Source of the DNA: Verrucomicrobiia bacterium
GTDB lineage: Bacteria > Verrucomicrobiota > Verrucomicrobiia > Palsa-1439
Reading direction: 5' to 3'
Length of the DNA stretch: 64,000 nt
Assembly: GCA_022072455.1 (NCBI GenBank)
Contig: JAJVHY010000017.1
Location: 62,001-126,000, forward strand
The first letter of the stretch is position 1. Every line of letters begins with the position of its first letter. The position numbers and the translations under genes were made by a program. This document shows, one piece after another, positions 1 to 64,000 of this stretch. A model generated the notes under the pieces. That model was not told the origin of the DNA. It worked only from the letters and a program-made list of their open reading frames with translations, and made no database searches.

Positions 1-613
1 CGGGTTTGGCGGCGAACGTTTTCGGCAATTCGAGTCGTTGTTCGCCGATCCAGACCGGCGTGGCTTCGTCGCCGCGGAGCAGCCAGAATTCGACGTTGTG
101 CTTTTTGGTCAACTTCGGCACGAGGCCGTCCCGGTCATCGAGTAACAATTGTTCCACGCGCTTCCAACGGGCCGTGGAGTCGAACCGTTCAACGGCGGCC
201 GTGACGGCATTGCTGATTTTCTCGGGGTTCGGCGCGAGGCCGAGGATGTTGGTCTTCAAGACGCTGTCATCGAACCAACCATGCCGGTGGGCGACGAGCA
301 GTTTGCGCGACGCGTTCATCGCTTCATCCGTCAGCGCCATGCTTTGCGATGCGTCCACAAACACGAGGACCCGCGCCAGTTCGCCGATGGTGCGCCGGTG
401 TTGCAACACCGGCCCCGCCAACATTAACACCAACAAAAACACCACCACCGCGCGCAACGCCGGCAACAGCCAGCGTTGGGGGTTGGCCTGCCGGCGTGTC
501 TCGCGCCAATACAATGCCGCCGCCGCGCCGGCCAGCAACACCGCGAGCAGCAGCGTCAGCCAGAGCGCCCAATCGCCGAGGAAACGCAAATCGGTGACGG
601 TTTGCGTTGTCAT
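1..613 (-). CDS. VWA-like membrane protein of the MoxR cluster, partial (runs off left edge)
   Basis: An open frame starts at the ATG at 613 on the minus strand and leaves the window after 204 codons, so the C-terminal part is missing. Two hydrophobic helices are visible at about residues 15-35 and 52-70. They are followed by VFVDASQSM (D87, S89, S91), which looks like the DxSxS metal site that opens a von Willebrand factor A domain. The start overlaps the stop of the BatA-like gene by ATGA, so it is probably the fourth gene of a MoxR-DUF58-BatA operon. Proteins in this place in PVC bacteria are often large VWA or glutamine-amidotransferase-like membrane proteins of unknown role. The frame and start are well supported; the function is not. 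Confidence 0.8.
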   Translation of the reverse strand, partial: MTTQTVTDLRFLGDWALWLTLLLAVLLAGAAAALYWRETRRQANPQRWLLPALRAVVVFLLVLMLAGPVLQHRRTIGELARVLVFVDASQSMALTDEAMNASRKLLVAHRHGWFDDSVLKTNILGLAPNPEKISNAVTAAVERFDSTARWKRVEQLLLDDRDGLVPKLTKKHNVEFWLLRGDEATPVWIGEQRLELPKTFAAKP

Positions 614-2778
614 TGTTTCACGCCTCCGACGCGTTGGGCAAGGGCGAGTTCGGCAAAGATCAACCCGAGCAACACCCAGAGCAATGGCCGCCAGATTTCG
701 CGACCGAAACGCCGCCGCTGTTCGAGCTCGTGATATTCATCCCACGACTTGACGATCTTCGCGTCCCACGGTTTGGCGACGGTCTTGAGTTCTTCCGCCG
801 TCAACTGGGTGAGATCGGATTCGGCGCGCGTGGTGTTGACGACGAAATGCACCGGCCCATTCGTCGGCGCGTCGAGCGCGTAAAGTCCCGGCAGGCGGGT
901 GTCGGCGAAATGGACGAGCGCGCGCCCGGCGGCATTGGTGGCGGTCAATTTATGTTTTTGGCCGAGTGGGTCGGTCAGTTCCAGTGACTTGCCGGTCAAC
1001 TCCGCCGGTAGGACGGCGATGAGTGGCCGGCCGATGTCCACATTGCGCGGTGGGTCGAACTTCGCGGCCAAGTATGTGACCAGTTGTTGCATCAACGGCA
1101 GGTAGAAGGGCCGCATCGGGAGGTTCGACCACTCGGCGGAACAGGGGACGCTCGAGGCGATGATGCTGCCGTCGCCGAATTTCTTTTCCACGAGGAACGG
1201 ATCGCCGTTGTTGAGCCGGGCAAGGACGAACGGCGCGTCGTTGGTTGTCGTGCCGGCTTTCTCGGCGAGTTTGTACCAGAGACGGATGGTGGCGGTGGCG
1301 AGGTTGCCTTGCCGGGGATCATTGAAGACGGTCAGGGCGGGATGGTCGTAGTGCTGGACGAGAATCGCGCTGTGCGGCGTGCTGTCGTCGAGGCTGCCTT
1401 CGAGCGCGGTCAGGCGACCGGGGAACAAACCCTTGCCGTCTCCGGCAAATTTGGCGTTGTACCAGTCGGTCTTGATGCGGCTGCCGGGGAAGATCAGCAG
1501 CCCGCCGCCGCCCCGGACAAAATCCTCGAGCGCGGTGACTTGTTTGGCGTTGAGTTGCGGGACGTTGGCGAGGACGACGACGCGTTGGTCTTTGAGCTGT
1601 TTGGCGTCGAGTTGGTTGGGGGTGATGACGGTGGTGGTGATGAGGTCGGCGAGCGTGGTTTTGACGGCGCTGTAGGGGCGGAGTGCGATCTCTAGGAAAT
1701 CGGTCTCGCCGTCGAGTTGGCCACCGCCGGGATTGCCGTTGACGAGGAGGACCGGCAGGCGGTCCCAGACCGGGACGCTGGCGAAGAATGAGTTGTCGGC
1801 TTTCAAAACATCCGGCACGTCGGCTTCGACGGCGATGACATGTGAGCCGGCTGTCTCGAACGTGTGCGTGAACAGCACCTGACCGTCTTCGCCCGGTTCG
1901 AGGGAAACCTGCGACGCCGAGCGTTCCTGGCCGTCCACGCGGAAATACACGCGGAGGTTCGGATACGCTGTCGCGCCGTGGTTTTTCAAATTGGCGCGCA
2001 CTTGGAATTTCTGGCCGACGCCGAGCAGGAAGCGCGAGAAATCCAGCGATTGAACGCTGACGTTGTTTTTGTCTTCCCGGCCAATCTGCAGGAAGGTGAC
2101 ACGCGGCTTGACCGGTAACTGCTGCATCAGGTTGGCAACCCGAGTGCGTTCTGGTTCTTCGCCATCGGTCCAACTGACTTTCTGAAAATCACTGACTACG
2201 ATCAACTCACGGTGCGCCTCGTGCATTTTACCGAGTGTGCCGACCGCCAATTCCAACGAGTCTGGGGTCGCCGCCGAGCCGTAGCCGGTCTGCAATTTCA
2301 CCAGTTGCCGGTCGGCGCGGTCGGTGTTGAACGTTGGTTCATCCAGCAGCGGGCCCGGGACGCCGCCCATCATCACCACCGCGACTTCCGAGCCGCGGCC
2401 GAGGTTGCGAATGATCTGGCTGGCCGTGTCGCGCGCTTGAATAAAGGAGGTCCGATTTTTCGTGCCGACTTCCATCGAGTAGGAATTGTCGAGGAGGATG
2501 ACCGTCGAAGTCCGCGCGGCGCCGAGGAGGGTTTCCATGCCACGCAAGACCGGGCGCGCCATCAACAGCGCGAGCACGAGCGGGATGGCGCACCGCACCA
2601 GCAGCAAGAGCAAGTTCTCCAGCCGGATCCGGCGTTTCTGCGTGCGGTGCCGCGGGTCGAGGAGATGCATGGCAGCCCACGGCACAACCTTGTAGCGGCT
2701 GCGATGCAACAGGTGAATGATCAGCGGAATGCTTGCCGCCGCTGTGCCACCGAGCAGGATGAGATTGAGAAAACTCAT
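610..2778 (-). CDS. BatA-like VWA domain membrane protein
   Basis: 722 aa. The N-terminus ([22 protein letters not shown], first about 25 residues, then [15 protein letters not shown]) matches the BatA / aerotolerance-regulator N-terminal membrane domain. A second hydrophobic segment lies near 55-75, and a VWA-like region begins at ILLDNSYSM (D97, S99, S101). The middle is a long extracytoplasmic region, and a last helix sits at about 698-715 ([16 protein letters not shown]). Such proteins are anchored in the inner membrane and work with a MoxR ATPase and a DUF58 protein, probably in assembly or quality control of envelope proteins; the exact substrate is not known. The start overlaps the DUF58 stop and the stop overlaps the next start, both by ATGA. 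Confidence 0.85.
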
Positions 2779-3668
2779 ACCTTCATTCGTCGCGCAAGAT
2801 AGTTTGCCAGCACTTCGGCGTACGGTTTGTCCGTCGTCACCGGCACGAGATCAATGCGGTGTCGGCTGCAGCCGTCCTTCAACTCTTTGCGGAAGCGGGC
2901 GAGGTTTTCGAGGTACGTCGCACGGAGTTGGACGGGATCAATCAACCGCTTGTCGGTGTCCGACTCCAGCGAGTCGAACCGGACCCACTGCTTGAACGGG
3001 AACTCCAGTTCGTCTGGATCCCAAATCTGGAGGATGATGATCTCATGATGGGCATGCCGGAAGTGCGCGAGCGCCTTCATCAATTCCGGCACGTCGCCAA
3101 AACAATCCGAGAGGATGATCAACAATCCGCGCCGGTGTATCTTCGGCACCAGTTGATGAAACACTTTGGAAAGCTCCGTCTCACCGCCGATTGCGGTTTG
3201 TTGCAGCGTGTCGAGCAACACCTGCAAATGACTCGGTCGCGAGCGTGGGGGAATGTATTCGCGGACTTTCTTGTCGAACGTGACCAACCCGACGCTGTCC
3301 GCCTGCCGCAACATCAGATAGGACAGACAGGCCGCGAGTTGAATGGCGTATTTGTACTTGCTCGTACCCGAACCGGCATACGCCATCGAACCACTCGCGT
3401 CCACGAGCAACGTCGCGCGGAGGTTCGTCTCTTCCTCGTATTCCTTGATGTAGAGACGGTCTGTCTTGCCGAATACTTTCCAGTCGAGCCGGCGCGTCTC
3501 ATCGCCCTGCACGTATTGCCGGTGTTGGCGGAACTCGACGCTGAAACCCTTGTGCGGCGAGGTGTGCAGCCCCGAGCAAACACCCTCGACGACTTGCCGC
3601 GCCAACACGTGCAGATTGGCGATCTTCCGCAGGTCGGTGGGCGACAGGATGGTGGCCGGACCCGCCAT
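2775..3668 (-). CDS. DUF58 domain protein (VWA-like partner of MoxR)
   Basis: 297 aa. The family signature is clear: the region around residues 50-75 ([20 protein letters not shown]) followed by [10 protein letters not shown], where D90, S92 and S94 form the DxSxS metal site of a VWA-like fold. DUF58 proteins sit between a MoxR ATPase and membrane VWA proteins in very many bacteria and are thought to be adaptor or substrate proteins of the MoxR chaperone-like AAA+ machine. Here the gene lies 8 bases after moxR and overlaps the BatA-like gene by ATGA, which fits one transcript and coupled translation. No membrane helix is evident, so it is probably cytoplasmic. Confidence 0.92.
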
Positions 3669-3676
3669 GATTGTTC

Positions 3677-4705
3677 CTAGAGAATCTTCGCCGGTGTTCC
3701 GCGCGGGACGGCTTTGAGGATGCGGTCAATGATGTCGTCCACCGCGATGCCTTCCGCCTCGGCGTTGAACGTTGGCACGATGCGGTGCCGCAAAACCGGA
3801 TGCGCGAGGGCCTCGATGTCTTCAATCGTCACGTGGAATCGCCCGCGTAACACTGCGCGCACTTTGCCGCCCAGCACAAGGTACTGGCACGCGCGCGGGC
3901 CCGCGCCCCATTCGATCAAATCTTTCACATCGGCCTGCGACTCCGCTTCGTCGGGCCGGGTGCACCGCACCAGATCGAGCACGAAATCCAGCACATGCTC
4001 CGGCACCGGCACTTTCCGCACGATTTCCTGGCAAGCGATGATTTCGTCGCCGGTAATCACCGGGGTGATTTTGCCGGAAAAGGCGCTGGTGGTGCGCGTC
4101 ACGATTTCACGTTCCTCGGCGCGGCTGGGGTAAACAACTTTCACGAGGAAAAGAAACCGGTCGCGTTGTGCTTCCGGCAGGGGATAGGTGCCTTCCTGTT
4201 CGATGGGATTCTGCGTCGCGAGCACAAAGAAAGGTTCCGCCAGGGGGTACGTCTTGCCGCCGACGGTGACGGAGTGTTCCTGCATGGCTTCCAGTAACGA
4301 CGATTGCGTCTTCGGCGGCGTGCGGTTGATTTCGTCGGCGAGAATCATCTGGGCGAACAGCGGCCCCTGCAAGAACGTCAGATTGCGCCGCCCGGTCGTC
4401 GGGTCTTCATGAATGACTTCCGTGCCGGTAATGTCCGCCGGCATCAAGTCGGGCGTAAACTGGATGCGACGGAACGACAATTCCATCACCTGCGAGAGAC
4501 CGCGCACCATCAACGTCTTTGCCAATCCCGGCACGCCTTCGAGCAAACAATGCCCGCGTGCCAGAATCGCGATCATAAGTTGTTCGATGACGGCTTCTTG
4601 GCCGACAATGACTTTGCTGAGTTCTTTGGTGACCTTCTGGTAGGCGTCCACCAGCGCTTTCGCGCGGGCGACATCCTGCGGTTCCACTTGTTCGGGTGTT
4701 TGCAT
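3677..4705 (-). CDS. moxR: MoxR family AAA+ ATPase
   Basis: 342 aa, the usual length of the family. Walker A is GVPGLAKT at residues 57-64, in the form typical of MoxR. Walker B is ILADEINR and is followed by the conserved [15 protein letters not shown] stretch; a sensor region [20 protein letters not shown] is also present. MoxR ATPases act as cytoplasmic chaperone-like motors for VWA proteins. This is the first gene of the minus-strand cluster with DUF58 and BatA-like genes. A purine-rich AAGGGA stands a short distance before the ATG. The 81-base gap to the divergent glycosidase gene must hold both promoters. Confidence 0.95.
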
Positions 4706-4786
4706 GGGAGTTCCCTTCGTTGAGTGTCGTACTCGTATTTTACTATGACCGGCGAGCGAGTTTTATTACACTAATTTCACGGCGCG

Positions 4787-6670
4787 ATGGATCACAGCAC
4801 TTCAGCTCAACTTCCATTCTCGGGCGGACAATCTACCGCCACTATTCCCGACACGCTCGACCTTGCTGACCGCGCCGCCTTGGCGATCAATGGCTTGGGC
4901 GGAAGCATTGATCCCGAATTGCTGACGTTGTACGGGCTGACTCACTTCTGCTGTCAACGCCCGCACTTCGCGCATTGGGCATCAGCCGACACACTGATCG
5001 ATCCGAAGTTTGCGGAATCGTTTTCCCTGATGCGCGTGATGTGCGGCAGCCGGCAATACGAGGAGCTCGAACACCGCTTCCGCGAGGAGCTTTTTCGGCG
5101 AATCAAAGACGGCCTCTATTGGGATTACTACACGCCAAAACGTCCGTGGCGCAACGCATATGCCCCTGACTTCTATGGCGCCGGCAAAGACGAAGACTTC
5201 GCCACCCTGCCGGGAACCGGGCGTATGATTCGGGCGTTGCTGGTCTGGCGCGAACTCGGCGATGGCTCGATGCGGACCGAGGAAGCAATTCAAACGCTCG
5301 TCCACGGTCTGCGGCGGATCGCAGTGGAACGCGGCGATTATTGTTATTACCCAGAAAAAGGCGGCTGGGGTGAACCGTGTTCCTACCCACGCTCGGGTTG
5401 GCTCAATACCGACGAAGCCCAATCCGAAACCGAAGGCGGCGAGGGGGCCGTCACCTGCATGCAATCCCACCAGATCTATGGCGCCGCCCACTGGTACGCC
5501 GTCAGTGGTGACCCGGTGGCGTTTGATTTGGCCGCGCGCCTCAGCCGGTATGTTTGCCAATCCAAATTCTGGGGCGGCGTGCCCGATCCAAGCTCGTCTG
5601 CTCCCCGCGTTCACAAAAATATCCCGCCGCGCTTGCCCGACCCGCCGTTCACGGCCGGTCACGAACTCGGTCACTGGTATTCGCACTGGCATGCGCGCGC
5701 CATCACGCTGCGTGGCCTGCTCGAATTTGCCATCATCGCCAGCGACGCGCGGATCATGGAATTCGTCCGCCGCAGCTACGAATTCATCTTGACCCGTGGT
5801 CTGCCCCGCACCGGCTGGGTCAACACCTATCCCGGCACCGTGAACCAAATGGAAAGTTGCGCGCTCGGCGACTTCCTCGGGCTGGCCATTCGTCTGTCGG
5901 ACATTGGCCTCGGCGATTACTGGGACGACGTGGACGCAATCGTGCGCAACCAGCTCGTCGAACAGCAACTCACCCGCGCCGACTTGCTCGAAGCCGTGTC
6001 CCGGCAATCCCCTCACCACTGTGCCTGCGAAGCCGCGGCTCATCCCGGAGAGCTGGCGTATGACAACGTCATCGCCCGCAGCATGGGCACCTTCTGTGGC
6101 ACTGCATACCCCACGAGCATTCCAACCCCATTCGTCATGCAATGCTGCACCGGCAACGCCACGCAGGGTTTGTACTACGCGTGGGAAGGCTGCCTCCGCG
6201 AGACCGGTGACCACGCGACCATCAATCTCTTCCTCAACCGCGCCGGCAAGCTCGTGGAGATCGCCAGTCATCTCCCACACGAAGGCATTCTCAGCGTCCG
6301 CAACAAAGCCGCCCGACGCATTTCGATTCGCATCCCGCACTGGGCGCAAGTCCAAGCGACTCGAAACGCGAAGCCAGTCGAACTCGACTGGACCGGCCGA
6401 TACGTCCACTTCAACGTCGCCGCCGGTGACACGCTCGCACTCACATTCCCCATCGCCGAAACGACCGCGCGTTACACTGTCAACGCCAACACACCGGTCG
6501 AACAGATCTACACCTGCACGTTCCGCGGCTCGACGCTCGTGGACATTTCACCGCGCGACACCGCGCCGACCAATTATCCGCTCTACAACCGCACCGCCTT
6601 GCGCGTCGATCAAACTCCGATGAAGCCGCATCAATCCTTCGTCGCAACCCGCGTGGTAAAACAATGGTGA
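4787..6670 (+). CDS. GH127-type glycoside hydrolase (beta-L-arabinofuranosidase-like)
   Basis: 627 aa, without a clear signal peptide. The protein has the look of an (alpha/alpha)6-barrel glycosidase. Two diagnostic patches of the GH127 family are visible: MESCA (E356 and C358) and MQCCTGN (C453, C454). In the characterised GH127 enzyme HypBA1 the equivalent Glu and three Cys residues bind zinc, and one Cys is the nucleophile. GH127 members remove beta-L-arabinofuranose from plant glycans, but substrates vary across the related families, so the sugar cannot be fixed from sequence. C-terminal residues from about 490 look like beta-sandwich. It is followed by aroD and a GH36 enzyme, which suggests a small carbohydrate locus. 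Confidence 0.8.
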   Translation: MDHSTSAQLPFSGGQSTATIPDTLDLADRAALAINGLGGSIDPELLTLYGLTHFCCQRPHFAHWASADTLIDPKFAESFSLMRVMCGSRQYEELEHRFREELFRRIKDGLYWDYYTPKRPWRNAYAPDFYGAGKDEDFATLPGTGRMIRALLVWRELGDGSMRTEEAIQTLVHGLRRIAVERGDYCYYPEKGGWGEPCSYPRSGWLNTDEAQSETEGGEGAVTCMQSHQIYGAAHWYAVSGDPVAFDLAARLSRYVCQSKFWGGVPDPSSSAPRVHKNIPPRLPDPPFTAGHELGHWYSHWHARAITLRGLLEFAIIASDARIMEFVRRSYEFILTRGLPRTGWVNTYPGTVNQMESCALGDFLGLAIRLSDIGLGDYWDDVDAIVRNQLVEQQLTRADLLEAVSRQSPHHCACEAAAHPGELAYDNVIARSMGTFCGTAYPTSIPTPFVMQCCTGNATQGLYYAWEGCLRETGDHATINLFLNRAGKLVEIASHLPHEGILSVRNKAARRISIRIPHWAQVQATRNAKPVELDWTGRYVHFNVAAGDTLALTFPIAETTARYTVNANTPVEQIYTCTFRGSTLVDISPRDTAPTNYPLYNRTALRVDQTPMKPHQSFVATRVVKQW

Positions 6671-6785
6671 ACGACTTCCCTCAACGATCCGCACTGATCT
6701 GCAGCCACAGTCCGATCCGGTAAGTCCGCCCCGCCTCCACAAACCAAAACTTCCCCTTGTTGCCCCCACACGCTACGATGCACTC

Positions 6786-7448
6786 ATGATTCGCGCCCAG
6801 ACCCGATTTGGTAATTTCATGCTCGGCGGCACCCCGCGCGTTGTCGGCTGCATCTCCGCACCGGCCACTCTCGCCCAAGTTCCCACACCCGATTGCCACA
6901 TCGTCGAACTCCGCCTCGACCTCCTCGGTCGCATCGCCTTGCCGGCCCTTGCGCAACCGACGATCGCCACCGTCCGCCTCGCCAGCGAAGGCGGGCAATG
7001 GACCCAACCCGACCCCGACCGGCTCCCGCTGTTCGACGCTGCGCTGCAATGTTGCACGGCGGCCGACATTGAATTTCGCAGTCCGCTGCTGGAAAAAGTC
7101 TCCGTGCTGGCGGTGAAATATCAGAAAGCGCTCATCATTTCCTACCACGACTTCGAAAAAACCCCACCACTGGACGAACTCCGGTCGGTCATGGCCAAGG
7201 CCGCCAACTACGGCACCGTCGTCAAAATCGCCACGCTCGCCAAAACCGAAGACGATCTCGCCACGCTCCGAGCGTTGTTCCGGGAAAATTGTTCGGCGGC
7301 ACTCTGCGTCCTCGGCATGGGGCCGCTTTCCAAGCAAACCCGGCTGGAATTTCCCAAGCTTGGCTCCTGTCTGACCTACGGCTATTTGGATCGCCCCATC
7401 GCCCCCGGTCAGCCCGCTGCCCGCGAACTCATGGCTTCGTTCGGATAA
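6786..7448 (+). CDS. aroD: Type I 3-dehydroquinate dehydratase
   Basis: 220 aa. It converts 3-dehydroquinate to 3-dehydroshikimate in the shikimate pathway by Schiff-base chemistry in the cytoplasm. The family residues are present: E41 and R43 in VELRLDLL, H121 in SYHDFEKT, and the Schiff-base lysine K147 in GTVVKIATLAKT. The terminal substrate-binding part (VLGMGPLSKQTR) is recognisable, although the usual GxxSR pattern is altered. It lies 13 bases before the GH36 gene on the same strand. Shikimate kinase is encoded far away (56320), so the pathway genes are scattered. Confidence 0.92.
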   Translation: MIRAQTRFGNFMLGGTPRVVGCISAPATLAQVPTPDCHIVELRLDLLGRIALPALAQPTIATVRLASEGGQWTQPDPDRLPLFDAALQCCTAADIEFRSPLLEKVSVLAVKYQKALIISYHDFEKTPPLDELRSVMAKAANYGTVVKIATLAKTEDDLATLRALFRENCSAALCVLGMGPLSKQTRLEFPKLGSCLTYGYLDRPIAPGQPAARELMASFG

Positions 7449-7460
7449 CCAAACGTCTTC

Positions 7461-9575
7461 ATGAACACTGCCAGAATCAAGATCACCCGTGGTCCAGTTT
7501 CGCAGATCGCCTACGTGTCGGGACCCGCCGTGTACACCGAGCAGTTCGCCGCCGGCAAACTTGCCGGTCAATGCTGGTCGGCCAACGCCCACATCCCCGG
7601 CAACGTGGAGGCGAAGAACTTCGGCCCGGATGTTCCGAGCCAGGCGTTCGCGTTGAACCTCGACGGACAATCGCTTGATTGGGGGTGGACACTCGAATTG
7701 GCGGAAGAAACTGACTGCCAGAACGGTCGCCGGGCGAAGCTTGGCTTGGCTCACACCGTTCGCCCGGTTCGGGTGACGGTGCACACCGAAGTGGACGGCA
7801 CCGGTTTCTTCAGTCGCTGGCTGGAGATCACCAATACCGCCGCGCGGCCCGCCGCGCTTTCCACACTGGATGTTTTCGCCGGGATCCTGCTCGGCGAGCC
7901 AGACCTCCGCGCCAGTGACTTTGAAACCACGCCGTTCGAGTTGGGCCGATTCGCCGGTAACCGCGGGCGCGAGGAAGGTCGTTTTGTCTGGCAGCCGTTG
8001 ACCAATGGGGTGGTGGCCGGCCTTTATTCAGCGGGACCGTACGGCACCAGCGGGTATAATCATCCCTATTTCATCATCAGGAGCACGAAGTCGCCGGACT
8101 GTTTTGTGTTCTATCTCGGCTACTCCGGTCCGTGGAATGCCGCCATCGTTTGCGACACGACGCTGCGGAAAATCCTGCACGCGCGACTCGGACCGGCCGC
8201 GCCCGCCCCGCTGCGCGTGGTGCAGCCTGGGGAGACCATCGTCACCCCGCGGGTGCATTTCGGCCATCTCCAGACTGACCTCGACGGGTGTGTGCAAGCG
8301 GCGCATGAACATATCCGGCGTACAGTCATCCCGCGTTCGCCACGCATGCCCCGGCCGTTGTTGAGCCAGAACAGTTGGGGGCTGGGCGGTAACACGCTCA
8401 CCGAAGAAGTGATCCTGCGCGACATCGAACTGGCGCATGAACTCGGCTGCGAATTGTACACTGTCGATGCCGGCTGGTTTGGGCGCGACCGCAACAATGT
8501 GGAATACGGCTGCTACTCCGGTGACTGGACCCCCGGCCCGTGGTTTCCGCGCGGCTTCGACCCGATTGTCGCGAAGTTACGGGAAAAGGGCATGCTTTTC
8601 GGCCTCTGGATCGAACCCGAAAACCTCGGAGCCGGCAGCGCCATCGCCAAGGCGCATCCCGACTGGTTGGTCCAGCGCGAAGGAGCGACGGTGCCGCCGC
8701 TGTACGATCATCTGACTCTTGATTTTACGAAACCGGCCGCCGCCGCTTGGCTGGAGTCAGAACTGGAGCGAGTCGTCCGCGATTACCACCTCGACCTCTT
8801 GCGCCTTGATGGCTGCCCTGTTTCGGCCTACATCGGCGACCGGCTGGAAAGCGGTTATTCCGAGAACACAGTCTGGCGGCATTACGAATGTCTCGACGGG
8901 ATTTTGGATCGGCTCCGGCAAAAGTTTCCCGACCTCATCATTGAAAATTGTTGCGGTGGCGGCGGACGACTGGACTTGGGCATGTTGGCGCGGACGCATC
9001 GCACCCAGATCACCGACGTGATGCGACCACCGCGAAGCATTCAAATCATCAATGGCATCAGCCTGATGCTGCCACCCGAATTTTGCATGATCTACCCGTT
9101 CGCCGCCTGGGAAAATGCGAATCTGGATTTCATCTACCGAGTGCCACTCTTTGGCGGCTTCTACAACATGGGCTGGCTCGCGCGCCGGGAAGACCTCCAT
9201 CCCGGCCTGCTCGCGACTGCCAAACGCTATACCGGCCTCCACAAGCGCTTTGTCGCGCCGTTGTTGCCGGGGTGTCGCGTCTATCATCACACCCCCGTCG
9301 TCCGCGTGGAAGGCGACGTCACGCCCTACTGTGTGCTGGAGTACACCGCCGCCAATCGCGAGACGTCCATGGTTGGTATTTTCAAACTTACAGATGGCCC
9401 CGAGCCCTACCGGCTGTTCCCGAAAGGTCTCGACGCCGGCCGCAAATATCGGGTCACCTTCGACAACGACGGCACCACTGCCGAACTGGACGGTCTCACT
9501 CTCCGCCAACAAGGCCTCCCCATCCAACTGACCGCCGCACTGACCTCCGAACTCCTCCTCTTCCAAGTCTGCTGA
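7461..9575 (+). CDS. Alpha-galactosidase, GH36 (melibiase)
   Basis: 704 aa, full length for a bacterial GH36 enzyme: an N-terminal beta-supersandwich, a TIM barrel from about residue 300 and a C-terminal beta-sandwich. The barrel opens with LSQNSWGLGG and carries ELYTVDAGWFG and LFGLWIEPE. The likely nucleophile is D450 in LLRLDGC and the likely acid/base is D519 in TQITDVM. Both surroundings differ from the common KWDMNR and WCSDNTD, so this is a divergent member and substrate specificity is uncertain. IENCCGGGGRLDLGML between them is highly characteristic. No signal peptide is seen, so the enzyme is probably cytoplasmic. Confidence 0.87.
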   Translation: MNTARIKITRGPVSQIAYVSGPAVYTEQFAAGKLAGQCWSANAHIPGNVEAKNFGPDVPSQAFALNLDGQSLDWGWTLELAEETDCQNGRRAKLGLAHTVRPVRVTVHTEVDGTGFFSRWLEITNTAARPAALSTLDVFAGILLGEPDLRASDFETTPFELGRFAGNRGREEGRFVWQPLTNGVVAGLYSAGPYGTSGYNHPYFIIRSTKSPDCFVFYLGYSGPWNAAIVCDTTLRKILHARLGPAAPAPLRVVQPGETIVTPRVHFGHLQTDLDGCVQAAHEHIRRTVIPRSPRMPRPLLSQNSWGLGGNTLTEEVILRDIELAHELGCELYTVDAGWFGRDRNNVEYGCYSGDWTPGPWFPRGFDPIVAKLREKGMLFGLWIEPENLGAGSAIAKAHPDWLVQREGATVPPLYDHLTLDFTKPAAAAWLESELERVVRDYHLDLLRLDGCPVSAYIGDRLESGYSENTVWRHYECLDGILDRLRQKFPDLIIENCCGGGGRLDLGMLARTHRTQITDVMRPPRSIQIINGISLMLPPEFCMIYPFAAWENANLDFIYRVPLFGGFYNMGWLARREDLHPGLLATAKRYTGLHKRFVAPLLPGCRVYHHTPVVRVEGDVTPYCVLEYTAANRETSMVGIFKLTDGPEPYRLFPKGLDAGRKYRVTFDNDGTTAELDGLTLRQQGLPIQLTAALTSELLLFQVC

Positions 9576-9654
9576 TCCGTTGCTCAACCGGCTTTCGCCG
9601 ATTCCTTGTACGAAAACCGCCCGTCCTCCGCATATAGGATAACAAGAGACTATT

Positions 9655-10518
9655 GTGGCCAACGAACCGCATCAAGAATCCGACCCCAAACTCGACGCTC
9701 TCCTGCGCCATACTTTGCCGACAGTCAGCCGGCCGGACGAAGCGCATTATGAATATGATGAGCTCAACCGTCTCGCCAAAGACCGGCGCGAGAAGGGCGC
9801 AGCGTGGGAGATGCCGCCGCATTTATCGCGATGTTCACTCTGCCTCGAAGCGTTTCAGGCAATTCTCGAAGGTGTTGCGACGGTGTCGGCAGACACCTTG
9901 AAGCGGTTTGGCGCGATTCGGTCGAGTGACGCCAAGATTGTGGCGTTTCCGTGGCCGATGGTCTGGCGCGTTGCCGCGGTGGTGGCGGTGTTGTTCGCGG
10001 TGTTTGTTTTCCTGACCCCAACCAAACCTGCGCGGGTGAGTGACGGCGCGGTGGCATTGCCGGATGGCAAGCTCTTGCCGACGGGTACGCCGATTCCCCG
10101 CGGGGTGACGGTGACGGCAACCGACACGGTGAGCGCGAGCTTCGCCGATGGCTCGCTGGTCGAATTGACCAAAGATACGCAAGTCAGTTTCGGGGTCGCG
10201 TCGGTCACCCTCACCGCCGGCAAGCTTGTTGCATCGGTCACCAAGCAAACCGCCGGCAAGCCGTTTGTCGTGAAAACCGCGCTGGGCGAGGTGGTGGTGG
10301 TCGGGACGAAATTCAGCGTCGCGAGTACGACGGAAGACGTGGAGGTTTACGAGTCGATGGCCGGTCAGACGCACCAGCGCATCACGGTGGTGCAAGCGAT
10401 CCGAGTCAGTGTGGTGGAAGGGGTTGTGCGCGTGAAACGTCACAATGAACAGGTGAACGTGACCGCCAATCAAACCGCCGTGCTGCGCGAGAGCGAACCA
10501 GGAATCGAAGTCAAATGA
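9655..10518 (+). CDS. FecR-like anti-sigma factor with ZAS-type motif
   Basis: 287 aa from a GTG start. The cytoplasmic N-terminus contains H56-x3-C60-x2-C63 (HLSRCSLC), which resembles the zinc-binding ZAS motif of anti-sigma factors. One membrane helix follows at about 102-120. The periplasmic part is a FecR domain (VELTKDTQV, LTAGKLVASV, ALGEVVVVGTKFSV). FecR-type proteins pass signals from the envelope to an ECF sigma factor. A sigma gene closes the same gene row at 15890, so the pair is a good candidate although five genes separate them. The stop overlaps the next start by ATGA. The -10-like TATAGG near 9633 lacks a well-spaced -35. Confidence 0.85.
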   Translation: MANEPHQESDPKLDALLRHTLPTVSRPDEAHYEYDELNRLAKDRREKGAAWEMPPHLSRCSLCLEAFQAILEGVATVSADTLKRFGAIRSSDAKIVAFPWPMVWRVAAVVAVLFAVFVFLTPTKPARVSDGAVALPDGKLLPTGTPIPRGVTVTATDTVSASFADGSLVELTKDTQVSFGVASVTLTAGKLVASVTKQTAGKPFVVKTALGEVVVVGTKFSVASTTEDVEVYESMAGQTHQRITVVQAIRVSVVEGVVRVKRHNEQVNVTANQTAVLRESEPGIEVK

Positions 10519-12935
10519 GGGCGTTGCTGCTGCTGCTGATTGTCAGCACGGTGGGCTTCGCTGCTGACCCGGAAGAAGCGCAGTACAACGTCGTCGTCAC
10601 CCTCTACAATGCCGGCCAGTGGCAGGCGGCCATCAAGAAGATCGAGGAGCGCGAGAAACTCCCGCTGCCAGACGCGATGCGTGCGAAGTATCTCGCCGCG
10701 AAAGGGCTGGCCTACGAAAAAGGCGGCAAGCCGGCGGATGCGCGGGTCGCTTACGAAGCGTTGCTCACCAAGTATCCGCAAGCGCCGGAATCGCGGACGG
10801 CGCGATTGTCGCTGGTGCATCTCGATTATGCCGCGCGCAATTTCGACGCCGTGATCAGGATGTATCCGATGGTTGAGAAGGCTGGGTTGCCGGCGGCGGA
10901 CGCACGGAACCTGGCGCTGATGTACGCGGAGGCGGTGTATGCGCAGGGCGACGCCAAGGCGGCCCTCGCGGCATATAACCAAATCGGGCCCGACAAGAGT
11001 GCCGTGGCCGGGCGGTTGTTCGAGCTGTATTCCCGGTTGCAGATGCACAAGGAGTTGGTGGACATCTCGGTGTCGGGCGTGACCGGCTTGGATGCCGATT
11101 TGGTGGGGCTGGCGCGCGCGGAATCGTTGTTGGCGCTCGGGCGGAATGCGGAAGCCGAAGCGCAAGCCGGTAAGATAGCGGCGACAAGCGCGCTGTATCC
11201 GCGCGCGGCGTTCACGCGCGGGCTGGCCTTGATCAAGCTGAACAAACTCAAGGAAGCCGTTGCGCCGTTGACGGTGGCCGTCGAAAAACTCAAAGACCCG
11301 CCGCCGCCGCCGAACGCTTATCTGACGTTGGCGGATTGTTTGCTGGAGAGCGGTCAGCCAAAAGAAGCGGAAGCGTACCTCGCGAAAGCGCAGAAACTCG
11401 CTGGTCAAGACCCCGAACTGCAGAAACAAATCGCGCTGGTCAAACTCCGGCAATCCATCAGCGGTGGCAGTCGCAAGGAAATGATTGCGACCATCACGAA
11501 GTCGCGCGATTCGCTCCCGAAAGAACAGTTGCCCAAAATGCTCTACCTGCGCTTGTTTGCGTATTCCGAGGACGGTGACGACGCGGCGATTGTGCGGACG
11601 ATGGCGGCGGACTTGCCGGTGTTGCAGGCGAGTCCGGAAGACGGGGCGGCCACGCTGATTTATGCGGCGGCGTTGCGGAAGTTGAAGCGGGCGGACGAGG
11701 GGTTGAAGTTGCTCGACGAATTCGTGAAGCGGCAACCGTCCGCGCCAGAAGCGTTGCGCGCCCGGCTCGAACTGGCGAACGTGGCGTTGGAGCAAGAAGA
11801 GTTCCGTCAGGCGGCCCCGTTGCTTGACGCGATTCTGAATACGCCTGGCGCCGAGGCGACGCTCGGCAAGGAGACGTTTCAGAAGGTGTTGTTCAATCGC
11901 GCCGTCGCGGCGGACAAACTCCAGAAACCCGACGACGCTATCATGGTGCTCAAGCTGTTGCCGACCGGCCCGGCGGCGGTGTTGCTGGGGCAGATGTATG
12001 CGGTGAAAAAGGATTATGCGACCGCGGCGGCGACATGGAAAAAGGCGTTGACCCTGCCGGGGGTGGACGAGGCGGACGTGCGCGACCGGTTGGGGCGGGT
12101 GTTGTTTGCGGCGAAGAATTATGCCGGTGCGTGCGAGCAATTTGAGAAGTTACCAGCGTTGAGCCGGGAAAGCGCCGAGGCGTTTGCCCGCTCGCGGTTC
12201 GCGACCGGGCGATTTGCGGACGCGGCGAAGCTTTACGAGGATTTGTATTCGCGCCACCGCGACGTACCGGCGTATGCGTATGAATGCGCGGTGGCGTTGG
12301 AGCGGGACAAGAAATTGCCGGAGGCTGCGAAGTGGTACGGGATCGCGGTCCAAGCGAAGGACAAGTTGCCGGCGGAGTATGCGAAGGTCGTGGAGGCGAA
12401 CCTTGCGCTGGCGCAGGGTGATTGGAGCCGGTCGCTCGTGCCGACGGCGTCGGATGCGGAGTTCAACCTCGCGCTCACCCAAATCCGCAAAGCCGGTAAG
12501 CCGATCAACTACGCGAATCCTTACACCGTGACGCAAGCCCGGTATTACGATTTCTGCGCGGTGTTGTTGCAGACCGGCTCGGCGACGAATGCCGGTCAGT
12601 TGGCGGCGGAGTTCATGGCGAACGAACGCCAGCTTGATCCGAAGAGCACCGGCGCGACGCTGGCGCCGGCCATTATCTATTTCTTCAAGGGCGAAGCGGA
12701 ACGGCGCGCCGGTAACGAGGCGGATGCATTGGTGTCGTATGAAACGGTCTTGTCCGCGTATCCCTATAACGAGTGGCCGGATGCGGCGGCGTGCGGTGCG
12801 GCTGAATGTTATGCCGCGCTCGGCGATAAACCCACGGCGCTCGCGAAGTTTGCCCAAGTTGTCAAAGCCAACGCTTCGCCGCAGTGGACGGCGGTCGCGC
12901 AGAAACGAATCACCGAACTTAACCAAGGAGACTAA
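10515..12935 (+). CDS. Exported TPR-repeat protein
   Basis: 806 aa with a Sec-type signal peptide (MRALLLLLIVSTVGFA, then ADPEEAQ). The rest is a long array of tetratricopeptide helices: repeated patterns such as YNAGQWQAAIKKIEE, YEKGGKPADARVAYEALL and LAKAQKLAGQDPELQKQ are visible across the whole length. It probably forms a periplasmic scaffold. Its place directly before ExbB and ExbD resembles clusters in which a TPR or YbgF-like protein accompanies a Tol/Ton motor. The start is coupled to the FecR-like gene by ATGA. A good Shine-Dalgarno (AAGGAG) at its 3' end serves the next gene, two bases away. Confidence 0.85.
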   Translation: MRALLLLLIVSTVGFAADPEEAQYNVVVTLYNAGQWQAAIKKIEEREKLPLPDAMRAKYLAAKGLAYEKGGKPADARVAYEALLTKYPQAPESRTARLSLVHLDYAARNFDAVIRMYPMVEKAGLPAADARNLALMYAEAVYAQGDAKAALAAYNQIGPDKSAVAGRLFELYSRLQMHKELVDISVSGVTGLDADLVGLARAESLLALGRNAEAEAQAGKIAATSALYPRAAFTRGLALIKLNKLKEAVAPLTVAVEKLKDPPPPPNAYLTLADCLLESGQPKEAEAYLAKAQKLAGQDPELQKQIALVKLRQSISGGSRKEMIATITKSRDSLPKEQLPKMLYLRLFAYSEDGDDAAIVRTMAADLPVLQASPEDGAATLIYAAALRKLKRADEGLKLLDEFVKRQPSAPEALRARLELANVALEQEEFRQAAPLLDAILNTPGAEATLGKETFQKVLFNRAVAADKLQKPDDAIMVLKLLPTGPAAVLLGQMYAVKKDYATAAATWKKALTLPGVDEADVRDRLGRVLFAAKNYAGACEQFEKLPALSRESAEAFARSRFATGRFADAAKLYEDLYSRHRDVPAYAYECAVALERDKKLPEAAKWYGIAVQAKDKLPAEYAKVVEANLALAQGDWSRSLVPTASDAEFNLALTQIRKAGKPINYANPYTVTQARYYDFCAVLLQTGSATNAGQLAAEFMANERQLDPKSTGATLAPAIIYFFKGEAERRAGNEADALVSYETVLSAYPYNEWPDAAACGAAECYAALGDKPTALAKFAQVVKANASPQWTAVAQKRITELNQGD

Positions 12936-12937
12936 AC

Positions 12938-13588
12938 ATGTCGTCGCTCACGTTCCTATTTGAAATGGCCATCAAGGGTGGCTTCTTCATGATCCCCATC
13001 GCGATCTGCGCGGTGGTGGCGATCATCCTGACGATCGAGCGAGTTCTGTTCCTGCGGCAGAACCGGATCCATGGCGACCGGCTGCATTTCGAGTTGCAGA
13101 CCGCGTTGAAGGAGGACGATCTCGACAAGGCCGTGGTGCTCGCGGCCAAAACGAACGGCGTGGTCGGGCGCGTGCTCGAAGAAGGGTTGCGCCGCGTGCA
13201 AAACGGCGAAACGGATATTGATGTCGCGACCGAGAAAATCATCCACAGCGAGATGACGCAGATGGAAAAGTCGCGCGACTGGCTCGTGACGATTTCGGCC
13301 ATCGCGCCCTTGCTGGGAATTCTCGGGACGGTGCAGGGGATGATTGTCGCGTTCATGAAAATCGAGGAAGCCGGTTCGACGGATCCGAAGTTGTTGGCCG
13401 GCGGGATTTATATTGCGTTGATCACGACGGTGGCGGGGTTGGTGGTGGCGATCCCGGCGACGGTGGCGCACGATTACTTCCGCAAACGAACGAACGAGAT
13501 TCTGCACGCGATGGATTTGTACCTCCTCGAAATCCGCGAGTGGCTCGACAAGAAGCACAAGGAAACCGAGGGGCCGGTGCATGTCTAG
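12938..13588 (+). CDS. exbB: MotA/TolQ/ExbB proton channel family protein
   Basis: 216 aa. Hydrophobic helices lie at about residues 9-34, 111-132 and 152-175. The second contains the family pattern AIAPLLGILGTVQGMI, and the third LITTVAGLVVAIPATVAHDYF. Such proteins form the proton-conducting pentamer that drives Ton, Tol or Mot systems in the inner membrane together with an ExbD/TolR dimer. The ExbD gene follows with an 8-base overlap. The gene belongs to the sigma/FecR/TPR unit, and a second ExbB is encoded at 38468-39070. The symbol is by family only; the partner receptor is unknown. Confidence 0.93.
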   Translation: MSSLTFLFEMAIKGGFFMIPIAICAVVAIILTIERVLFLRQNRIHGDRLHFELQTALKEDDLDKAVVLAAKTNGVVGRVLEEGLRRVQNGETDIDVATEKIIHSEMTQMEKSRDWLVTISAIAPLLGILGTVQGMIVAFMKIEEAGSTDPKLLAGGIYIALITTVAGLVVAIPATVAHDYFRKRTNEILHAMDLYLLEIREWLDKKHKETEGPVHV

Positions 13589-14018
13589 ACGCTACCAGCG
13601 CCACGAGATTGCCCCCGGCAAAACTGGGAACATGACGCCGTTGATTGACGTCGTGATGCAGCTCATCCTGTTCCTGATGTTGGCGAGCGCGGCGGTGCGA
13701 CCGAACCAGATCCAGCTCGACTTGCCGGAGTCCAGCAGCAGCGTCAAGTCGCCGGAGAAAAACATCCTGACCGTCACCTACGCGGTGCGGGACGGCAAAC
13801 CTGACATCACGCTCGAAGCGAAACCGGTCGAGACCTTGGAAGCCCTGGGGCCGGCGTTGCAATCGGCCGGCCGCGGCTCGGAAAAACCCATCGTCAATGT
13901 GCGGATCGAAAAGACCGTGCCGTATCAAGATGTGATTCGAGTGATGGATGTGGTGCGCGATGCCGGGTTTCCCAAGTTCTCGCTGTTGACTCTCCTGCCG
14001 ACAAGGGCCGCCAGATAA
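13581..14018 (+). CDS. exbD: ExbD/TolR family protein
   Basis: 145 aa. The short cytoplasmic N-terminus leads into one membrane helix that contains the functional aspartate (NMTPLIDVVMQLILFLML, D26). A periplasmic domain of about 95 residues follows and ends PYQDVIRVMDVVRDAGF, as usual for ExbD/TolR. It forms the ion-driven motor with the ExbB encoded just upstream, whose gene it overlaps by 8 bases. The next gene begins one base after its stop. Compared with the second ExbD of the window (38033-38464), the core layout is the same but the sequences differ, so they are separate systems. Confidence 0.93.
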   Translation: MSRRYQRHEIAPGKTGNMTPLIDVVMQLILFLMLASAAVRPNQIQLDLPESSSSVKSPEKNILTVTYAVRDGKPDITLEAKPVETLEALGPALQSAGRGSEKPIVNVRIEKTVPYQDVIRVMDVVRDAGFPKFSLLTLLPTRAAR

Positions 14019-14019
14019 C

Positions 14020-15843
14020 ATGGGGCATTCCCATCCAACCGCGACGGAACCGGACAGCAAGTTCCAGATAACCGGCATGGTGGCCGGAGTGGGGGCGTGT
14101 CAGTTGATCTCGGACAAGGACGAGATCGTGGTCGGTTCGGGCTTGGAGTGCGACCTGGTGGTTGTCGATCCGCTCGTGCCGCGCCGGGCATTTCGCTTGA
14201 AGCGCGCGCGCGATCACGTCGCGCCGCGGGCGGATTGCGCGACGTATTGGATGCTCGAATCATTTCCGCAGGCGCGGAATTATGTGAATGGCAGCCTCGC
14301 GCATCGGAGCCGGGTTGAGTACGGCGACAAGATCGCGTTGGGTTGTCACGAGTTGCGCTTTACACCCATTGCGGATGAACCGCGCGACCGCTGGGCGAAT
14401 ACGCGGATTGACGACCTCTGCGAGCGGCTGATGCAAAATGATGAGGTGCCGCGGGGCTTTCTGGAAAGTTGCCCGAGCTGGCTCAACCGCTGCCGGACAG
14501 TCCGCGCGATCAAAGTGGCGTTGACGGTCGTCGGCTTGTTGTTTCTATTGTGGTTGATTGTCCCGGCGCGCGAGAAGTTCGAGCAGGTGCAGTTGCCGAT
14601 GGAGATCGTGATGCTGGCCGACCGCACGAGCAGTCCCGACCCCAACGCCGTGCGCTCACTCGATCAGGTGCAACGCAAAACCATTCCGCAACCCACCGAC
14701 CAGCTTCCGCGCAGCGAGATCAGGGAGAATCAAGTGCAGCCGGTCAAAGACTTGGAAACCAAACCGGTTGAAGTCACTCCCGTGCCGCCGGTCGCCAAGC
14801 CGGTCGCGCCGCAACTGGAAGTCACCGCCGCCCCGCGCTTGCCGGCGTTGGAAGTGCAGACGGAGAACGCGCCAAAGATTGACGCGCCGGTCGCGAAACT
14901 TCAGGTGGCCGCCCCGCCGCGCCGGTTATCGGTTCAGGAGGCGGCTGACCCGGTTTTTCGCCGGGAGCTCGGGGAGGATGTTCAAGTGCGGATTGCGGAT
15001 GCCACCGTGGCGGCGGTGGCGATGCCGCTCAGTCGGAGTTTTGCGAAGCCTGCGCAACCGAAACTCGAGTCGGACCGGGCTGCGCAACTGGCCGCGTTGG
15101 AGCGATTCAAGCCGAGTCCGCTGCGCTTCGAACAATTGGAGGGAGTGCCGATTCCTATCGCGCGGTTGCCGGGGGAATTGACCAAGCTCGAAGTCAAATC
15201 CGGTCAGCCCACCCCGAATCCAGCCGACGCCATCGTGCTGGATGGCGAAGTGTCGGAGGCGGAAGTCGCGGTGAGTTGGAAGAGCGGGCAGTTCAAAGTG
15301 CATGGTCCGTCGCCCAGACTCGCCGAGCCGCCGACCTACTGTTACGTCGGAAAAAAGGAACAAGGTGGCCGGGAGTACTTATACATCTCGTTCACCTGCC
15401 TTGATCCGAACCTCAGCCAGCTTGTCCTGGGGCGGGGCGAGGGAGCGACATTGTGCCGCGACGACAGCGTGGAAATCTTCGTGGACACCGATTCGGATAT
15501 CCGCAACTACAACCAGATGATCGTCAACGCCGCCGGTAAATCCTGGGCCGGGCAGATGTTGAATCAAGGTGGCGGCCGGTATCAGGTTGGCCCCGCGTGG
15601 GACGCGCAAGCGCAGGTCAAGACCACGATCAACAAGTCGGCGGGACGTTGGTCGTGCGAGATTTTGATTCCGTTTGACCGGCTCGGTGGCGTCCCGGCGA
15701 AAGGGGCGCGGTGGGGCGTGAATTTCTGCCGCAACTTCCGCGGACAATCCGGTGTGGACGACCATTTGCAGACGTGGTTCTCCGTGTACGAAAAGTCGCG
15801 CAATTTTCAGCGTCCGGAATTGTTTGGCCGGTTTGACTGGTGA
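14020..15843 (+). CDS. FHA-like / membrane / proline-rich / CBM9-like multidomain protein
   Basis: 607 aa in the position where a tonB gene would be expected. Residues about 15-118 resemble an FHA domain (IVVGSGLECDLVVVDPLVPRR; later NYVNGSLAH and YGDKIALG). A membrane helix at 163-181 follows. About residues 200-300 are rich in Pro, Val, Glu and Lys, like the periplasm-spanning part of TonB. From about 400 to the end lies a CBM9-like beta-sandwich: CRDDSVEIFVDTDSD, GRWSCEILIPFDRLGG and RWGVNFCRNFR are typical of family 9-like carbohydrate-binding modules. No TonB C-terminal domain is seen. I infer an inner membrane protein with a cytoplasmic phosphopeptide-type sensor and a periplasmic glycan-binding head, energised by the upstream ExbBD. 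Confidence 0.75.
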   Translation: MGHSHPTATEPDSKFQITGMVAGVGACQLISDKDEIVVGSGLECDLVVVDPLVPRRAFRLKRARDHVAPRADCATYWMLESFPQARNYVNGSLAHRSRVEYGDKIALGCHELRFTPIADEPRDRWANTRIDDLCERLMQNDEVPRGFLESCPSWLNRCRTVRAIKVALTVVGLLFLLWLIVPAREKFEQVQLPMEIVMLADRTSSPDPNAVRSLDQVQRKTIPQPTDQLPRSEIRENQVQPVKDLETKPVEVTPVPPVAKPVAPQLEVTAAPRLPALEVQTENAPKIDAPVAKLQVAAPPRRLSVQEAADPVFRRELGEDVQVRIADATVAAVAMPLSRSFAKPAQPKLESDRAAQLAALERFKPSPLRFEQLEGVPIPIARLPGELTKLEVKSGQPTPNPADAIVLDGEVSEAEVAVSWKSGQFKVHGPSPRLAEPPTYCYVGKKEQGGREYLYISFTCLDPNLSQLVLGRGEGATLCRDDSVEIFVDTDSDIRNYNQMIVNAAGKSWAGQMLNQGGGRYQVGPAWDAQAQVKTTINKSAGRWSCEILIPFDRLGGVPAKGARWGVNFCRNFRGQSGVDDHLQTWFSVYEKSRNFQRPELFGRFDW

Positions 15844-15889
15844 TTCCGCATTGCGTCGGTGGGTGACGCGGTGCTACTGTCGCCACGAC

Positions 15890-16465
15890 ATGGCCGGCGC
15901 AGACGAAACGATTCTCCTGCGACGATTACTGGCAGACGATCCTCCGGCGTGGCAGGAACTCGTTAATAAGTACTCGGCGCTGCTCCTCTCCATTTCCCAG
16001 CGGACATTTGCCGGGTATGGTTTCACCGCTTCGACTCACGACTGCGAGGATGTCGTCGCCGAAGTCTGGAGGAATCTGCTGCATCATGACCGGCGGCTGC
16101 TCCGGCAATGCCTGGAACGCCAACAACTCCTGCCGACGCTCCATGTTGTGACGCGCAATCGTACGATTGACGTGATGCGGCGCCGCAAACTCATCACCCA
16201 ACCGCTCGCCGATGAGTTGGTCGAAGTGCCGGCAGCTGAACCGGCCCCGGATTTGTCCGGCCGTCTCCAGCAGGCGCTCGCGCAACTGGCACCGAAAGAA
16301 CGCACGTTGATTGAGTTGTTCTATCTCCAGCGAAAAAAATACCGCGAGATCGAACTGTTGACCGGAATTTCCGCGAACAGCATCGGGCCGACGTTGGCGC
16401 GGGCACTCGGCAAACTCCGCGTCACGGTTGGAGGCGAACCCGGTAAAAGCGCTGCACGGGACTAA
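15890..16465 (+). CDS. ECF-type RNA polymerase sigma factor
   Basis: 191 aa from the ATG at 15890; a longer frame upstream reads into the previous gene and is not needed. Region 2 includes DDPPAWQELVNKYSALLLSIS, HDCEDVVAEVWRNLL and VTRNRTIDVMRRRK. Region 4 is a helix-turn-helix of the form LAPKERTLIELFYLQRKKYREIELLTGIS followed by LARALGKLR. ECF factors direct RNA polymerase to a small regulon and are usually held by an anti-sigma factor. The FecR-like protein encoded at the head of this gene row is the obvious candidate. The last 44 bases overlap the 3' end of the convergent subtilase gene. Confidence 0.9.
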   Translation: MAGADETILLRRLLADDPPAWQELVNKYSALLLSISQRTFAGYGFTASTHDCEDVVAEVWRNLLHHDRRLLRQCLERQQLLPTLHVVTRNRTIDVMRRRKLITQPLADELVEVPAAEPAPDLSGRLQQALAQLAPKERTLIELFYLQRKKYREIELLTGISANSIGPTLARALGKLRVTVGGEPGKSAARD

Positions 16466-19400
16466 GCCCGCCGGGGTCGGTGACCTCGACGGGATTGCCG
16501 GTCCCCGAAATATCGGCGGCCACGATGGTCGGCGCGCTGCCGTCCGGTTCGGTACTCCATTCCACCGTATAGAGTTTGTTGGTCACGGTGGTGAACAGCA
16601 ACCGAACATCCGTGGTCGTCGCGGTGATGGCGGTGATGCGGAACACGCTCGCCGCATTCGTCGGCTCGGTGCCGGCGTGGAACTCCTGCAAGTTCGTCAA
16701 CCCGTCGCCATCGGCGTCGCACCCGGCGCAGGATTGCTCATTCGTGGAGTTGCCGGCGCCGCCGAAATAGAATTGCCGCCACGCGTCCGCAATCCCGTCG
16801 CCAACGCTGTCCACGGGGCGCACCACGACTTGCTGGGTGGTCGAGTTGGAGCCGAGCGGGCCGCTCACGGTGAGCTTCACGGTGTTCGTGCCGACGGCCA
16901 GATAGGTATACTGGAGGGTCGTCAACATCGTGTTCGAGGTGCCGCCGTTGCCGAATTCCCAGAATCGATTGGTGATCGAGCCGGCGGAGGTGTCGGCAAG
17001 CGTCACGGTGAGCGGCACCACCTCGTTTGTTGGGGTGGCCGTAAAACTGGCAGCGAGCGGGACGCCGCCATCGCAACAGCCGTTGTCGAGCACGCTCAGG
17101 CTGTCAATGTACCAGCCGGTACTGCCAACGGTGCTGTCGGTGCCGCAGCGCCAGCGGAACTGGACGTTTTGCCCGGCCGCGCTGGCTGGCAAGTTGACCA
17201 CGGTGGTGAGCCAGCCGCCGGAATTGCCGCTCCACGCCTGCCGGCCGCCGAGTGGATTGCCGTAGGAGGTGCTGAGCGTGCGCGGGTAGCCGCCCGCAGT
17301 GAACGACCCGCCGGCCACAAGGATGTCCTGAAATGCGCCCGCGCCGATTTTGAGTTCGAGCACGCCGCCATCGAACCCGACGGAGCTGCTGCTGCCGCTG
17401 GCTTCGAGGCTGTAGTTGTTGCGGAACGTGAGCTTGGCCGAGGCGGAGATGATCGCCACTACCGGCGAGATGAGCGCATTGGAGCCGATGCTGCTGACAT
17501 TGGGCGAGAACGCGGAATTGAGTGGGGAGTCAAGCCGGTTGGTCGAAGTCGTCCACGCCGACTGCCCGCCGCCACTGGTTGTCGTCCACCCCGCCGGCAA
17601 GGCGGGCGCGGTGACGCCGTCGAAGGTTTGCGTGAACGTTATGCTCGTGGTGCCGAGGGTGAATTGATACGCGATGGTCCCCAGCGTGTTCGTGCCGTCC
17701 TGTAGCGACAACGTGGCCGTCACGGTGCCGCCGCAGCTTCCGCTCGCGGTGAATGTGAACGCCCGCGCGATACTCGCGTCATTGGTGCCGATGACTCCGT
17801 AATTTTGCGGGCCGCTCGGATTGGTGACACCGCCGGTCGCCAACAGGGTGGCCACAAGATTGGAAGTCGCCGCCGTGCCGGTATTGCGGATGGTGAATTC
17901 GGCGGTGACGGTTTCGTCGGGATCGAGCGTGCCGTTGCTCGGGCCGCAGCCTTCGCTGGGAAGTGCGACGGGGCCGGCCAGCAGCAGCGGGGCGGGGACT
18001 TGGGAACTGTTGTAGACCACGAGCGCAAAATCCTGATCGAGCGCGTCGCCGTTACCGGGAACGCCGTCGGCGACGATGTTGGCAGCGGTAACGGTGACGA
18101 TGAACTGCCCGGCCGAACCCGGCGCGAGGAAGACGCTTTCGACGTTGTTGCGCAGATCGGCGCTCCCGCCGGTAATCGATGTCGCGCCGCTGAAGACGTT
18201 GCCTTTGTAGGTGCTGCCGGCAATCGTGACGGTGAGGTCGAGATCGTTCTTGTAGGCATTGCCGGTGGTTGAACCGGGAGCGTCCGTCCACGCGAGCGTG
18301 ACGCGAAACGGTGCCGCGACGTCGGCCACGGTGCCGGTAAAGGAGCGGGATTGGCCGGTGGCGGTGAAGCGGTCGGCGTTGAGTTGGTCGCGCAAGGTGC
18401 GGTCGAGTCCATCGAAGGCCATGCCGAGGTCCAGGCCGCCGTGGCCCTGGGTGTTGGAGGGCAGCGTGTCGTTCGCGCCGGTGCCGGTCATGTAGCGGGC
18501 GGAGTTGAGGAGGAACGCCTTGGTCATGGCCGGGCTGGGCGGGGTGCCGAATTGGTTGAGAAAGTATTGCCGGAGCAGGGCGGTGGCGCCGGCGACGGCG
18601 GGAGTGGCGTGACTGGTGCCGCTGGAGGCCGAATAGAATTGTTGGCCCGCCGGGAAAAACGCGCTGCCCCCCGGCCCGCCACTGATGCCGCTGCCGTCGT
18701 AACAGCCGGCGGCGGTGCCGAGGGTGCCGGGATTATTGATTTGCGGGACGCCGCCGGTGATGTGGGTGCCGGGAGCGACGAGATCGGGTTTTTTCCGGCT
18801 GTCGTCGCAGGGACCGCGACCGGAGAAACTGATGATGTCGTTGGCGCTGTTGGCCCCGGTATCGGCGACGCCACTGCCATCGGTGCCGCCGATGGCTTGG
18901 ACGCCTTCGCCGGCGCCGACGGAGATGATGTTTTTGCCGGTGCCGGGGGGTTGGACGCTGCCGGCGTCGGGGCCGTCGTTGCCGGCGGCGAAGATGATGA
19001 CCATCTCCTGATTGCCGGGGGTGGCGATGGCGGCACCGGTGGGTTGGGCGTCGCGGACGAGGGCGTCGTATTCCTGAGTATCCGAGTCGTATGCGCCCTG
19101 ACTGGTGGTGCCGACGCTGCCCCAACTGTTGTTGCTGATGCGGGCGCCGTCCTGATAGGCGCGGGCGATGAGGTCGCGGTAGGTGGGATTGGTGAAATCG
19201 TCGGGGTCGAAGATGACGGAGGCGCCGAGTTTGACGAAGGGACAGAGGCCGAGGCCGTACCGGTAGCCGCTGGCGTCGGCGAAGGGGAAGTTGGTCTGGT
19301 CGCTGTAGCCGGCAATGATGTGGGCATTGAGGGTGCCGTGGCCGTCGCAGCCGGCGAGAGTGCTGCCGATGTTGGGAGAGCCTTCGAGTCGGGAATAGAC

Positions 19401-20375
19401 GATGCGGCAGCCAGTACCGAGGTTGCCGGTGCGGTAGAGGCCGAAGTGGTTGGGGTCGGTGGTGCCGTTGTCAATACCGCTGTCGGAAACATCCACAACG
19501 AAGTCGGAGGCATCGAATTGGGTTTGGGTGAAACCTTTGGCCGCGAGCCAAGCGAGGTAGCCGGGGCCGGTGGGGACGTTGCCGGAGAGGTTGCCGGCGC
19601 TGATTTGCGCCTGGCGTTCGCCGTGGCGGACGGGTTCGACGTAGCGGTGGATGGAGATGACGTCGGGTTGATCGGCAATCAGTTCGCGGTCGGCGGCGGT
19701 GAGACGGACGGTGACGTTGCGGAAGTTTTGGAAGCGGTCGTCTTTTTTCGGCGGCGCGAGTTGGCAGTGTTCGATGAGCGAGCGGGTGGCGAGGTTGTCG
19801 GCGTTGTCATCGACGAGTTGGATTTTGTACCAGTCGGGTTCGGTGGCGCGGGCGCGCGGATGGATTTTGTGGGGGCGGGCGTAGGCGGCTTCCCATTGAA
19901 CGAACGGCGCGGTGGCGGCCCAGGTTTGGAGGGCGGCAAGCGCGGCCTCGTCGCCGGTGACGAGGTAGGTGTTGCTGGGAACGTAGTCCACGAGTTTGAC
20001 GCCGGTTTTCTGAAGGGCGGCGAGCCAGTCGGGAAGTATGGGGCCGGCGAATTGGACGAGGTGGAGACGGCGGCCGGTGAAGTTGGCGAGTGGTTGGCGT
20101 TGACCTTTGGCGGCGGGTTGGGTGGTGTCGATCGGGCCGGAGTTAAGAGCGATGAGATTGTAGTCGTGTCGGATTTCGACCGCCGGCAAGGCGTTGGTCG
20201 CGGTGGTGGCGAAGAGTTGGTAGCTGCCGTAGTCAGCGATGAGTTGAGCGCCACGGGCGCGAAGTTCAGCGGCGGTGACAGGATCGGTGACGCGGACTTT
20301 GGGGGCAGCTACAGCCGGCAGGGCGAGAAGTCCGACCAGAGTCAAAGATTGAACAAGTAAAACCAACAACTTCAT
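16422..20375 (-). CDS. Secreted subtilisin-like serine protease (S8) with PKD and Ca-binding repeats
   Basis: 1317 aa from the ATG at 20375, which opens a signal peptide (MKLLVLLVQSLTLVGLLALPAVAA); an upstream extension is less likely. After a prodomain-like region the S8 catalytic residues are D298 (VSDSGID), H346 (CDGHGT), N466 (AAGNDG) and S588 (SGTSHATP). A jelly-roll-like domain (about 665-770) and further beta modules come next. A PKD-like domain (TPTNEVVPLTVTLAD) follows, then a thrombospondin type 3-like calcium motif (CDADGDGLTNLQEFHAGTEP) and a final beta region. The mature protein is probably outside the cell or on its surface. The 3' end overlaps the convergent sigma gene by 44 bases. 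Confidence 0.92.
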   Translation of the reverse strand: MKLLVLLVQSLTLVGLLALPAVAAPKVRVTDPVTAAELRARGAQLIADYGSYQLFATTATNALPAVEIRHDYNLIALNSGPIDTTQPAAKGQRQPLANFTGRRLHLVQFAGPILPDWLAALQKTGVKLVDYVPSNTYLVTGDEAALAALQTWAATAPFVQWEAAYARPHKIHPRARATEPDWYKIQLVDDNADNLATRSLIEHCQLAPPKKDDRFQNFRNVTVRLTAADRELIADQPDVISIHRYVEPVRHGERQAQISAGNLSGNVPTGPGYLAWLAAKGFTQTQFDASDFVVDVSDSGIDNGTTDPNHFGLYRTGNLGTGCRIVYSRLEGSPNIGSTLAGCDGHGTLNAHIIAGYSDQTNFPFADASGYRYGLGLCPFVKLGASVIFDPDDFTNPTYRDLIARAYQDGARISNNSWGSVGTTSQGAYDSDTQEYDALVRDAQPTGAAIATPGNQEMVIIFAAGNDGPDAGSVQPPGTGKNIISVGAGEGVQAIGGTDGSGVADTGANSANDIISFSGRGPCDDSRKKPDLVAPGTHITGGVPQINNPGTLGTAAGCYDGSGISGGPGGSAFFPAGQQFYSASSGTSHATPAVAGATALLRQYFLNQFGTPPSPAMTKAFLLNSARYMTGTGANDTLPSNTQGHGGLDLGMAFDGLDRTLRDQLNADRFTATGQSRSFTGTVADVAAPFRVTLAWTDAPGSTTGNAYKNDLDLTVTIAGSTYKGNVFSGATSITGGSADLRNNVESVFLAPGSAGQFIVTVTAANIVADGVPGNGDALDQDFALVVYNSSQVPAPLLLAGPVALPSEGCGPSNGTLDPDETVTAEFTIRNTGTAATSNLVATLLATGGVTNPSGPQNYGVIGTNDASIARAFTFTASGSCGGTVTATLSLQDGTNTLGTIAYQFTLGTTSITFTQTFDGVTAPALPAGWTTTSGGGQSAWTTSTNRLDSPLNSAFSPNVSSIGSNALISPVVAIISASAKLTFRNNYSLEASGSSSSVGFDGGVLELKIGAGAFQDILVAGGSFTAGGYPRTLSTSYGNPLGGRQAWSGNSGGWLTTVVNLPASAAGQNVQFRWRCGTDSTVGSTGWYIDSLSVLDNGCCDGGVPLAASFTATPTNEVVPLTVTLADTSAGSITNRFWEFGNGGTSNTMLTTLQYTYLAVGTNTVKLTVSGPLGSNSTTQQVVVRPVDSVGDGIADAWRQFYFGGAGNSTNEQSCAGCDADGDGLTNLQEFHAGTEPTNAASVFRITAITATTTDVRLLFTTVTNKLYTVEWSTEPDGSAPTIVAADISGTGNPVEVTDPGGLSPVQRFYRVRLQP

Positions 20376-20439
20376 CAGTGAGTTTTTCCAACGCGCAAGC
20401 TGGGGGAAACTAGCCGAAGGTGGGGATTTCTCAAGGAAA

Positions 20440-21966
20440 TTACCGCGGCCAACGTGGGGTGACAGTGAGGTTGGTGCCGGCAAAATAGCGCGTGCGCGCC
20501 GGGATCTCTTTCGCGGGGTCGAGTGAATGTGGCGGGCCGATTGTGGGCCAAGAGTTGGTGATTGTCCAGAAGGCCGGCAAATTTGTCAGGTAGTAGCTGA
20601 CATCAGTGAGATTGGTGGTGCCGGGGGGTTGGAGACCGCGCGCCTTCGTAAGGTTGCCGAACTCGAAGTTGCCGGGGCCTTTGAGGGAATAGCCGTCACC
20701 GAGGAACGGCGCGAAGGCGACGGTGAAGGTTTCGTTGCCGACGACGTTCTGGTTGCTGGCGGTGCGATCGGTGACGTTCAGGCCATAGGCTTCGGCACGA
20801 TTGCGGAAGAAGGTGTTGAGCGGGCCGTTGGCGCCGTGTGAACTGTCGAGTTGGATGTGCTGGACGATATTGCCCTCGAACAGATTGGCGTACGGATAAT
20901 TGCCGTGAATCGTGATGTCACTCGACACTTCGGACGGAAACTCCGTGCGGAGTGGTTCGCGCGAGTAGTTGTAGGCGACCACGTTGCCGTTGACGCCCGC
21001 TTGCGCCACGATGGAATGCCGGAGATGCTGGAAGATGTTATTCTCCACCTTGCACTCGCCGGACTTGTACTGCAGCCGCACGCCGTAACCCGATCCGCCA
21101 CCGTCGTAATCCCACGCGTGATGGAAATAGCTGCCGGTCACTTCGCACTGCGTCGACCAATCCAGCGCGACATGTCCGCCGAATGTGTTGGCGCTTTCGA
21201 CGCCGCGCACCCAACACCGGGCGGCGTAGGCGAGGCTGATCGTGTAGATGTTATCGCGTTGCGGGTTGGTGCCGGCTGCGAGGCGTTCGAGCTTCAAGTT
21301 TTCCACGCCGGCACCCGTGACCAGGTTGACCTTGCGAATTTCCGGCAGCAAATCGTCCCGGTAACCGATGCGCAAGGGACGTTCGAGGGTCAATGTGTTA
21401 CCGGCGACGGCGGTGATGCGGACGAATTGTCCACATGTTTTCTGCGCCCACCCGCTGACGCGCCAACTGGGGTCATTGTTCTGCTGCAGCTCGGCATAAT
21501 CACCGGCGGCAAACTCGCTGCCGTTACTGACCGTGATTGAATTCGAATGCAACGAGTAACCGGCCAGCACCCGCTGGAACTTCCCGGTCTGCGGTCCGCC
21601 ACTGATCGAAATGCCATGCCGGAGATGATCAATTCGCAGAAGCGTGTTCGTCGGACTTTCCCCGCGCAACACCACCCCCGCCGGCACGTTCAACGTGGCT
21701 TGCAGCCGATACGCCCCCGCCGGGAAGAAGACCACGCCGGGCGCGTTGCTCAACGACCGAATCGCCGCCGTGATCGCCGGTAAATCATTCGTCGTCCCGG
21801 TGCCAAGCGAACCAAAGTCGCGGACGTTCACCACTTTTGCCGGCAAGACAATCGGCCCGGGATGACCGGCATTCAGCCATGCCGCCGTGAAGGTGCGATT
21901 CGTCGGGATGACTTGTGCGCTGGCGACAACTGTCAGGCAGCCGAGAATGGCGAGTCCGGATTTCAT
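20440..21966 (-). CDS. Exported right-handed beta-helix protein (pectate-lyase-3-like)
   Basis: 508 aa with a signal peptide (MKSGLAILGCLTVVASA). VVNVRDFGSLGTGTTND followed by LPAITAAIRSL is the classic start of the pectate lyase superfamily domain, and the following repeats (GVVFFPAGAYRL, GVVLRGESPTNTLLR, CEVTGSYFHHAW, CKVENNIFQHLR) fit a right-handed beta-helix. Such proteins cleave or bind polysaccharides outside the cytoplasm. Catalytic residues cannot be named with confidence, so the substrate is open. The start overlaps the stop of the phosphodiesterase gene by ATGA, and the subtilase gene starts upstream of nothing else: it lies 64 bases after this stop. Confidence 0.82.
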   Translation of the reverse strand: MKSGLAILGCLTVVASAQVIPTNRTFTAAWLNAGHPGPIVLPAKVVNVRDFGSLGTGTTNDLPAITAAIRSLSNAPGVVFFPAGAYRLQATLNVPAGVVLRGESPTNTLLRIDHLRHGISISGGPQTGKFQRVLAGYSLHSNSITVSNGSEFAAGDYAELQQNNDPSWRVSGWAQKTCGQFVRITAVAGNTLTLERPLRIGYRDDLLPEIRKVNLVTGAGVENLKLERLAAGTNPQRDNIYTISLAYAARCWVRGVESANTFGGHVALDWSTQCEVTGSYFHHAWDYDGGGSGYGVRLQYKSGECKVENNIFQHLRHSIVAQAGVNGNVVAYNYSREPLRTEFPSEVSSDITIHGNYPYANLFEGNIVQHIQLDSSHGANGPLNTFFRNRAEAYGLNVTDRTASNQNVVGNETFTVAFAPFLGDGYSLKGPGNFEFGNLTKARGLQPPGTTNLTDVSYYLTNLPAFWTITNSWPTIGPPHSLDPAKEIPARTRYFAGTNLTVTPRWPR

Positions 21967-23246
21967 CGGTCTTGGTTGAATTGATCGAGAACTCGGCCGT
22001 CGGTTTTTTCCATTCGCAGACCCAACAGCGCGGCGGCAGTGGGGGCGATGTCCACGAGTTGGATTTTCTCCAAGACCACGCCCGGCTTGATGCCGCGGCC
22101 GGCGATGATGAAGCCGGTGTGCATCTCCGGCTTGTCGGAAAGGTAGCCGTGATTGCCCTTGAGCGAGGCGGCGCGCACGAGGTTACTGCCGTTGAGCGAA
22201 CCGCTGAACATGTAACCCGGCGCGGCTTCGAGGTAAAACGCCGCCTCAGCCGGGCCGCCGAGTTGGGTGAGTTCGGCTTTGGGCACCACGCGATAAAATC
22301 CTTGGGAGTTTTTCTGCAACAATTCCATCACGGCGGCAGTCTGGGTGGCATCTTTCAAGTACACCCCGGCCGACCCGCCGGTATTGCGCACCATCGCCTG
22401 CCAGTCGGTCACTGTCTTTCCCTCCTGCGTGATGAAGCCATGTTGCGCCAATAACACGTTGGGCATGATGTTGCTGCTGACGTTGGAAAATCCGTGGTCG
22501 CCGCAGATGATGAAGGTGGTCTGCGCATACGTGCCGGCGGCTTTGGTCGCGGCGATGATGTCTGCCACATACCCGTCCACGAGTTTCAGTGCGTCCAACA
22601 ATGCCGGGGTGTCGCGCCCGCCGTGATGCTGGGCTTTGTCGGGTGCGACGAAATGCACGAGCAACAGATTCGGTTTATGCTCGCGAATCGTTGTCACCGC
22701 GTACGCCAAGACCGTCGCGTCCCAATCCGTCTTTTCAATATTGCTGAGCACGGGATTCGGTGAGGCGTACCGGCGCACCAGGTCTTCCTGCCGACCCAGC
22801 GGGGAACTCCAGAACTCGGGCAGATTCCAATCAATGGTCTTGGCACCAGCGGTGACCGGCCACGAGACGGTGCCCACCGTCAGCCCGGCTTGGTGCGCCA
22901 CGTCCCACAGCGCCGGCACGCGTAAATCACTCGCAAACCAGTATCCCCGGCCTTCGACTTCGGGTGGTTCAAACAGATTGTTGCCGGTGACGCCGTGCCG
23001 CGCCGGCAGCACGCCTGTCGCAATCGAGGCGTGCCCGGGATACGTCAGTGACGGGTAAACCGCGATCACCGACTTCGCGTAACTGCCGGTTGCCCGTAAC
23101 TCCATCAACGTCGGACACACCGTGCCGGATAAATAGAACTCCGGGCGGAGGCCATCGATCGAAATGATGATGACATGATTGCTGCCGGCCCAACTGCCGG
23201 TGAGCGCCGTGAGGAGAAAACAGGCCACCCAAAGAAATTTTTTCAT
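21963..23246 (-). CDS. Exported type I phosphodiesterase / nucleotide pyrophosphatase family protein
   Basis: 427 aa from the ATG at 23246, chosen because it opens a good signal peptide (MKKFLWVACFLLTALTGSWA). The alkaline phosphatase-superfamily signature is clear: VIIISIDGLRPEFY at the first metal site, YPSLTYPGHASIATG with the nucleophilic threonine, VHFVAPDKAQHH and IICGDHGFSNV for the metal ligands. Members hydrolyse phosphodiester or pyrophosphate bonds in the periplasm or outside. A second, unrelated-context member without a signal peptide (EboF-like) lies at 34642-35922. Coupled to the beta-helix gene by ATGA. Confidence 0.88.
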   Translation of the reverse strand: MKKFLWVACFLLTALTGSWAGSNHVIIISIDGLRPEFYLSGTVCPTLMELRATGSYAKSVIAVYPSLTYPGHASIATGVLPARHGVTGNNLFEPPEVEGRGYWFASDLRVPALWDVAHQAGLTVGTVSWPVTAGAKTIDWNLPEFWSSPLGRQEDLVRRYASPNPVLSNIEKTDWDATVLAYAVTTIREHKPNLLLVHFVAPDKAQHHGGRDTPALLDALKLVDGYVADIIAATKAAGTYAQTTFIICGDHGFSNVSSNIMPNVLLAQHGFITQEGKTVTDWQAMVRNTGGSAGVYLKDATQTAAVMELLQKNSQGFYRVVPKAELTQLGGPAEAAFYLEAAPGYMFSGSLNGSNLVRAASLKGNHGYLSDKPEMHTGFIIAGRGIKPGVVLEKIQLVDIAPTAAALLGLRMEKTDGRVLDQFNQDR

Positions 23247-23327
23247 GATACGCGCAGTCACTGAATACCTGGACCCAGCCAACGTCAAGCAATAGAGTTG
23301 ACGACAGACCAAAACTGAATCAGATAA

Positions 23328-23930
23328 ATGATCATGAAAGCATATCCACTCTTCGCAATCGGATTGGCGTTCGCCATGGCCGGCTGTGCCACGCGCGCGC
23401 CGCAACCCCAAGTCAAATATGTCAACCCCGGCGCGCAAGGCGGCGTGGCCGGTACGGGCATCGAGTCTCAGGACATCGGTGCCGCCGCCCAGAAAGCAGC
23501 GGCCTCCATCCTCGCCTTGCCACAGATTGGCGGCGCGCCGAACCCGCCGACCATCCTCCTGACGCCGGTCACCAACCGCAGCGCGTCACCGGTCGACACT
23601 GAATTGTACACCGTCAAACTCCGCGGGATTCTCATGCAAAACACCGCCGGCAAAGTCCGCTTCCTCGCGCGCGACGTCGGCTGGGACACGAGCAAGCATG
23701 AAGAAAATCTGCGCGCGGCCGGCGAGGTGCAACCCGGCGTGGTTCGCAAGGCGGCGACGTACGATTACCTCCTCACCGCCGAACTCCGCGGCATCTCCGC
23801 CGCCACGAACAAAGGCCGGAGCGAGTACTTCCTGGTCGCCTTCAAACTGGTGGACATGCATGACATTCTGCTCTGGGAAAATCAGTACGAGATCAAAAAA
23901 GAGGGCAACGTCAGTCCCGTCTACCGGTAA
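23328..23930 (+). CDS. LpoB-like lipoprotein
   Basis: 200 aa. The lipobox is MAGC at about residues 18-21, so Cys is the lipidated residue. The mature part (PPTILLTPVTNRSASPVDTE, YDYLLTAELRGIS, FKLVDMHDILLWENQYEIKK) matches the LpoB family of outer-membrane lipoproteins, which in gamma-proteobacteria activate penicillin-binding protein PBP1b. Two in-frame ATG codons at 23328 and 23334 are both possible starts. It is followed 7 bases later by a COG3014-like lipoprotein and then a YcfL-like lipoprotein, a grouping also seen in other Gram-negative bacteria. Confidence 0.8.
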   Translation: MIMKAYPLFAIGLAFAMAGCATRAPQPQVKYVNPGAQGGVAGTGIESQDIGAAAQKAAASILALPQIGGAPNPPTILLTPVTNRSASPVDTELYTVKLRGILMQNTAGKVRFLARDVGWDTSKHEENLRAAGEVQPGVVRKAATYDYLLTAELRGISAATNKGRSEYFLVAFKLVDMHDILLWENQYEIKKEGNVSPVYR

Positions 23931-23937
23931 ACCGACC

Positions 23938-25152
23938 GTGGGCAGGTTTTGGTTCATTGGTCTCGCGGCGTTGGCGCTGCTGACCGGTTGCGCCACCACG
24001 AGTGGGCCGGTCTCTGCTTCCGGCAAGCGCATCACCCCGGCCACACTGGCGGCGGCCAAGCAACGTGTCGAAAGCGAACAAGTCCCGGCCAACCTGCGCC
24101 CGTATTACGAGGCGATGTATGCGGAAGGCCGGGAGAATCAAGCGTTGCACGCGATGCGCGGCGGGATCGAAGCGCTGCGGGCCGGTCAACTCGAAGCCGC
24201 CGAACGCCTCTTCGACTTGGCGATTGAAGACGTGGACTCGCTGGTGGGTGGCGAAGCAGCCGCACGGCGTGCTCAACGCAAATTCGCGCGCGACCAGGAA
24301 AAATGGTTCAAAGGCGAATCCTACGAGCGCTCCGCGCTCTTCGTTTACCGGGGGTTGGCCTATCTGATCCGGCATGATTTTGGGAATGCCGCCGCGTGTT
24401 TCAAACGGGCCCAACTCTACGACATCACCGGCGATGACGCGCCGGGGTTTGCCGGCGACTGGTATAGCGCGGAGTGGCTGTTGGCGATGGCGGCTTTGAA
24501 ACAGGGATTTCCGCAGGACGCCGCAGTGGCGCTGCAGCGCGCGGCCGGTTTTTCCACCCGCCCGGCCAACGCGACGCCACCACAGCCGGAAATGAACGTC
24601 TTGCTCGTCGTCGAAACCGGGCGGGGACCGATCAAATACCGGACCGGACAATACGACGAAATCATGCGGTACCGGGCCGCGCCGTCAGATGTGCAGAAGG
24701 TGGATGTTTTCCGTGCCGGTGACGTTCCGCAAGTGGCGTTGCCGGCGGAGAGTTTGTGGACGCAGGCGACGACGCGCGGCCGCCGGCAAGTGGACGCCAT
24801 TCTCGCCGGCAAAGCACGGTTCAAAGAGGGCACGGAGTCCGCGGCCGCCGGTTTGGCGTTGGGCGCGGTGGTGGCGTCGCACCACCGGCATGGGGAAGTG
24901 GCGACGGGAGTGCTGGCCGGCTTGGCCATCCTCAGCGCGGGCGTCTCGGCGGCGACCACTCCCGAGGCGGATATTCGGGCGTGGGCGAATTTGCCTGATA
25001 AAATTTACCTGGCGGGGTTGACGGTTCCGGCCGGCCCCGCGACGTTGACGGTGGTAGGCCGGAACGCAGCGGGGCAAGTGATCAAACAACAGGAAGTGAA
25101 AACAAGCATCCACGAGGACAGCCCGTTGGCGGTCGTCTTGGTGAGATTTTGA
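23938..25152 (+). CDS. COG3014-like lipoprotein with TPR-like N-terminus
   Basis: 404 aa from the GTG at 23938, chosen because it directly precedes a lipoprotein signal (RFWFIGLAALALLTGC) and follows the LpoB-like stop by 7 bases. The first half is helical and TPR-like (YYEAMYAEGRENQALHAM, LRAGQLEAAERLFDLA, VYRGLAYLIRHDFGNAAACF). The second half has VLLVVETGRGPIKYR, a hydrophobic glycine/alanine-rich stretch near 305-345 and a beta-rich end. This resembles the COG3014 proteins found beside LpoB and YcfL. Function is not known; an envelope role linked to peptidoglycan synthesis is an inference from neighbours. Confidence 0.75.
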   Translation: MGRFWFIGLAALALLTGCATTSGPVSASGKRITPATLAAAKQRVESEQVPANLRPYYEAMYAEGRENQALHAMRGGIEALRAGQLEAAERLFDLAIEDVDSLVGGEAAARRAQRKFARDQEKWFKGESYERSALFVYRGLAYLIRHDFGNAAACFKRAQLYDITGDDAPGFAGDWYSAEWLLAMAALKQGFPQDAAVALQRAAGFSTRPANATPPQPEMNVLLVVETGRGPIKYRTGQYDEIMRYRAAPSDVQKVDVFRAGDVPQVALPAESLWTQATTRGRRQVDAILAGKARFKEGTESAAAGLALGAVVASHHRHGEVATGVLAGLAILSAGVSAATTPEADIRAWANLPDKIYLAGLTVPAGPATLTVVGRNAAGQVIKQQEVKTSIHEDSPLAVVLVRF

Positions 25153-25165
25153 AAGGAAGCACGGT

Positions 25166-25606
25166 ATGCAACTGAGAAACTGGACATTGGCAGGGATGAT
25201 GGCGGTGGCGGCGGTCGGGTGTTCGACGCCGGAGGGCGCGTATGTGGCGGTGGCAAAACCGAACAGCCCGGAAGCCGCGGGTGCGCCGGTGGTGTTGTTG
25301 AACTATGATTTGAAACGGACGCTGGCGGTCGACAAGCCGGTCATTGCAGATCAGGATCCTGCGGGCCGGCTGCGAGTCCAAGTCGGATTGCGCAACCGGG
25401 TGGACAACGAGAATCTGCAAATCCAAGTGCAGACGTTGTGGCGGAACCACGCGGGCCGCGTGCTTTATGCCGAACCCGGCAGTGATGCGGCGTGGCAAAC
25501 GCTGACAATATCTCCGAACCAAACTTTGCCCTACTCACAAACGGCGCTGACCGCTGAGGCGACGCAGTACACGATCCGGGTGCGCTACACGAAGCCGGCG
25601 AAGTAA
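25166..25606 (+). CDS. YcfL-like (DUF1425) lipoprotein
   Basis: 146 aa. The lipobox is AVGC at about residues 16-19 after MQLRNWTLAGMMAVA. The mature part (LRVQVGLRNRVDNENLQIQVQTLWRN, then PYSQTALTAEATQYTIRVRY) fits the DUF1425/YcfL family, small lipoproteins encoded beside LpoB in Escherichia coli. A strong Shine-Dalgarno (AAAGGA) lies before the ATG, 13 bases after the previous stop. It is the last gene of the lipoprotein trio. Only 9 bases separate its stop from the stop of the convergent gene, so there is no room for a separate terminator. Confidence 0.78.
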   Translation: MQLRNWTLAGMMAVAAVGCSTPEGAYVAVAKPNSPEAAGAPVVLLNYDLKRTLAVDKPVIADQDPAGRLRVQVGLRNRVDNENLQIQVQTLWRNHAGRVLYAEPGSDAAWQTLTISPNQTLPYSQTALTAEATQYTIRVRYTKPAK

Positions 25607-25615
25607 GCGGACTAA

Positions 25616-26218
25616 TCAGGGATTCGCGGTGTTGATCATGAATTTAATCACATCTTCGCTCACACCGCTATCGCGCAGTTCGATGATTTCGTCCGTCTTC
25701 AAGTGAAAGACGGTGCGGGAACTGCGGATCTGACTGATGATGACTTCGTCCGAGAGCTTGGCTTTGACCAAGGCTTTGACTTCCGCCGTGCTCATGACGC
25801 GCGGTTTCGCGGCGGCCGGGGTGGTTTTGGCCGGCGGTTGCCAACTCGGTCGGGTGGCAGCCGGCGGCGGATTGTAAACCACCGCGCTGGGCGGTGGCGA
25901 ACTGTAAACCACGGGCGGTGCCGGTGACTCGTAGACGACCGGGGCGGGGTAGTAGACCGGTGCCGGCGCGTAAGTATAGCCCAGCGAAATTCCCCACGGA
26001 TACCAACCGCCGCGCGAGTAATACCGGCGGGGACCGCAATAATCGTAGCCGAGCCGGTAACCGCCATAATAGCCGTGCCCGTAACCGCTGCTGATCCCAA
26101 TCGAAAAACCGTCGCCGACAAACCCAATACTGCCGCCCACCGATACCGATGTTTTGGCCGATCCCGCAGTTGGCCACACGACCGTTAATCCAAGTAGTGT
26201 TAAAATCAGATATTTCAT
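25616..26218 (-). CDS. Exported Gly/Tyr/Pro-rich protein with C-terminal helical domain
   Basis: 200 aa from the ATG at 26218; an ATG six bases earlier is also possible, but CAGGA is better spaced for 26218. A signal peptide (MKYLILTLLGLTVVWPTAGSA) is followed by a glycine- and tyrosine-rich part (GYGHGYYGGYRLGYDY), a proline-rich stretch with repeated PAPVVY and SPPPS units, and a conserved-looking C-terminus of about 60 residues (VKALVKAKLSDEVIISQIRSS, VFHLKTDEIIELRDSGVSEDVIKFM). That C-terminal pattern is common in exported proteins of PVC bacteria, but no function is known to me. It probably sits in the envelope. Confidence 0.75.
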   Translation of the reverse strand: MKYLILTLLGLTVVWPTAGSAKTSVSVGGSIGFVGDGFSIGISSGYGHGYYGGYRLGYDYCGPRRYYSRGGWYPWGISLGYTYAPAPVYYPAPVVYESPAPPVVYSSPPPSAVVYNPPPAATRPSWQPPAKTTPAAAKPRVMSTAEVKALVKAKLSDEVIISQIRSSRTVFHLKTDEIIELRDSGVSEDVIKFMINTANP

Positions 26219-26326
26219 GGCCATTCCTGAACTAAGGTTACACCGACTGACAGTAAAATTCAAAAAATTGTGGCAGTGACAGCGTCTTCGTAAAACCCTA
26301 CCGGCAAATCGAGGGTGGATCCATCA

Positions 26327-27145
26327 TCAAGGATTTTCAATCAACACAACACGAAACCCAAAATAGGAGTACCGGGCACCTTGATAGTTGCAGTAGCGAT
26401 TCGCGGTTCGAAGCGCGGATGCCTTATTGTAGCAGGCCCCGCCTCTCAGGACGCGGTTTTGGCCAGAATCCGGTCCAACTGGGTTTGTTTTGTCGCTGGC
26501 GCTATAATCACCGTACCAGTCAACGCACCATTCCCATACGTTTCCGTGCATATCATAGAGTCCCCAAGCATTTGATTTCTTTTCACCGACAGGATGAGTT
26601 GAAGGAGGAGAGCTTTCAGAATACCAAGCGTATTGTCGTAATGAAGGTTCGTCATCACCAAACCCATACAAGGTGTGCGCACCGGCACGACAGGCGTATT
26701 CCCACTCGGCTTCCGTTGGCAACCGGAAAGTTTGTTTCGGTAGTTTTTCCTTCAGTCTGGCAAAGAACTTCTGACAATCGTCCCAACTCACTCGTTCCAC
26801 TGGTTTTTTCGTGCCTTTGAAATTACTTGGATTCGTCCCTATGACGCTTTCCCACTGCTCTTGGGTAACCTCATACTTGCCCAGATAGAACGCATGGCGA
26901 AACGTGACCTTGTGGACGGGTTTCTCGTCGATATCACCCGACTCTGATCCCATCATGAACGAACCGGGGGGGATCAACACAAACTCCATCGTCACACCGC
27001 CGCCGAGATCCACAATCCGGTTATTTTTTGTGTCCGGCTGGGTTGCAACCAAGTTCTCGCTCGCGTTATTTGCAATGGCCGTGGAAGAAAGTGCAATTAC
27101 TGACAACCCAGCAATTCGTTGAAAAGATCGGCATGATAGTTTCAT
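26327..27145 (-). CDS. Exported FGE-sulfatase (SUMF1) fold protein, probably not a true FGE
   Basis: 272 aa with a signal peptide (about residues 1-26). The SUMF1/formylglycine-generating enzyme fold is clear: FVLIPPGSFMMGS, FYLGKYEVTQEQWESV, PVERVSWDDCQKF, FRLPTEAEWEYACRAG, GLYDMHGNVWEWC and RVLRGGAC. In true FGE the two active-site cysteines follow the GGS motif at about +3 and +8; here those places are Asn and Leu, so formylglycine synthesis is unlikely. Members without these cysteines have varied or unknown roles. The gene is visibly less GC-rich than its neighbours, which may point to recent acquisition. A gap of 160 bases to the cytidine deaminase gene shows nothing clear. Confidence 0.85.
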   Translation of the reverse strand: MKLSCRSFQRIAGLSVIALSSTAIANNASENLVATQPDTKNNRIVDLGGGVTMEFVLIPPGSFMMGSESGDIDEKPVHKVTFRHAFYLGKYEVTQEQWESVIGTNPSNFKGTKKPVERVSWDDCQKFFARLKEKLPKQTFRLPTEAEWEYACRAGAHTLYGFGDDEPSLRQYAWYSESSPPSTHPVGEKKSNAWGLYDMHGNVWEWCVDWYGDYSASDKTNPVGPDSGQNRVLRGGACYNKASALRTANRYCNYQGARYSYFGFRVVLIENP

Positions 27146-27304
27146 TATATTCCTGAGTAGAATCCTACCCCTATCGGCTCAGTTTACCAGCCGTCATTTT
27201 CACTTCTGTAACGCGCAGCTTGGTAAACCGTTAAAACAGTTTGCATGGTTGCTTGGAGACGTTCACCGCGCTGAAGCGGGGTGTAAATGAAACCCGGAGC
27301 GACC

Positions 27305-27682
27305 TCACAACTCAAACGCGTGGGGCAGAAGCTCCGCCAGCCGGTAAGTCTGGTTGAGCCGGAGATTGCGCGAGTCGGCGTAGATGACAATCAGATCGCC
27401 AAACTCCGCGAGGAATTGCCGGCAGGCGCCGCAAGGGGTGGGTTGGGTGCCGGGACAGACGATGGCGATGGCTTGAAATTTCCGGTGGCCTTCGCTGACA
27501 GCTTTGGTGATGGCGACGCGTTCGGCGCAGATGGTCAGGCCGTAACTGGCGTTTTCGACGTTGCAGCCGGTGTAGATCGCGCCGGATTTGGTCAGGAGCG
27601 CCGCCCCGACGGAAAATTTGGAGTAAGGAGCATAAGCGCGGCGTTGCGCGGTTTTGGCGGCGGCGAGAAGTTTTTTAGTCAT
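27305..27682 (-). CDS. cdd: Cytidine deaminase
   Basis: 125 aa, the usual length of the small tetrameric type. It deaminates cytidine and deoxycytidine to uridine forms. The catalytic site is CAERVA (zinc-binding Cys and the proton-shuttle Glu) with PCGACRQ providing the other two Cys ligands; YSKFSVGAAL and GCNVENASYG complete the signature. The start overlaps the stop of the purine nucleoside phosphorylase gene by ATGA. It is the last of three coupled nucleoside-salvage genes, so cytidine-derived nucleosides can feed into the pyrimidine phosphorylase made from the same transcript. Confidence 0.96.
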   Translation of the reverse strand: MTKKLLAAAKTAQRRAYAPYSKFSVGAALLTKSGAIYTGCNVENASYGLTICAERVAITKAVSEGHRKFQAIAIVCPGTQPTPCGACRQFLAEFGDLIVIYADSRNLRLNQTYRLAELLPHAFEL

Positions 27683-28440
27683 AGAAGCGTCAGAAATTCG
27701 GTGAGCAGTTTGGCGAGTTTGGTCTGCGCAATTTTGCCGACTTCGAGAACTTCGACGTGGGCGAGTTTCTGGCTGGAGATGCCGGCGGCGAGGTTGGTGA
27801 TGCAGGAAATTCCGGCGACTTCCATGTTGTGGGCCCGGGCCATGATGACTTCGGGGACGGTGCTCATGCCGACGGCGTCCGCGCCGAGCCAGCCGAACGC
27901 TTTGATCTCGGCCGGAGTTTCGTAGCTGGGCCCGGTAGTCGCGAGATAGGTGCCGCGGCGGAGGCGGATATCAGCTTTGCCGGCAGCGGTTTCGAGTTTC
28001 TCGCGGAGCCGGGGGGTGTAGGCGGTTGTCATGTCAATGAAAGTCGGGCCACCGATGAGGGGGTTGATGCCCATGAAATTGATGTGGTCTTCGATGACCA
28101 TCAGGTCGCCGGGGTTGAAGGTGGGATTGATGCCGCCGGCGGCGTTGGTGACGATGAGCAGTTTTGCACCGAGCGAATCGGCGAGGTTGACCGGGGCGAC
28201 GAGTTCGCTGACCGGGCGGCCTTCGTAATGGTGAAACCGGCCGCTGAAAATCATCAGCCGTTTGCCGCCGAGTTCGCCGGCCAGGAGTTTGCCGGCATGA
28301 CCGGCGACGCGGGGTTGGGGGAAGTCGGGGATATCAGAGTAGGGGATTGTGATGGGCTTCGTGAGCGCGCCGGCCACGCCGCCGAGGCCGGAGCCGACGA
28401 TGAGGGCGATTTCGGGTTTGAAGCCGTTCAGTTCTTTCAT
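27679..28440 (-). CDS. Purine nucleoside phosphorylase (PNP family 2)
   Basis: 253 aa from the ATG at 28440, which overlaps the stop of the pyrimidine phosphorylase gene by ATGA; the longer upstream frame is an artefact. Motifs of the trimeric PNP type are present: IVGSGLGGVA, FSGRFHHYEG, IVTNAAGGINP, GDLMVIEDHINFMG, TTGPSYETPAEI, GADAVGMSTVPE and CITNLAAG. The enzyme splits inosine and guanosine with phosphate to free bases and ribose-1-phosphate. It is the middle gene of a three-gene nucleoside-salvage operon. Confidence 0.95.
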   Translation of the reverse strand: MKELNGFKPEIALIVGSGLGGVAGALTKPITIPYSDIPDFPQPRVAGHAGKLLAGELGGKRLMIFSGRFHHYEGRPVSELVAPVNLADSLGAKLLIVTNAAGGINPTFNPGDLMVIEDHINFMGINPLIGGPTFIDMTTAYTPRLREKLETAAGKADIRLRRGTYLATTGPSYETPAEIKAFGWLGADAVGMSTVPEVIMARAHNMEVAGISCITNLAAGISSQKLAHVEVLEVGKIAQTKLAKLLTEFLTLL

Positions 28441-29699
28441 GCGATGCGCTCGGTGATCAACTGTGGTTTGTGGGTGACCGGTTGGTCTTGGATGTCGTAG
28501 GCCGCTTGAACCATGCGTTCGGCATCCGTGGGATCGGAATTGTAGTGCATGAGCAGCAACGGCTCGCCGCACTCGACCCGGTCGCCGATTTTCTTCGGGT
28601 GTTCGAAGCCAACCGCAAAATCAATCTTGTCGCTGGCGACTTTGCGTCCGCCACCCAGCGCGATGACGGCGTAGCCAATCTGGTCGCAGGAGATGCCGTG
28701 GATGTAACCGGACTTTGGCGCGGGGATCGGTCGCTGATGTTTTGCGACCGGTAGTTTGGAGGCGTTGCCACCTTGGGCGTGGATCATCTCGTGGAACTTT
28801 TCGAGCGCGGCACCGCTGGTGATGAGCTTTTCGAGGTCATTGGGCTTGCCGGCAAACTGAAGCATTTCGGCGGCGAGGGCGAGGGAGACGTCCAGCAGAT
28901 CTTTCGGGCGCGACTTGCCGGCGAGGATGTCGAGGCATTCTTGGATTTCGAGTGCGTTGCCGATCTTTTCGCCGAGCGGTTGGTTCATGTCGGTTTGGAG
29001 GGCGACAACTTTTTTGCCGTAACGTTTGCCGACTTCGACCATCGCGCGGGCGAGTTCGAGTGAGGCTTGCCGGGTGCGCATGAAGGCGCCGGTACCCCAC
29101 TTCACGTCGAGGACGAGGCCGTCCACATTTTCGGCGAGTTTTTTCGACATGATGCTGGCGACGATGAGCGGGAGACAGGAGACGGTCGCGGTGACGTCGC
29201 GGAGGGCGTAGAGTTTTCTGTCGGCGGGGGCGATTTCGGGGGTGGCGCCGATCAAGCAGCAGCCGACGGTGTCGGTGATGCGTTGGAATTCGGTGAGCGA
29301 TAGGCCGGTGCGGAAGCCGGGAATGGCTTCGAGTTTGTCGAGGGTGCCGCCGGTCGGGCCAAGACCGCGGCCGGAGATCATCGGGACGCGAATGCCGCAA
29401 CAGGCGACGAGGGGCGCGATGAGGAGCGAAGTTTTGTCGCCAATGCCGCCGGTACTGTGTTTGTCCGCCAAAAAGTTGCCGGGTTTCCAGTCAACAACTT
29501 TGCCGGACTCGACCATGGCGCGTGTCAGCCACATGGTTTCGTCGAAATTCATGCCTTGGAAGCAGACGGCCATGGCGAGGGCGGCCATCTGGTAGTCCGG
29601 TAAGTCGCCGCGAGTAAAGCCCTCGATGAAGAACCGGATTTCAGCTTCGGTGAGCCGGTGGCCGTCGCGCTTTTTTTGGATGACTTGGGCCGGCAGCAT
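28437..29699 (-). CDS. Thymidine / pyrimidine-nucleoside phosphorylase
   Basis: 420 aa from the ATG at 29699; the frame extends further but the family N-terminus (MLPAQVIQKKRDGHRLTEAEI) fixes this start. Conserved motifs include DKHSTGGIGDK for phosphate binding, SGRGLGPTGGTLDKLE, ATVSCLPLIVASIMSKK, and VKWGTGAFMRT. It cleaves thymidine, deoxyuridine or uridine with phosphate; sequence reading alone does not tell the thymidine-specific (DeoA) from the broad (Pdp) form. It is the first gene of the salvage operon and faces a divergent gene, with 108 bases between them for both promoters. Confidence 0.93.
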   Translation of the reverse strand: MLPAQVIQKKRDGHRLTEAEIRFFIEGFTRGDLPDYQMAALAMAVCFQGMNFDETMWLTRAMVESGKVVDWKPGNFLADKHSTGGIGDKTSLLIAPLVACCGIRVPMISGRGLGPTGGTLDKLEAIPGFRTGLSLTEFQRITDTVGCCLIGATPEIAPADRKLYALRDVTATVSCLPLIVASIMSKKLAENVDGLVLDVKWGTGAFMRTRQASLELARAMVEVGKRYGKKVVALQTDMNQPLGEKIGNALEIQECLDILAGKSRPKDLLDVSLALAAEMLQFAGKPNDLEKLITSGAALEKFHEMIHAQGGNASKLPVAKHQRPIPAPKSGYIHGISCDQIGYAVIALGGGRKVASDKIDFAVGFEHPKKIGDRVECGEPLLLMHYNSDPTDAERMVQAAYDIQDQPVTHKPQLITERIA

Positions 29700-29807
29700 G
29701 GGGGCAGTGTAACGGGGCCGGCCGATGCCGGCGAGCACGAATCCGCAAAGAACTGGAATTGCCGGGGGCGCTCGCCTATGCTGCCGGCCAACACAGGAGC
29801 GTTGACC

Positions 29808-31259
29808 ATGATGAAATTTCTGATGGGAGTTGGCTTGGCCGGGATGATCGTCGGTCAGTTGGGGTGGGCGGAAATTCAGATTACGGATGGGCCGCCAGTC
29901 AAGCCGGCAAAACCAGCGGCGACCGTTGTGACCGCGGTGGCCAACCCGGTCGCGAGTGGGGTGGATGGCGACATCTTGAAATTTCGGAACGGGGATGTGT
30001 TGCATGGCACGGTGCTGGGGGCGACCGCAGCCGGCGGGTTGCGATGGCGGCGCAGTGACGTGAAGGAGCCGATTCTTTTCAATCTGGAGAGTGTGGGGGA
30101 GTTGACGTTGGCGCCGCGCGGAAAGTCGACCGGGGGGCAACGGGCGATTGCGGAGTTGACCAATGGCGACGCGCTGGCCGGGGAGTTGACCTCGTTGAAT
30201 GGGGAGACGGTGACGTTGCAGACCTGGTACGCGGGGGCGGTGAAGTTGCAGCGGGCGATGGTTCAGCGGTTGGTGTTTGTGAGTGAGTTGCCGGATGCGG
30301 CGTATACCGGGCCGACCAGTCTCGAGGAGTGGAAGAGCGAGGGGAGCCGGAAGGCATGGTCATTCAAGAAGGGCGCGCTGTACAGCGTTGGGAGTGGGAC
30401 GATTGGCCGGGATGTGCGGTTGCCGGAGGTGGCGAATATCGAGTTCGATCTGGCGTGGCGGGGGCAGTTGTATTGCAGTGTGGGGTTTGGTTTTGAGGAC
30501 GTGCGGCAATTGTACAAGTCGGGCGGGTACATGGTGCAGATGAGTTACAGCTCGATTTACTTGCAGCGCTACCGGCCGAATCAGGGGAATAATAATATGG
30601 GCAATCCGATCGAGATGCAGGAGTTGCAGCGGAAATCGAAGATGCGCGTGTCGGTGCGGGTGAATAAGCCAAAGAAAATGCTGGCGTTGTTTCTCGATGG
30701 GAATCTGGTCCGGCAATGGACTGAAACCGAGGAATGGGCGGGCAAGGGGACGGGGTTGGTGTTCGTGGCGCATGGTCAGGGGCAGGCGCGGATCACGGAT
30801 ATTACGGTCACGAGTTGGGATGGCCGGCTGGAGAGTGAAACCGGGTTGGCCCCGAAGGAGGCCGATTTGGTGCGGTTGAACAATGGCGACAAGGTTTCCG
30901 GCGCGGTGAAATCAATCGCGAATGGACAGGTTGCATTGGCGGCAAGTTTTGCGGAGATGAATGTGCCGGTGGAGCGGGTGGTGGCCGTTGAGTTTGCCAG
31001 CGCGAAGTCGGCCCGCGCGCGCCGGCAAGCGGCGGATGTGCAAGCGGTTTTTGAGGATGGGCGGCGGCTGACGTTGGCGTTGGAGAAGCTGGAGGAGGGG
31101 AGTTTGACCGGTGCGAGTGAGGCTTGGGGGCGGTTGTCAGTTGCGTTGGGGGCGTTGCGGCGGGTGCAGTTTCATATTTATGAGAAACGTGACGACGGCG
31201 CGGAGGGTGATGAGTGGGATGCCGCGGGCGGAGCGGGTGCAGGCGATTTTGAGGAGTGA
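29808..31259 (+). CDS. Exported protein with three NGD-type repeats around a jelly-roll-like domain
   Basis: 483 aa from the ATG at 29808, chosen for the signal peptide (MMKFLMGVGLAGMIVGQLGWA) and the AGGAGC Shine-Dalgarno. Three copies of a similar unit of about 45 residues occur: LKFRNGDVLHGTVLG, AELTNGDALAGELTS and VRLNNGDKVSGAVKS, each followed by a short strand pattern that ends in a valine-rich motif (VGELTL, VQRLVF, VVAVEF). Between the second and third copy lies a beta-rich domain of about 190 residues that looks like a LamG or DUF1080-type sandwich (VANIEFDLAWRGQLYCSVGFGF). I do not know a named family. Two hydrophilic C-terminal stretches are acidic. Confidence 0.7.
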   Translation: MMKFLMGVGLAGMIVGQLGWAEIQITDGPPVKPAKPAATVVTAVANPVASGVDGDILKFRNGDVLHGTVLGATAAGGLRWRRSDVKEPILFNLESVGELTLAPRGKSTGGQRAIAELTNGDALAGELTSLNGETVTLQTWYAGAVKLQRAMVQRLVFVSELPDAAYTGPTSLEEWKSEGSRKAWSFKKGALYSVGSGTIGRDVRLPEVANIEFDLAWRGQLYCSVGFGFEDVRQLYKSGGYMVQMSYSSIYLQRYRPNQGNNNMGNPIEMQELQRKSKMRVSVRVNKPKKMLALFLDGNLVRQWTETEEWAGKGTGLVFVAHGQGQARITDITVTSWDGRLESETGLAPKEADLVRLNNGDKVSGAVKSIANGQVALAASFAEMNVPVERVVAVEFASAKSARARRQAADVQAVFEDGRRLTLALEKLEEGSLTGASEAWGRLSVALGALRRVQFHIYEKRDDGAEGDEWDAAGGAGAGDFEE

Positions 31260-31274
31260 CCGGCCAAACGAAAA

Positions 31275-31305
31275 CGGCCAGCCACGCGCGAGGCGGGGCT
31301 GGCCG
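31275..31305. terminator. Candidate bidirectional terminator hairpin
   Basis: CGGCCAGCC at 31275-31283 and GGCTGGCCG at 31297-31305 form a perfect 9-bp stem with a 13-base loop. It lies between the stops of two convergent genes, so it can end transcription from both sides. A run of four A upstream would read as U on the minus strand, but there is no long T tract on the plus strand, so the efficiency is uncertain. Confidence 0.6.
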
Positions 31306-31323
31306 GTATCAGAACGGGGTGAC

Positions 31324-31707
31324 TTACCGGATGTCGGTCCAGCAGAACACGACCTTGAAGATGTGGGTGATGGTGTCGATGGTGCGCGCAATAATGCAAC
31401 CGACCGGACCGAGTGGATTGGGGAAGCCACGTTGAATGTCGCCGCCGGCTTGAATGGTGTCAACTTGCGCGGCCAGTTGGGTCAATTGTGCGTCGTCGAG
31501 GCGCACGAGGCGGGCTTGTGCGTCGGCTGGCGTGAGACCCAATTTTGTCAGGTGATCGGCAACAGCTTGTTCGTTCAGAAAGGCGTCCACTTTTTGGAGC
31601 GCGGGTTTGGCCAAGGCGGACTCGACCGATTCAATCGGCGCGGCGTGCGCGGCGGAGAGGCTGACGACGACGGCGGTGATTATTGATAGGACAGAAGCAA
31701 TCTTCAT
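31324..31707 (-). CDS. PA2779-like (DUF6627) small exported protein
   Basis: 127 aa with a signal peptide (MKIASVLSIITAVVVSLSAAHA). The mature N-terminal half, with LTKLGLTPADAQARLVRLDDAQLTQLAAQVD, is the helical pattern of the PA2779 family, small proteins found in many Gram-negative bacteria. The end of the protein contains CIIARTIDTITHIFKVVFC, a hydrophobic segment between two cysteines that could be a membrane anchor or a disulfide-linked hairpin. The function is unknown. The gene stands alone, between a convergent terminator and the 3' end of the EboE gene 43 bases upstream. Confidence 0.7.
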   Translation of the reverse strand: MKIASVLSIITAVVVSLSAAHAAPIESVESALAKPALQKVDAFLNEQAVADHLTKLGLTPADAQARLVRLDDAQLTQLAAQVDTIQAGGDIQRGFPNPLGPVGCIIARTIDTITHIFKVVFCWTDIR

Positions 31708-31749
31708 GAATCGCCTTTCAGGTTGATGGCGGCAGTATAGGCCAAGTCC

Positions 31750-32784
31750 TTACCGGCTCAAGGAGATTTTTTCGCGGACCCAGGCGAGTTCCCGGTAGAT
31801 GTTTTCGACAAGTTTGTCCCGCCCACGCAATTGCTCGGGCCAAGTGTAGGTTTCGATGATCAAGGGAACGCCTGCCGGTGGATTGGCCAGGAATGTCTCC
31901 ACTTCCGCCAAGGTCGAGGGCAGGTTTGTCGGGAAGACCGGCAAATGGTAATGGCACCGGTATTTGGTGATGCCGGTCGGCGGGTGGTCCGGCCAGTCGA
32001 GCGAGAAATACCGGCCGGCGGGGCCGATGCCGACGACTTGATGGAGGTAGATCGAATCGGTGTAGAATGGTTTGAGATCGGTCAACTCGGCGGCGTTGGC
32101 GATGTGAATTTTGGCGATCCGGATGCCGGCTTCCTGAATACGGGCAATCGACTCGGGCAGATTCTCAAATTGAACGAGTTGATGCGATAAGTCGAAGTTG
32201 ACAGCCAGATGTTGGCGGAGACTCTGGGGTACGTGCGCTTTGAAAAACGCGATGACTTCATCGGTCGTTTCAACGCAGAGGCCCGGTTCGGGTTCGAGCG
32301 CCACGACGGAACCCTTTTGGGCAGCGTGCTCGCCGGCTTTGAGGATGTTGGGAGCGATGGCTGCGTGGGTGACCGGTTTGAGCGCACCAAACGGGACGCT
32401 CACCGATGCGCCGTCGGTGAGCTGCGAAAGGATATCGACGCAGGTGTTGGTAAAGCGTAGTCGCGCGTCGCTCTCGTGCCAGGCCGGGAGGTAGACCCGC
32501 TCTTTGACGCGTTCGCCGTGGAAATGCGGCATGACGAAACCGTTGACCGTGATGAGCGCGAGGTCGTGGGTATCAAGAAAATATTTCAGGCGGGCGACTT
32601 CAGCGCAATCCAGGTCGCGGACGATTTTCTCGGAGAAGCGCAGTTCGATGGGAAAGACTTCGTCCGGGAAGACGCGGTCCTTGATTTGCAGCACCTCGGT
32701 TTCGAGGCAGGTCCACAATTCGGCGAGCGTCTCCGCCGGGAAGACGTTCAGCGCGTAGCCGACGGCAGGGCGATTTTTTTGCAT
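31750..32784 (-). CDS. eboE: EboE-like TIM-barrel metabolite traffic protein
   Basis: 344 aa. The N-terminus VGYALNVFPAETLAELW, then FPIELRFSEKIVRDL, ITVNGFVMPHFHGERVKERVYLPAW and RLRFTNTCVDILSQL, fits EboE, a xylose-isomerase-like TIM-barrel protein of the ebo cluster. That cluster is known from cyanobacteria and other phyla, where it is linked to movement of metabolites to the periplasm. Glu and His residues of the barrel (ALEPEPGLCVET, VNFDLSHQLVQFE, KIHIANAAEL) suggest metal binding. The start lies 37 bases inside the upstream isomerase gene. EboC- and EboF-like genes lie 2-4 kb upstream on the same strand, separated by a TPR gene. Confidence 0.83.
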   Translation of the reverse strand: MQKNRPAVGYALNVFPAETLAELWTCLETEVLQIKDRVFPDEVFPIELRFSEKIVRDLDCAEVARLKYFLDTHDLALITVNGFVMPHFHGERVKERVYLPAWHESDARLRFTNTCVDILSQLTDGASVSVPFGALKPVTHAAIAPNILKAGEHAAQKGSVVALEPEPGLCVETTDEVIAFFKAHVPQSLRQHLAVNFDLSHQLVQFENLPESIARIQEAGIRIAKIHIANAAELTDLKPFYTDSIYLHQVVGIGPAGRYFSLDWPDHPPTGITKYRCHYHLPVFPTNLPSTLAEVETFLANPPAGVPLIIETYTWPEQLRGRDKLVENIYRELAWVREKISLSR

Positions 32785-33602
32785 ACCGACTGGAGGAATT
32801 CGATTGAGCGTTTTGCGACTTCCGGGGCGCGGTGGCTGTCGCGCGAAAGTTCGACGTTGATCAGGCCGTTGTATTTGTTTTCGGTCAACACGCGCAGAAT
32901 CGCCGGGAAGTCGAGATCGCCCTCGCCGAACATCAGATGTTCGTGTTTGCGGTTGCGGATATCTTCGAGGTGGATGTTGCGAATCAGGCCGGAGAATTTG
33001 CCGTAAACCTGCCGGAACGGCGCGGTCTCCGTGCAGAACGCGTGGCCGATATCGAGCGTCAGACCGAAGCGGGCGCTGGTGATGTGTTTTTTCAACACCT
33101 CGAACTTCGCCATGTCATCCACGAGCATGCCGGGTTCGGGCTCGAACGCGATCTGGACGCCGCGGCGTTTGGCGTGTTCGGCGATCTGGAGGCAGCCGGT
33201 GACGAGCCAATCCCAGGACTGATGTTCCGGGATGTGTTCCTCGAGCGCGCCCGACCAGAAGCTGACGCACTCGGCGTTTAATTCCGCCGCGATGTCGATG
33301 GCGCGCCGTAAAAACTCGACACGGATCTGCCGGCCTTCCGAACTGACGAGGGTTGGGTAATGCTTCTTGCCGGGATTCAGGAGGTAGCGCGCGCCGGTCT
33401 CGATGACGACGCGCAGATGGAGTTTGTCGAGCAACTGGCCAAGCCGCGTGAGGTCGGCCGGCTCGGAGGTGAACGGGTTGCAGTGGTAGTTGTCGAGGGT
33501 GAGTGCGACGCCGGCATAGCCGCAATCGGCAATGATTTGCAGCGCCTCATCGAGTTTGTGATGGGCAAAACCGTTGGTGTTATAACCGAAACTTAGATTC
33601 AT
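32748..33602 (-). CDS. Sugar phosphate isomerase/epimerase family TIM-barrel protein
   Basis: 284 aa from the ATG at 33602. The frame goes further upstream into the divergent TPR gene, but MNLSFGYNTNGFAHHKLDEAL is a typical first strand of the AP-endonuclease-2-like TIM barrel. Metal-ligand motifs are visible: VVIETGARYLL, QIAFEPEPGMLVDD, FGLTLDIGHAFCTE, IRNIHLEDIRNRKHEHLMFGEGDLDF and NVELSRDSH. The reaction cannot be named. It overlaps the EboE-like gene and is probably made from the same transcript; similar enzymes often accompany ebo genes. Promoters for it and the divergent TPR gene must share the 52-base gap 33603-33654. Confidence 0.85.
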   Translation of the reverse strand: MNLSFGYNTNGFAHHKLDEALQIIADCGYAGVALTLDNYHCNPFTSEPADLTRLGQLLDKLHLRVVIETGARYLLNPGKKHYPTLVSSEGRQIRVEFLRRAIDIAAELNAECVSFWSGALEEHIPEHQSWDWLVTGCLQIAEHAKRRGVQIAFEPEPGMLVDDMAKFEVLKKHITSARFGLTLDIGHAFCTETAPFRQVYGKFSGLIRNIHLEDIRNRKHEHLMFGEGDLDFPAILRVLTENKYNGLINVELSRDSHRAPEVAKRSIEFLQSVCKKIALPSATR

Positions 33603-33654
33603 CGCGCCTACGGCTCGGCAAAATAGCGGGAGTCTGGTAGATTGACCAGCGCAA

Positions 33655-34668
33655 ATGAGCATCGCCTGCCTAGCCCTCTTGGCCTTGCTGTCGGTCGGTT
33701 CCGACACCGATCCGGCCTTGCACCAGAGCGCGCCGCCCATCCGGCAACGCGACCCCGCTCGCGCGGTCTTGTATCAAGGCCGGGGCGTTGATCTAGTGAG
33801 CGCCGGCAAGTATGCGGTGGCGATTGACCAATTCCGCCGCGCGCTTGCCTTCGATCCCGGTAATGTCAGCGCGTTGGTTAATATCGGGTATTGCCTCGAC
33901 CGGCTCGGTCAGTTCGAAGCGGCGATTGAAGAACTAAAACGTGCCGAGTCGTTCGACCCCAACAACGCAATGATCTTCGTCAACATGGGCAACTCGCTGA
34001 TTAACTTGAAGCGCTACGAAGATGCCCTCGAACCGCTCAATCGCGCCATTGATCTCGACGCCAGCAACCAGCTCGTCCGCCTCAACCTGGCCGCGGCATA
34101 TTCCAACCTCGACCGGCGCGACGACGCGATCGCCGAACTCACCAAAGCCGCTGATATCAATCCGAAAAACCCAATGGTCTTCATCAACTGGGCGATGCTG
34201 CTGAGTGCCGCCGGCAAAGAAGAAGACGCCGTCGAAAAATACCAGCGGGCCGTCGAACTCGACCCCAAGAACGCCCAACTTCTTTTCACCATGGCCGTCC
34301 TCCAAAGCAAACTCGGCCGGCACAAGGACGCCGCCGCCGCCATCGAGCAAGCGCTCGCGATCGACCCGAAGAACGCCCTCCTCGCCTTCAACCTTGCCGT
34401 TGCCCTCTCGGCCGCCGGTGAGACTGAACGCGCCATCGAGGCCTATGACCGCGTCATCGTGCTCGACCCCAAAAACATGACCGCCTACTACAACTGCGCC
34501 GCCCTCTGCGAAAAGTCCGGCAACCTCGACGGCGCCATTACCCGAATCGGTGCCGCCGCAAAAGTCGAACCCGACAACACGATGTTGAGGGATATCCTCG
34601 TCCGCCTGAAACAAGCCCGCGACAAAGCCCAAGCCGCCTCACTACCCGCGCAACAACCGACATATTAA
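33655..34668 (+). CDS. TPR-repeat protein, probably exported
   Basis: 337 aa with a short hydrophobic N-terminus (SIACLALLALLSVGS) that may be a signal sequence or anchor. At least seven tetratricopeptide repeats of 34 residues follow (for example AIEELKRAESFDPNNAMIFV, ALEPLNRAIDLDASNQLVRL, AVEKYQRAVELDPKNAQLLF). The regularity suggests a protein-binding scaffold. It is on the opposite strand to the ebo-type genes and sits between their two halves. Its last 27 bases overlap the 3' end of the convergent EboF-like gene. Confidence 0.85.
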   Translation: MSIACLALLALLSVGSDTDPALHQSAPPIRQRDPARAVLYQGRGVDLVSAGKYAVAIDQFRRALAFDPGNVSALVNIGYCLDRLGQFEAAIEELKRAESFDPNNAMIFVNMGNSLINLKRYEDALEPLNRAIDLDASNQLVRLNLAAAYSNLDRRDDAIAELTKAADINPKNPMVFINWAMLLSAAGKEEDAVEKYQRAVELDPKNAQLLFTMAVLQSKLGRHKDAAAAIEQALAIDPKNALLAFNLAVALSAAGETERAIEAYDRVIVLDPKNMTAYYNCAALCEKSGNLDGAITRIGAAAKVEPDNTMLRDILVRLKQARDKAQAASLPAQQPTY

Positions 34669-35922
34669 GGGAGCGAGATCGGTTGCAGCGACTTTCTCCG
34701 CTAGGCCGATCTCATCGCGCGTGGCCAGCACCGCCCAATCACGCGGATCATCATCGACGCGACCGTGCGATCCTTTGACCAATGCCGGGTTCGTGCTCGT
34801 CGTCGGGAGGCGACGGGTGCTGAGAAACTTCTTCCAGTCGAACCACAACTCGCATGGGTCGTAACCGGGCTTGCGGTGAATGTCCACGGTGTGGGCGAAT
34901 TCCGGCGCCTTGGCCCAATCGTCCCACCAGTAATAGGAAAACCACTTGTCGCGCGGCGCGACCGCGATCAGTTCGCCGGCACGCGCGTGGGCGATGGTGG
35001 CAAATTCGATTTCTTTGTAGCCGCGAGCCTGCTCGCGGCTACAATTAACCAATGCCTGCCGCGCAGCCTCAAGCTTACCGGGTTTACAGTAGATGTGCGC
35101 GATTTGGTGATCAACCATTGCGAAGGCATCGCTCAACTCGAAGTCGAGATACTCCTTGCCGGCGATTTCACGGTAGCGCAGCAGACCGGCTGCGCGGAGT
35201 TGCCGGTTGGGGTAGAGCGCGCCGGTGACCGGCGTGAGTGCGTACTCAGAACAGACAATCACAGTGGCGTCGTCAAACATCAATTCGCCGATGAGCGCGT
35301 CCACTTCACGGAGGGCTTGCGGTTGTGAGGGGCCGAACTTTTGCGAGGAGTAGTCGAGGTGCGGCAGGTAGACGAGCAGCAGATCGGGCCGCTCGTTCCG
35401 GTATGTCCATTTGGCGGCTTCGGCGATCCAGCGGCTGGAACCGATACCGGCGACTGGTCCCCAGTAATGTTGAAGTTTGAAATCGCCAATTTCGGTTTTG
35501 AGTTTCTCGAAGTAACCGGCGGGCTTCGAGTAACACCATTGCACCATGCCGGAATCCAAGTGCAGTGGGCGCGGCGTGACGACGATGTCGGCGTTGATGA
35601 ACATCGAGTTTTGCCAGAAGAGCACGGCTGTTTTCTTTCCCGGCAACAGGTCCCAGAGGCGCGGGGCTTGAACGAGTGCGGCCGGTTGCTCCCAGAATTT
35701 CACTTCGTAGCTGTCGCGGTCGAAGTAGCCGTTGGCGATGATGCCGTGGTCGCTCGGTGGTTTACCGGAGAGGAGCGTGGCTTGCATCGAGCAGGTCACC
35801 GCCGGGAAGGTTGGTTTCATTGGCCGGCAGTTGAGCTTGGCGAGATTCGGAATCAGGGCCGGTTGCTCGAAATGCCGGGGCGAGAGGCCGACGACGTTGA
35901 GGATGACGACGGGTTTGCTCAT
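34642..35922 (-). CDS. EboF-like alkaline phosphatase superfamily phosphodiesterase
   Basis: 426 aa. The first strand VVILNVVGLSPRHF carries the family start with Val-Gly in place of the usual metal-binding Asp-Gly. The nucleophile motif is FPAVTCSMQATLLSGKPPSDHGIIANG (read in parts: AVTCSMQATLLSG), and YLPHLDYSSQKFGP, SEYALTPV and KPGYDPCELW are typical of nucleotide pyrophosphatase-like proteins such as EboF. Because of the altered first motif, activity is not certain. The start overlaps the EboC stop by ATGA. A 30-base palindrome (35015-35044) is translated in frame within this gene as part of NCSREQARGYK. No signal peptide. Confidence 0.78.
   Translation of the reverse strand: MSKPVVILNVVGLSPRHFEQPALIPNLAKLNCRPMKPTFPAVTCSMQATLLSGKPPSDHGIIANGYFDRDSYEVKFWEQPAALVQAPRLWDLLPGKKTAVLFWQNSMFINADIVVTPRPLHLDSGMVQWCYSKPAGYFEKLKTEIGDFKLQHYWGPVAGIGSSRWIAEAAKWTYRNERPDLLLVYLPHLDYSSQKFGPSQPQALREVDALIGELMFDDATVIVCSEYALTPVTGALYPNRQLRAAGLLRYREIAGKEYLDFELSDAFAMVDHQIAHIYCKPGKLEAARQALVNCSREQARGYKEIEFATIAHARAGELIAVAPRDKWFSYYWWDDWAKAPEFAHTVDIHRKPGYDPCELWFDWKKFLSTRRLPTTSTNPALVKGSHGRVDDDPRDWAVLATRDEIGLAEKVAATDLAPLICRLLRG
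35015..35044. repeat. REP-like perfect palindrome inside the EboF-like gene
   Basis: TTGTAGCCGCGAGC and its exact reverse complement are separated by two bases (CT), a 14-bp perfect inverted repeat. It lies inside a coding sequence and keeps the frame. The 3' arm with the flank (GCTACAATTA, 35038-35047) is identical over 10 bases to the palindrome at 38006-38035, so the two may belong to one dispersed repeat family. Confidence 0.7.
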
Positions 35923-36647
35923 GTCATTTGAATCAGTTTGCCGAGCACGGTCGCCGGAATGAGCAGCGACAGGATGAGGACGCTGCCGACCGGGTCGTTT
36001 GCGAGGATCGCATCAAGCACGATGATGCCCAGGAGCAGGCGTTTGACGGTGAGGCGGACGGACGGGTTGATGACTTCGCTGCGGGCAATATAGGTGAGGA
36101 CGGCGACGTAAACGCCCAAGATTACCGGCGCGTACCAGAGGTGCGCCGGTAAGCAACGCATCCCGAGCAGGAAGTTGGCGAACCGGCAAGTGCCGAGAGC
36201 GAGGGGGCCGAGAACAGCAAAGCGTTTGGCCCAGGCGTTGTAGAAAAGGATCATCGCGGCAATGAAGCCGGCCAGGGCAAATACAGGGAGACTGACGACC
36301 GCGGCGCAGGCGAGGCCGGTTAGCATGAGGACGGTGCCGAGGACCCAGGTGGTGCGGCGGGAGACGGCGCCGCTGGGGAGGGGGCGTTCGGGGCGTTCCC
36401 GGCAGTCGAGCCGGTAGTCGAAGCAGTCATTTAGGACGATGCCGGCGGTGTAGAGGCAGGCGGAGGTGGCGACGAGCAAGACGATGTGCCAGGCCGGTTC
36501 GCCGCCGCCAATGAGAAACCAGCCGGCCAGCGGATCGGCCACAGCGGTGAAGACGTTGGGGAGCCGCAGAAGTTGGACGAAGGCGCGGAATTTGGCTGGC
36601 ACAGGTGAACTTTCGCAAATCCCGCTTGCGTGGAAAAGGATTTTCAC
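35919..36647 (-). CDS. eboC: EboC-like UbiA prenyltransferase family membrane protein
   Basis: 242 aa from a GTG at 36647; an in-frame GTG at 36602 is an alternative that starts closer to the conserved FRAFVQLLRLPNVFTAVADPLAGW. The prenyl-diphosphate-binding motif is NDCFDYRLD (N..xD pattern), followed by RPERPLPSG. Seven to eight hydrophobic helices fill the rest. The best match in type is EboC, the UbiA-like protein of ebo clusters, but any small UbiA enzyme would look alike; the EboF-like gene coupled by ATGA and EboE nearby support the choice. The second Asp-rich motif of UbiA enzymes is weak here. Confidence 0.82.
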   Translation of the reverse strand: MKILFHASGICESSPVPAKFRAFVQLLRLPNVFTAVADPLAGWFLIGGGEPAWHIVLLVATSACLYTAGIVLNDCFDYRLDCRERPERPLPSGAVSRRTTWVLGTVLMLTGLACAAVVSLPVFALAGFIAAMILFYNAWAKRFAVLGPLALGTCRFANFLLGMRCLPAHLWYAPVILGVYVAVLTYIARSEVINPSVRLTVKRLLLGIIVLDAILANDPVGSVLILSLLIPATVLGKLIQMT

Positions 36648-36682
36648 TCATCTTGGCGCGGCGAAAAATTTGGGAGATTTCG

Positions 36683-36880
36683 ATGGAAGAGTTGACTTGT
36701 CCAAACTGCAATTGTGATGTGGATGAAGCGGAGTTGAAACGGAACAACCTCCGGTGCCCGACGTGTGGCTTCGATATGAGCGAGGCGCAGGCGGAAGATG
36801 ATTTTGGCGCCGATGAGGATGAGGACGAGTTGGACGAAGAGGATGAAGAGGAAGACGAAGCGGACGAGGACGAGGAGTAG
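36683..36880 (+). CDS. Small zinc-ribbon protein with highly acidic tail
   Basis: 65 aa from the ATG at 36683, with GGGAGA as Shine-Dalgarno five bases before it; the longer upstream frame would run into the divergent EboC gene. Residues 5-29 form a four-cysteine zinc ribbon (CPNC ... CPTC, separated by about 16 residues). From residue 34 to the end nearly every residue is Asp or Glu. I do not recognise a named family. The ribbon may hold zinc or bind nucleic acid, while the tail could mimic DNA or bind basic proteins; this is speculation. It is 14 bases upstream of the MBL hydrolase gene. Confidence 0.75.
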   Translation: MEELTCPNCNCDVDEAELKRNNLRCPTCGFDMSEAQAEDDFGADEDEDELDEEDEEEDEADEDEE

Positions 36881-36894
36881 GTGCGCCCAGCCGA

Positions 36895-37524
36895 ATGTTG
36901 ATTGAATCCATCGAAGCGGGTTTGGCGGCCACCAACGGGTATGTGGTGGCCGACCGGCTAGGCGGCACGGCGGTGATCATTGACGCCCCACAAGACGCGG
37001 GGCCGGGATTGGTTGCCAAGGCCAAGGCGTGGAACACGCCGGTCAGCTATTTACTCAATACGCACGCCCACTGGGATCATTACTGGGACAACGCGGCAGT
37101 CCTGCGTTTGACTGGCGCCAAATTTGGGATCCACGCTGACAGCGCGCCGTTGTTGAAGCTGCCGCAGGCGCGGATGTTTGGGATTGCGGAGGAGATTGAG
37201 CCGAGCACCCCGGATTTTTTTCTCGAAGAAGGCACGGAGCTGACGGTCGGGGAGTTGCGGTTCGAGATTTTGCATTGTCCCGGTCATTGTCCCGGCAGCG
37301 TGGTTTTGTTCGAACGCCGCGAGCGGGTCGCGTTTGTCGGCGATGTGCTGTTTGCCGGTTCGATTGGGCGGACGGATTTGCCGGGTGGGGATCAGCAATT
37401 GTTGCTCGCGGGGATCCATCGGAAGCTCTTGCCGCTCGGCGATGATGTAAAGGTTTTTTCCGGGCATGGCCCCGTGACAACTCTCGGCCGGGAGCGGCAG
37501 ATGAACCCTTTTCTGCAAAGCTAA
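36895..37524 (+). CDS. MBL-fold metallohydrolase (glyoxalase II-like)
   Basis: 209 aa. The metallo-beta-lactamase metal motif is THAHWDH at about residues 59-65. The further ligands are in LHCPGHCPGSV (His), FVGDVLFAGSIGRTDLPGG (Asp) and VFSGHGPVTTLGRERQMNPFL (His). This arrangement is that of the glyoxalase II-like group, small cytoplasmic thioester hydrolases or related enzymes with broad roles. It has no signal peptide. It follows the zinc-ribbon gene by 14 bases and may share its transcript. The HU gene 100 bases further has its own promoter. Confidence 0.9.
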   Translation: MLIESIEAGLAATNGYVVADRLGGTAVIIDAPQDAGPGLVAKAKAWNTPVSYLLNTHAHWDHYWDNAAVLRLTGAKFGIHADSAPLLKLPQARMFGIAEEIEPSTPDFFLEEGTELTVGELRFEILHCPGHCPGSVVLFERRERVAFVGDVLFAGSIGRTDLPGGDQQLLLAGIHRKLLPLGDDVKVFSGHGPVTTLGRERQMNPFLQS

Positions 37525-37552
37525 CCTTCATTCCGGCCTTAAAAATCAATGG

Positions 37553-37581
37553 TTGCAAGCATTTCGGCGCTTTGGTAATTT
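37553..37581 (+). promoter_or_regulatory. Candidate sigma70-type promoter of the HU gene
   Basis: TTGCAA at 37553-37558 and TAATTT at 37576-37581 are spaced by 17 bases, 44 bases before the HU start codon. A strong Shine-Dalgarno (AAGGAGAT near 37611-37618) follows. The pair matches the consensus moderately; no start site is known. Confidence 0.55.
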
Positions 37582-37624
37582 CCGCGCCGAATTCAAACCA
37601 ACCAACCCAAGGAGATAGTAACAC

Positions 37625-37906
37625 ATGGCAAAGAAGCTCACCAAGTCGGCGACGTTGAGCGCGTTGTCGGCGAAGACGGGTCTGTCCAAGAAACAAGTCG
37701 GTCAAGTCATTGATGAATTGGTCGCGTTGTCCTACAAGGAAGCGAAAAATGCTTTTACGATTCCTGGTCTCGGCAAACTCGTGCTCGTCAACCGGAAGGC
37801 GCGCTTGGGCCGCAATCCGGCCACGGGTGCGACGATCCAAATCCCGGCCAAGCGCGTGGTGAAGTTCCGCATTGCGAAAGCCGCCAAGGATGCGATCCTC
37901 GGTTAA
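37625..37906 (+). CDS. hup: HU family DNA-binding protein
   Basis: 93 aa, normal for HU/IHF proteins. The helical N-terminal half (LTKSATLSALSAKTGLSKKQVGQVIDELVAL) is followed by the beta-saddle with FTIPGLGKLVLVNRKARLGRNPATGATIQIPAKRVVKF in family form (quoted in parts: GRNPATG is the arm motif). It bends and compacts DNA in the nucleoid. The gene stands alone with a good promoter, a strong Shine-Dalgarno and a classic terminator, as expected for a highly expressed gene. Confidence 0.96.
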   Translation: MAKKLTKSATLSALSAKTGLSKKQVGQVIDELVALSYKEAKNAFTIPGLGKLVLVNRKARLGRNPATGATIQIPAKRVVKFRIAKAAKDAILG

Positions 37907-37933
37907 GTCGTAACGATTTCTTCTGAAATCCAG

Positions 37934-37971
37934 CGGGCGTTCCGAACCCTCGGAACGCCCGTTCTGTTTTT
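37934..37971 (+). terminator. Rho-independent terminator of the HU gene
   Basis: A 12-bp perfect stem (CGGGCGTTCCGA at 37934-37945 and TCGGAACGCCCG at 37950-37961) with a 4-base loop is followed by TTCTGTTTTT. It lies 28 bases after the HU stop codon. This is a textbook intrinsic terminator for the plus strand. Confidence 0.92.
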
Positions 37972-38005
37972 GTCGCGGCGCGCGATGAGTGCCGAATGCG
38001 AGGGA

Positions 38006-38028
38006 GGCGGCGGTCATAGACCGCCGCT
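38006..38028. repeat. Short palindrome after the exbD stop, REP-like
   Basis: GGCGGCGGTC, three bases, then GACCGCCGCT form a 9-of-10-bp inverted repeat just 4 bases beyond the minus-strand ExbD stop. GCTACAATTA at its edge is shared with the palindrome inside the EboF-like gene. It could also help to end minus-strand transcription. Confidence 0.55.
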
Positions 38029-38032
38029 ACAA

Positions 38033-38464
38033 TTACTGAACCGACTTTTTCGTGAACGCCGTGATGTTCTGGATGCCGGCGACGCGGGCGGCGTCCACTA
38101 CGCTGACGATGGTGCCGTAATTGGCGTTCTTGTCGGCTGACAGCTCAATGATGACTGCCGGGTCTTTGGCCTTTGCCTCTTTCAACGCCTTCTCGAGCTG
38201 ACCGGTCGCAGTTTTTTCCTTGTCGAGGTAGATCGCACCGTCGGCGGCAACGGTGATGCGGAGCTGGTTGGTCTTCTGCTTGCCGACAGCCTCGGCGGAT
38301 TTCGCTTCCGGGAGGGAGAGTTTCACCCCGGCCGGCTGCTGCGACGCCACGCGGAAGGTTGTTGTCGCGATGAAGAAAATCAGCAGGATGAACAACACAT
38401 CCACCAGATTGATGATCCGGATGCGCGGGACGAAGGGCGATTTGGGTGGTTCAAAGATGCGCAT
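38033..38464 (-). CDS. exbD: ExbD/TolR family protein (second set)
   Basis: 143 aa. One membrane helix near residues 17-38 contains the functional Asp (RIINLVDVLFILLIFFIATTTF, quoted here as INLVDVLFILLIFF). The periplasmic domain shows GVKLSLPEAKSAE, AIYLDKEKT and NYGTIVSVVDAARVAGIQNI, the expected ExbD layout. It is the last gene of a TonB-ExbB-ExbD row on the minus strand and starts 3 bases after the ExbB stop. It probably powers outer-membrane transport together with these neighbours. Confidence 0.94.
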   Translation of the reverse strand: MRIFEPPKSPFVPRIRIINLVDVLFILLIFFIATTTFRVASQQPAGVKLSLPEAKSAEAVGKQKTNQLRITVAADGAIYLDKEKTATGQLEKALKEAKAKDPAVIIELSADKNANYGTIVSVVDAARVAGIQNITAFTKKSVQ

Positions 38465-38467
38465 GAT

Positions 38468-39070
38468 TTATGGGTACAACCGAGTCAATAATTCATCCAC
38501 ATGCCGCTCCATCTCCAGAACGAGCGTCTCGATCCGGCGGCGCAAGTACATGTACGCTATCAAAGCCGGGATCGAAATGAACAAACCGGTAAATGTCGCG
38601 ACGAGTGCCTCGGAGATACCGGCAGAGATTAATTTTGGATCACTCATGCCCAGATTGGCGACGTCGGCAAACAGATGCAGCATGCCATTGACGGTGCCGA
38701 GCAAGCCGAGTAGTGGGCCAAGTTCGGCGATCAATCCGAGCGTCGTCAACCCCCGTTCCATCCGCCCAACGGCTTGCCGGGCGACGGCTTGGACGGCTTC
38801 GATATTCTCCGTTTTGTGCAGCGTGGCGTGATCGAAGGCGACGCGGGTCAACTCGCCCAAGACCGACTTGTCATGTTCGACGATCGACTTGAGTTTGTCG
38901 GTCGTCTCCTTGTCGGTTCCCCGTTTAGCGAGTGCGCCAGCGACTCTGGCCGGGATGATGTGTTGCCGGCGCAGCACCCAGCACCGCTCGATGATGATCG
39001 CCAAGCCGGCCACTGAACACAGCAGCAGCGGCCACATAACGAATCCACCCTGTTGAAACCATTCCGGCAT
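38468..39070 (-). CDS. exbB: MotA/TolQ/ExbB proton channel family protein (second set)
   Basis: 200 aa. Hydrophobic helices lie at about 10-30, 114-136 and 153-172. The central one has ELGPLLGLLGTVNGMLHLF and the last LVATFTGLFISIPALIAYMY, both standard for ExbB/TolQ. It forms the proton channel with the ExbD encoded 3 bases downstream. The TonB-like gene lies 12 bases upstream. Together the three genes are a complete Ton energy-transducing set, distinct from the set at 12938-14018 that has no TonB. Confidence 0.95.
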   Translation of the reverse strand: MPEWFQQGGFVMWPLLLCSVAGLAIIIERCWVLRRQHIIPARVAGALAKRGTDKETTDKLKSIVEHDKSVLGELTRVAFDHATLHKTENIEAVQAVARQAVGRMERGLTTLGLIAELGPLLGLLGTVNGMLHLFADVANLGMSDPKLISAGISEALVATFTGLFISIPALIAYMYLRRRIETLVLEMERHVDELLTRLYP

Positions 39071-39082
39071 CCTGAGCCTCCT

Positions 39083-40153
39083 TCAATAGTAGAAAGTAAA
39101 ATTGACCTCGCGCGCGTCATCGCCAATCAATTGCCGCAACGACTCCGGCAAGGGCGGGAACGGGGCTGAATCTACAACCGCCTTCTCGCAAAACAATCCC
39201 AAAATCTGCCCGGCGGTGTTCTCCTTCACGGACATGTTTTGCACCGAACCATCGGCGACGAGATGAAATTTGAGCGTCACCTGGCCGGCGCGTTCGTACA
39301 GGCCATTCTTTTCGATCAACGCATACCACCGGCTTTGCACCGCGCGAATCAACGCCTTATCATAATCGCCGAACGGACTACCGGCGACGTTGAATGCCGC
39401 CACACCGATCCGCGAGACGCCGGAGGCACTCAATTTTGATTTTAAGGTCGCAATCTCGCGTTGCGAGCCGGCGGCTGGACTGGCCACTACCGGGGCCACT
39501 TCGAGCGGCGGCGCGGGCGGCGGGGCCGGGCGTTCGAGAAACGCGACTTTTTTCTCGGCGACGACTTTGAAGCCTTCGGCGGCGACCGGCGGTTTGGGCG
39601 GTTCGGGTAGCGGAGCGGCCGGCGGGCGCGGTGGAGCCGGCGGGGCAACGACCGGCCGCGGCGGCGGGGCCGCTGCGACTGCCGGCTTGGGGGTGACCGA
39701 TTCGGTGGATGTCAGCCGCGTGTCTTGGCCGTCAAGGTATGGAGTGTCGCCGAGTTTAGCGGTCGGATTGCTGGGATTGGCAGCCACGGTTGACCGGTCG
39801 GAATAATATTTTGCGTCGGCCGGCTCCGCGCCGGTCGGCTGTGTCGCATCCGTCTCCACGAACTGCCGGGGTTCCTGCCGTGGCGGAGGGGGCGGCGCGG
39901 GCTGTTCGATGAAAGTGATGGTTGGCTCAATGGGATGTGGCGCGATTGGCCGGGGCGCTGCTTCCAGCAATTTTGCCACCGGTTGGAAGAGGCTGAATTT
40001 CCCCAACGTTGCCCGGTATTCCCACAGCAGCAGGGCGGCCACGTGCAGGAGTACCGACAGGAGAATCGCCACCTCCACCGGCAGATATTCACTCGGGAAA
40101 ATGCGCCGGGGGGCGAACGGAACAGCGGGTGGTTGTTTCAGCGATTCAGTCAC
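39083..40153 (-). CDS. TonB-like energy transducer, proline-rich
   Basis: 356 aa. A single membrane helix lies near residues 24-44 (LPVEVAILLSVLLHVAALLLW). A long Pro/Ala-rich region (about 65-240, with PPPPPRQEP, APPPRPVVAPPAPP and PPAPPLEVAP) can span the periplasm. The last about 110 residues (AVQSRWYALIEKNG, GQVTLKFHLVADGSVQNMSV, PLPESLRQLIG) match the TonB/TolA C-terminal type. It should link the ExbBD motor encoded downstream to an outer-membrane receptor. The start overlaps the maf stop by 8 bases, so all four genes from maf on may be one transcript. Confidence 0.85.
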   Translation of the reverse strand: MTESLKQPPAVPFAPRRIFPSEYLPVEVAILLSVLLHVAALLLWEYRATLGKFSLFQPVAKLLEAAPRPIAPHPIEPTITFIEQPAPPPPPRQEPRQFVETDATQPTGAEPADAKYYSDRSTVAANPSNPTAKLGDTPYLDGQDTRLTSTESVTPKPAVAAAPPPRPVVAPPAPPRPPAAPLPEPPKPPVAAEGFKVVAEKKVAFLERPAPPPAPPLEVAPVVASPAAGSQREIATLKSKLSASGVSRIGVAAFNVAGSPFGDYDKALIRAVQSRWYALIEKNGLYERAGQVTLKFHLVADGSVQNMSVKENTAGQILGLFCEKAVVDSAPFPPLPESLRQLIGDDAREVNFTFYY

Positions 40154-40742
40154 AAGCGGTTACGATTCCCAATTTCTCGAACGTAGCGCGGAGCCGTTCG
40201 ACCGGCAACCCCATGACGTTGCTGAAGCTACCTTCGACGCGTTCGATGATCAGTTCGCCGAATTCTTGGGCACCATAAGCCCCGGCTTTGTCGAGCGGGT
40301 TGACCTTTGTGAAATAGTCGCGGATCTGCGCGGTTGTCAACGCCCGCATTGTCACGCCGGTGCACTCGGCAAAAGTCAGTTCCAGTTCCATCGGCTGGTG
40401 GATCAAACACACGCCGGTCAAGACCTCATGCCGGTGCCCCGCCAACTTCGCCAACATCGTCTCCGCCGCCGGCAAGTCGGCTGGTTTGCCGAAGACAACG
40501 TCGGCGAACACAACTTCCGTGTCGGCGCCAATGACCAACGCCTCGCGATGTTGGCCCGCGACGGCGCGGGCTTTGTGTTGGGCATTGCGCATGACGAGGA
40601 CGTCCGGGCGGAAGCCAGTCGTCTCTTCCTCGACGCCCGTCGGTTGAATCACGCGAAACGCCAGTCCCATTTCGCGCAGCAGAAGTTCCCGGCGCGGGGA
40701 GGCGCTGGCGAGAATGATTTCGGGTTTGTCCAACGGGCTCAT
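40146..40742 (-). CDS. maf: Maf-like nucleotide pyrophosphatase
   Basis: 198 aa. The Maf signature ILASASPRRELLLREMGL is at residues 10-27, and the further motifs VIGADTEVV, GKPADLPAAETMLAKLAGH and AGAYGAQEFGELIIERVEG, FSNVMGLP are all present. Maf proteins hydrolyse non-canonical nucleoside triphosphates (for example dTTP/UTP or modified pyrimidines) in the cytoplasm and are linked to septum inhibition. It is divergent from hemW with only 24 bases between the start codons, so the two promoters must overlap each other's genes. Confidence 0.94.
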   Translation of the reverse strand: MSPLDKPEIILASASPRRELLLREMGLAFRVIQPTGVEEETTGFRPDVLVMRNAQHKARAVAGQHREALVIGADTEVVFADVVFGKPADLPAAETMLAKLAGHRHEVLTGVCLIHQPMELELTFAECTGVTMRALTTAQIRDYFTKVNPLDKAGAYGAQEFGELIIERVEGSFSNVMGLPVERLRATFEKLGIVTACD

Positions 40743-40766
40743 CGCCGGTATCTATTGGGTGAAACC

Positions 40767-41822
40767 ATGACCAAAGTCGAGCATCTCTATGTCCATGTCC
40801 CGTTCTGCGCGGCGAAGTGCAATTACTGCGCGTTTTATTCCGAAGCCGGGAGCGCGGAGCAGATGGGCGCGTATGTGGACGGCGCGCTCGCGGAGTTGAG
40901 CCGGTATGAACTTCAACCACGCACCATCTTTTTCGGTGGCGGCACGCCGAGTCTGTTACCGGCGACGTTGATGCGCCGGCTTCTCGAAAAGATTCCGGCC
41001 GGCGATGTCGAGGAATGGACGATTGAATGCAATCCGGCTACTGTCTCGACCGAGAAGGCGAAACTGTTTCGCGAGTTTGGCGTGAACCGGATTTCGATGG
41101 GCGTGCAGGCACTCGATGACGCGATGTTGGAAGTTTTGGGGCGGGTGCATTCGGAAGATTCGGCGGTGCGGTCGTATGAGAAGTTGCGCGCAGCGGGGTT
41201 TGAGAACATCAATCTCGATTTGATGTTCGGGTTGCCGGGGCAGACGATGGCGCATTGGCAGGAGACGTTGCGGCGGGCGATTGCGTTGCAGCCGGAACAT
41301 CTTTCGACGTATTGTCTTATTTTGGAGGAGGATACGGAGTTCTGGCGGTTGTTTCAGTCCGGACGCATCAAGCCGGATGCGGAACAGGAATTGGCGATGT
41401 ACGAGGCCGGGATCGAGATGTTATCGGCGGCGGGGTACCGGCAGTATGAGATCAGCAATTTTGCAAAGCCCGGTAGGGAGTGCGCGCACAACATCGCGTA
41501 CTGGGAAGGTAAAGATTATCTCGGGATTGGGCCGAGTGCGTGTTCGACGATTGGTGACCGGCGCTGGCAGAATTCAGCGGAGTTGACCGGGTGGAAGCCG
41601 GGGAGGGCGGAGGTGATTTCGCAGGAGTTGCGGGCGAGTGAACGGGCGGCGTTCGGGATGCGGATGAACGCGGGAGTGCCGGGGGAATTGGTGCGGGGGC
41701 GTTGGGATCAAGAGATTGCTGAACTTCTGTCGGCCGAGCTTGTCCAATGGCGTGGCGACCGGTTGCAGCCGACCCGGCGTGGGATCTTGTTTGCCGATGA
41801 AGTGGCGGCTGAATTTTTATGA
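40767..41822 (+). CDS. hemW: HemW-like radical SAM heme chaperone
   Basis: 351 aa from the ATG at 40767; the frame upstream is antisense to maf. The radical SAM cluster motif is CAAKCNYC, in the CxxxCxxC form with CNYC as in HemW (residues about 14-21). IFFGGGTPSLLP, ECNPATVS, RISMGVQALDD, INLDLMFGLPGQTMAHW and YEISNFAKPGRECAHN, YWEGKDYLGIGPSACS are all HemW landmarks. HemW binds heme and delivers it to proteins; older databases call it oxygen-independent coproporphyrinogen oxidase, which is probably wrong here because HemN-specific residues are missing. The stop overlaps the next start by ATGA. Confidence 0.92.
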   Translation: MTKVEHLYVHVPFCAAKCNYCAFYSEAGSAEQMGAYVDGALAELSRYELQPRTIFFGGGTPSLLPATLMRRLLEKIPAGDVEEWTIECNPATVSTEKAKLFREFGVNRISMGVQALDDAMLEVLGRVHSEDSAVRSYEKLRAAGFENINLDLMFGLPGQTMAHWQETLRRAIALQPEHLSTYCLILEEDTEFWRLFQSGRIKPDAEQELAMYEAGIEMLSAAGYRQYEISNFAKPGRECAHNIAYWEGKDYLGIGPSACSTIGDRRWQNSAELTGWKPGRAEVISQELRASERAAFGMRMNAGVPGELVRGRWDQEIAELLSAELVQWRGDRLQPTRRGILFADEVAAEFL

Positions 41823-42403
41823 ATCCGCCAACACATGTGATGTCGGGTGTCGTCGCTGCGCAAGCGATGCTGCTGCTCCGTGACCGGTTTCCGCAACGGT
41901 GGATGACCGGGGTATGCGGGGTGGCGGCGTTTGGGGCTGGGGTGGCCGCGCATTTGGCACTGGATGCGGTGCCGCATAATAATTGGACGTTGGCGCAGAA
42001 CTGGTTTCCCGGCGTTGCGTATGCGTGGTTGGCGAATGCAGCGGTGGTGGCGACGCCGTTTTTGATTTTCGGATTGGTGATCGAACGCCGGCATTGGGTG
42101 ATTTTGTTGTTGGGGGTGTTGGGTGGTTTGTATCCGGATATTGAGAAGCTGGGGTACATTGATTTCAATTTGCCGCAGGCGTTCGTTTTGTTCCCGAGTC
42201 ACAGTCTCAAGGTCTCGTCCCATGATGGCGGGTGGTCGCTGTGGGAGTGCGTGCTGGTTGAAGCCAGCATTCTGATTTCGCTGCTTGGCGTGGCGGTGGC
42301 GCTGGCGCGCCGGCCGGTTCATTTTTTGGGGGCTGACTTGTCGGCGACGGGCGCGGCTGGTAATCCTTCGGCGAGAAAGAGCAGTGCGGCGGCGGTGAAG
42401 TAG
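41819..42403 (+). CDS. Membrane protein resembling YdjM-type metal-dependent hydrolase
   Basis: 194 aa with four to five hydrophobic helices. HVMSGVVAAQAMLL near the N-terminus, AHLALDAVPHNN near residue 45 and LYPDIEK near 105 place His and Asp residues much as in the YdjM/DUF457 inner-membrane hydrolase-like family, but the match is loose. No experimental function is known to me. It is coupled to hemW by ATGA. The last 85 bases overlap the 3' end of the convergent large exported protein gene, so one of the two stops may be placed differently in relatives. Confidence 0.65.
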   Translation: MNPPTHVMSGVVAAQAMLLLRDRFPQRWMTGVCGVAAFGAGVAAHLALDAVPHNNWTLAQNWFPGVAYAWLANAAVVATPFLIFGLVIERRHWVILLLGVLGGLYPDIEKLGYIDFNLPQAFVLFPSHSLKVSSHDGGWSLWECVLVEASILISLLGVAVALARRPVHFLGADLSATGAAGNPSARKSSAAAVK

Positions 42404-44271
42404 GGAGCTTCAGCGGCGTTGTAGCGGAAGCGGTTACCGGCGAAGAAAAAGGCGGGAGCCAGGTGGGGTTTGTCGTAAAGCTGTTTGATTTCTGCGTCAT
42501 TGATTTCTTTGAGCACTTGGCGGAGGGCGACGAGGCTGGTGCTGGGCATGAAGACCTGGCCTTTGGTGCGTCCCCATTCACCGGAGGCGGTTTGTTGTTG
42601 AATGAGCCAGTTGGCCATGGCGTTCCAGTCGGTGAAATCCGTGCGAACGGTTTTGCCGGTTTTGGTGCGCGGGGCCGTGCATTGGAGCAGGGCATCGTAG
42701 GGAAGCCGGCTGAGGAAGTTGGTGAGGATGAGTTTGCCGGCTTGGAGGTCTTGAAAGAGGGGGCGGCAGGTGGCGGATTCCAAGGGGGTCGGCACGGCTT
42801 TGCCGGTTTGAATGATTTGAATGTTGGCCAGCGCGGCGGTGCCATTGCAGATGCTGACCAGGGTGACTGGTTGGGGAAGTTTGGGGAATTCGGTGGGGTT
42901 GACTTGCGTGATGGATTTAAGCCAGGCGTAATCGGTTACCGGCTGGTGAAAGTTGAGTTCTGGCCATTGGCCGTCGGTCGGGCGGGCGGCGGTCAGGGCG
43001 CGAGCGGCAAGGGCAATGACGTCACGGGCTTCACGCGGCGGCGGGAAGTCGCTGGAGGGTGCGGCCGGTGTGTTGACAGGGCGTGGGGTTTCGGGACGCC
43101 AAGTTTTGAGGGGAAGGCGACCATTTTCGAAGGCGATCCGCAGGGCGTAGAGCGCCAAGGCGGTGGATTGGAGGTCGGCACTGATCTGGTTTTGGATGAT
43201 GTAGGGGAATAATTCGATGTTAAAGCGTTCGCCTTGGTGGTTCAAGGTGCGGCGTCCCCAAGCATCCCAACCAAGTGAGCGATGGCCGAAAATATTGTAG
43301 AGCAAGAGGCCGTTTTGGGTGATGCGGCTGGATTTTTCCTGAAGGTCGGTCAGGCGGGTGTCGAGTGCTTCGAGTTCGGCTTCGAGACGTTGGGCGCGGG
43401 TGGTGGGTTTGCCGGTGGTTTTCTTGGCCAGTTCGGCATTCAATTCAAGCCGGAGTGCTTTTTTGTCGTCGGCCCATTTGCCGAGGGTCTTGATGAGGGC
43501 AGAGCCCATGGCGGTGTTGACGCAGACCGGGCCCCAGAGGCCGGTGCCTGGTCCGGTGGTGATTTGGCCGTCGAGGAGTTTAGAAGCGAATTGTTCAGTC
43601 AGCTCCTTGAATTCGCTGCCCGGCATGACGGCGAAGCCAGCGGTCAGCCAGGCCAGATCATGGGTGTTGTCGGGAATGCCAAAGGAATTGACGATGTGGA
43701 GGAGGTTGTACGCCGGTGTGCTAACGAGTGGGTCATCGTGTTTTACGCCGCAGTGGCGGAGCGCGAGAATTGCCAAGCCGTTGTTGCCAAGACCGCCGTA
43801 GGGCCACCGTTCGCCGGAGTCTTTGTCAAAGATGGGGGTGAAATATGGGCGGGTGATGGGGCCATTGGGGTCGGGAGTTAAGCGCGTTTCTTGGCGGTCT
43901 TTGCTGGGGTCGCGGGTGACGCTCCGGTAGTGGGTCTGACGGACCAACGGATCCGTTGGGCTGGCGCCGGGAACGAGAACTTCATAGGGATCGGCATATT
44001 GGTAGCCGGGGATGGTAACGGTGATTTCTTTGTAGCGGACATCGTTGGTTTTCCAGCCGATGACTTGGGCAAAATTGCCGGGGAGCGGGTGAAAGAGCCA
44101 GGAGTTTTCATTGGTGCCGATTTGCGGTGTGGCGTAGTCGCGGAAAAACTGAATCCCACGGGCGACGGCACTGGTGACATCCACCGGTGAAGTTGAGTTG
44201 GTCTCGGTGGCGCGCAAATGGCCGCTGAGACTGACGGCGAGCAGGAGGGCGAGGGTGGTTTTCATCGTCAC
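42319..44271 (-). CDS. Large exported protein with prenyltransferase/squalene-cyclase-like repeats
   Basis: 650 aa with a signal peptide (MTMKTTLALLLAVSLSGHLRA). Several segments resemble the QW-type repeats of alpha-alpha barrel proteins: WPYGGLGNNGLAILALRHCG, GLWGPVCVNTAMGSALI, GQWPELNFHQPV and GEWGRTKGQVFMPSTSLVAL. Such repeats occur in exported PVC proteins annotated as prenyltransferase/squalene oxidase repeat proteins, whose function is not known; the DxDD catalytic motif of squalene cyclases is not seen. A coiled-coil stretch lies near 280-310 (RAQRLEAELEALDTRLTDLQ). It is divergent from cysE and overlaps the convergent membrane protein gene by 85 bases. Confidence 0.65.
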   Translation of the reverse strand: MTMKTTLALLLAVSLSGHLRATETNSTSPVDVTSAVARGIQFFRDYATPQIGTNENSWLFHPLPGNFAQVIGWKTNDVRYKEITVTIPGYQYADPYEVLVPGASPTDPLVRQTHYRSVTRDPSKDRQETRLTPDPNGPITRPYFTPIFDKDSGERWPYGGLGNNGLAILALRHCGVKHDDPLVSTPAYNLLHIVNSFGIPDNTHDLAWLTAGFAVMPGSEFKELTEQFASKLLDGQITTGPGTGLWGPVCVNTAMGSALIKTLGKWADDKKALRLELNAELAKKTTGKPTTRAQRLEAELEALDTRLTDLQEKSSRITQNGLLLYNIFGHRSLGWDAWGRRTLNHQGERFNIELFPYIIQNQISADLQSTALALYALRIAFENGRLPLKTWRPETPRPVNTPAAPSSDFPPPREARDVIALAARALTAARPTDGQWPELNFHQPVTDYAWLKSITQVNPTEFPKLPQPVTLVSICNGTAALANIQIIQTGKAVPTPLESATCRPLFQDLQAGKLILTNFLSRLPYDALLQCTAPRTKTGKTVRTDFTDWNAMANWLIQQQTASGEWGRTKGQVFMPSTSLVALRQVLKEINDAEIKQLYDKPHLAPAFFFAGNRFRYNAAEAPYFTAAALLFLAEGLPAAPVADKSAPKK

Positions 44272-44365
44272 TGAAGAATCATGGTATAATATCGTGATAA
44301 TGAGTCAAGCTTTGGCCAAATAATTCGCGTGAATTCGCGTCAGTTCGCGGGTAGCTTTTCCACGC
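44272..44365. promoter_or_regulatory. AT-rich divergent promoter region with tandem repeats
   Basis: The gap between the exported-protein gene (minus) and cysE (plus) contains TATAAT at 44285-44290 and three 10-base near repeats at 44321-44350 (TAATTCGCGT, GAATTCGCGT, CAGTTCGCGG). No well-spaced -35 is seen for either strand. The repeats sit just before cysE and may be an operator. Confidence 0.4.
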
Positions 44366-45292
44366 ATGACGGACATTGTCACTAAATTAGTCGAGTCGTT
44401 TCACAAACACGGTGGGATTAATCATCTGGACGGTGCCAACCTGCCCTCGCGCGACGCGGTGGTCGAGATCACACGTGATTTGCTGCGGCTGGTGTTTCCC
44501 GGCTTTTATGACAAGGACCCGATTCATTCGAATCAGGTTGGTGAATTTACGCAGGAATTGGTGGCGTCCGTGGTGCGTCGATTGGAAAATGAGATCCACC
44601 GGAGTCTTGAGTATCGCCCGTGCGACGCGTGCGACAAGCATGATTTACCGGGCACGGCGGCGCGGGTGACGCGGGAGTTTTTGGCGGAGTTACCGGCGGT
44701 GCGGGCGACGTTGCAGACGGATGTGACGGCGGCGTACGAGGGCGACCCGGCGGCAATCAGCAACGAGGAAATCATCCTTGCGTATCCCGGCATCGAAGCG
44801 ATTGCGGTGCAGCGGATGGCGCACGTCTTGTATCAGCGTCACGTCGCGTTGATTCCGCGCATCATGACGGAGTGGGCGCACAACAAGACCGGCATTGATA
44901 TTCATCCCGGTGCGCAGATCGGGTCGCACTTCTTCATTGATCACGGCACTGGCGTTGTGATCGGTGAGACCAGTGTCATTGGCCGGCGTGTGAAGATTTA
45001 TCAAGGCGTCACGCTTGGCGCGAAGAGTTTTCCGAAGGACGAGCAGGGGCGCGCGGTCAAAGGCATCAAACGGCACCCGAACATCGAGGACGACGTGACG
45101 ATCTATGCTGGCGCGACGATTCTTGGCAATGTGACCATCGGCCAAGGTACGATCATCGGCGGCAACGTCTGGTTGCTTGAATCGGTTCCCTCCCAAAACG
45201 TGGTCTATTCCGAAGGCGGCCAGACGAAAATGAAATCCACTGCCAAAGAACGCGATAAAATGATCGGCCACAGCGACGGTTCTGGAATTTGA
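44366..45292 (+). CDS. cysE: Serine O-acetyltransferase (EpsC type)
   Basis: 308 aa, with the longer N-terminus of the EpsC group. It acetylates L-serine with acetyl-CoA in cysteine synthesis. The C-terminal left-handed beta-helix is clear: TGIDIHPGAQIGSHFFIDHG, GVVIGETSVIGRRVKIYQGV, TLGAKSFPKDEQGR, then GATILGNVTIGQGTIIGGN. The catalytic His-Asp pair lies in FIDHGTGVVIGE. The stop overlaps the start of the cysteine desulfurase gene by one base (TGATG). Both genes handle cysteine sulfur; no cysK is in the window. Confidence 0.94.
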   Translation: MTDIVTKLVESFHKHGGINHLDGANLPSRDAVVEITRDLLRLVFPGFYDKDPIHSNQVGEFTQELVASVVRRLENEIHRSLEYRPCDACDKHDLPGTAARVTREFLAELPAVRATLQTDVTAAYEGDPAAISNEEIILAYPGIEAIAVQRMAHVLYQRHVALIPRIMTEWAHNKTGIDIHPGAQIGSHFFIDHGTGVVIGETSVIGRRVKIYQGVTLGAKSFPKDEQGRAVKGIKRHPNIEDDVTIYAGATILGNVTIGQGTIIGGNVWLLESVPSQNVVYSEGGQTKMKSTAKERDKMIGHSDGSGI

Positions 45293-46380
45293 TGCGCCGC
45301 GTTTATGCCGATTACAACGCCACCACACCGCTAAATCCGGCGGTGTTGGAGGCGATGTTGCCGTATCTCGGACAAAAATTCGGCAATGCCAGCAGTATTC
45401 ACATCTTTGGGCGCGATGCGCGGGCAGCAATTGATGATGCGCGCGTCCGAATTGCGAAATTGCTCGGCGCACAAGAAGGTGAGATCATTTTTACTGGCAG
45501 TGGCACAGAAGCCGACAACAATGCCATCTTTGGTATTCGTCCCGGTCACATCATCACCAGCAGTATCGAGCATCATGCGGTGCTTCACGCCTGCCAACAG
45601 CGTCCCGATGTCACCTACTTGCCGGTTAGTGGCGATTGCCTCGTCGACCCTGCTGACCTGCGGAAGGCGATCCGCAAAGACACGGTCTTGGTTTCCATCA
45701 TGTGGGCCAATAACGAAACCGGCACGATTCAGCCAATCAGTGAACTCGCCGCCGTTTGTCGCGAACACGGGATTCCATTTCACACCGATGCGGTGCAAGC
45801 GTTCGGCAAGTTGCCGGTCACTGTGGCGGATGTGGATCTGTTGACACTCTCCGCGCACAAGTTTTATGGCCCGAAAGGCGTCGGGGTGCTGTATGTTCGG
45901 CGCGGGATGAAACTGACGCCGTTGTTATACGGCGGGAGTCATGAAAGTGACCGGCGCGCCGGCACGGAGAACGTGGCCGGCATCGTCGGTCTCGCGAAGG
46001 CGGCGGAGTTGCCGGCGGTGGACTTCGTGGAACTGACTGAAAAACTGGCTGCCGGTATTGTTGAGGCAATTCCCGGCGCGCATCGCAATGGACATCCCCG
46101 GCAGCGAGTTTCCAACACGGTGAATTTTAGTTTTGATGGGTGCCGCTTTGAAGGGTTGTTGCTTGGGCTGGATCTCGAAGGCGTCGCGGTGAGCAGTGGG
46201 AGCGCCTGCGCGGTCGGTTCGCTCGAACCGTCGCATGTGCTGCTGGCGATGGGAGTGTCGCGCGAACGGGCGCGTGCCGCGGTGCGGTTCTCGTTTGGGG
46301 CCGGGACGACGCTGGCGGATGTGGATTATATTTTGAGCGTGCTGCCGCGGGTGATTCACCGGTTGCGAACGCTTTCGTGA
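45292..46380 (+). CDS. Cysteine desulfurase (NifS/IscS family)
   Basis: 362 aa from the ATG at 45292 (an adjacent TTG is not needed). PLP enzyme that takes sulfur from cysteine for Fe-S clusters or tRNA thiolation. VYADYNATTPLNPAVLEAM opens the protein, HH of SIEHHAVLH contacts PLP, the PLP lysine is in SAHKFYGPKGVG, and the active-site cysteine is in SSGSACAVGSLEPSHVL. The class II-like short loop around that cysteine makes it a NifS/IscS-like rather than SufS enzyme. Start and stop overlap both neighbours (TGATG and GTGA). The partner scaffold protein is not encoded here. Confidence 0.93.
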   Translation: MRRVYADYNATTPLNPAVLEAMLPYLGQKFGNASSIHIFGRDARAAIDDARVRIAKLLGAQEGEIIFTGSGTEADNNAIFGIRPGHIITSSIEHHAVLHACQQRPDVTYLPVSGDCLVDPADLRKAIRKDTVLVSIMWANNETGTIQPISELAAVCREHGIPFHTDAVQAFGKLPVTVADVDLLTLSAHKFYGPKGVGVLYVRRGMKLTPLLYGGSHESDRRAGTENVAGIVGLAKAAELPAVDFVELTEKLAAGIVEAIPGAHRNGHPRQRVSNTVNFSFDGCRFEGLLLGLDLEGVAVSSGSACAVGSLEPSHVLLAMGVSRERARAAVRFSFGAGTTLADVDYILSVLPRVIHRLRTLS

Positions 46381-47321
46381 AACGGCGGAAAATAGTTTGG
46401 CTGGCGATTGCCGGTTTGTTTTTTCTGCTGAACTTTGTGGCTTACCGGCATGCGTACCGGATGACGCATTTTGTTCCCGCCGGCAACCGGACTGCTTCGC
46501 CTGAAAACCTTTCGTTCGCCGGCAAACTGGGGGTGCTGGTGACCGGTGTCACCGTGCCGAAGTCAGATGGCGGACGGATGACCAATGCCCACCACGCGGT
46601 GACGTTCATGACGGCGGACGGAATCAAACTCGCGGCGTGGGATGTGCCGGCGGCGACGAACCGGGCGGTGGCGATTTTGTTTCATGGGTATGCGACGTCG
46701 AAAGCAGTGATGAAAAGTGAGGCGGCGATTTTGCGGGAGCTTGGGTTGCGGACGGTCCTTGTGGATTTTCGCGGAGCCGGTGATTCGGAGGGTTGGGTGA
46801 CGACAGTGGGATGGAAGGAGGCGCTGGATGTGACGGCGGCGACGGATTGGGCGCAGCGTAAGTATCCCGGCTTGCCGGTGATTTTGCTTGGGCAATCCAT
46901 GGGCGCAGTGGCGGTGTTGCGGGCTAATCCCCGAGTGGAAGGGATGATTCTGGAATGTCCGTACGACAAGTTTTTGACGACAGTGGGACACCGGTACCGG
47001 CAGATGGGGTTGCCGGCGTTTCCATTTGCGCACTTGCTGTTGTTCTGGGGCGGGGTGCAGCATGGGTTTGACCCGTTTCGGTTGAACCCGGTGCGAGAGG
47101 CGGAGAGGGTGACATGCCCGGCGCTGGTGTTGGCCGGCGAACATGATCCGTGGGTGCTGCCGGCGGAGGCACGAAGTGTGGCGTCCGCGATGAAGGGGCC
47201 GACGCAGTTTGTGCTTTTCACGAATGGCGGTCACGGAAGTTTTGCGAGCGAGGAATACCGGTTGACGCTCGGCGCTTGGCTGGACGCGACGCTCAGTCGA
47301 AGAAGCGGTACCGGAAAATAA
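46377..47321 (+). CDS. Membrane-anchored alpha/beta hydrolase
   Basis: 314 aa from a GTG that overlaps the desulfurase stop (GTGA). An N-terminal helix (IVWLAIAGLFFLLNFVAY) should anchor it with the catalytic domain outside the cytoplasm. The fold is visible as AILFHGYATSKAV (oxyanion), VLVDFRGAGDSEGW, the nucleophile elbow GQSMG, ALVLAGEHDPWVLPAEA (acid) and NGGHGSF (His). The family includes esterases and peptidases, so the substrate stays unknown. The last 29 bases overlap the convergent glycosyltransferase gene. Confidence 0.87.
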   Translation: MKRRKIVWLAIAGLFFLLNFVAYRHAYRMTHFVPAGNRTASPENLSFAGKLGVLVTGVTVPKSDGGRMTNAHHAVTFMTADGIKLAAWDVPAATNRAVAILFHGYATSKAVMKSEAAILRELGLRTVLVDFRGAGDSEGWVTTVGWKEALDVTAATDWAQRKYPGLPVILLGQSMGAVAVLRANPRVEGMILECPYDKFLTTVGHRYRQMGLPAFPFAHLLLFWGGVQHGFDPFRLNPVREAERVTCPALVLAGEHDPWVLPAEARSVASAMKGPTQFVLFTNGGHGSFASEEYRLTLGAWLDATLSRRSGTGK

Positions 47322-48000
47322 ACCAGAGGGCGGCAACGCCGTCTTTCCAACCGATTTTTTTGCCTTCGCTGTAGTCGCGCCCGGAGTAGTTGATGCCGGT
47401 TTCGTAGAAGCGGTACCGCCGCCGCGCCAACTTTGCGGTGAGTTCGGGTTCGATGCCGAACCGGTCGGAGGTGAGCTTCATGTCGGCAACGCACTGCCGG
47501 CGGAAAACTTTATAGCAGGTTTCCATGTCGGTGAGGTTGAGGTTACAGACCATATTGGAAAGCAGGGTAAGAAAGCGGTTAGCCATGTAGTGCCAAAAGA
47601 GGAGCACGCGATGCGTTCCGCCGGTAAAGCGCGAGCCGTAGACGACATCGGCACGGCCATCGAGAATGGGTTTCAGGAGGAGGGGGTAATCCACGGGGTC
47701 GTATTCGAGGTCCGCATCTTGGATGAGGAAGATGTCGCCGGTGGCGTGTTCGATGGCGGTCCGGATGGCGGCGCCTTTGCCGCGGTTAAAAGGGTGAGAA
47801 TGGATGCGGAGATCTTTCGCGCCGGATAGTTTGTTGAAGACGTCAGCGGTCCCATCGGTGGAGGCGTCGTCGACGAGGACAATTTCTTTGGTGAGGCCGC
47901 AAGTGTCGGCGGCGCGGACGCGGCGAACGATTTCTTCCAGAGTCTTCACTTCGTTGAAGACCGGAATCAGGATGGAAATCGTTTTGTAAGTGTCGGCCAT
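47293..48000 (-). CDS. Glycosyltransferase family 2 (dolichol-phosphate mannosyltransferase-like)
   Basis: 235 aa. GT-A fold with SILIPVFNEVKTLEEIV, EIVLVDDASTDGTAD and the DxD motif in FLIQDADLEYDP. HPFNRGKGAAIRTAIEHATGD and YGSRFTGGTHRVLLFWHYMANRFLT, DMETCYKVFRR are typical of DPM1-like enzymes, which move a sugar from a nucleotide to polyprenyl phosphate at the cytoplasmic membrane face. There is no C-terminal transmembrane extension. It is convergent with the hydrolase gene (29-base overlap), and its start faces the rRNA promoter region. Confidence 0.9.
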   Translation of the reverse strand: MADTYKTISILIPVFNEVKTLEEIVRRVRAADTCGLTKEIVLVDDASTDGTADVFNKLSGAKDLRIHSHPFNRGKGAAIRTAIEHATGDIFLIQDADLEYDPVDYPLLLKPILDGRADVVYGSRFTGGTHRVLLFWHYMANRFLTLLSNMVCNLNLTDMETCYKVFRRQCVADMKLTSDRFGIEPELTAKLARRRYRFYETGINYSGRDYSEGKKIGWKDGVAALWFIFRYRFFD

Positions 48001-48071
48001 GGGCGAAGTATAGGGAAAGTTTTTTAGTGGACAATCGAAAACGCCAATGTTTATGCGACTCTGGTGTGGGT

Positions 48072-48122
48072 GAAAAAATATTCAAAAAAGATGTTGCATT
48101 GATTGGGAGCAACCGGTACAAA
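48072..48122 (+). promoter_or_regulatory. rRNA promoter P1 with UP-like element
   Basis: TTGCAT at 48094-48099 and TACAAA at 48117-48122 are spaced by 17 bases. Directly upstream, 48072-48090 is nearly all A and T with two A tracts, as in the UP elements that bind the RNA polymerase alpha subunit at rRNA promoters. Confidence 0.65.
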
Positions 48123-48160
48123 GGCCGTCCTTTCGCGGAGTAAGAAAGTTTGCGAGGGGC

Positions 48161-48189
48161 TTGACAGGCGGAACGCGAGAGAGTAAATA
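48161..48189 (+). promoter_or_regulatory. rRNA promoter P2, near-consensus
   Basis: TTGACA (48161-48166) is a perfect -35 and TAAATA (48184-48189) a good -10, spaced by exactly 17 bases. It lies 67 bases after P1 and about 340 bases before the 16S gene. It is the best sigma70-type promoter in the window. Confidence 0.85.
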
Positions 48190-48368
48190 GTCAACGCTTG
48201 CGAGGGACGTAAGGAAGTTCTTTCGGAGATCAACCCGAAACGCCAAGACGGCGGAGCTTTCCCACAGGGTGGGAGCAATCAGCGGTTAGTCATTAGTGTT
48301 CAGCCGGCGGCTGAGCGTTAATCAACTGAAAGCAGATTGTAATGCATCGCCTGACGGCGGTGCATTTT

Positions 48369-48399
48369 GTTCCTTGAAAACTGAATATGTGCGATACGT
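48369..48399 (+). other. 5' half of the 16S rRNA processing stem
   Basis: This segment is almost perfectly complementary to 50156-50184 in the 16S-23S spacer, with two small bulges. It begins GTTCCTTGAAAACTG, part of a boxA-like TGTTCCTTGA (48368-48377). Paired, the two halves enclose 16S rRNA in a long RNase III-type stem. Confidence 0.85.
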
Positions 48400-48527
48400 G
48401 AGAGCCCACGTTTGTTCCGATGCAAATCGGGACGAACTTTGAGTGTAGTAAAGTTAGATCAGTCACTTAGCCGTGATTGACCGGCTCAATGTGGAAACGA
48501 TCGGATCATTACAGGTCTGAAAGTTTT

Positions 48528-50084
<1,557 letters not shown>

Positions 50085-50155
50085 CCTTGAGTTAGGGCTT
50101 CGGCTGCTAACTCGGAAATCCTAGGTCGAATCCTGGAGAAATTCAGGACGCTCGA

Positions 50156-50184
50156 ACGTATCGCACACTTCAGTTTTCAAGAAC
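50156..50184 (+). other. 3' half of the 16S rRNA processing stem
   Basis: Complementary to 48369-48399 upstream of 16S. A boxA-like TGTTCTTTGA follows at 50187-50196, a place where antitermination factors NusB/S10 commonly bind before 23S. Confidence 0.85.
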
Positions 50185-50272
50185 AATGTTCTTTGACGAC
50201 GTATAATGGCTGCTGCCGTGAGCGGTGCGCCTCGCGAGTGCCTAGCGCATGAGCTTCGGCGCATAGCCCTTC

Positions 50273-50348
50273 GGGGCCATAGCTCAGTTGGTAGAGCGCC
50301 TGCTTTGCAAGCAGGAGGTTACGAGTTCGAGCCTCGTTGGCTCCACCA
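50273..50348 (+). tRNA. tRNA-Ala (anticodon TGC)
   Basis: 76 bases with encoded CCA. The acceptor stem GGGGCCA pairs with TGGCTCC (one G-U pair), the anticodon stem-loop is CCTGC-TTTGCAA-GCAGG and the T loop is TTCGAGC. It sits in the 16S-23S spacer, the usual place in bacterial rRNA operons. Confidence 0.97.
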
Positions 50349-50374
50349 ACTCAGCCGGTAACTAATTACCGACT

Positions 50375-50451
50375 GGGCGCGTAGCTCAGTTGGTTAGAGC
50401 ATGCGCTTGATAAGCGCAGGGTCGGAGGTTCGAATCCTCCCGCGCCCACCA
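50375..50451 (+). tRNA. tRNA-Ile (anticodon GAT)
   Basis: 77 bases with encoded CCA. The acceptor GGGCGCG pairs with CGCGCCC, the anticodon loop is TTGATAA and the T loop TTCGAAT. It lies 26 bases after tRNA-Ala. The Ala-Ile order in the spacer is the reverse of Escherichia coli, where Ile comes first. Confidence 0.97.
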
Positions 50452-50490
50452 TTCTATGACGTGAACAATTTTCCTGCGCAAGCGGGAGTG

Positions 50491-50513
50491 GTTCTTTGAT
50501 AATTGCATACAGG
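50491..50513 (+). other. 5' half of the 23S rRNA processing stem
   Basis: GTTCTTTGATAATTGCATAC and the next three bases pair with 53572-53594 beyond 23S almost without mismatch. Its first nine bases also form a boxA-like GTTCTTTGA. Confidence 0.85.
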
Positions 50514-50589
50514 TTGTGGTATCAAACTACAATTATATGCTGAGAATACTAAGTCTGAGACTTGAAAGAGAATCAGACGGTAAGTTTGT

Positions 50590-53503
<2,914 letters not shown>

Positions 53504-53571
53504 CTTAAATTTCCCTTTACCGGGAGATAGTGATTTAAACAAACATCTCAGCAACTTGTAGCGAATCCCTT

Positions 53572-53594
53572 CCTGTATGCAATTATTAGAGAAC
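53572..53594 (+). other. 3' half of the 23S rRNA processing stem
   Basis: Complementary to 50491-50513. Together they enclose 23S rRNA; the 5S gene begins 22 bases later. Confidence 0.85.
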
Positions 53595-53616
53595 CACGCG
53601 TTCTTTTGAAAACAAT

Positions 53617-53734
53617 TTCCCGGTAGTTTTGCCGCAGTGGTCCCACCCGTTCCCATTCCGAACACGGCCGTGAAACGCTGCAGGGCCGATGGTAGTGCCT
53701 GTATAGCTTGCGCGAGAGTAGGTCGCTGCCGGGG
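53617..53734 (+). rRNA. rrf: 5S ribosomal RNA
   Basis: About 118 bases. The terminal helix is CCCGGTAG with CGCTGCCGGG, and the core GGTCCCACCCGTTCCCATTC, CGAACACGGCCGTGAAACGC and CGATGGTAGTG, GCGAGAGTAGG follow the 5S consensus. It closes the rRNA operon. Confidence 0.95.
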
Positions 53735-53740
53735 TTATTT

Positions 53741-53774
53741 CAAAGCCCGCATTCAGCAATGAATGCGGGCTTTG
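53741..53774. terminator. Strong hairpin terminator of the rRNA operon
   Basis: CAAAGCCCGCATTC and its exact complement form a 14-bp stem with a 6-base loop (AGCAAT), followed by CACTTTTC. It also lies 21 bases beyond the stop of the convergent EIIA-fusion gene, so it can serve both strands. Confidence 0.88.
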
Positions 53775-53795
53775 CACTTTTCACAAGTTGGCAGA

Positions 53796-54632
53796 TTACT
53801 GAATTGCGGCTTTTGTGAGCTTCGTCAAAACCTTCCACATCTGTTCTGATTTCTCGCATTCCAGCAATGCGTGACGGGCCTCGGCAGATTCAAACGTTCG
53901 AACCAACCCAGCCAATAGGCGCAAGTAGAAAGCCGTTGCCGGTGTCGGAATCACGATAAAAAAGAAAATTTTAGTCAACCGGTCTTCATGACCGCCAAAG
54001 TTGATCCCCTTCTCCTTCAATCCGACCGCAAATTTCAGACCACCGTCCTCAACATCCCGTACATGTGGAAATGCCAACCCATGCTCTACTGCCGTGCTGA
54101 TGATGGCCTCGCGTCTGAGCGCCAATTCTGCGACTGTCTCTTCATCATCAATAAATCCAGCCATGGCCAATGTTTTTGCGAGTTCGCCAATCACTTCTTC
54201 ACGAGTCACCCCTGCCAACTTTGGCACCATCAAATCCGGCGCTGAAAACCGCGCGACCCCAACCACGGACGGACGAGTCGCTGCATATTTTGGCTTCATC
54301 TGGCGCGCCACGATTTCAGGGAAGAAAAGAAATCGGCCACAATGCGGACAATTTTGCAGTACCTCACCGGTCTTAGCGAGATTGACTACGTTGGCTGGCA
54401 CGGCCAACCCGCAGCGCGAACAACTTCCATGTGCCAGCGGCACCACTGCCAACGGGTCGCGTTTCTGCAGTCGATCGTACCGAGCGGCCACATCTTCGGG
54501 TAGCGCCGCGTGGATTGACGTAATGGCCTTCTCCAACTCAGCAAGTGGCAAATTGGAACTTGATACCTTTTGCTCCTCACGAGCAAAATTTAACTCCTGC
54601 AACTGAATCAACTGATTCAAGACGCTTTTCAT
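53796..54632 (-). CDS. C4 zinc ribbon - PTS EIIA(Ntr/fructose-type) fusion protein
   Basis: 278 aa from the ATG at 54632. The N-terminal helical part (1-65) leads to a zf-RING_7/CdsZ-like ribbon: C71-x2-C74, then C95-x2-C98 (SCSRCGLAVP, NCPHCGRFLFF). From about 132 to the end lies a PTS EIIA type 2 domain: LAGVTREEVIGELAKTLAMAG, ALRREAIISTAVEHGLAFPH with the phosphorylation-site H190, then the KIFFFIVIP strand. No sugar-specific EIIB or EIIC is nearby, so a regulatory phosphorelay role is more likely than transport. The fusion is unusual to my knowledge. A longer frame starts at 54704 but adds no conserved part. Confidence 0.83.
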   Translation of the reverse strand: MKSVLNQLIQLQELNFAREEQKVSSSNLPLAELEKAITSIHAALPEDVAARYDRLQKRDPLAVVPLAHGSCSRCGLAVPANVVNLAKTGEVLQNCPHCGRFLFFPEIVARQMKPKYAATRPSVVGVARFSAPDLMVPKLAGVTREEVIGELAKTLAMAGFIDDEETVAELALRREAIISTAVEHGLAFPHVRDVEDGGLKFAVGLKEKGINFGGHEDRLTKIFFFIVIPTPATAFYLRLLAGLVRTFESAEARHALLECEKSEQMWKVLTKLTKAAIQ

Positions 54633-54752
54633 TGAGCAATCTTCCGCCTCCGAACTTGGGACAACTGGGCCAGTGTAGAGCAGTTGTGTATCGCCGCAAA
54701 ACAAAACTTCTCCGCACCGCGGTCCGTCGGTTGTCGTAACCGGATGCGGGCT

Positions 54753-55505
54753 TCAATCGCCAAACTTTTTCTTGAGGTGTTCGTATAAGACCTGTTGTTC
54801 CGCCTCACTCATCCCTGCCAGATGTTCCTTTACCAATTCCCGTGCCCGGAAACTCTCGGCGCGTTTCACCCCTGCTTCGAATTCCTCCACGCTCTCCCAA
54901 AACGCCTTCCCTGTGTCAAACATCGCCCATGGTTTGGGCCGCATGTTGCCGTCCTTCTTCCGGTACTTCACCCCGTCCACCAACGTGGATTTGCCAACGA
55001 TCCGGTACGTGCGGTCGAAAAATACCCGGTCCACCCGGATCACTGAATTCGAATCCACATACCGGCCAAACAACGTGAATGCCGCCACGAACAGCTTTTT
55101 GCGATTCGCATGATCGCGGAACGTGCCCATGTCGTTCTCGGGATTCTGTGAACCGCGTGCTGCTTTGATGGAAACCTCGATGGTCTGCCCGCCGCAGACG
55201 ATGGCCAGATCCGCCAGCCGGTTCTTCTCGCTACCGGCTTGGCCAGTGTCGAAATTCTTTTGGGTCAGACCAGGAATGTGCTTCTGCAGTGCCGTGCACA
55301 GCGCAGCCTGGGCGTCATCCTCGAAATTCCGCCACACCGTCGTGTAACTCGTCGCGTACCGATTGGTGGCCAAGGCGCTGGTTACCTCGTCGGCAAGCGT
55401 GGCTTTCAACTTATCCAGTTTCGCCACCACCTCTACTGCTGTTGGCGCGTCCGCAAAAACCGGCAAGCTCCACAGCAGGCTGGCCAAAAGAATGAAGTTT
55501 TTCAT
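54753..55505 (-). CDS. Putatively secreted nuclease-like protein coupled to a DNA methyltransferase
   Basis: 250 aa. The N-terminus is a classic Sec signal peptide (MKNFILLASLLWSLPVFADA). The core shows LADLAIVCGGQTIEVSIKA: D99, E110, S112 and K114 resemble the D-x10-(E/S)-x-K strand pair of PD-(D/E)xK restriction enzymes, with Ser in the middle as in the Cfr10I/NgoMIV type. The rest (VFFDRTYRIVG, then a helical end) is unfamiliar. The start overlaps the methyltransferase stop by ATGA, so the two proteins are probably made together. A restriction enzyme with an export signal would be very unusual, so either the signal is not used or the protein works outside. Family not recognised with confidence. 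Confidence 0.6.
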   Translation of the reverse strand: MKNFILLASLLWSLPVFADAPTAVEVVAKLDKLKATLADEVTSALATNRYATSYTTVWRNFEDDAQAALCTALQKHIPGLTQKNFDTGQAGSEKNRLADLAIVCGGQTIEVSIKAARGSQNPENDMGTFRDHANRKKLFVAAFTLFGRYVDSNSVIRVDRVFFDRTYRIVGKSTLVDGVKYRKKDGNMRPKPWAMFDTGKAFWESVEEFEAGVKRAESFRARELVKEHLAGMSEAEQQVLYEHLKKKFGD

Positions 55506-56284
55506 GGCATGCGTTGCCTCGCAATCTCGCAGTACTTGGGCGACCGGTCAATGTGGATAAACTGGCGACCGGTCTTTTTCGCAACGGCAGCGACCGTTCC
55601 GGTTCCGCCGAATGGATCGAGCACCACGTTCCCCCGGTAACTGAAAAACTTTATCAGCCGGTAAATCAATTCCTCAGGGAATGGCGCGGGATGGCCCTCT
55701 GTCTTCTGACCTTTGAGCGCTGACTTCTTGCTGTACAGACCCTTCAGATACGGTTGCCGGCCCTTTGTCTCGGGGTGAATCTCCCAAAATCCATCGCTGA
55801 ATTTGATGAACTCCGCGCTGGTGATGTCACGGCTTGCTTTATCGCCCCTCAAAAACCATGAGTCCTTCGAAAACACCAACACGTATTCCCAACTCGGTAA
55901 GATGTGCGGATTGCTTGGGCTGCGGAACGATCCCCACGCCGTCCGTCGCCGGATTGTCTGTTTGTACCAAATAATCTCCGTCCGCATAATGAACCCGAGA
56001 TCGCGCAGCTGCCGGGCCATGTCGTAATGCACCGGCTTGAAGTCTTTGATGCTCGTCGGACAAATGTTCAACGCAAACCGTCCGCCCGGCACGAGCACGC
56101 GCAACACTTGCCGCCAGACCGGCTTGAGCCACTCCAAATACTCCTCGTAAGGAAGTGAATCATCATGGCCATCGTACTCCAGCCCGACGTTGTACGGCGG
56201 GGAGGTGATCGCCAAATGCACCGATTCAGCCGGTATCTTTGCCAACACTTCCCGGCAATCGCCGCAGATGATTTGTTCCTTCAT
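55502..56284 (-). CDS. DNA methyltransferase, beta class (N4-cytosine or N6-adenine)
   Basis: 260 aa. Motif IV TSPPYN (27-32) comes before motif I (DPFGGTGT, near 222-229), the order of beta-class amino-methyltransferases. SPPY in motif IV is the form common in N4-cytosine enzymes, while DPPY is more usual for adenine. LRVLVPGGRFALNI, EIIWYKQT and WEYVLVFSK are typical further motifs, and there is room for only a small recognition region, so a short recognition site is likely. It is coupled to the following gene by ATGA and divergent from aroK with 35 bases between starts. Type II modification enzyme or orphan regulator are both possible. Confidence 0.9.
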   Translation of the reverse strand: MKEQIICGDCREVLAKIPAESVHLAITSPPYNVGLEYDGHDDSLPYEEYLEWLKPVWRQVLRVLVPGGRFALNICPTSIKDFKPVHYDMARQLRDLGFIMRTEIIWYKQTIRRRTAWGSFRSPSNPHILPSWEYVLVFSKDSWFLRGDKASRDITSAEFIKFSDGFWEIHPETKGRQPYLKGLYSKKSALKGQKTEGHPAPFPEELIYRLIKFFSYRGNVVLDPFGGTGTVAAVAKKTGRQFIHIDRSPKYCEIARQRMP

Positions 56285-56319
56285 GTCTCTCTTATAAATC
56301 TGCTAGACTCATTTTCGCG

Positions 56320-56832
56320 ATGAAAAACCTCGTCCTCGTCGGCTTTATGGGCAGCGGCAAGAGCAGTGCCGGCCGACTCGTTGCCAGCCGGTTGGGCTTG
56401 CAATTCGTGGACATGGACGCTGTCATCGAAGAACGAGTTGGCCAAACCATCCCGGCAATTTTTGAAACCCAAGGCGAAGCCATCTTCCGCCAGCACGAAC
56501 GCGCCCTGGCACAGGAACTTGCCGGCCAGTCCGATCAGGTCATCGCAACCGGTGGCGGCATCGTCCTCAACCCTGACAACATCGCCGATTTCAGCCGGAC
56601 CGGGATCGTTGTCTGTTTTTGGATCTCGCCCGAAGCAGCCTTCGAACGAACCAAACACACCAGACACCGGCCACTCCTCGAAGCCGAAGCCGACCGGCAG
56701 GCGCGCATCGTGGCATTGCTCAAAAAACGCGAGCCGCTCTACCGGGCGATTCCCATTCAAATTGACGTATCGCAAATGACCGTTACCCAGCAAGCCGATG
56801 CCCTCGAACGCATTTACCGCGAGCGAAATTAA
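56320..56832 (+). CDS. aroK: Shikimate kinase
   Basis: 170 aa. P-loop GFMGSGKSS (8-16), shikimate-binding DMDAVIEERVGQTIPAIFE and ATGGGIVL, and the lid with RHRPLL are all present. It phosphorylates shikimate at the 3-hydroxyl with ATP. The last 35 bases overlap the start of queG, in a different frame, which suggests shared translation control. Confidence 0.95.
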   Translation: MKNLVLVGFMGSGKSSAGRLVASRLGLQFVDMDAVIEERVGQTIPAIFETQGEAIFRQHERALAQELAGQSDQVIATGGGIVLNPDNIADFSRTGIVVCFWISPEAAFERTKHTRHRPLLEAEADRQARIVALLKKREPLYRAIPIQIDVSQMTVTQQADALERIYRERN

Positions 56833-57766
56833 AGCGCGCGCGCGGCAACTCGGTTTCGATTTAGTCGGCATCACGACCGCTGCGCCGCCGCCCCATGCCG
56901 GCCAGTTCCAGCAATGGCTTGCCGACAAGTTCCACGGCGAGATGGCCTACCTGGAGCGCAACGCCGAGAAACGCATCGCACCGGCAAAAGTTCTGGCCGA
57001 TGCAAAATCCATCATCGTCGTCGGTTTGAATTACTACCCCGGCAAGACACGCCACATCGCTCGGTATGCTGTCAGTGGCCGGGATTATCACGATGTGATG
57101 ACTACGAAGCTGAAACAACTTACGGAGTTCACCGGCGGCCTTTGGTACGTAGATACCGGGCCGATTCTCGAACGCGATCTCGCGCAACGGGCCGGCATCG
57201 GATTTATCGGTAAGCATACAAACCTCATTAGCCGGCAACTGGGGAATTGGGTTTTCCTTGGGGCAATTCTCTCGCCGCTGGAGTTGCCGGCCGACAAACC
57301 GGAAGGCGAATACTGCGGGACTTGCCGGCGGTGCATGGATGTTTGCCCGACGCGCGCCATCGTTGCGCCGTACCGGCTGGATGCCCGGTTGTGCATCAGT
57401 TATCTGACGATCGAACTGAAGGGGAGCATACCGGTGGAGTTGCGGCCGTTGATCGGTGACCGGGTGTTTGGGTGTGATGACTGTCTCGAAGTTTGCCCGT
57501 GGAACCGGTTTGCCCGGCTCGCGCAGTTCCAACCGCGGGAGTTGCCGGCGTTGACGGATTTCTTGTCGTGGGATGACGCCAAATTCAAAAGCTTCTTTGC
57601 CGGGACGCCGATTTACCGGCTGAAGCGGCGGGGGTTCTTGCGAAACGTGTGTGTGGTGCTGGGGAACAGCGGCGACAAGGCGGCGTTGCCGGCCTTGCAG
57701 AAGGCGCTGGATGACCCGGAGCCGCTGGTGCGCGAGCACGCGGCGTGGGCTATTAGTCGACTTTGA
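56798..57766 (+). CDS. queG: Epoxyqueuosine reductase
   Basis: 322 aa. It makes the last step of queuosine synthesis in tRNA with cobalamin and two 4Fe-4S clusters. VVGLNYYPGK and YHDVMTTKLKQL mark the cobalamin domain, D137-like VDTGPILERDLAQRAGIGFIGKH is the typical core (seen as TGPILERDLA), the cluster motifs are CGTCRRCMDVCPT and CDDCLEVCPW, and a short HEAT-like C-terminus follows (ALPALQKALDDPEPLVREHAAW). The start at 56798 lies inside aroK. No other queuosine genes are in the window. Confidence 0.94.
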   Translation: MPSNAFTASEIKARARQLGFDLVGITTAAPPPHAGQFQQWLADKFHGEMAYLERNAEKRIAPAKVLADAKSIIVVGLNYYPGKTRHIARYAVSGRDYHDVMTTKLKQLTEFTGGLWYVDTGPILERDLAQRAGIGFIGKHTNLISRQLGNWVFLGAILSPLELPADKPEGEYCGTCRRCMDVCPTRAIVAPYRLDARLCISYLTIELKGSIPVELRPLIGDRVFGCDDCLEVCPWNRFARLAQFQPRELPALTDFLSWDDAKFKSFFAGTPIYRLKRRGFLRNVCVVLGNSGDKAALPALQKALDDPEPLVREHAAWAISRL

Positions 57767-57786
57767 CAGTCGCCGGTTTTGCCACT

Positions 57787-58812
57787 ATGGTTGCGCCCGT
57801 GAAAACCATTCTTCTTTTTTTGGCGATTGCCGGAACTGCGTTCGCGGATGTGAATCTGTTCAACGACGGGACGTGGCTGATTGACGGCGCGGAGGATCCG
57901 GCTACGAACGCGTCGAGCATCCAATTATTCATTGATAAGGAGCCGGTCGGGTCGTTTTCGGAGTTGAAGTTTTACTACAATACCGGCAGCAATAATTTCG
58001 CACAGGTTTATTCGATTACCGGGAGCGGGACGTTCGCGCCGTCGCTGCCGCCGCCGAGTGAGCCGGGCGGGGTGTTTCGGTTGGCGAGTTATTGGGATTG
58101 TGAGCAGGGGTTGATCGGGACGATTGCGGTGACGGAGTTGGGGTGGAAGAGCAAGCCGAACAAGAAGGGGCTGCTCGAATTGACCGGCAAACTCGCGAAC
58201 CAGAATTCGATGGAAACGAAAAAGATGAAGCTGTCGTTTTTGCCAGTCGCAAGCGATTACCTGCGGCTGGAATTGGACTTTGATTTGGTGGCGACGCGGG
58301 ATTTTTGTGTGGATCTGACGAAGCATCCGACGCAACAGCAGTTCCGGGTCGTGACGATGTATTCCAACTTCGTTTCGCTGAATGAGCATGCCAATGATCT
58401 CGCCCGGTATACCAAAATCACGGAGAAGAACTGCGCAGGAATCTATGGTTGCTCCACAAAAAAGGAGTCGTTTTGTATCGCGTTGACCAATGCGCCGGCG
58501 GGGCAGTTGATCAATGCCTCGCGCCGGTTGGGGGAAACGCGGATGTTGTTGGCGCATACGACGGAGGGGCCGCGCCTGACGCCGGGTTTGGCGGTTGCGT
58601 ATTTTTCGCCGGGGCCGGGCCGCATCAAACCGCAAGGTTTGTTTGAGCCGACTGACGATCCCGCGGCTGAGAATATCCAATTTTGGGGCAACTGGGTGGA
58701 TGCGAAAAAGCAATACAAGCAGAAGCAGAAGGTCGGCCGGTTTCGTGTCGCGCTGGAGGCGACTTGGCCCAAATCGCTAAACTGCGACACGCTTCAGACA
58801 CCTGCGCAGTAA
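57787..58812 (+). CDS. Exported protein of unknown function
   Basis: 341 aa from the ATG at 57787; the GTG at 57799 would give a shorter and equally good signal peptide (KTILLFLAIAGTAFA). The mature part starts DVNLFNDGTWLIDGAED and is beta-rich, with QNSMETKKMKLSFLPVASDYL and a segment of cysteine-containing loops (FCVDLTKHP, CAGIYGCSTKKESFC). The end is hydrophilic and lysine-rich. I do not recognise a family. The stop of queG overlaps the upstream part of this frame, so the two may share a transcript, and the next gene converges 5 bases away. Confidence 0.7.
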   Translation: MVAPVKTILLFLAIAGTAFADVNLFNDGTWLIDGAEDPATNASSIQLFIDKEPVGSFSELKFYYNTGSNNFAQVYSITGSGTFAPSLPPPSEPGGVFRLASYWDCEQGLIGTIAVTELGWKSKPNKKGLLELTGKLANQNSMETKKMKLSFLPVASDYLRLELDFDLVATRDFCVDLTKHPTQQQFRVVTMYSNFVSLNEHANDLARYTKITEKNCAGIYGCSTKKESFCIALTNAPAGQLINASRRLGETRMLLAHTTEGPRLTPGLAVAYFSPGPGRIKPQGLFEPTDDPAAENIQFWGNWVDAKKQYKQKQKVGRFRVALEATWPKSLNCDTLQTPAQ

Positions 58813-58817
58813 GCTGC

Positions 58818-59099
58818 TCAAGGCTTGCCAAGAAACTGGCGTTGGAATAGTTCGCGGCGGTTTTTCTTGCCGGCATGGCGAACGCAGATGAGGTCGAGAA
58901 CGGCGGTCAACCCGGCTAGGAGCGCGAACAGAAAACACCACGTCCAGAAGAGCAGAAACAGCGGGCCTTGGAGGTGTTCCTTGAGGATGGTTTCGCCGAG
59001 GCCGAGCATGAGCAGACAGCCAATCAGGAATATCCCGCCGAGTGTGCGAACGACGAACTTGCCGCGATAGGTCAGCTTGGGTTCGGGGGCGGCGCCCAT
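58818..59099 (-). CDS. Small membrane protein with two helices
   Basis: 93 aa. Two hydrophobic segments at about 20-37 and 46-70 (GGIFLIGCLLMLGLG and LFLLFWTWCFLFALLAGLTAVLDLI) with a basic tail (HAGKKNRRELFQR). It starts 12 bases after the ATPase stop, so both are probably on one transcript. No family is recognised; whether it has to do with the ATPase is open. Confidence 0.6.
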   Translation of the reverse strand: MGAAPEPKLTYRGKFVVRTLGGIFLIGCLLMLGLGETILKEHLQGPLFLLFWTWCFLFALLAGLTAVLDLICVRHAGKKNRRELFQRQFLGKP

Positions 59100-59111
59100 A
59101 AGCGCCTCCGG

Positions 59112-60224
59112 TCAGACGACAACTTGTTCAGTCGCGCCGTCGAAGAAGTGGCACTTCTTCATGTCAAACGCCATCTCCAGTTTTTGGCCAACGGTGGCGC
59201 GTTGATGGCCGTTGACGCGGGCGGTGAAGTTGTGTGTTCCGCTGGTCAGATAAATGTAAACTTCCGCGCCCATGGGTTCGACGACTTCAACGGTGGCATT
59301 CATCGTTTGGTCCGGCTTGGCGAACGAGGCGAGAGCTTTTTCGTTGATATCTTCGGGGCGAATCCCGAAGACAACGGCCTTGCCGACATGCCCGGTCAGT
59401 TTGCCGGCCATGTCGTCGTTGACACGGATGGCGAAGCCTTTGCCGGATTCGGCAAACCACAGGCCGCCGCTACGTTGTTCGATGACCCCCTTGAAGAAGT
59501 TCATCGGTGGTGAACCGATAAAGCCGGCCACGAACATGTTTTTCGGATTGTCGTAGAGGTCAATCGGTTCCGCGACTTGCTGGATGAGGCCGTCCTTCAT
59601 GACCACGATCCGGTCGCCCATGGTCATCGCCTCGACTTGGTCGTGCGTGACATAGATCATCGTGGAGTTTAACCGGCTGTGGAGTTTGGAAATTTCGGCG
59701 CGCATTTGGACGCGCATTTTGGCGTCGAGGTTCGAGAGCGGCTCGTCGAACAGGAACGCTTTTGGTTTGCGGACGATGGCGCGACCGACGGCGACGCGTT
59801 GGCGTTGGCCGCCGGAGAGAGCCTTCGGTTTACGCTCGAGTTGTTCGTCGGTGATGCCGAGGATTTGGGCGGCTTCGCGGACCCGTTGGTCAATTTCAGC
59901 CTTGGGGTATTTCCGCAGCATGAGGCCGAACGCCATGTTTTTGTAGACGGTCATGTGCGGGTAGAGCGCGTAGTTTTGGAAGACCATCGCAATGTCACGA
60001 TCCTTGGGCGGCACGTCATTGACGATGCGGCCATCAATGGAAATTTTGCCGCTGGAGATTTCTTCGAGACCGGCAATCATCCGTAACGTGGTCGATTTGC
60101 CGCAGCCGGATGGGCCAACGAACACCATGAATTCCTGGTCGTTGATCTCAAGATTGGCGTTATCAACGGCCTTCACGCCGCCGGGATAGATTTTGCAGAC
60201 ATTTTCGAGAATGACTTTCGCCAC
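59112..60224 (-). CDS. ABC transporter ATP-binding protein, MsmK/UgpC (sugar) type
   Basis: 370 aa, full length for the type with a C-terminal OB-fold (TOBE) regulatory domain. Walker [11 protein letters not shown]-loop [18 protein letters not shown], signature [15 protein letters not shown], Walker [16 protein letters not shown] and switch His [15 protein letters not shown] are intact. Such ATPases energise several carbohydrate importers at once. No permease or binding protein is encoded nearby, so it is an orphan that probably serves transporters elsewhere, for example for the products of the glycosidases at 4787-9575 (inference). Confidence 0.93.
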
Positions 60225-60342
60225 GGTGAGCCCTCCAGGTTGCTGAAACTCGTGCGGGTTTTGTAACAGCCGGTAGGGGGGTGAGTCAAACTTAACATTG
60301 AGATTTCCCCTGTGCGCTGGAGCCTGTTATAGTCGGCGGCAC

Positions 60343-62109
60343 ATGGGATCATTTGAGAATGTTTGGCCGCAATACCGGCGGTTGCTGACGTTTGTCCAGC
60401 CTTACCGGGGGCGATTGGTGGCGGGGATTTTGTTTGGAATTTTGTACGGGCCGACCAATGTCGCCGTGCTGTCCGTTGTCAAAAAAGTTTGGGCGCAGTT
60501 TTTCGAGATGGGGACGCACGAATGGAAATGGTGGCAGGCAGCCGGGGTGGCGTTGTTGTTGCCGGGGACGATGATGTTGCGCGGGGTGTGCGACTTCCTG
60601 GGTGCGTACTTGATGAACTGGGTTGGCCAGCGCGCGGTGATGGATTTGCGGGTGCGGATGTTTGAGCAGTTGCAGCGGTTGTCTTTGGATTATTATTCCG
60701 GCACGCGGACGGGGGAATTGATGTCGCGGGTCACCAACGACACGAGCGTCGTGCAACAAGGCATGGCCAATGTGGTCGAGGACGTCGTCAAAGAGCCGGT
60801 CACGTTGGTCAGCGTGTTGGGGTGGTTATTATGGATGGACTGGCGATTGACTCTGGCCGGGCTGGTGCTCTTTCCGGTTTGTTTGGTGCCGATTGTGGTT
60901 TACGGGCGGCGCACCCGCAAGGCCAGCAAGTCAGCGCAACAGAATCAGGCCGATCTGCTCGCAGTCTTGCAGGAAGCCATTGCCGGGCTGCGGGTGATCC
61001 GGGCGTTTGGCGCGGAACAACGGGAGACGGATGATTTTCGGACGATCTGCAAGAGCTTCTTCCGGCAACGCATGCAAGTGGCGCGCGCGCGGGCCATCAG
61101 CACGCCGCTGATTGAACTCGTCGCGGGGGCGGGTGGGGCGCTGGTGTTTTTGTACGCGTTCTACATGGACATGGAAGGCAGCAAGATCATCGCGTTTGGG
61201 CTGGGGTTATTCATGCTTTACGCGCCGGTGAAGAAACTCAGCCGGGTGCATCTGCAGATTCAAGAAACCCTGGCTGCCGGCGAACGCATCTTTCAGTTGG
61301 TGGACGAACAACCATCCGTGCTCGAAGCCGCCACGCCGAAAACCTTGCCGCGTTTCAGCCGGAGCATCGAGTTTGACCGGGTGAGTTTTCAGTACAAGGA
61401 CAGTGCCGGCGCGCCGGTGCTCGACGAAGTGACCTTGACCGTCCCGGCCGGTGCGCTCGTCGCTGTCGTCGGCGCTAGCGGCGCCGGCAAGACGACCTTG
61501 TTCAATATGATTCCGCGGTTCTACGATCCGGTCAGCGGCGCGGTGCGGATTGATGGCGTGGATATCCGGGAAGTCAGCTTTCAATCCTTACGCGCGCAGA
61601 TTGGCTTGGTAACCCAAGAGACTTTCTTGTTCAACGATACTGTGGCCGGCAACATTGCGTACGGCAAACCCCATGCCACCCGAGCCGAGATCATCGAAGC
61701 CGCGAAAAGCGCTCACGCCCACGAGTTCATCGAGCAGATGTCGCAAGGGTATGACACCAGTACCGGCGACCTCGGCGTGAAACTTTCCGGCGGGCAGCGC
61801 CAACGGCTCGCGATCGCGCGCGCGATTCTGAAGAATCCGCCGATTCTGTTGCTCGACGAAGCGACCAGCGCCCTCGATTCCGAAAGTGAACGAGCCGTCC
61901 AGTCCGCGTTGGATGATTTGATGTGGGGCTCAGGCCGACAAACGCGTCCAACGATGTTGGTAATCGCCCACCGGCTATCCACCGTGCAGCATGCCAACCA
62001 GATCATCGTGCTCGACAAGGGGCGGGTGGTGGAACAGGGGACGCACGACGAATTGATTGCCCGTGCCGGTACCTACAAACGGCTGCACGATCTGCAGTTC
62101 AATGTATGA
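60343..62109 (+). CDS. msbA: MsbA-like lipid A exporter / ABC transporter (fused membrane and ATPase domains)
   Basis: 588 aa from the ATG at 60343. Six membrane helices fill about residues 15-300 and an ATPase domain the rest. The ATPase has Walker A VVGASGAGKTTLFN, Q-loop LVTQETFLFNDTV, signature [15 protein letters not shown] and Walker B PILLLDEATSALDSES; the H-loop is VIAHRLSTVQHAN. MsbA flips lipid A-core across the inner membrane. The next gene encodes a DUF374 acyltransferase-like enzyme and overlaps by ATGA, which supports a lipid A or phospholipid role, though related exporters cannot be told apart by sequence alone. Confidence 0.88.
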   Translation: MGSFENVWPQYRRLLTFVQPYRGRLVAGILFGILYGPTNVAVLSVVKKVWAQFFEMGTHEWKWWQAAGVALLLPGTMMLRGVCDFLGAYLMNWVGQRAVMDLRVRMFEQLQRLSLDYYSGTRTGELMSRVTNDTSVVQQGMANVVEDVVKEPVTLVSVLGWLLWMDWRLTLAGLVLFPVCLVPIVVYGRRTRKASKSAQQNQADLLAVLQEAIAGLRVIRAFGAEQRETDDFRTICKSFFRQRMQVARARAISTPLIELVAGAGGALVFLYAFYMDMEGSKIIAFGLGLFMLYAPVKKLSRVHLQIQETLAAGERIFQLVDEQPSVLEAATPKTLPRFSRSIEFDRVSFQYKDSAGAPVLDEVTLTVPAGALVAVVGASGAGKTTLFNMIPRFYDPVSGAVRIDGVDIREVSFQSLRAQIGLVTQETFLFNDTVAGNIAYGKPHATRAEIIEAAKSAHAHEFIEQMSQGYDTSTGDLGVKLSGGQRQRLAIARAILKNPPILLLDEATSALDSESERAVQSALDDLMWGSGRQTRPTMLVIAHRLSTVQHANQIIVLDKGRVVEQGTHDELIARAGTYKRLHDLQFNV

Positions 62110-62720
62110 TTGGCTGGGTGCTGCGTTTTTTGGTGATGTTCATCGGCCGCACGTTGCGGTGGCGCGTCGAGGATCCGGCCGGCTTGTTAGCCAATACACC
62201 GCACCGGTCGGTCTTGTTCGCCACCTGGCATAATTGTTTGTTTCTCGTTCCCTACCTCTACCGGAAACACTGGCACGGCCGGCAACGCACCAAGGTGGCG
62301 GTACTGGTCAGCGCCAGCAAAGATGGGGAGAAGTTGGTGCGCGTGTTGGAAAAATTCGACCTGATTTGTGTCCGCGGTTCCAGCAGCCGACGCGGCAAGG
62401 AGGCGTTGCTCGAAATGACCCGGTTGGTCAACGACGGTTATGATGCCGGGATCACACCCGACGGGCCGCGGGGGCCAAAATACCGGGTGGCAAATGGCAT
62501 CGTCAGCCTCGCGCACCTGACCGGCGCGCCGATTATTCCGTTTGTGTGGAATACGAGTTGGAAGATTACGTTGAAAAGTTGGGATGCGTTCATGATCCCC
62601 TTACCGTTTGGACGGGCGACCTTGCGGATTGCAGCCCCGATCAGCGTCCGACAGGATGAGGATCGTGAAAATAAAAGACTTGAGCTTGAAACGGTTTTGC
62701 AGTCTCTGGTGAAACCATGA
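62106..62720 (+). CDS. DUF374 lysophospholipid acyltransferase-like protein
   Basis: 204 aa from the ATG at 62106 (longer frame discarded because of the ATGA overlap with msbA). [15 protein letters not shown] provides the catalytic H-region, [35 protein letters not shown] and [17 protein letters not shown] are characteristic of DUF374. An N-terminal hydrophobic stretch ([13 protein letters not shown]) can bind the membrane. DUF374 proteins in Gram-negatives are linked to acyl transfer on lipid A or KDO; the pairing with msbA supports this. Coupled to purE by ATGA. Confidence 0.87.
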
Positions 62721-63220
62721 AAACACTCGTGGGAATTCTCCTCGGCAGCGATTCGGATTGGCCGACAATGAAGGCGGCAGCGGAAGTCTTGAAGGAATTG
62801 GGTCTCGGGAGCGAAGTGAACGTGATGAGCGCGCACCGGACCCCCGACGATGTCGCCGAATATGCCAAATCCGCTGTTACCCGTGGGCTGCAAGTCATCA
62901 TTGCCGGGGCCGGGGGGGCGGCGCATTTGGCTGGGGTGGTGGCGGCGGTGACCCCGTTGCCGGTAATTGCCGTACCGATTGAGACGAAGTGTGCGGGTGG
63001 CTTGGATTCATTGCTAGCGATGGTGCAGATGCCGAGCGGCGTACCGGTCGCCTGTGTGGCCATCGGCGGCGCGAAGAATGCCGGCATTTTGGCCGCGCAG
63101 ATTGCGGCAACCGGTGACGCGGCGTTGCGGGAGCGGATCGTGAAATTCAAGGCCGAGATCGCCGATGAAGCCCGCGCCAAGAACCGCAAGTTACGCGATT
63201 CGTTGGCCGCCGAAAAATAG
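62717..63220 (+). CDS. purE: 5-(carboxyamino)imidazole ribonucleotide mutase
   Basis: 167 aa, the class I length. [12 protein letters not shown] at residues 10-21, [18 protein letters not shown] with the catalytic His, [16 protein letters not shown] and [10 protein letters not shown] are all intact. It moves the carboxyl group from N5-CAIR to CAIR in purine synthesis. purK is not in the window. It is the last gene of a coupled msbA-DUF374-purE row, followed by a long hairpin. Confidence 0.95.
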
Positions 63221-63268
63221 TTTGAACTTTTTTTCCGGATGGCGGGTCAAAACGGTTGCAGGGCATGG

Positions 63269-63382
63269 AAGGCTTCACTCGGTTGCTCGCGTCGGCCCCC
63301 GGCAGTGGTTACGCTTCTCCTAGCCTGACCTGACCTCACCCAGGTAGTCACTGCCACGCGCGAGCAACCGACTGAAGCCTTT
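63269..63382. repeat. Long imperfect hairpin between purE and the lytic transglycosylase gene
   Basis: The outer arms 63269-63291 and 63360-63382 are complementary over 23 bases with one mismatch. An inner pair, GGCAGTGGTTAC near 63301 with GTAGTCACTGCC near 63344-63355, pairs with two mismatches, and CCTG...CAGG closes the top. The full folding unit spans about 114 bases and lies between two convergent stops. It may be a bidirectional terminator, a MITE-like insertion or a structured RNA. TTTCGGTTTT follows on the plus strand. Confidence 0.75.
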
Positions 63383-63388
63383 CGGTTT

Positions 63389-63973
63389 TCAGAAATCGCC
63401 GTTGGCCCGGTAATACTCGTAGTGCTCCACCACCGTCGCGATATAGCGGCGCACCATCGGAAACGAAATCGCGTCCCGGAACTCGGCGGCTGTGGTGGCC
63501 GGCCCATTCGGCAGCCAGCGCAGACAATGGCCGTAGCCAGCGTTGTATTCAGCGAGTGCAAACGGCACCGGATCATCCCGGTCCTGCCAGCGCCGTAGCG
63601 CCCGCGCGAGATACCAAGTCCCGACTTCGATATTTAACCGTTCGTTCCACAGCATTTCCTTTGAAAAATCCTTGCGTCCGTTGGCGCGCGCCCAATCCCG
63701 CCCGGCGCCTTCCGTGACCTGCATCAACCCAATCTCGCCGACGCGCCCGCGAACGGTTGGATCAAACTCGCTCTCGCGGCGAATCACGGCTTTGATGAGA
63801 TATTTGTCAACGGCGTGTTTGGTCGCAATTTCTTCGATGAGCCGGTCATAGCGTTGCTCGCGAAACTGCCAGCGGTAAAACACCGTGCTGGCAGCCACCA
63901 ATGCCGCGGTGGCTAGCCCGATCGACAGGAGGTTACCAAATTGGTGAACCGATGACTTCTTCAAGCGTACCAT
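63389..63973 (-). CDS. Lytic transglycosylase (SLT domain), membrane-anchored
   Basis: 194 aa. A membrane helix near residues 15-33 (LLSIGLATAALVAASTVFY) is followed by the Slt-type lysozyme fold: IKAVIRRESEFDP with the catalytic Glu, IGLMQVTEGAGRDWA, and FALAEYNAGYGHCLRW. The enzyme cleaves peptidoglycan glycan strands to 1,6-anhydro ends. It is short for the family, having only the catalytic domain. It faces purE and is separated from it by the long hairpin; the ATG at 63973 is near the right edge, so its promoter lies outside or in the last 27 bases. Confidence 0.92.
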   Translation of the reverse strand: MVRLKKSSVHQFGNLLSIGLATAALVAASTVFYRWQFREQRYDRLIEEIATKHAVDKYLIKAVIRRESEFDPTVRGRVGEIGLMQVTEGAGRDWARANGRKDFSKEMLWNERLNIEVGTWYLARALRRWQDRDDPVPFALAEYNAGYGHCLRWLPNGPATTAAEFRDAISFPMVRRYIATVVEHYEYYRANGDF

Positions 63974-64000
63974 TGGTGGGATAGTACGAAGCTGTGATGG

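Follow-up and report, generated by a model that had tools for sequence, protein, structure and literature searches.

The closest described relatives of the locus analysed here come from gliding motility, from force transduction and from cell-surface signalling. In Myxococcus, GltG has the layout FHA-TM-Pro-TonB and interacts with the ExbB-like protein AglR (PMC3169522), and gene clusters encoding TPR, TolQ, TolR and vWA proteins are known in PVC bacteria (PMC12204202). On the regulatory side, an N-terminal Hx3Cx2C motif characterises zinc-type class I anti-sigma factors (PMC7406223), and FoxR does not depend on Gly-Thr cleavage (PMC9249621). Within the window, a stretch of 64,000 nucleotides from a Verrucomicrobiia bacterium, we describe an operon in which an autoregulated ECF-sigma/FecR switch probably controls a proton-driven ExbBD motor with a non-TonB transducer. 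Its features are as follows.

9609..9636, + strand: ECF-type promoter TACGAAA-N13-CGCATATA preceding FecR, which the operon's own sigma factor is predicted to recognise
9655..10518, + strand: FecR-like anti-sigma factor (Pfam FecR 8.4e-9)
10515..12935, + strand: exported TPR protein, 806 aa (many Pfam TPR matches; orthologues 38-46% identical)
12938..13588, + strand: ExbB/TolQ-like channel protein (Pfam MotA_ExbB 1.8e-30)
13581..14018, + strand: ExbD/TolR-like protein (Pfam ExbD 1.4e-25)
14020..15843, + strand: putative force transducer FHA/TM/Pro/CBM9, 607 aa (Pfam CBM9_1 4e-9; full-length orthologues ~40% identical)
15890..16465, + strand: ECF sigma factor, 191 aa (Pfam Sigma70_r4_2 2.6e-10; NCBIfam sigma70-ECF 2.9e-17; orthologues ~50% identical)

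An ORF check reproduced the six head-to-tail reading frames and the spacing reported in the first-pass annotation: the FecR and TPR genes overlap by 4 bases (ATGA), 2 bases separate TPR from ExbB, ExbB and ExbD overlap by 8 bases, and gaps of 1 base and 46 bases precede the transducer and sigma genes, respectively. Foreign DNA or an assembly error was rejected, as the operon resembles its neighbours in GC and GC3 and the contig is 239 kb long.

The FecR-like protein comprises an N-terminal, cytoplasmic anti-sigma domain of the zinc type, one membrane helix and a periplasmic FecR domain, and it is the sole FecR match above the cut-off in the host genome. The ZAS motif that had been read in its sequence is present as H56-x3-C60-x2-C63 (HLSRCSLC) and is invariant in four orthologues. 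G217-T218 aligns with G181-T182 of E. coli FecR; this Gly-Thr pair is kept in four unit-linked FecRs and absent from three FecRs of motor-less loci. Based on the alignment, E. coli FecR extends beyond the ends of all four unit FecRs, none of which has the C-terminal extension that in the classical system touches the signalling domain of the outer-membrane receptor. For the sigma factor, the only model above the cut-off was that of the ECF superfamily.

Alignments show that the predicted ExbB and ExbD proteins retain the residues needed for proton flow: ExbB keeps both pore threonine motifs (LGTVQGM at 129 and ITTVAGL at 162), and ExbD keeps the proton-path aspartate D23 within TPLIDV. ExbB is 57-65% identical in six relatives, and ExbB proteins of the window type form a separate clade (support 100/99). 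The TPR protein carries a signal peptide that lacks a lipobox cysteine.

The layout of the transducer resembles that of TonB, TolA, GltG and vWA transducers (PMC3169522; PMC12204202). A cytoplasmic FHA domain is followed by one membrane helix at about residues 160-180, by the sequence PMEIVML, which is strand-like and similar to a motor box, by a linker of ~250 aa containing 35 Pro, and by a periplasmic CBM9 fold. As the first-pass annotation had proposed, the unit appears to lack TonB, with no Pfam TonB_C match in the transducer at E 0.1; the SHLS motor-binding motif is also absent, and none of the 7 transducer orthologues has a histidine in the helix. The model of the full-length 607-aa protein is of low overall quality, with a mean pLDDT of 52, and structure matches were drawn from its two globular ends only. 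At the N-terminus, the Pfam match to Yop-YscD_cpl (FHA-like) falls under the cut-off at 1e-5, and the model matches FHA domains in Foldseek. At the C-terminus, the modelled domain is a true CBM9 fold, matching the CBM9 structures 7nwn (Z 16.4) and 1i82 (Z 15.6).

Signature residues are lost at the FHA end and seldom kept at the CBM9 end. The phosphothreonine-binding signature of FHA domains consists of the Arg, Ser and His of GR...SxxH; in the transducer the corresponding segments read VGSG and VPRRAF, with Arg replaced by Ser, Ser by Pro and His by Ala, and comparable losses occur in the orthologues. We therefore rejected phosphothreonine-dependent FHA signalling. Similarly, the alignments place Trp in only 1 of 7 orthologues at the position equivalent to W71, the clamp tryptophan of CBM9-2 (1i82), leaving glycan binding via the classical CBM9 clamp unsupported. 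The earlier proposal of one device that senses envelope glycans was not supported, because the FHA binding residues are lost and the clamp Trp is not kept.

We then compared the locus with those of relatives. Six genomes from a second class of the phylum carry full-length orthologues of the TPR-ExbB-ExbD-FHA/TM/Pro/CBM9 core with the gene order preserved, and this recurrence argues that the arrangement is not due to chance. A first genome-contig scan with the FHA/CBM9 protein gave no match. None of the host-class genomes that were sampled contained the unit: a search of 188 of them with the same protein gave matches to the common CBM9 part only, and searches with the TPR and FecR queries identified no unit. 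Because the unit is missing from all these sampled genomes, it may have been acquired by ancient transfer.

The FecR-like gene heads the operon in 3 of the 6 relatives with the core, and a sigma orthologue is found in 4 of the 6, placed ahead of FecR, behind the CBM9 gene, in convergent orientation to the latter or on a separate contig. The gene order is sigma-FecR-TPR-ExbB-ExbD-FHA/CBM9 at locus L139, FecR through FHA/CBM9 followed by a convergent sigma gene at L145, FecR through FHA/CBM9 at L147, and the core only at L140, L146 and L148. In genome G524 (locus L163), the FHA/CBM9 and sigma genes lie in the window's order on one strand, 110 bp apart. Sigma orthologues were detected in only 7 of the 346 searched genomes of the relatives' class, 4 of them with the unit and 3 with the sigma gene directly beside a FecR-like gene. 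These neighbourhoods show the FecR-like protein and the sigma factor to be a recurrent, predicted regulatory pair. Two complete cores (genomes G300 and G565) lack both FecR and sigma, so the motor can do without this regulator; three other genomes carry a sigma-FecR pair and no motor. With some cores lacking the pair and some pairs lacking the core, regulator and motor are, as judged from gene content, separable modules. This separability and the missing receptor-contact part of FecR weigh against treating the whole as one device.

The best-supported claim from the sequence comparison is that the operon is under the control of the predicted sigma factor. The motif TGTACGAAA-N13/14-CGCTATA lies directly 5' of FecR, with nearly fixed spacing, in all seven loci that contain FecR, whereas no such promoter was found upstream of the TPR gene in L140 and L146, two cores without FecR. 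The spacer is 14 bases long in L160 and L161, both of which a fixed 13-base model misses. In leave-one-out analysis, the seven sites had rates of 0 to 7.8e-6 per position. Across 2.06 Mb of the host genome, no site scores higher than the window promoter; left out of the model it is the weakest of the seven, at 7.8e-6 per position, and 32 positions of that sequence have an equal score. At L139 and L160-L162, sigma and FecR flank the promoter, and the sigma gene is therefore outside the controlled transcript at these loci. Three points of the first-pass annotation were thus supported: its reading of the unit as sigma/anti-sigma controlled agrees with the way in which sigma presence tracks FecR, the ECF-type promoter that it suggested seeking upstream of 9655 is present, and of the gene order that it suggested seeking in relatives, the core recurs in a second class of the phylum.

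Based on these data, release or cleavage of the periplasmic domain of FecR would free the sigma factor, which would then fire the 9609-9636 promoter and raise expression of the whole operon, in the host genome including that of sigma itself. ExbB5-ExbD2 would drive the FHA/TM/Pro/CBM9 protein, a substitute for TonB as the arm that crosses the periplasm, and this arm and the exported TPR protein would act on a cell-wall or outer-membrane partner.

The use to which the motor is put can be read in several ways. It may belong to an accessory machine for nutrient import or for adhesion or motility, comparable to Glt/Agl or to the vWA transducers, that is merely under ECF control and whose CBM9 domain has a polysaccharide or outer-membrane protein as its ligand. 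This reading, which is compatible with the autoregulated switch and names a use for its motor, draws on the precedents of GltG with AglR and of the PVC clusters, and on the CBM9 fold being genuine; however, flanks searched by family in part revealed neither further Glt genes nor a TonB-dependent receptor or polysaccharide operon beside the unit, and the clamp tryptophan of CBM9-2 is seldom kept. We consider the reading somewhat unlikely. A separate question is whether the sigma gene merely adjoins an unrelated motor operon. The 46-base gap before it and its variable placement among relatives would fit such an accident, but an orthologue this rare would hardly accompany the unit or FecR so often, nor would every FecR locus share one promoter; co-occurrence and promoter led us to reject chance adjacency, which is highly improbable.

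The motor could also be the sensor in a closed loop: ExbBD would pull on the CBM9 arm, and the gain or loss of an envelope partner would make FecR open to cleavage, first perhaps at G217-T218 and next within the membrane, freeing sigma in a form of receptor-less cell-surface signalling. FecR shares an operon with the motor and lacks the receptor-contact extension, and the Gly-Thr self-cleavage pair (PMC9249621) follows the motor across loci, all of which fit. The pair-less cores and motor-less pairs speak against such a loop, as does the dispensability of Gly-Thr cleavage in FoxR, and we regard it as unlikely. Likewise doubtful is the proposal that a proton-driven ExbBD motor is dedicated to probing the cell envelope with its CBM9-ended arm and reports via FecR to its own sigma factor, again with no receptor; the motor would then serve as a sensor and be regulated by its own readings.

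Under the preferred reading, an ECF-sigma/FecR switch acting on a motor, the CBM9 fold would be a new ending among the few non-TonB transducers of ExbBD motors, and no other motor of this kind met in the analysis is predicted to be under a FecR/ECF switch. With a predicted promoter, a Gly-Thr site and two relatives that naturally lack the regulator, the idea lends itself to testing.

Compared with the Ton system, the unit shares ExbB and ExbD with pore threonines and aspartate, and its arm is likewise anchored in the membrane, has Pro in its linker and carries a motor-box-like strand behind the helix; however, a CBM9 fold replaces the TonB C-terminal domain, a cytoplasmic FHA-fold domain is added, the transducer helix lacks SHLS, and no receptor gene was noticed nearby. 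With FecI-FecR-FecA it shares an ECF sigma factor and a FecR-domain anti-sigma factor whose Gly-Thr pair is placed as in E. coli; it differs in its N-terminal HxxxCxxC anti-sigma domain, in the missing receptor-contact extension and in having the motor itself among the genes under control, and no FecA-like receptor was noticed adjoining the unit in a gene neighbourhood whose flanks were searched against Pfam in part. Three units of the host's own family (L095, L100 and L106) likewise begin with TPR, ExbB and ExbD genes in that order, but their fourth gene encodes a TonB_C-like protein of 250-269 aa with no FHA or CBM9 domain, they have no FecR or sigma match, and their ExbB falls in another clade. 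The loci of the PVC vWA force transducers of the Tichowtungia type (PMC12204202) also place TPR, tolQ-like and tolR-like genes, in that order, ahead of the gene for a helix-linker-globular protein that is neither TonB nor TolA, whereas the window unit has CBM9 instead of vWA, an FHA domain, one ExbD instead of two, no SHLS and a link to FecR/ECF. GltG/PglI with AglRQS, from Myxococcus gliding, share the FHA domain, single helix, Pro-rich periplasmic part, ExbB/ExbD motor and TPR proteins. In GltG, a component of the large Glt complex, the C-terminal domain is TonB_C, whereas the window unit has a CBM9 domain, a degenerate FHA domain, one ExbD and a sigma/FecR pair.

The six ORFs of the unit, which encode FecR, a TPR protein, ExbB, ExbD, an FHA/TM/Pro/CBM9 protein (FHA/CBM9) and an ECF sigma factor, match the first-pass annotation exactly in order, strand and gaps. 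Pfam and NCBIfam matches extend across the unit (FecR, TPR, MotA_ExbB, ExbD, CBM9_1 and ECF sigma); for the FHA region of FHA/CBM9, family search gives only a sub-threshold Yop-YscD_cpl match, and the structure model of this region resembles FHA structures, YscD among them. Within the whole host genome, the FecR is the sole match over the cut-off, and the unit sigma is one of ~21 sigma factors with a region 4 match over the cut-off. At its 3' end, the sigma gene shares 44 bases (window 16422-16465) with a large S8 peptidase gene on the minus strand (16422-20483), so that the two overlap tail to tail. Two further features of the window are:

38033-40153, minus strand: second motor set (356-aa TonB-like protein, ExbB, ExbD)
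48528-53734, plus strand: complete rRNA operon (16S, tRNA-Ala, tRNA-Ile, 23S, 5S)

Protein searches with FHA/CBM9, TPR and FecR identified no second unit in the host's class (177 to 188 genomes), and in an ExbB search of 57 close relatives the best identity outside the unit was ~36%. A scan of named genomes with ExbB led to Lentisphaerae bacterium RIFOXYC12_FULL_60_16 (60% match). Two hits came from 388 genomes sampled across the phylum, and a search of 346 genomes from the class of those two yielded six. The core order, TPR-ExbB-ExbD-FHA/CBM9, is present in all six relatives (split across two contigs in genome G524), and their FHA/CBM9 proteins are full-length orthologues, ~40% identical, with the domain layout preserved.

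In three relatives' loci (L139, L145 and L147), the motor operon opens with FecR, which overlaps or abuts TPR; G524 was left out of this tally, as the sequence upstream is missing there. A sigma orthologue ~50% identical to the window sigma is located as follows:

L139: before FecR
G524: 110 bases after the CBM9 gene, same strand, as in the window
L145: after the CBM9 gene, convergent
Genome G707: at the contig edge

Neither FecR nor sigma was found in genomes G300 and G565, despite a complete core. The sigma family occurs in 7 of the 346 genomes, with the unit in four and directly adjoining a FecR-like gene without a motor in three:

L160 8216-9671: sigma-FecR pair, promoter between both genes
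L161 9490-11056: sigma-FecR pair, promoter between both genes
L162 8903-10366: sigma-FecR pair, promoter between both genes

Because the core occurs without the pair and the pair without a motor, we regard them as separate modules that most units, though not every one, combine.

Regions upstream of FecR have in common the pattern TGTACGAAA-N13/14-CGCTATA, initially seen by eye in three loci, with the L139 and L160-L162 sites added later:

Window 9606: TTGTACGAAA...CGCATATA
L139 5239
L145 2826
L147 13620, minus strand
L162 9795, minus strand
L160 and L161: between sigma and FecR, 14-base spacer

Scored over 2.06 Mb of host genome, a leave-one-out two-block matrix gave 0 to 7.8e-6 per position, and no such promoter was found before TPR in the core-only loci L140 and L146. 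With this promoter common to the FecR loci, and the sigma occurring with the unit or beside FecR, the earlier proposal of sigma control of the operon is well supported. The -10 element of L160-L162 is no more than ~15 bases from the start codon, which makes a very short leader, or none at all, likely. In L139 (5239-5278), the promoter sits where a naive ORF call would begin FecR.

The scan for this pattern covered 43% of the host genome. The operon promoter, itself part of the matrix, ranks first there, and only one other site is outstanding (G000 C24 39896; L181 19896 to L182 576; TTGTACGAAATGCGGGCAGCCGCCGCATAG); on this sequence basis, the regulon is probably small. The gene ~50 bases past that site, a likely regulon member, encodes an exported, probably helical 198-aa protein with no Pfam or NCBIfam match. 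A weaker intergenic promoter-like site (G000 C7 59342; L257 19342; ATGTACGAAGA...ACGCTGAA) lies ~42 bases before a gene whose product has an N-terminus like that of a family 2 glycosyltransferase.

The ExbB pore motifs and the ExbD aspartate are preserved, and the fifth protein is laid out as a transducer. Its helix is followed by PMEIVML, a segment that resembles the E. coli TonB strand. It is also similar to the strand reported as the motor box of TonB and TolA (PMC12204202). The motor residues and transducer layout make the Ton-like reading without TonB likely, although the SHLS motif is absent from the fifth protein. The unit FecR has HxxxCxxC, one helix and a Gly-Thr pair that lines up with G181-T182, where E. 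coli FecR cleaves itself (PMC9249621), but stops short of the receptor-contact part present in E. coli FecR; the Gly-Thr site is absent from the FecR of L160, L161 and L162. FecR processing might release the sigma, which would positively autoregulate the operon; the CBM9 arm could be the force-applying part and the TPR protein its periplasmic partner. The glycan sensing originally proposed is not supported by the residues examined: the CBM9 fold itself is well established (Z 16.4), but just one of seven orthologues keeps the clamp tryptophan. In the FHA domain, Arg, Ser and His of the phosphothreonine signature have been lost. With these changes, we claim neither glycan sensing nor phospho-signalling for the protein.

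In the open-licence literature, we found no paper on ExbB/ExbD with CBM9, and among the titles and abstracts listed for FecR, ECF and PVC groups none describes this operon. A 2025 paper described non-TonB transducers that end in vWA and adjoin TPR and TolQR-like genes (PMC12204202), and in Myxococcus GltG an FHA domain is coupled with a motor of the ExbB type (PMC3169522). The host family also has TPR-ExbB-ExbD, but with a TonB_C-like fourth gene and an ExbB in a different clade from that of the window unit:

L095 5615-10185: TPR-ExbB-ExbD-TonB_C-like unit
L100 6206-10687: TPR-ExbB-ExbD-TonB_C-like unit (fourth protein below the TonB_C cut-off in this, the case tested)
L106 6225-10687: TPR-ExbB-ExbD-TonB_C-like unit

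The second motor set in the window, whose TonB-like protein has a helix with SVLLH and a TonB_C match of 0.078 (below the cut-off), indicates that the host has a more classical Ton set too. Based on comparison with the vWA transducers, GltG and the host-family units, what is new in the window unit is the transducer end and its wiring to a FecR/ECF switch.
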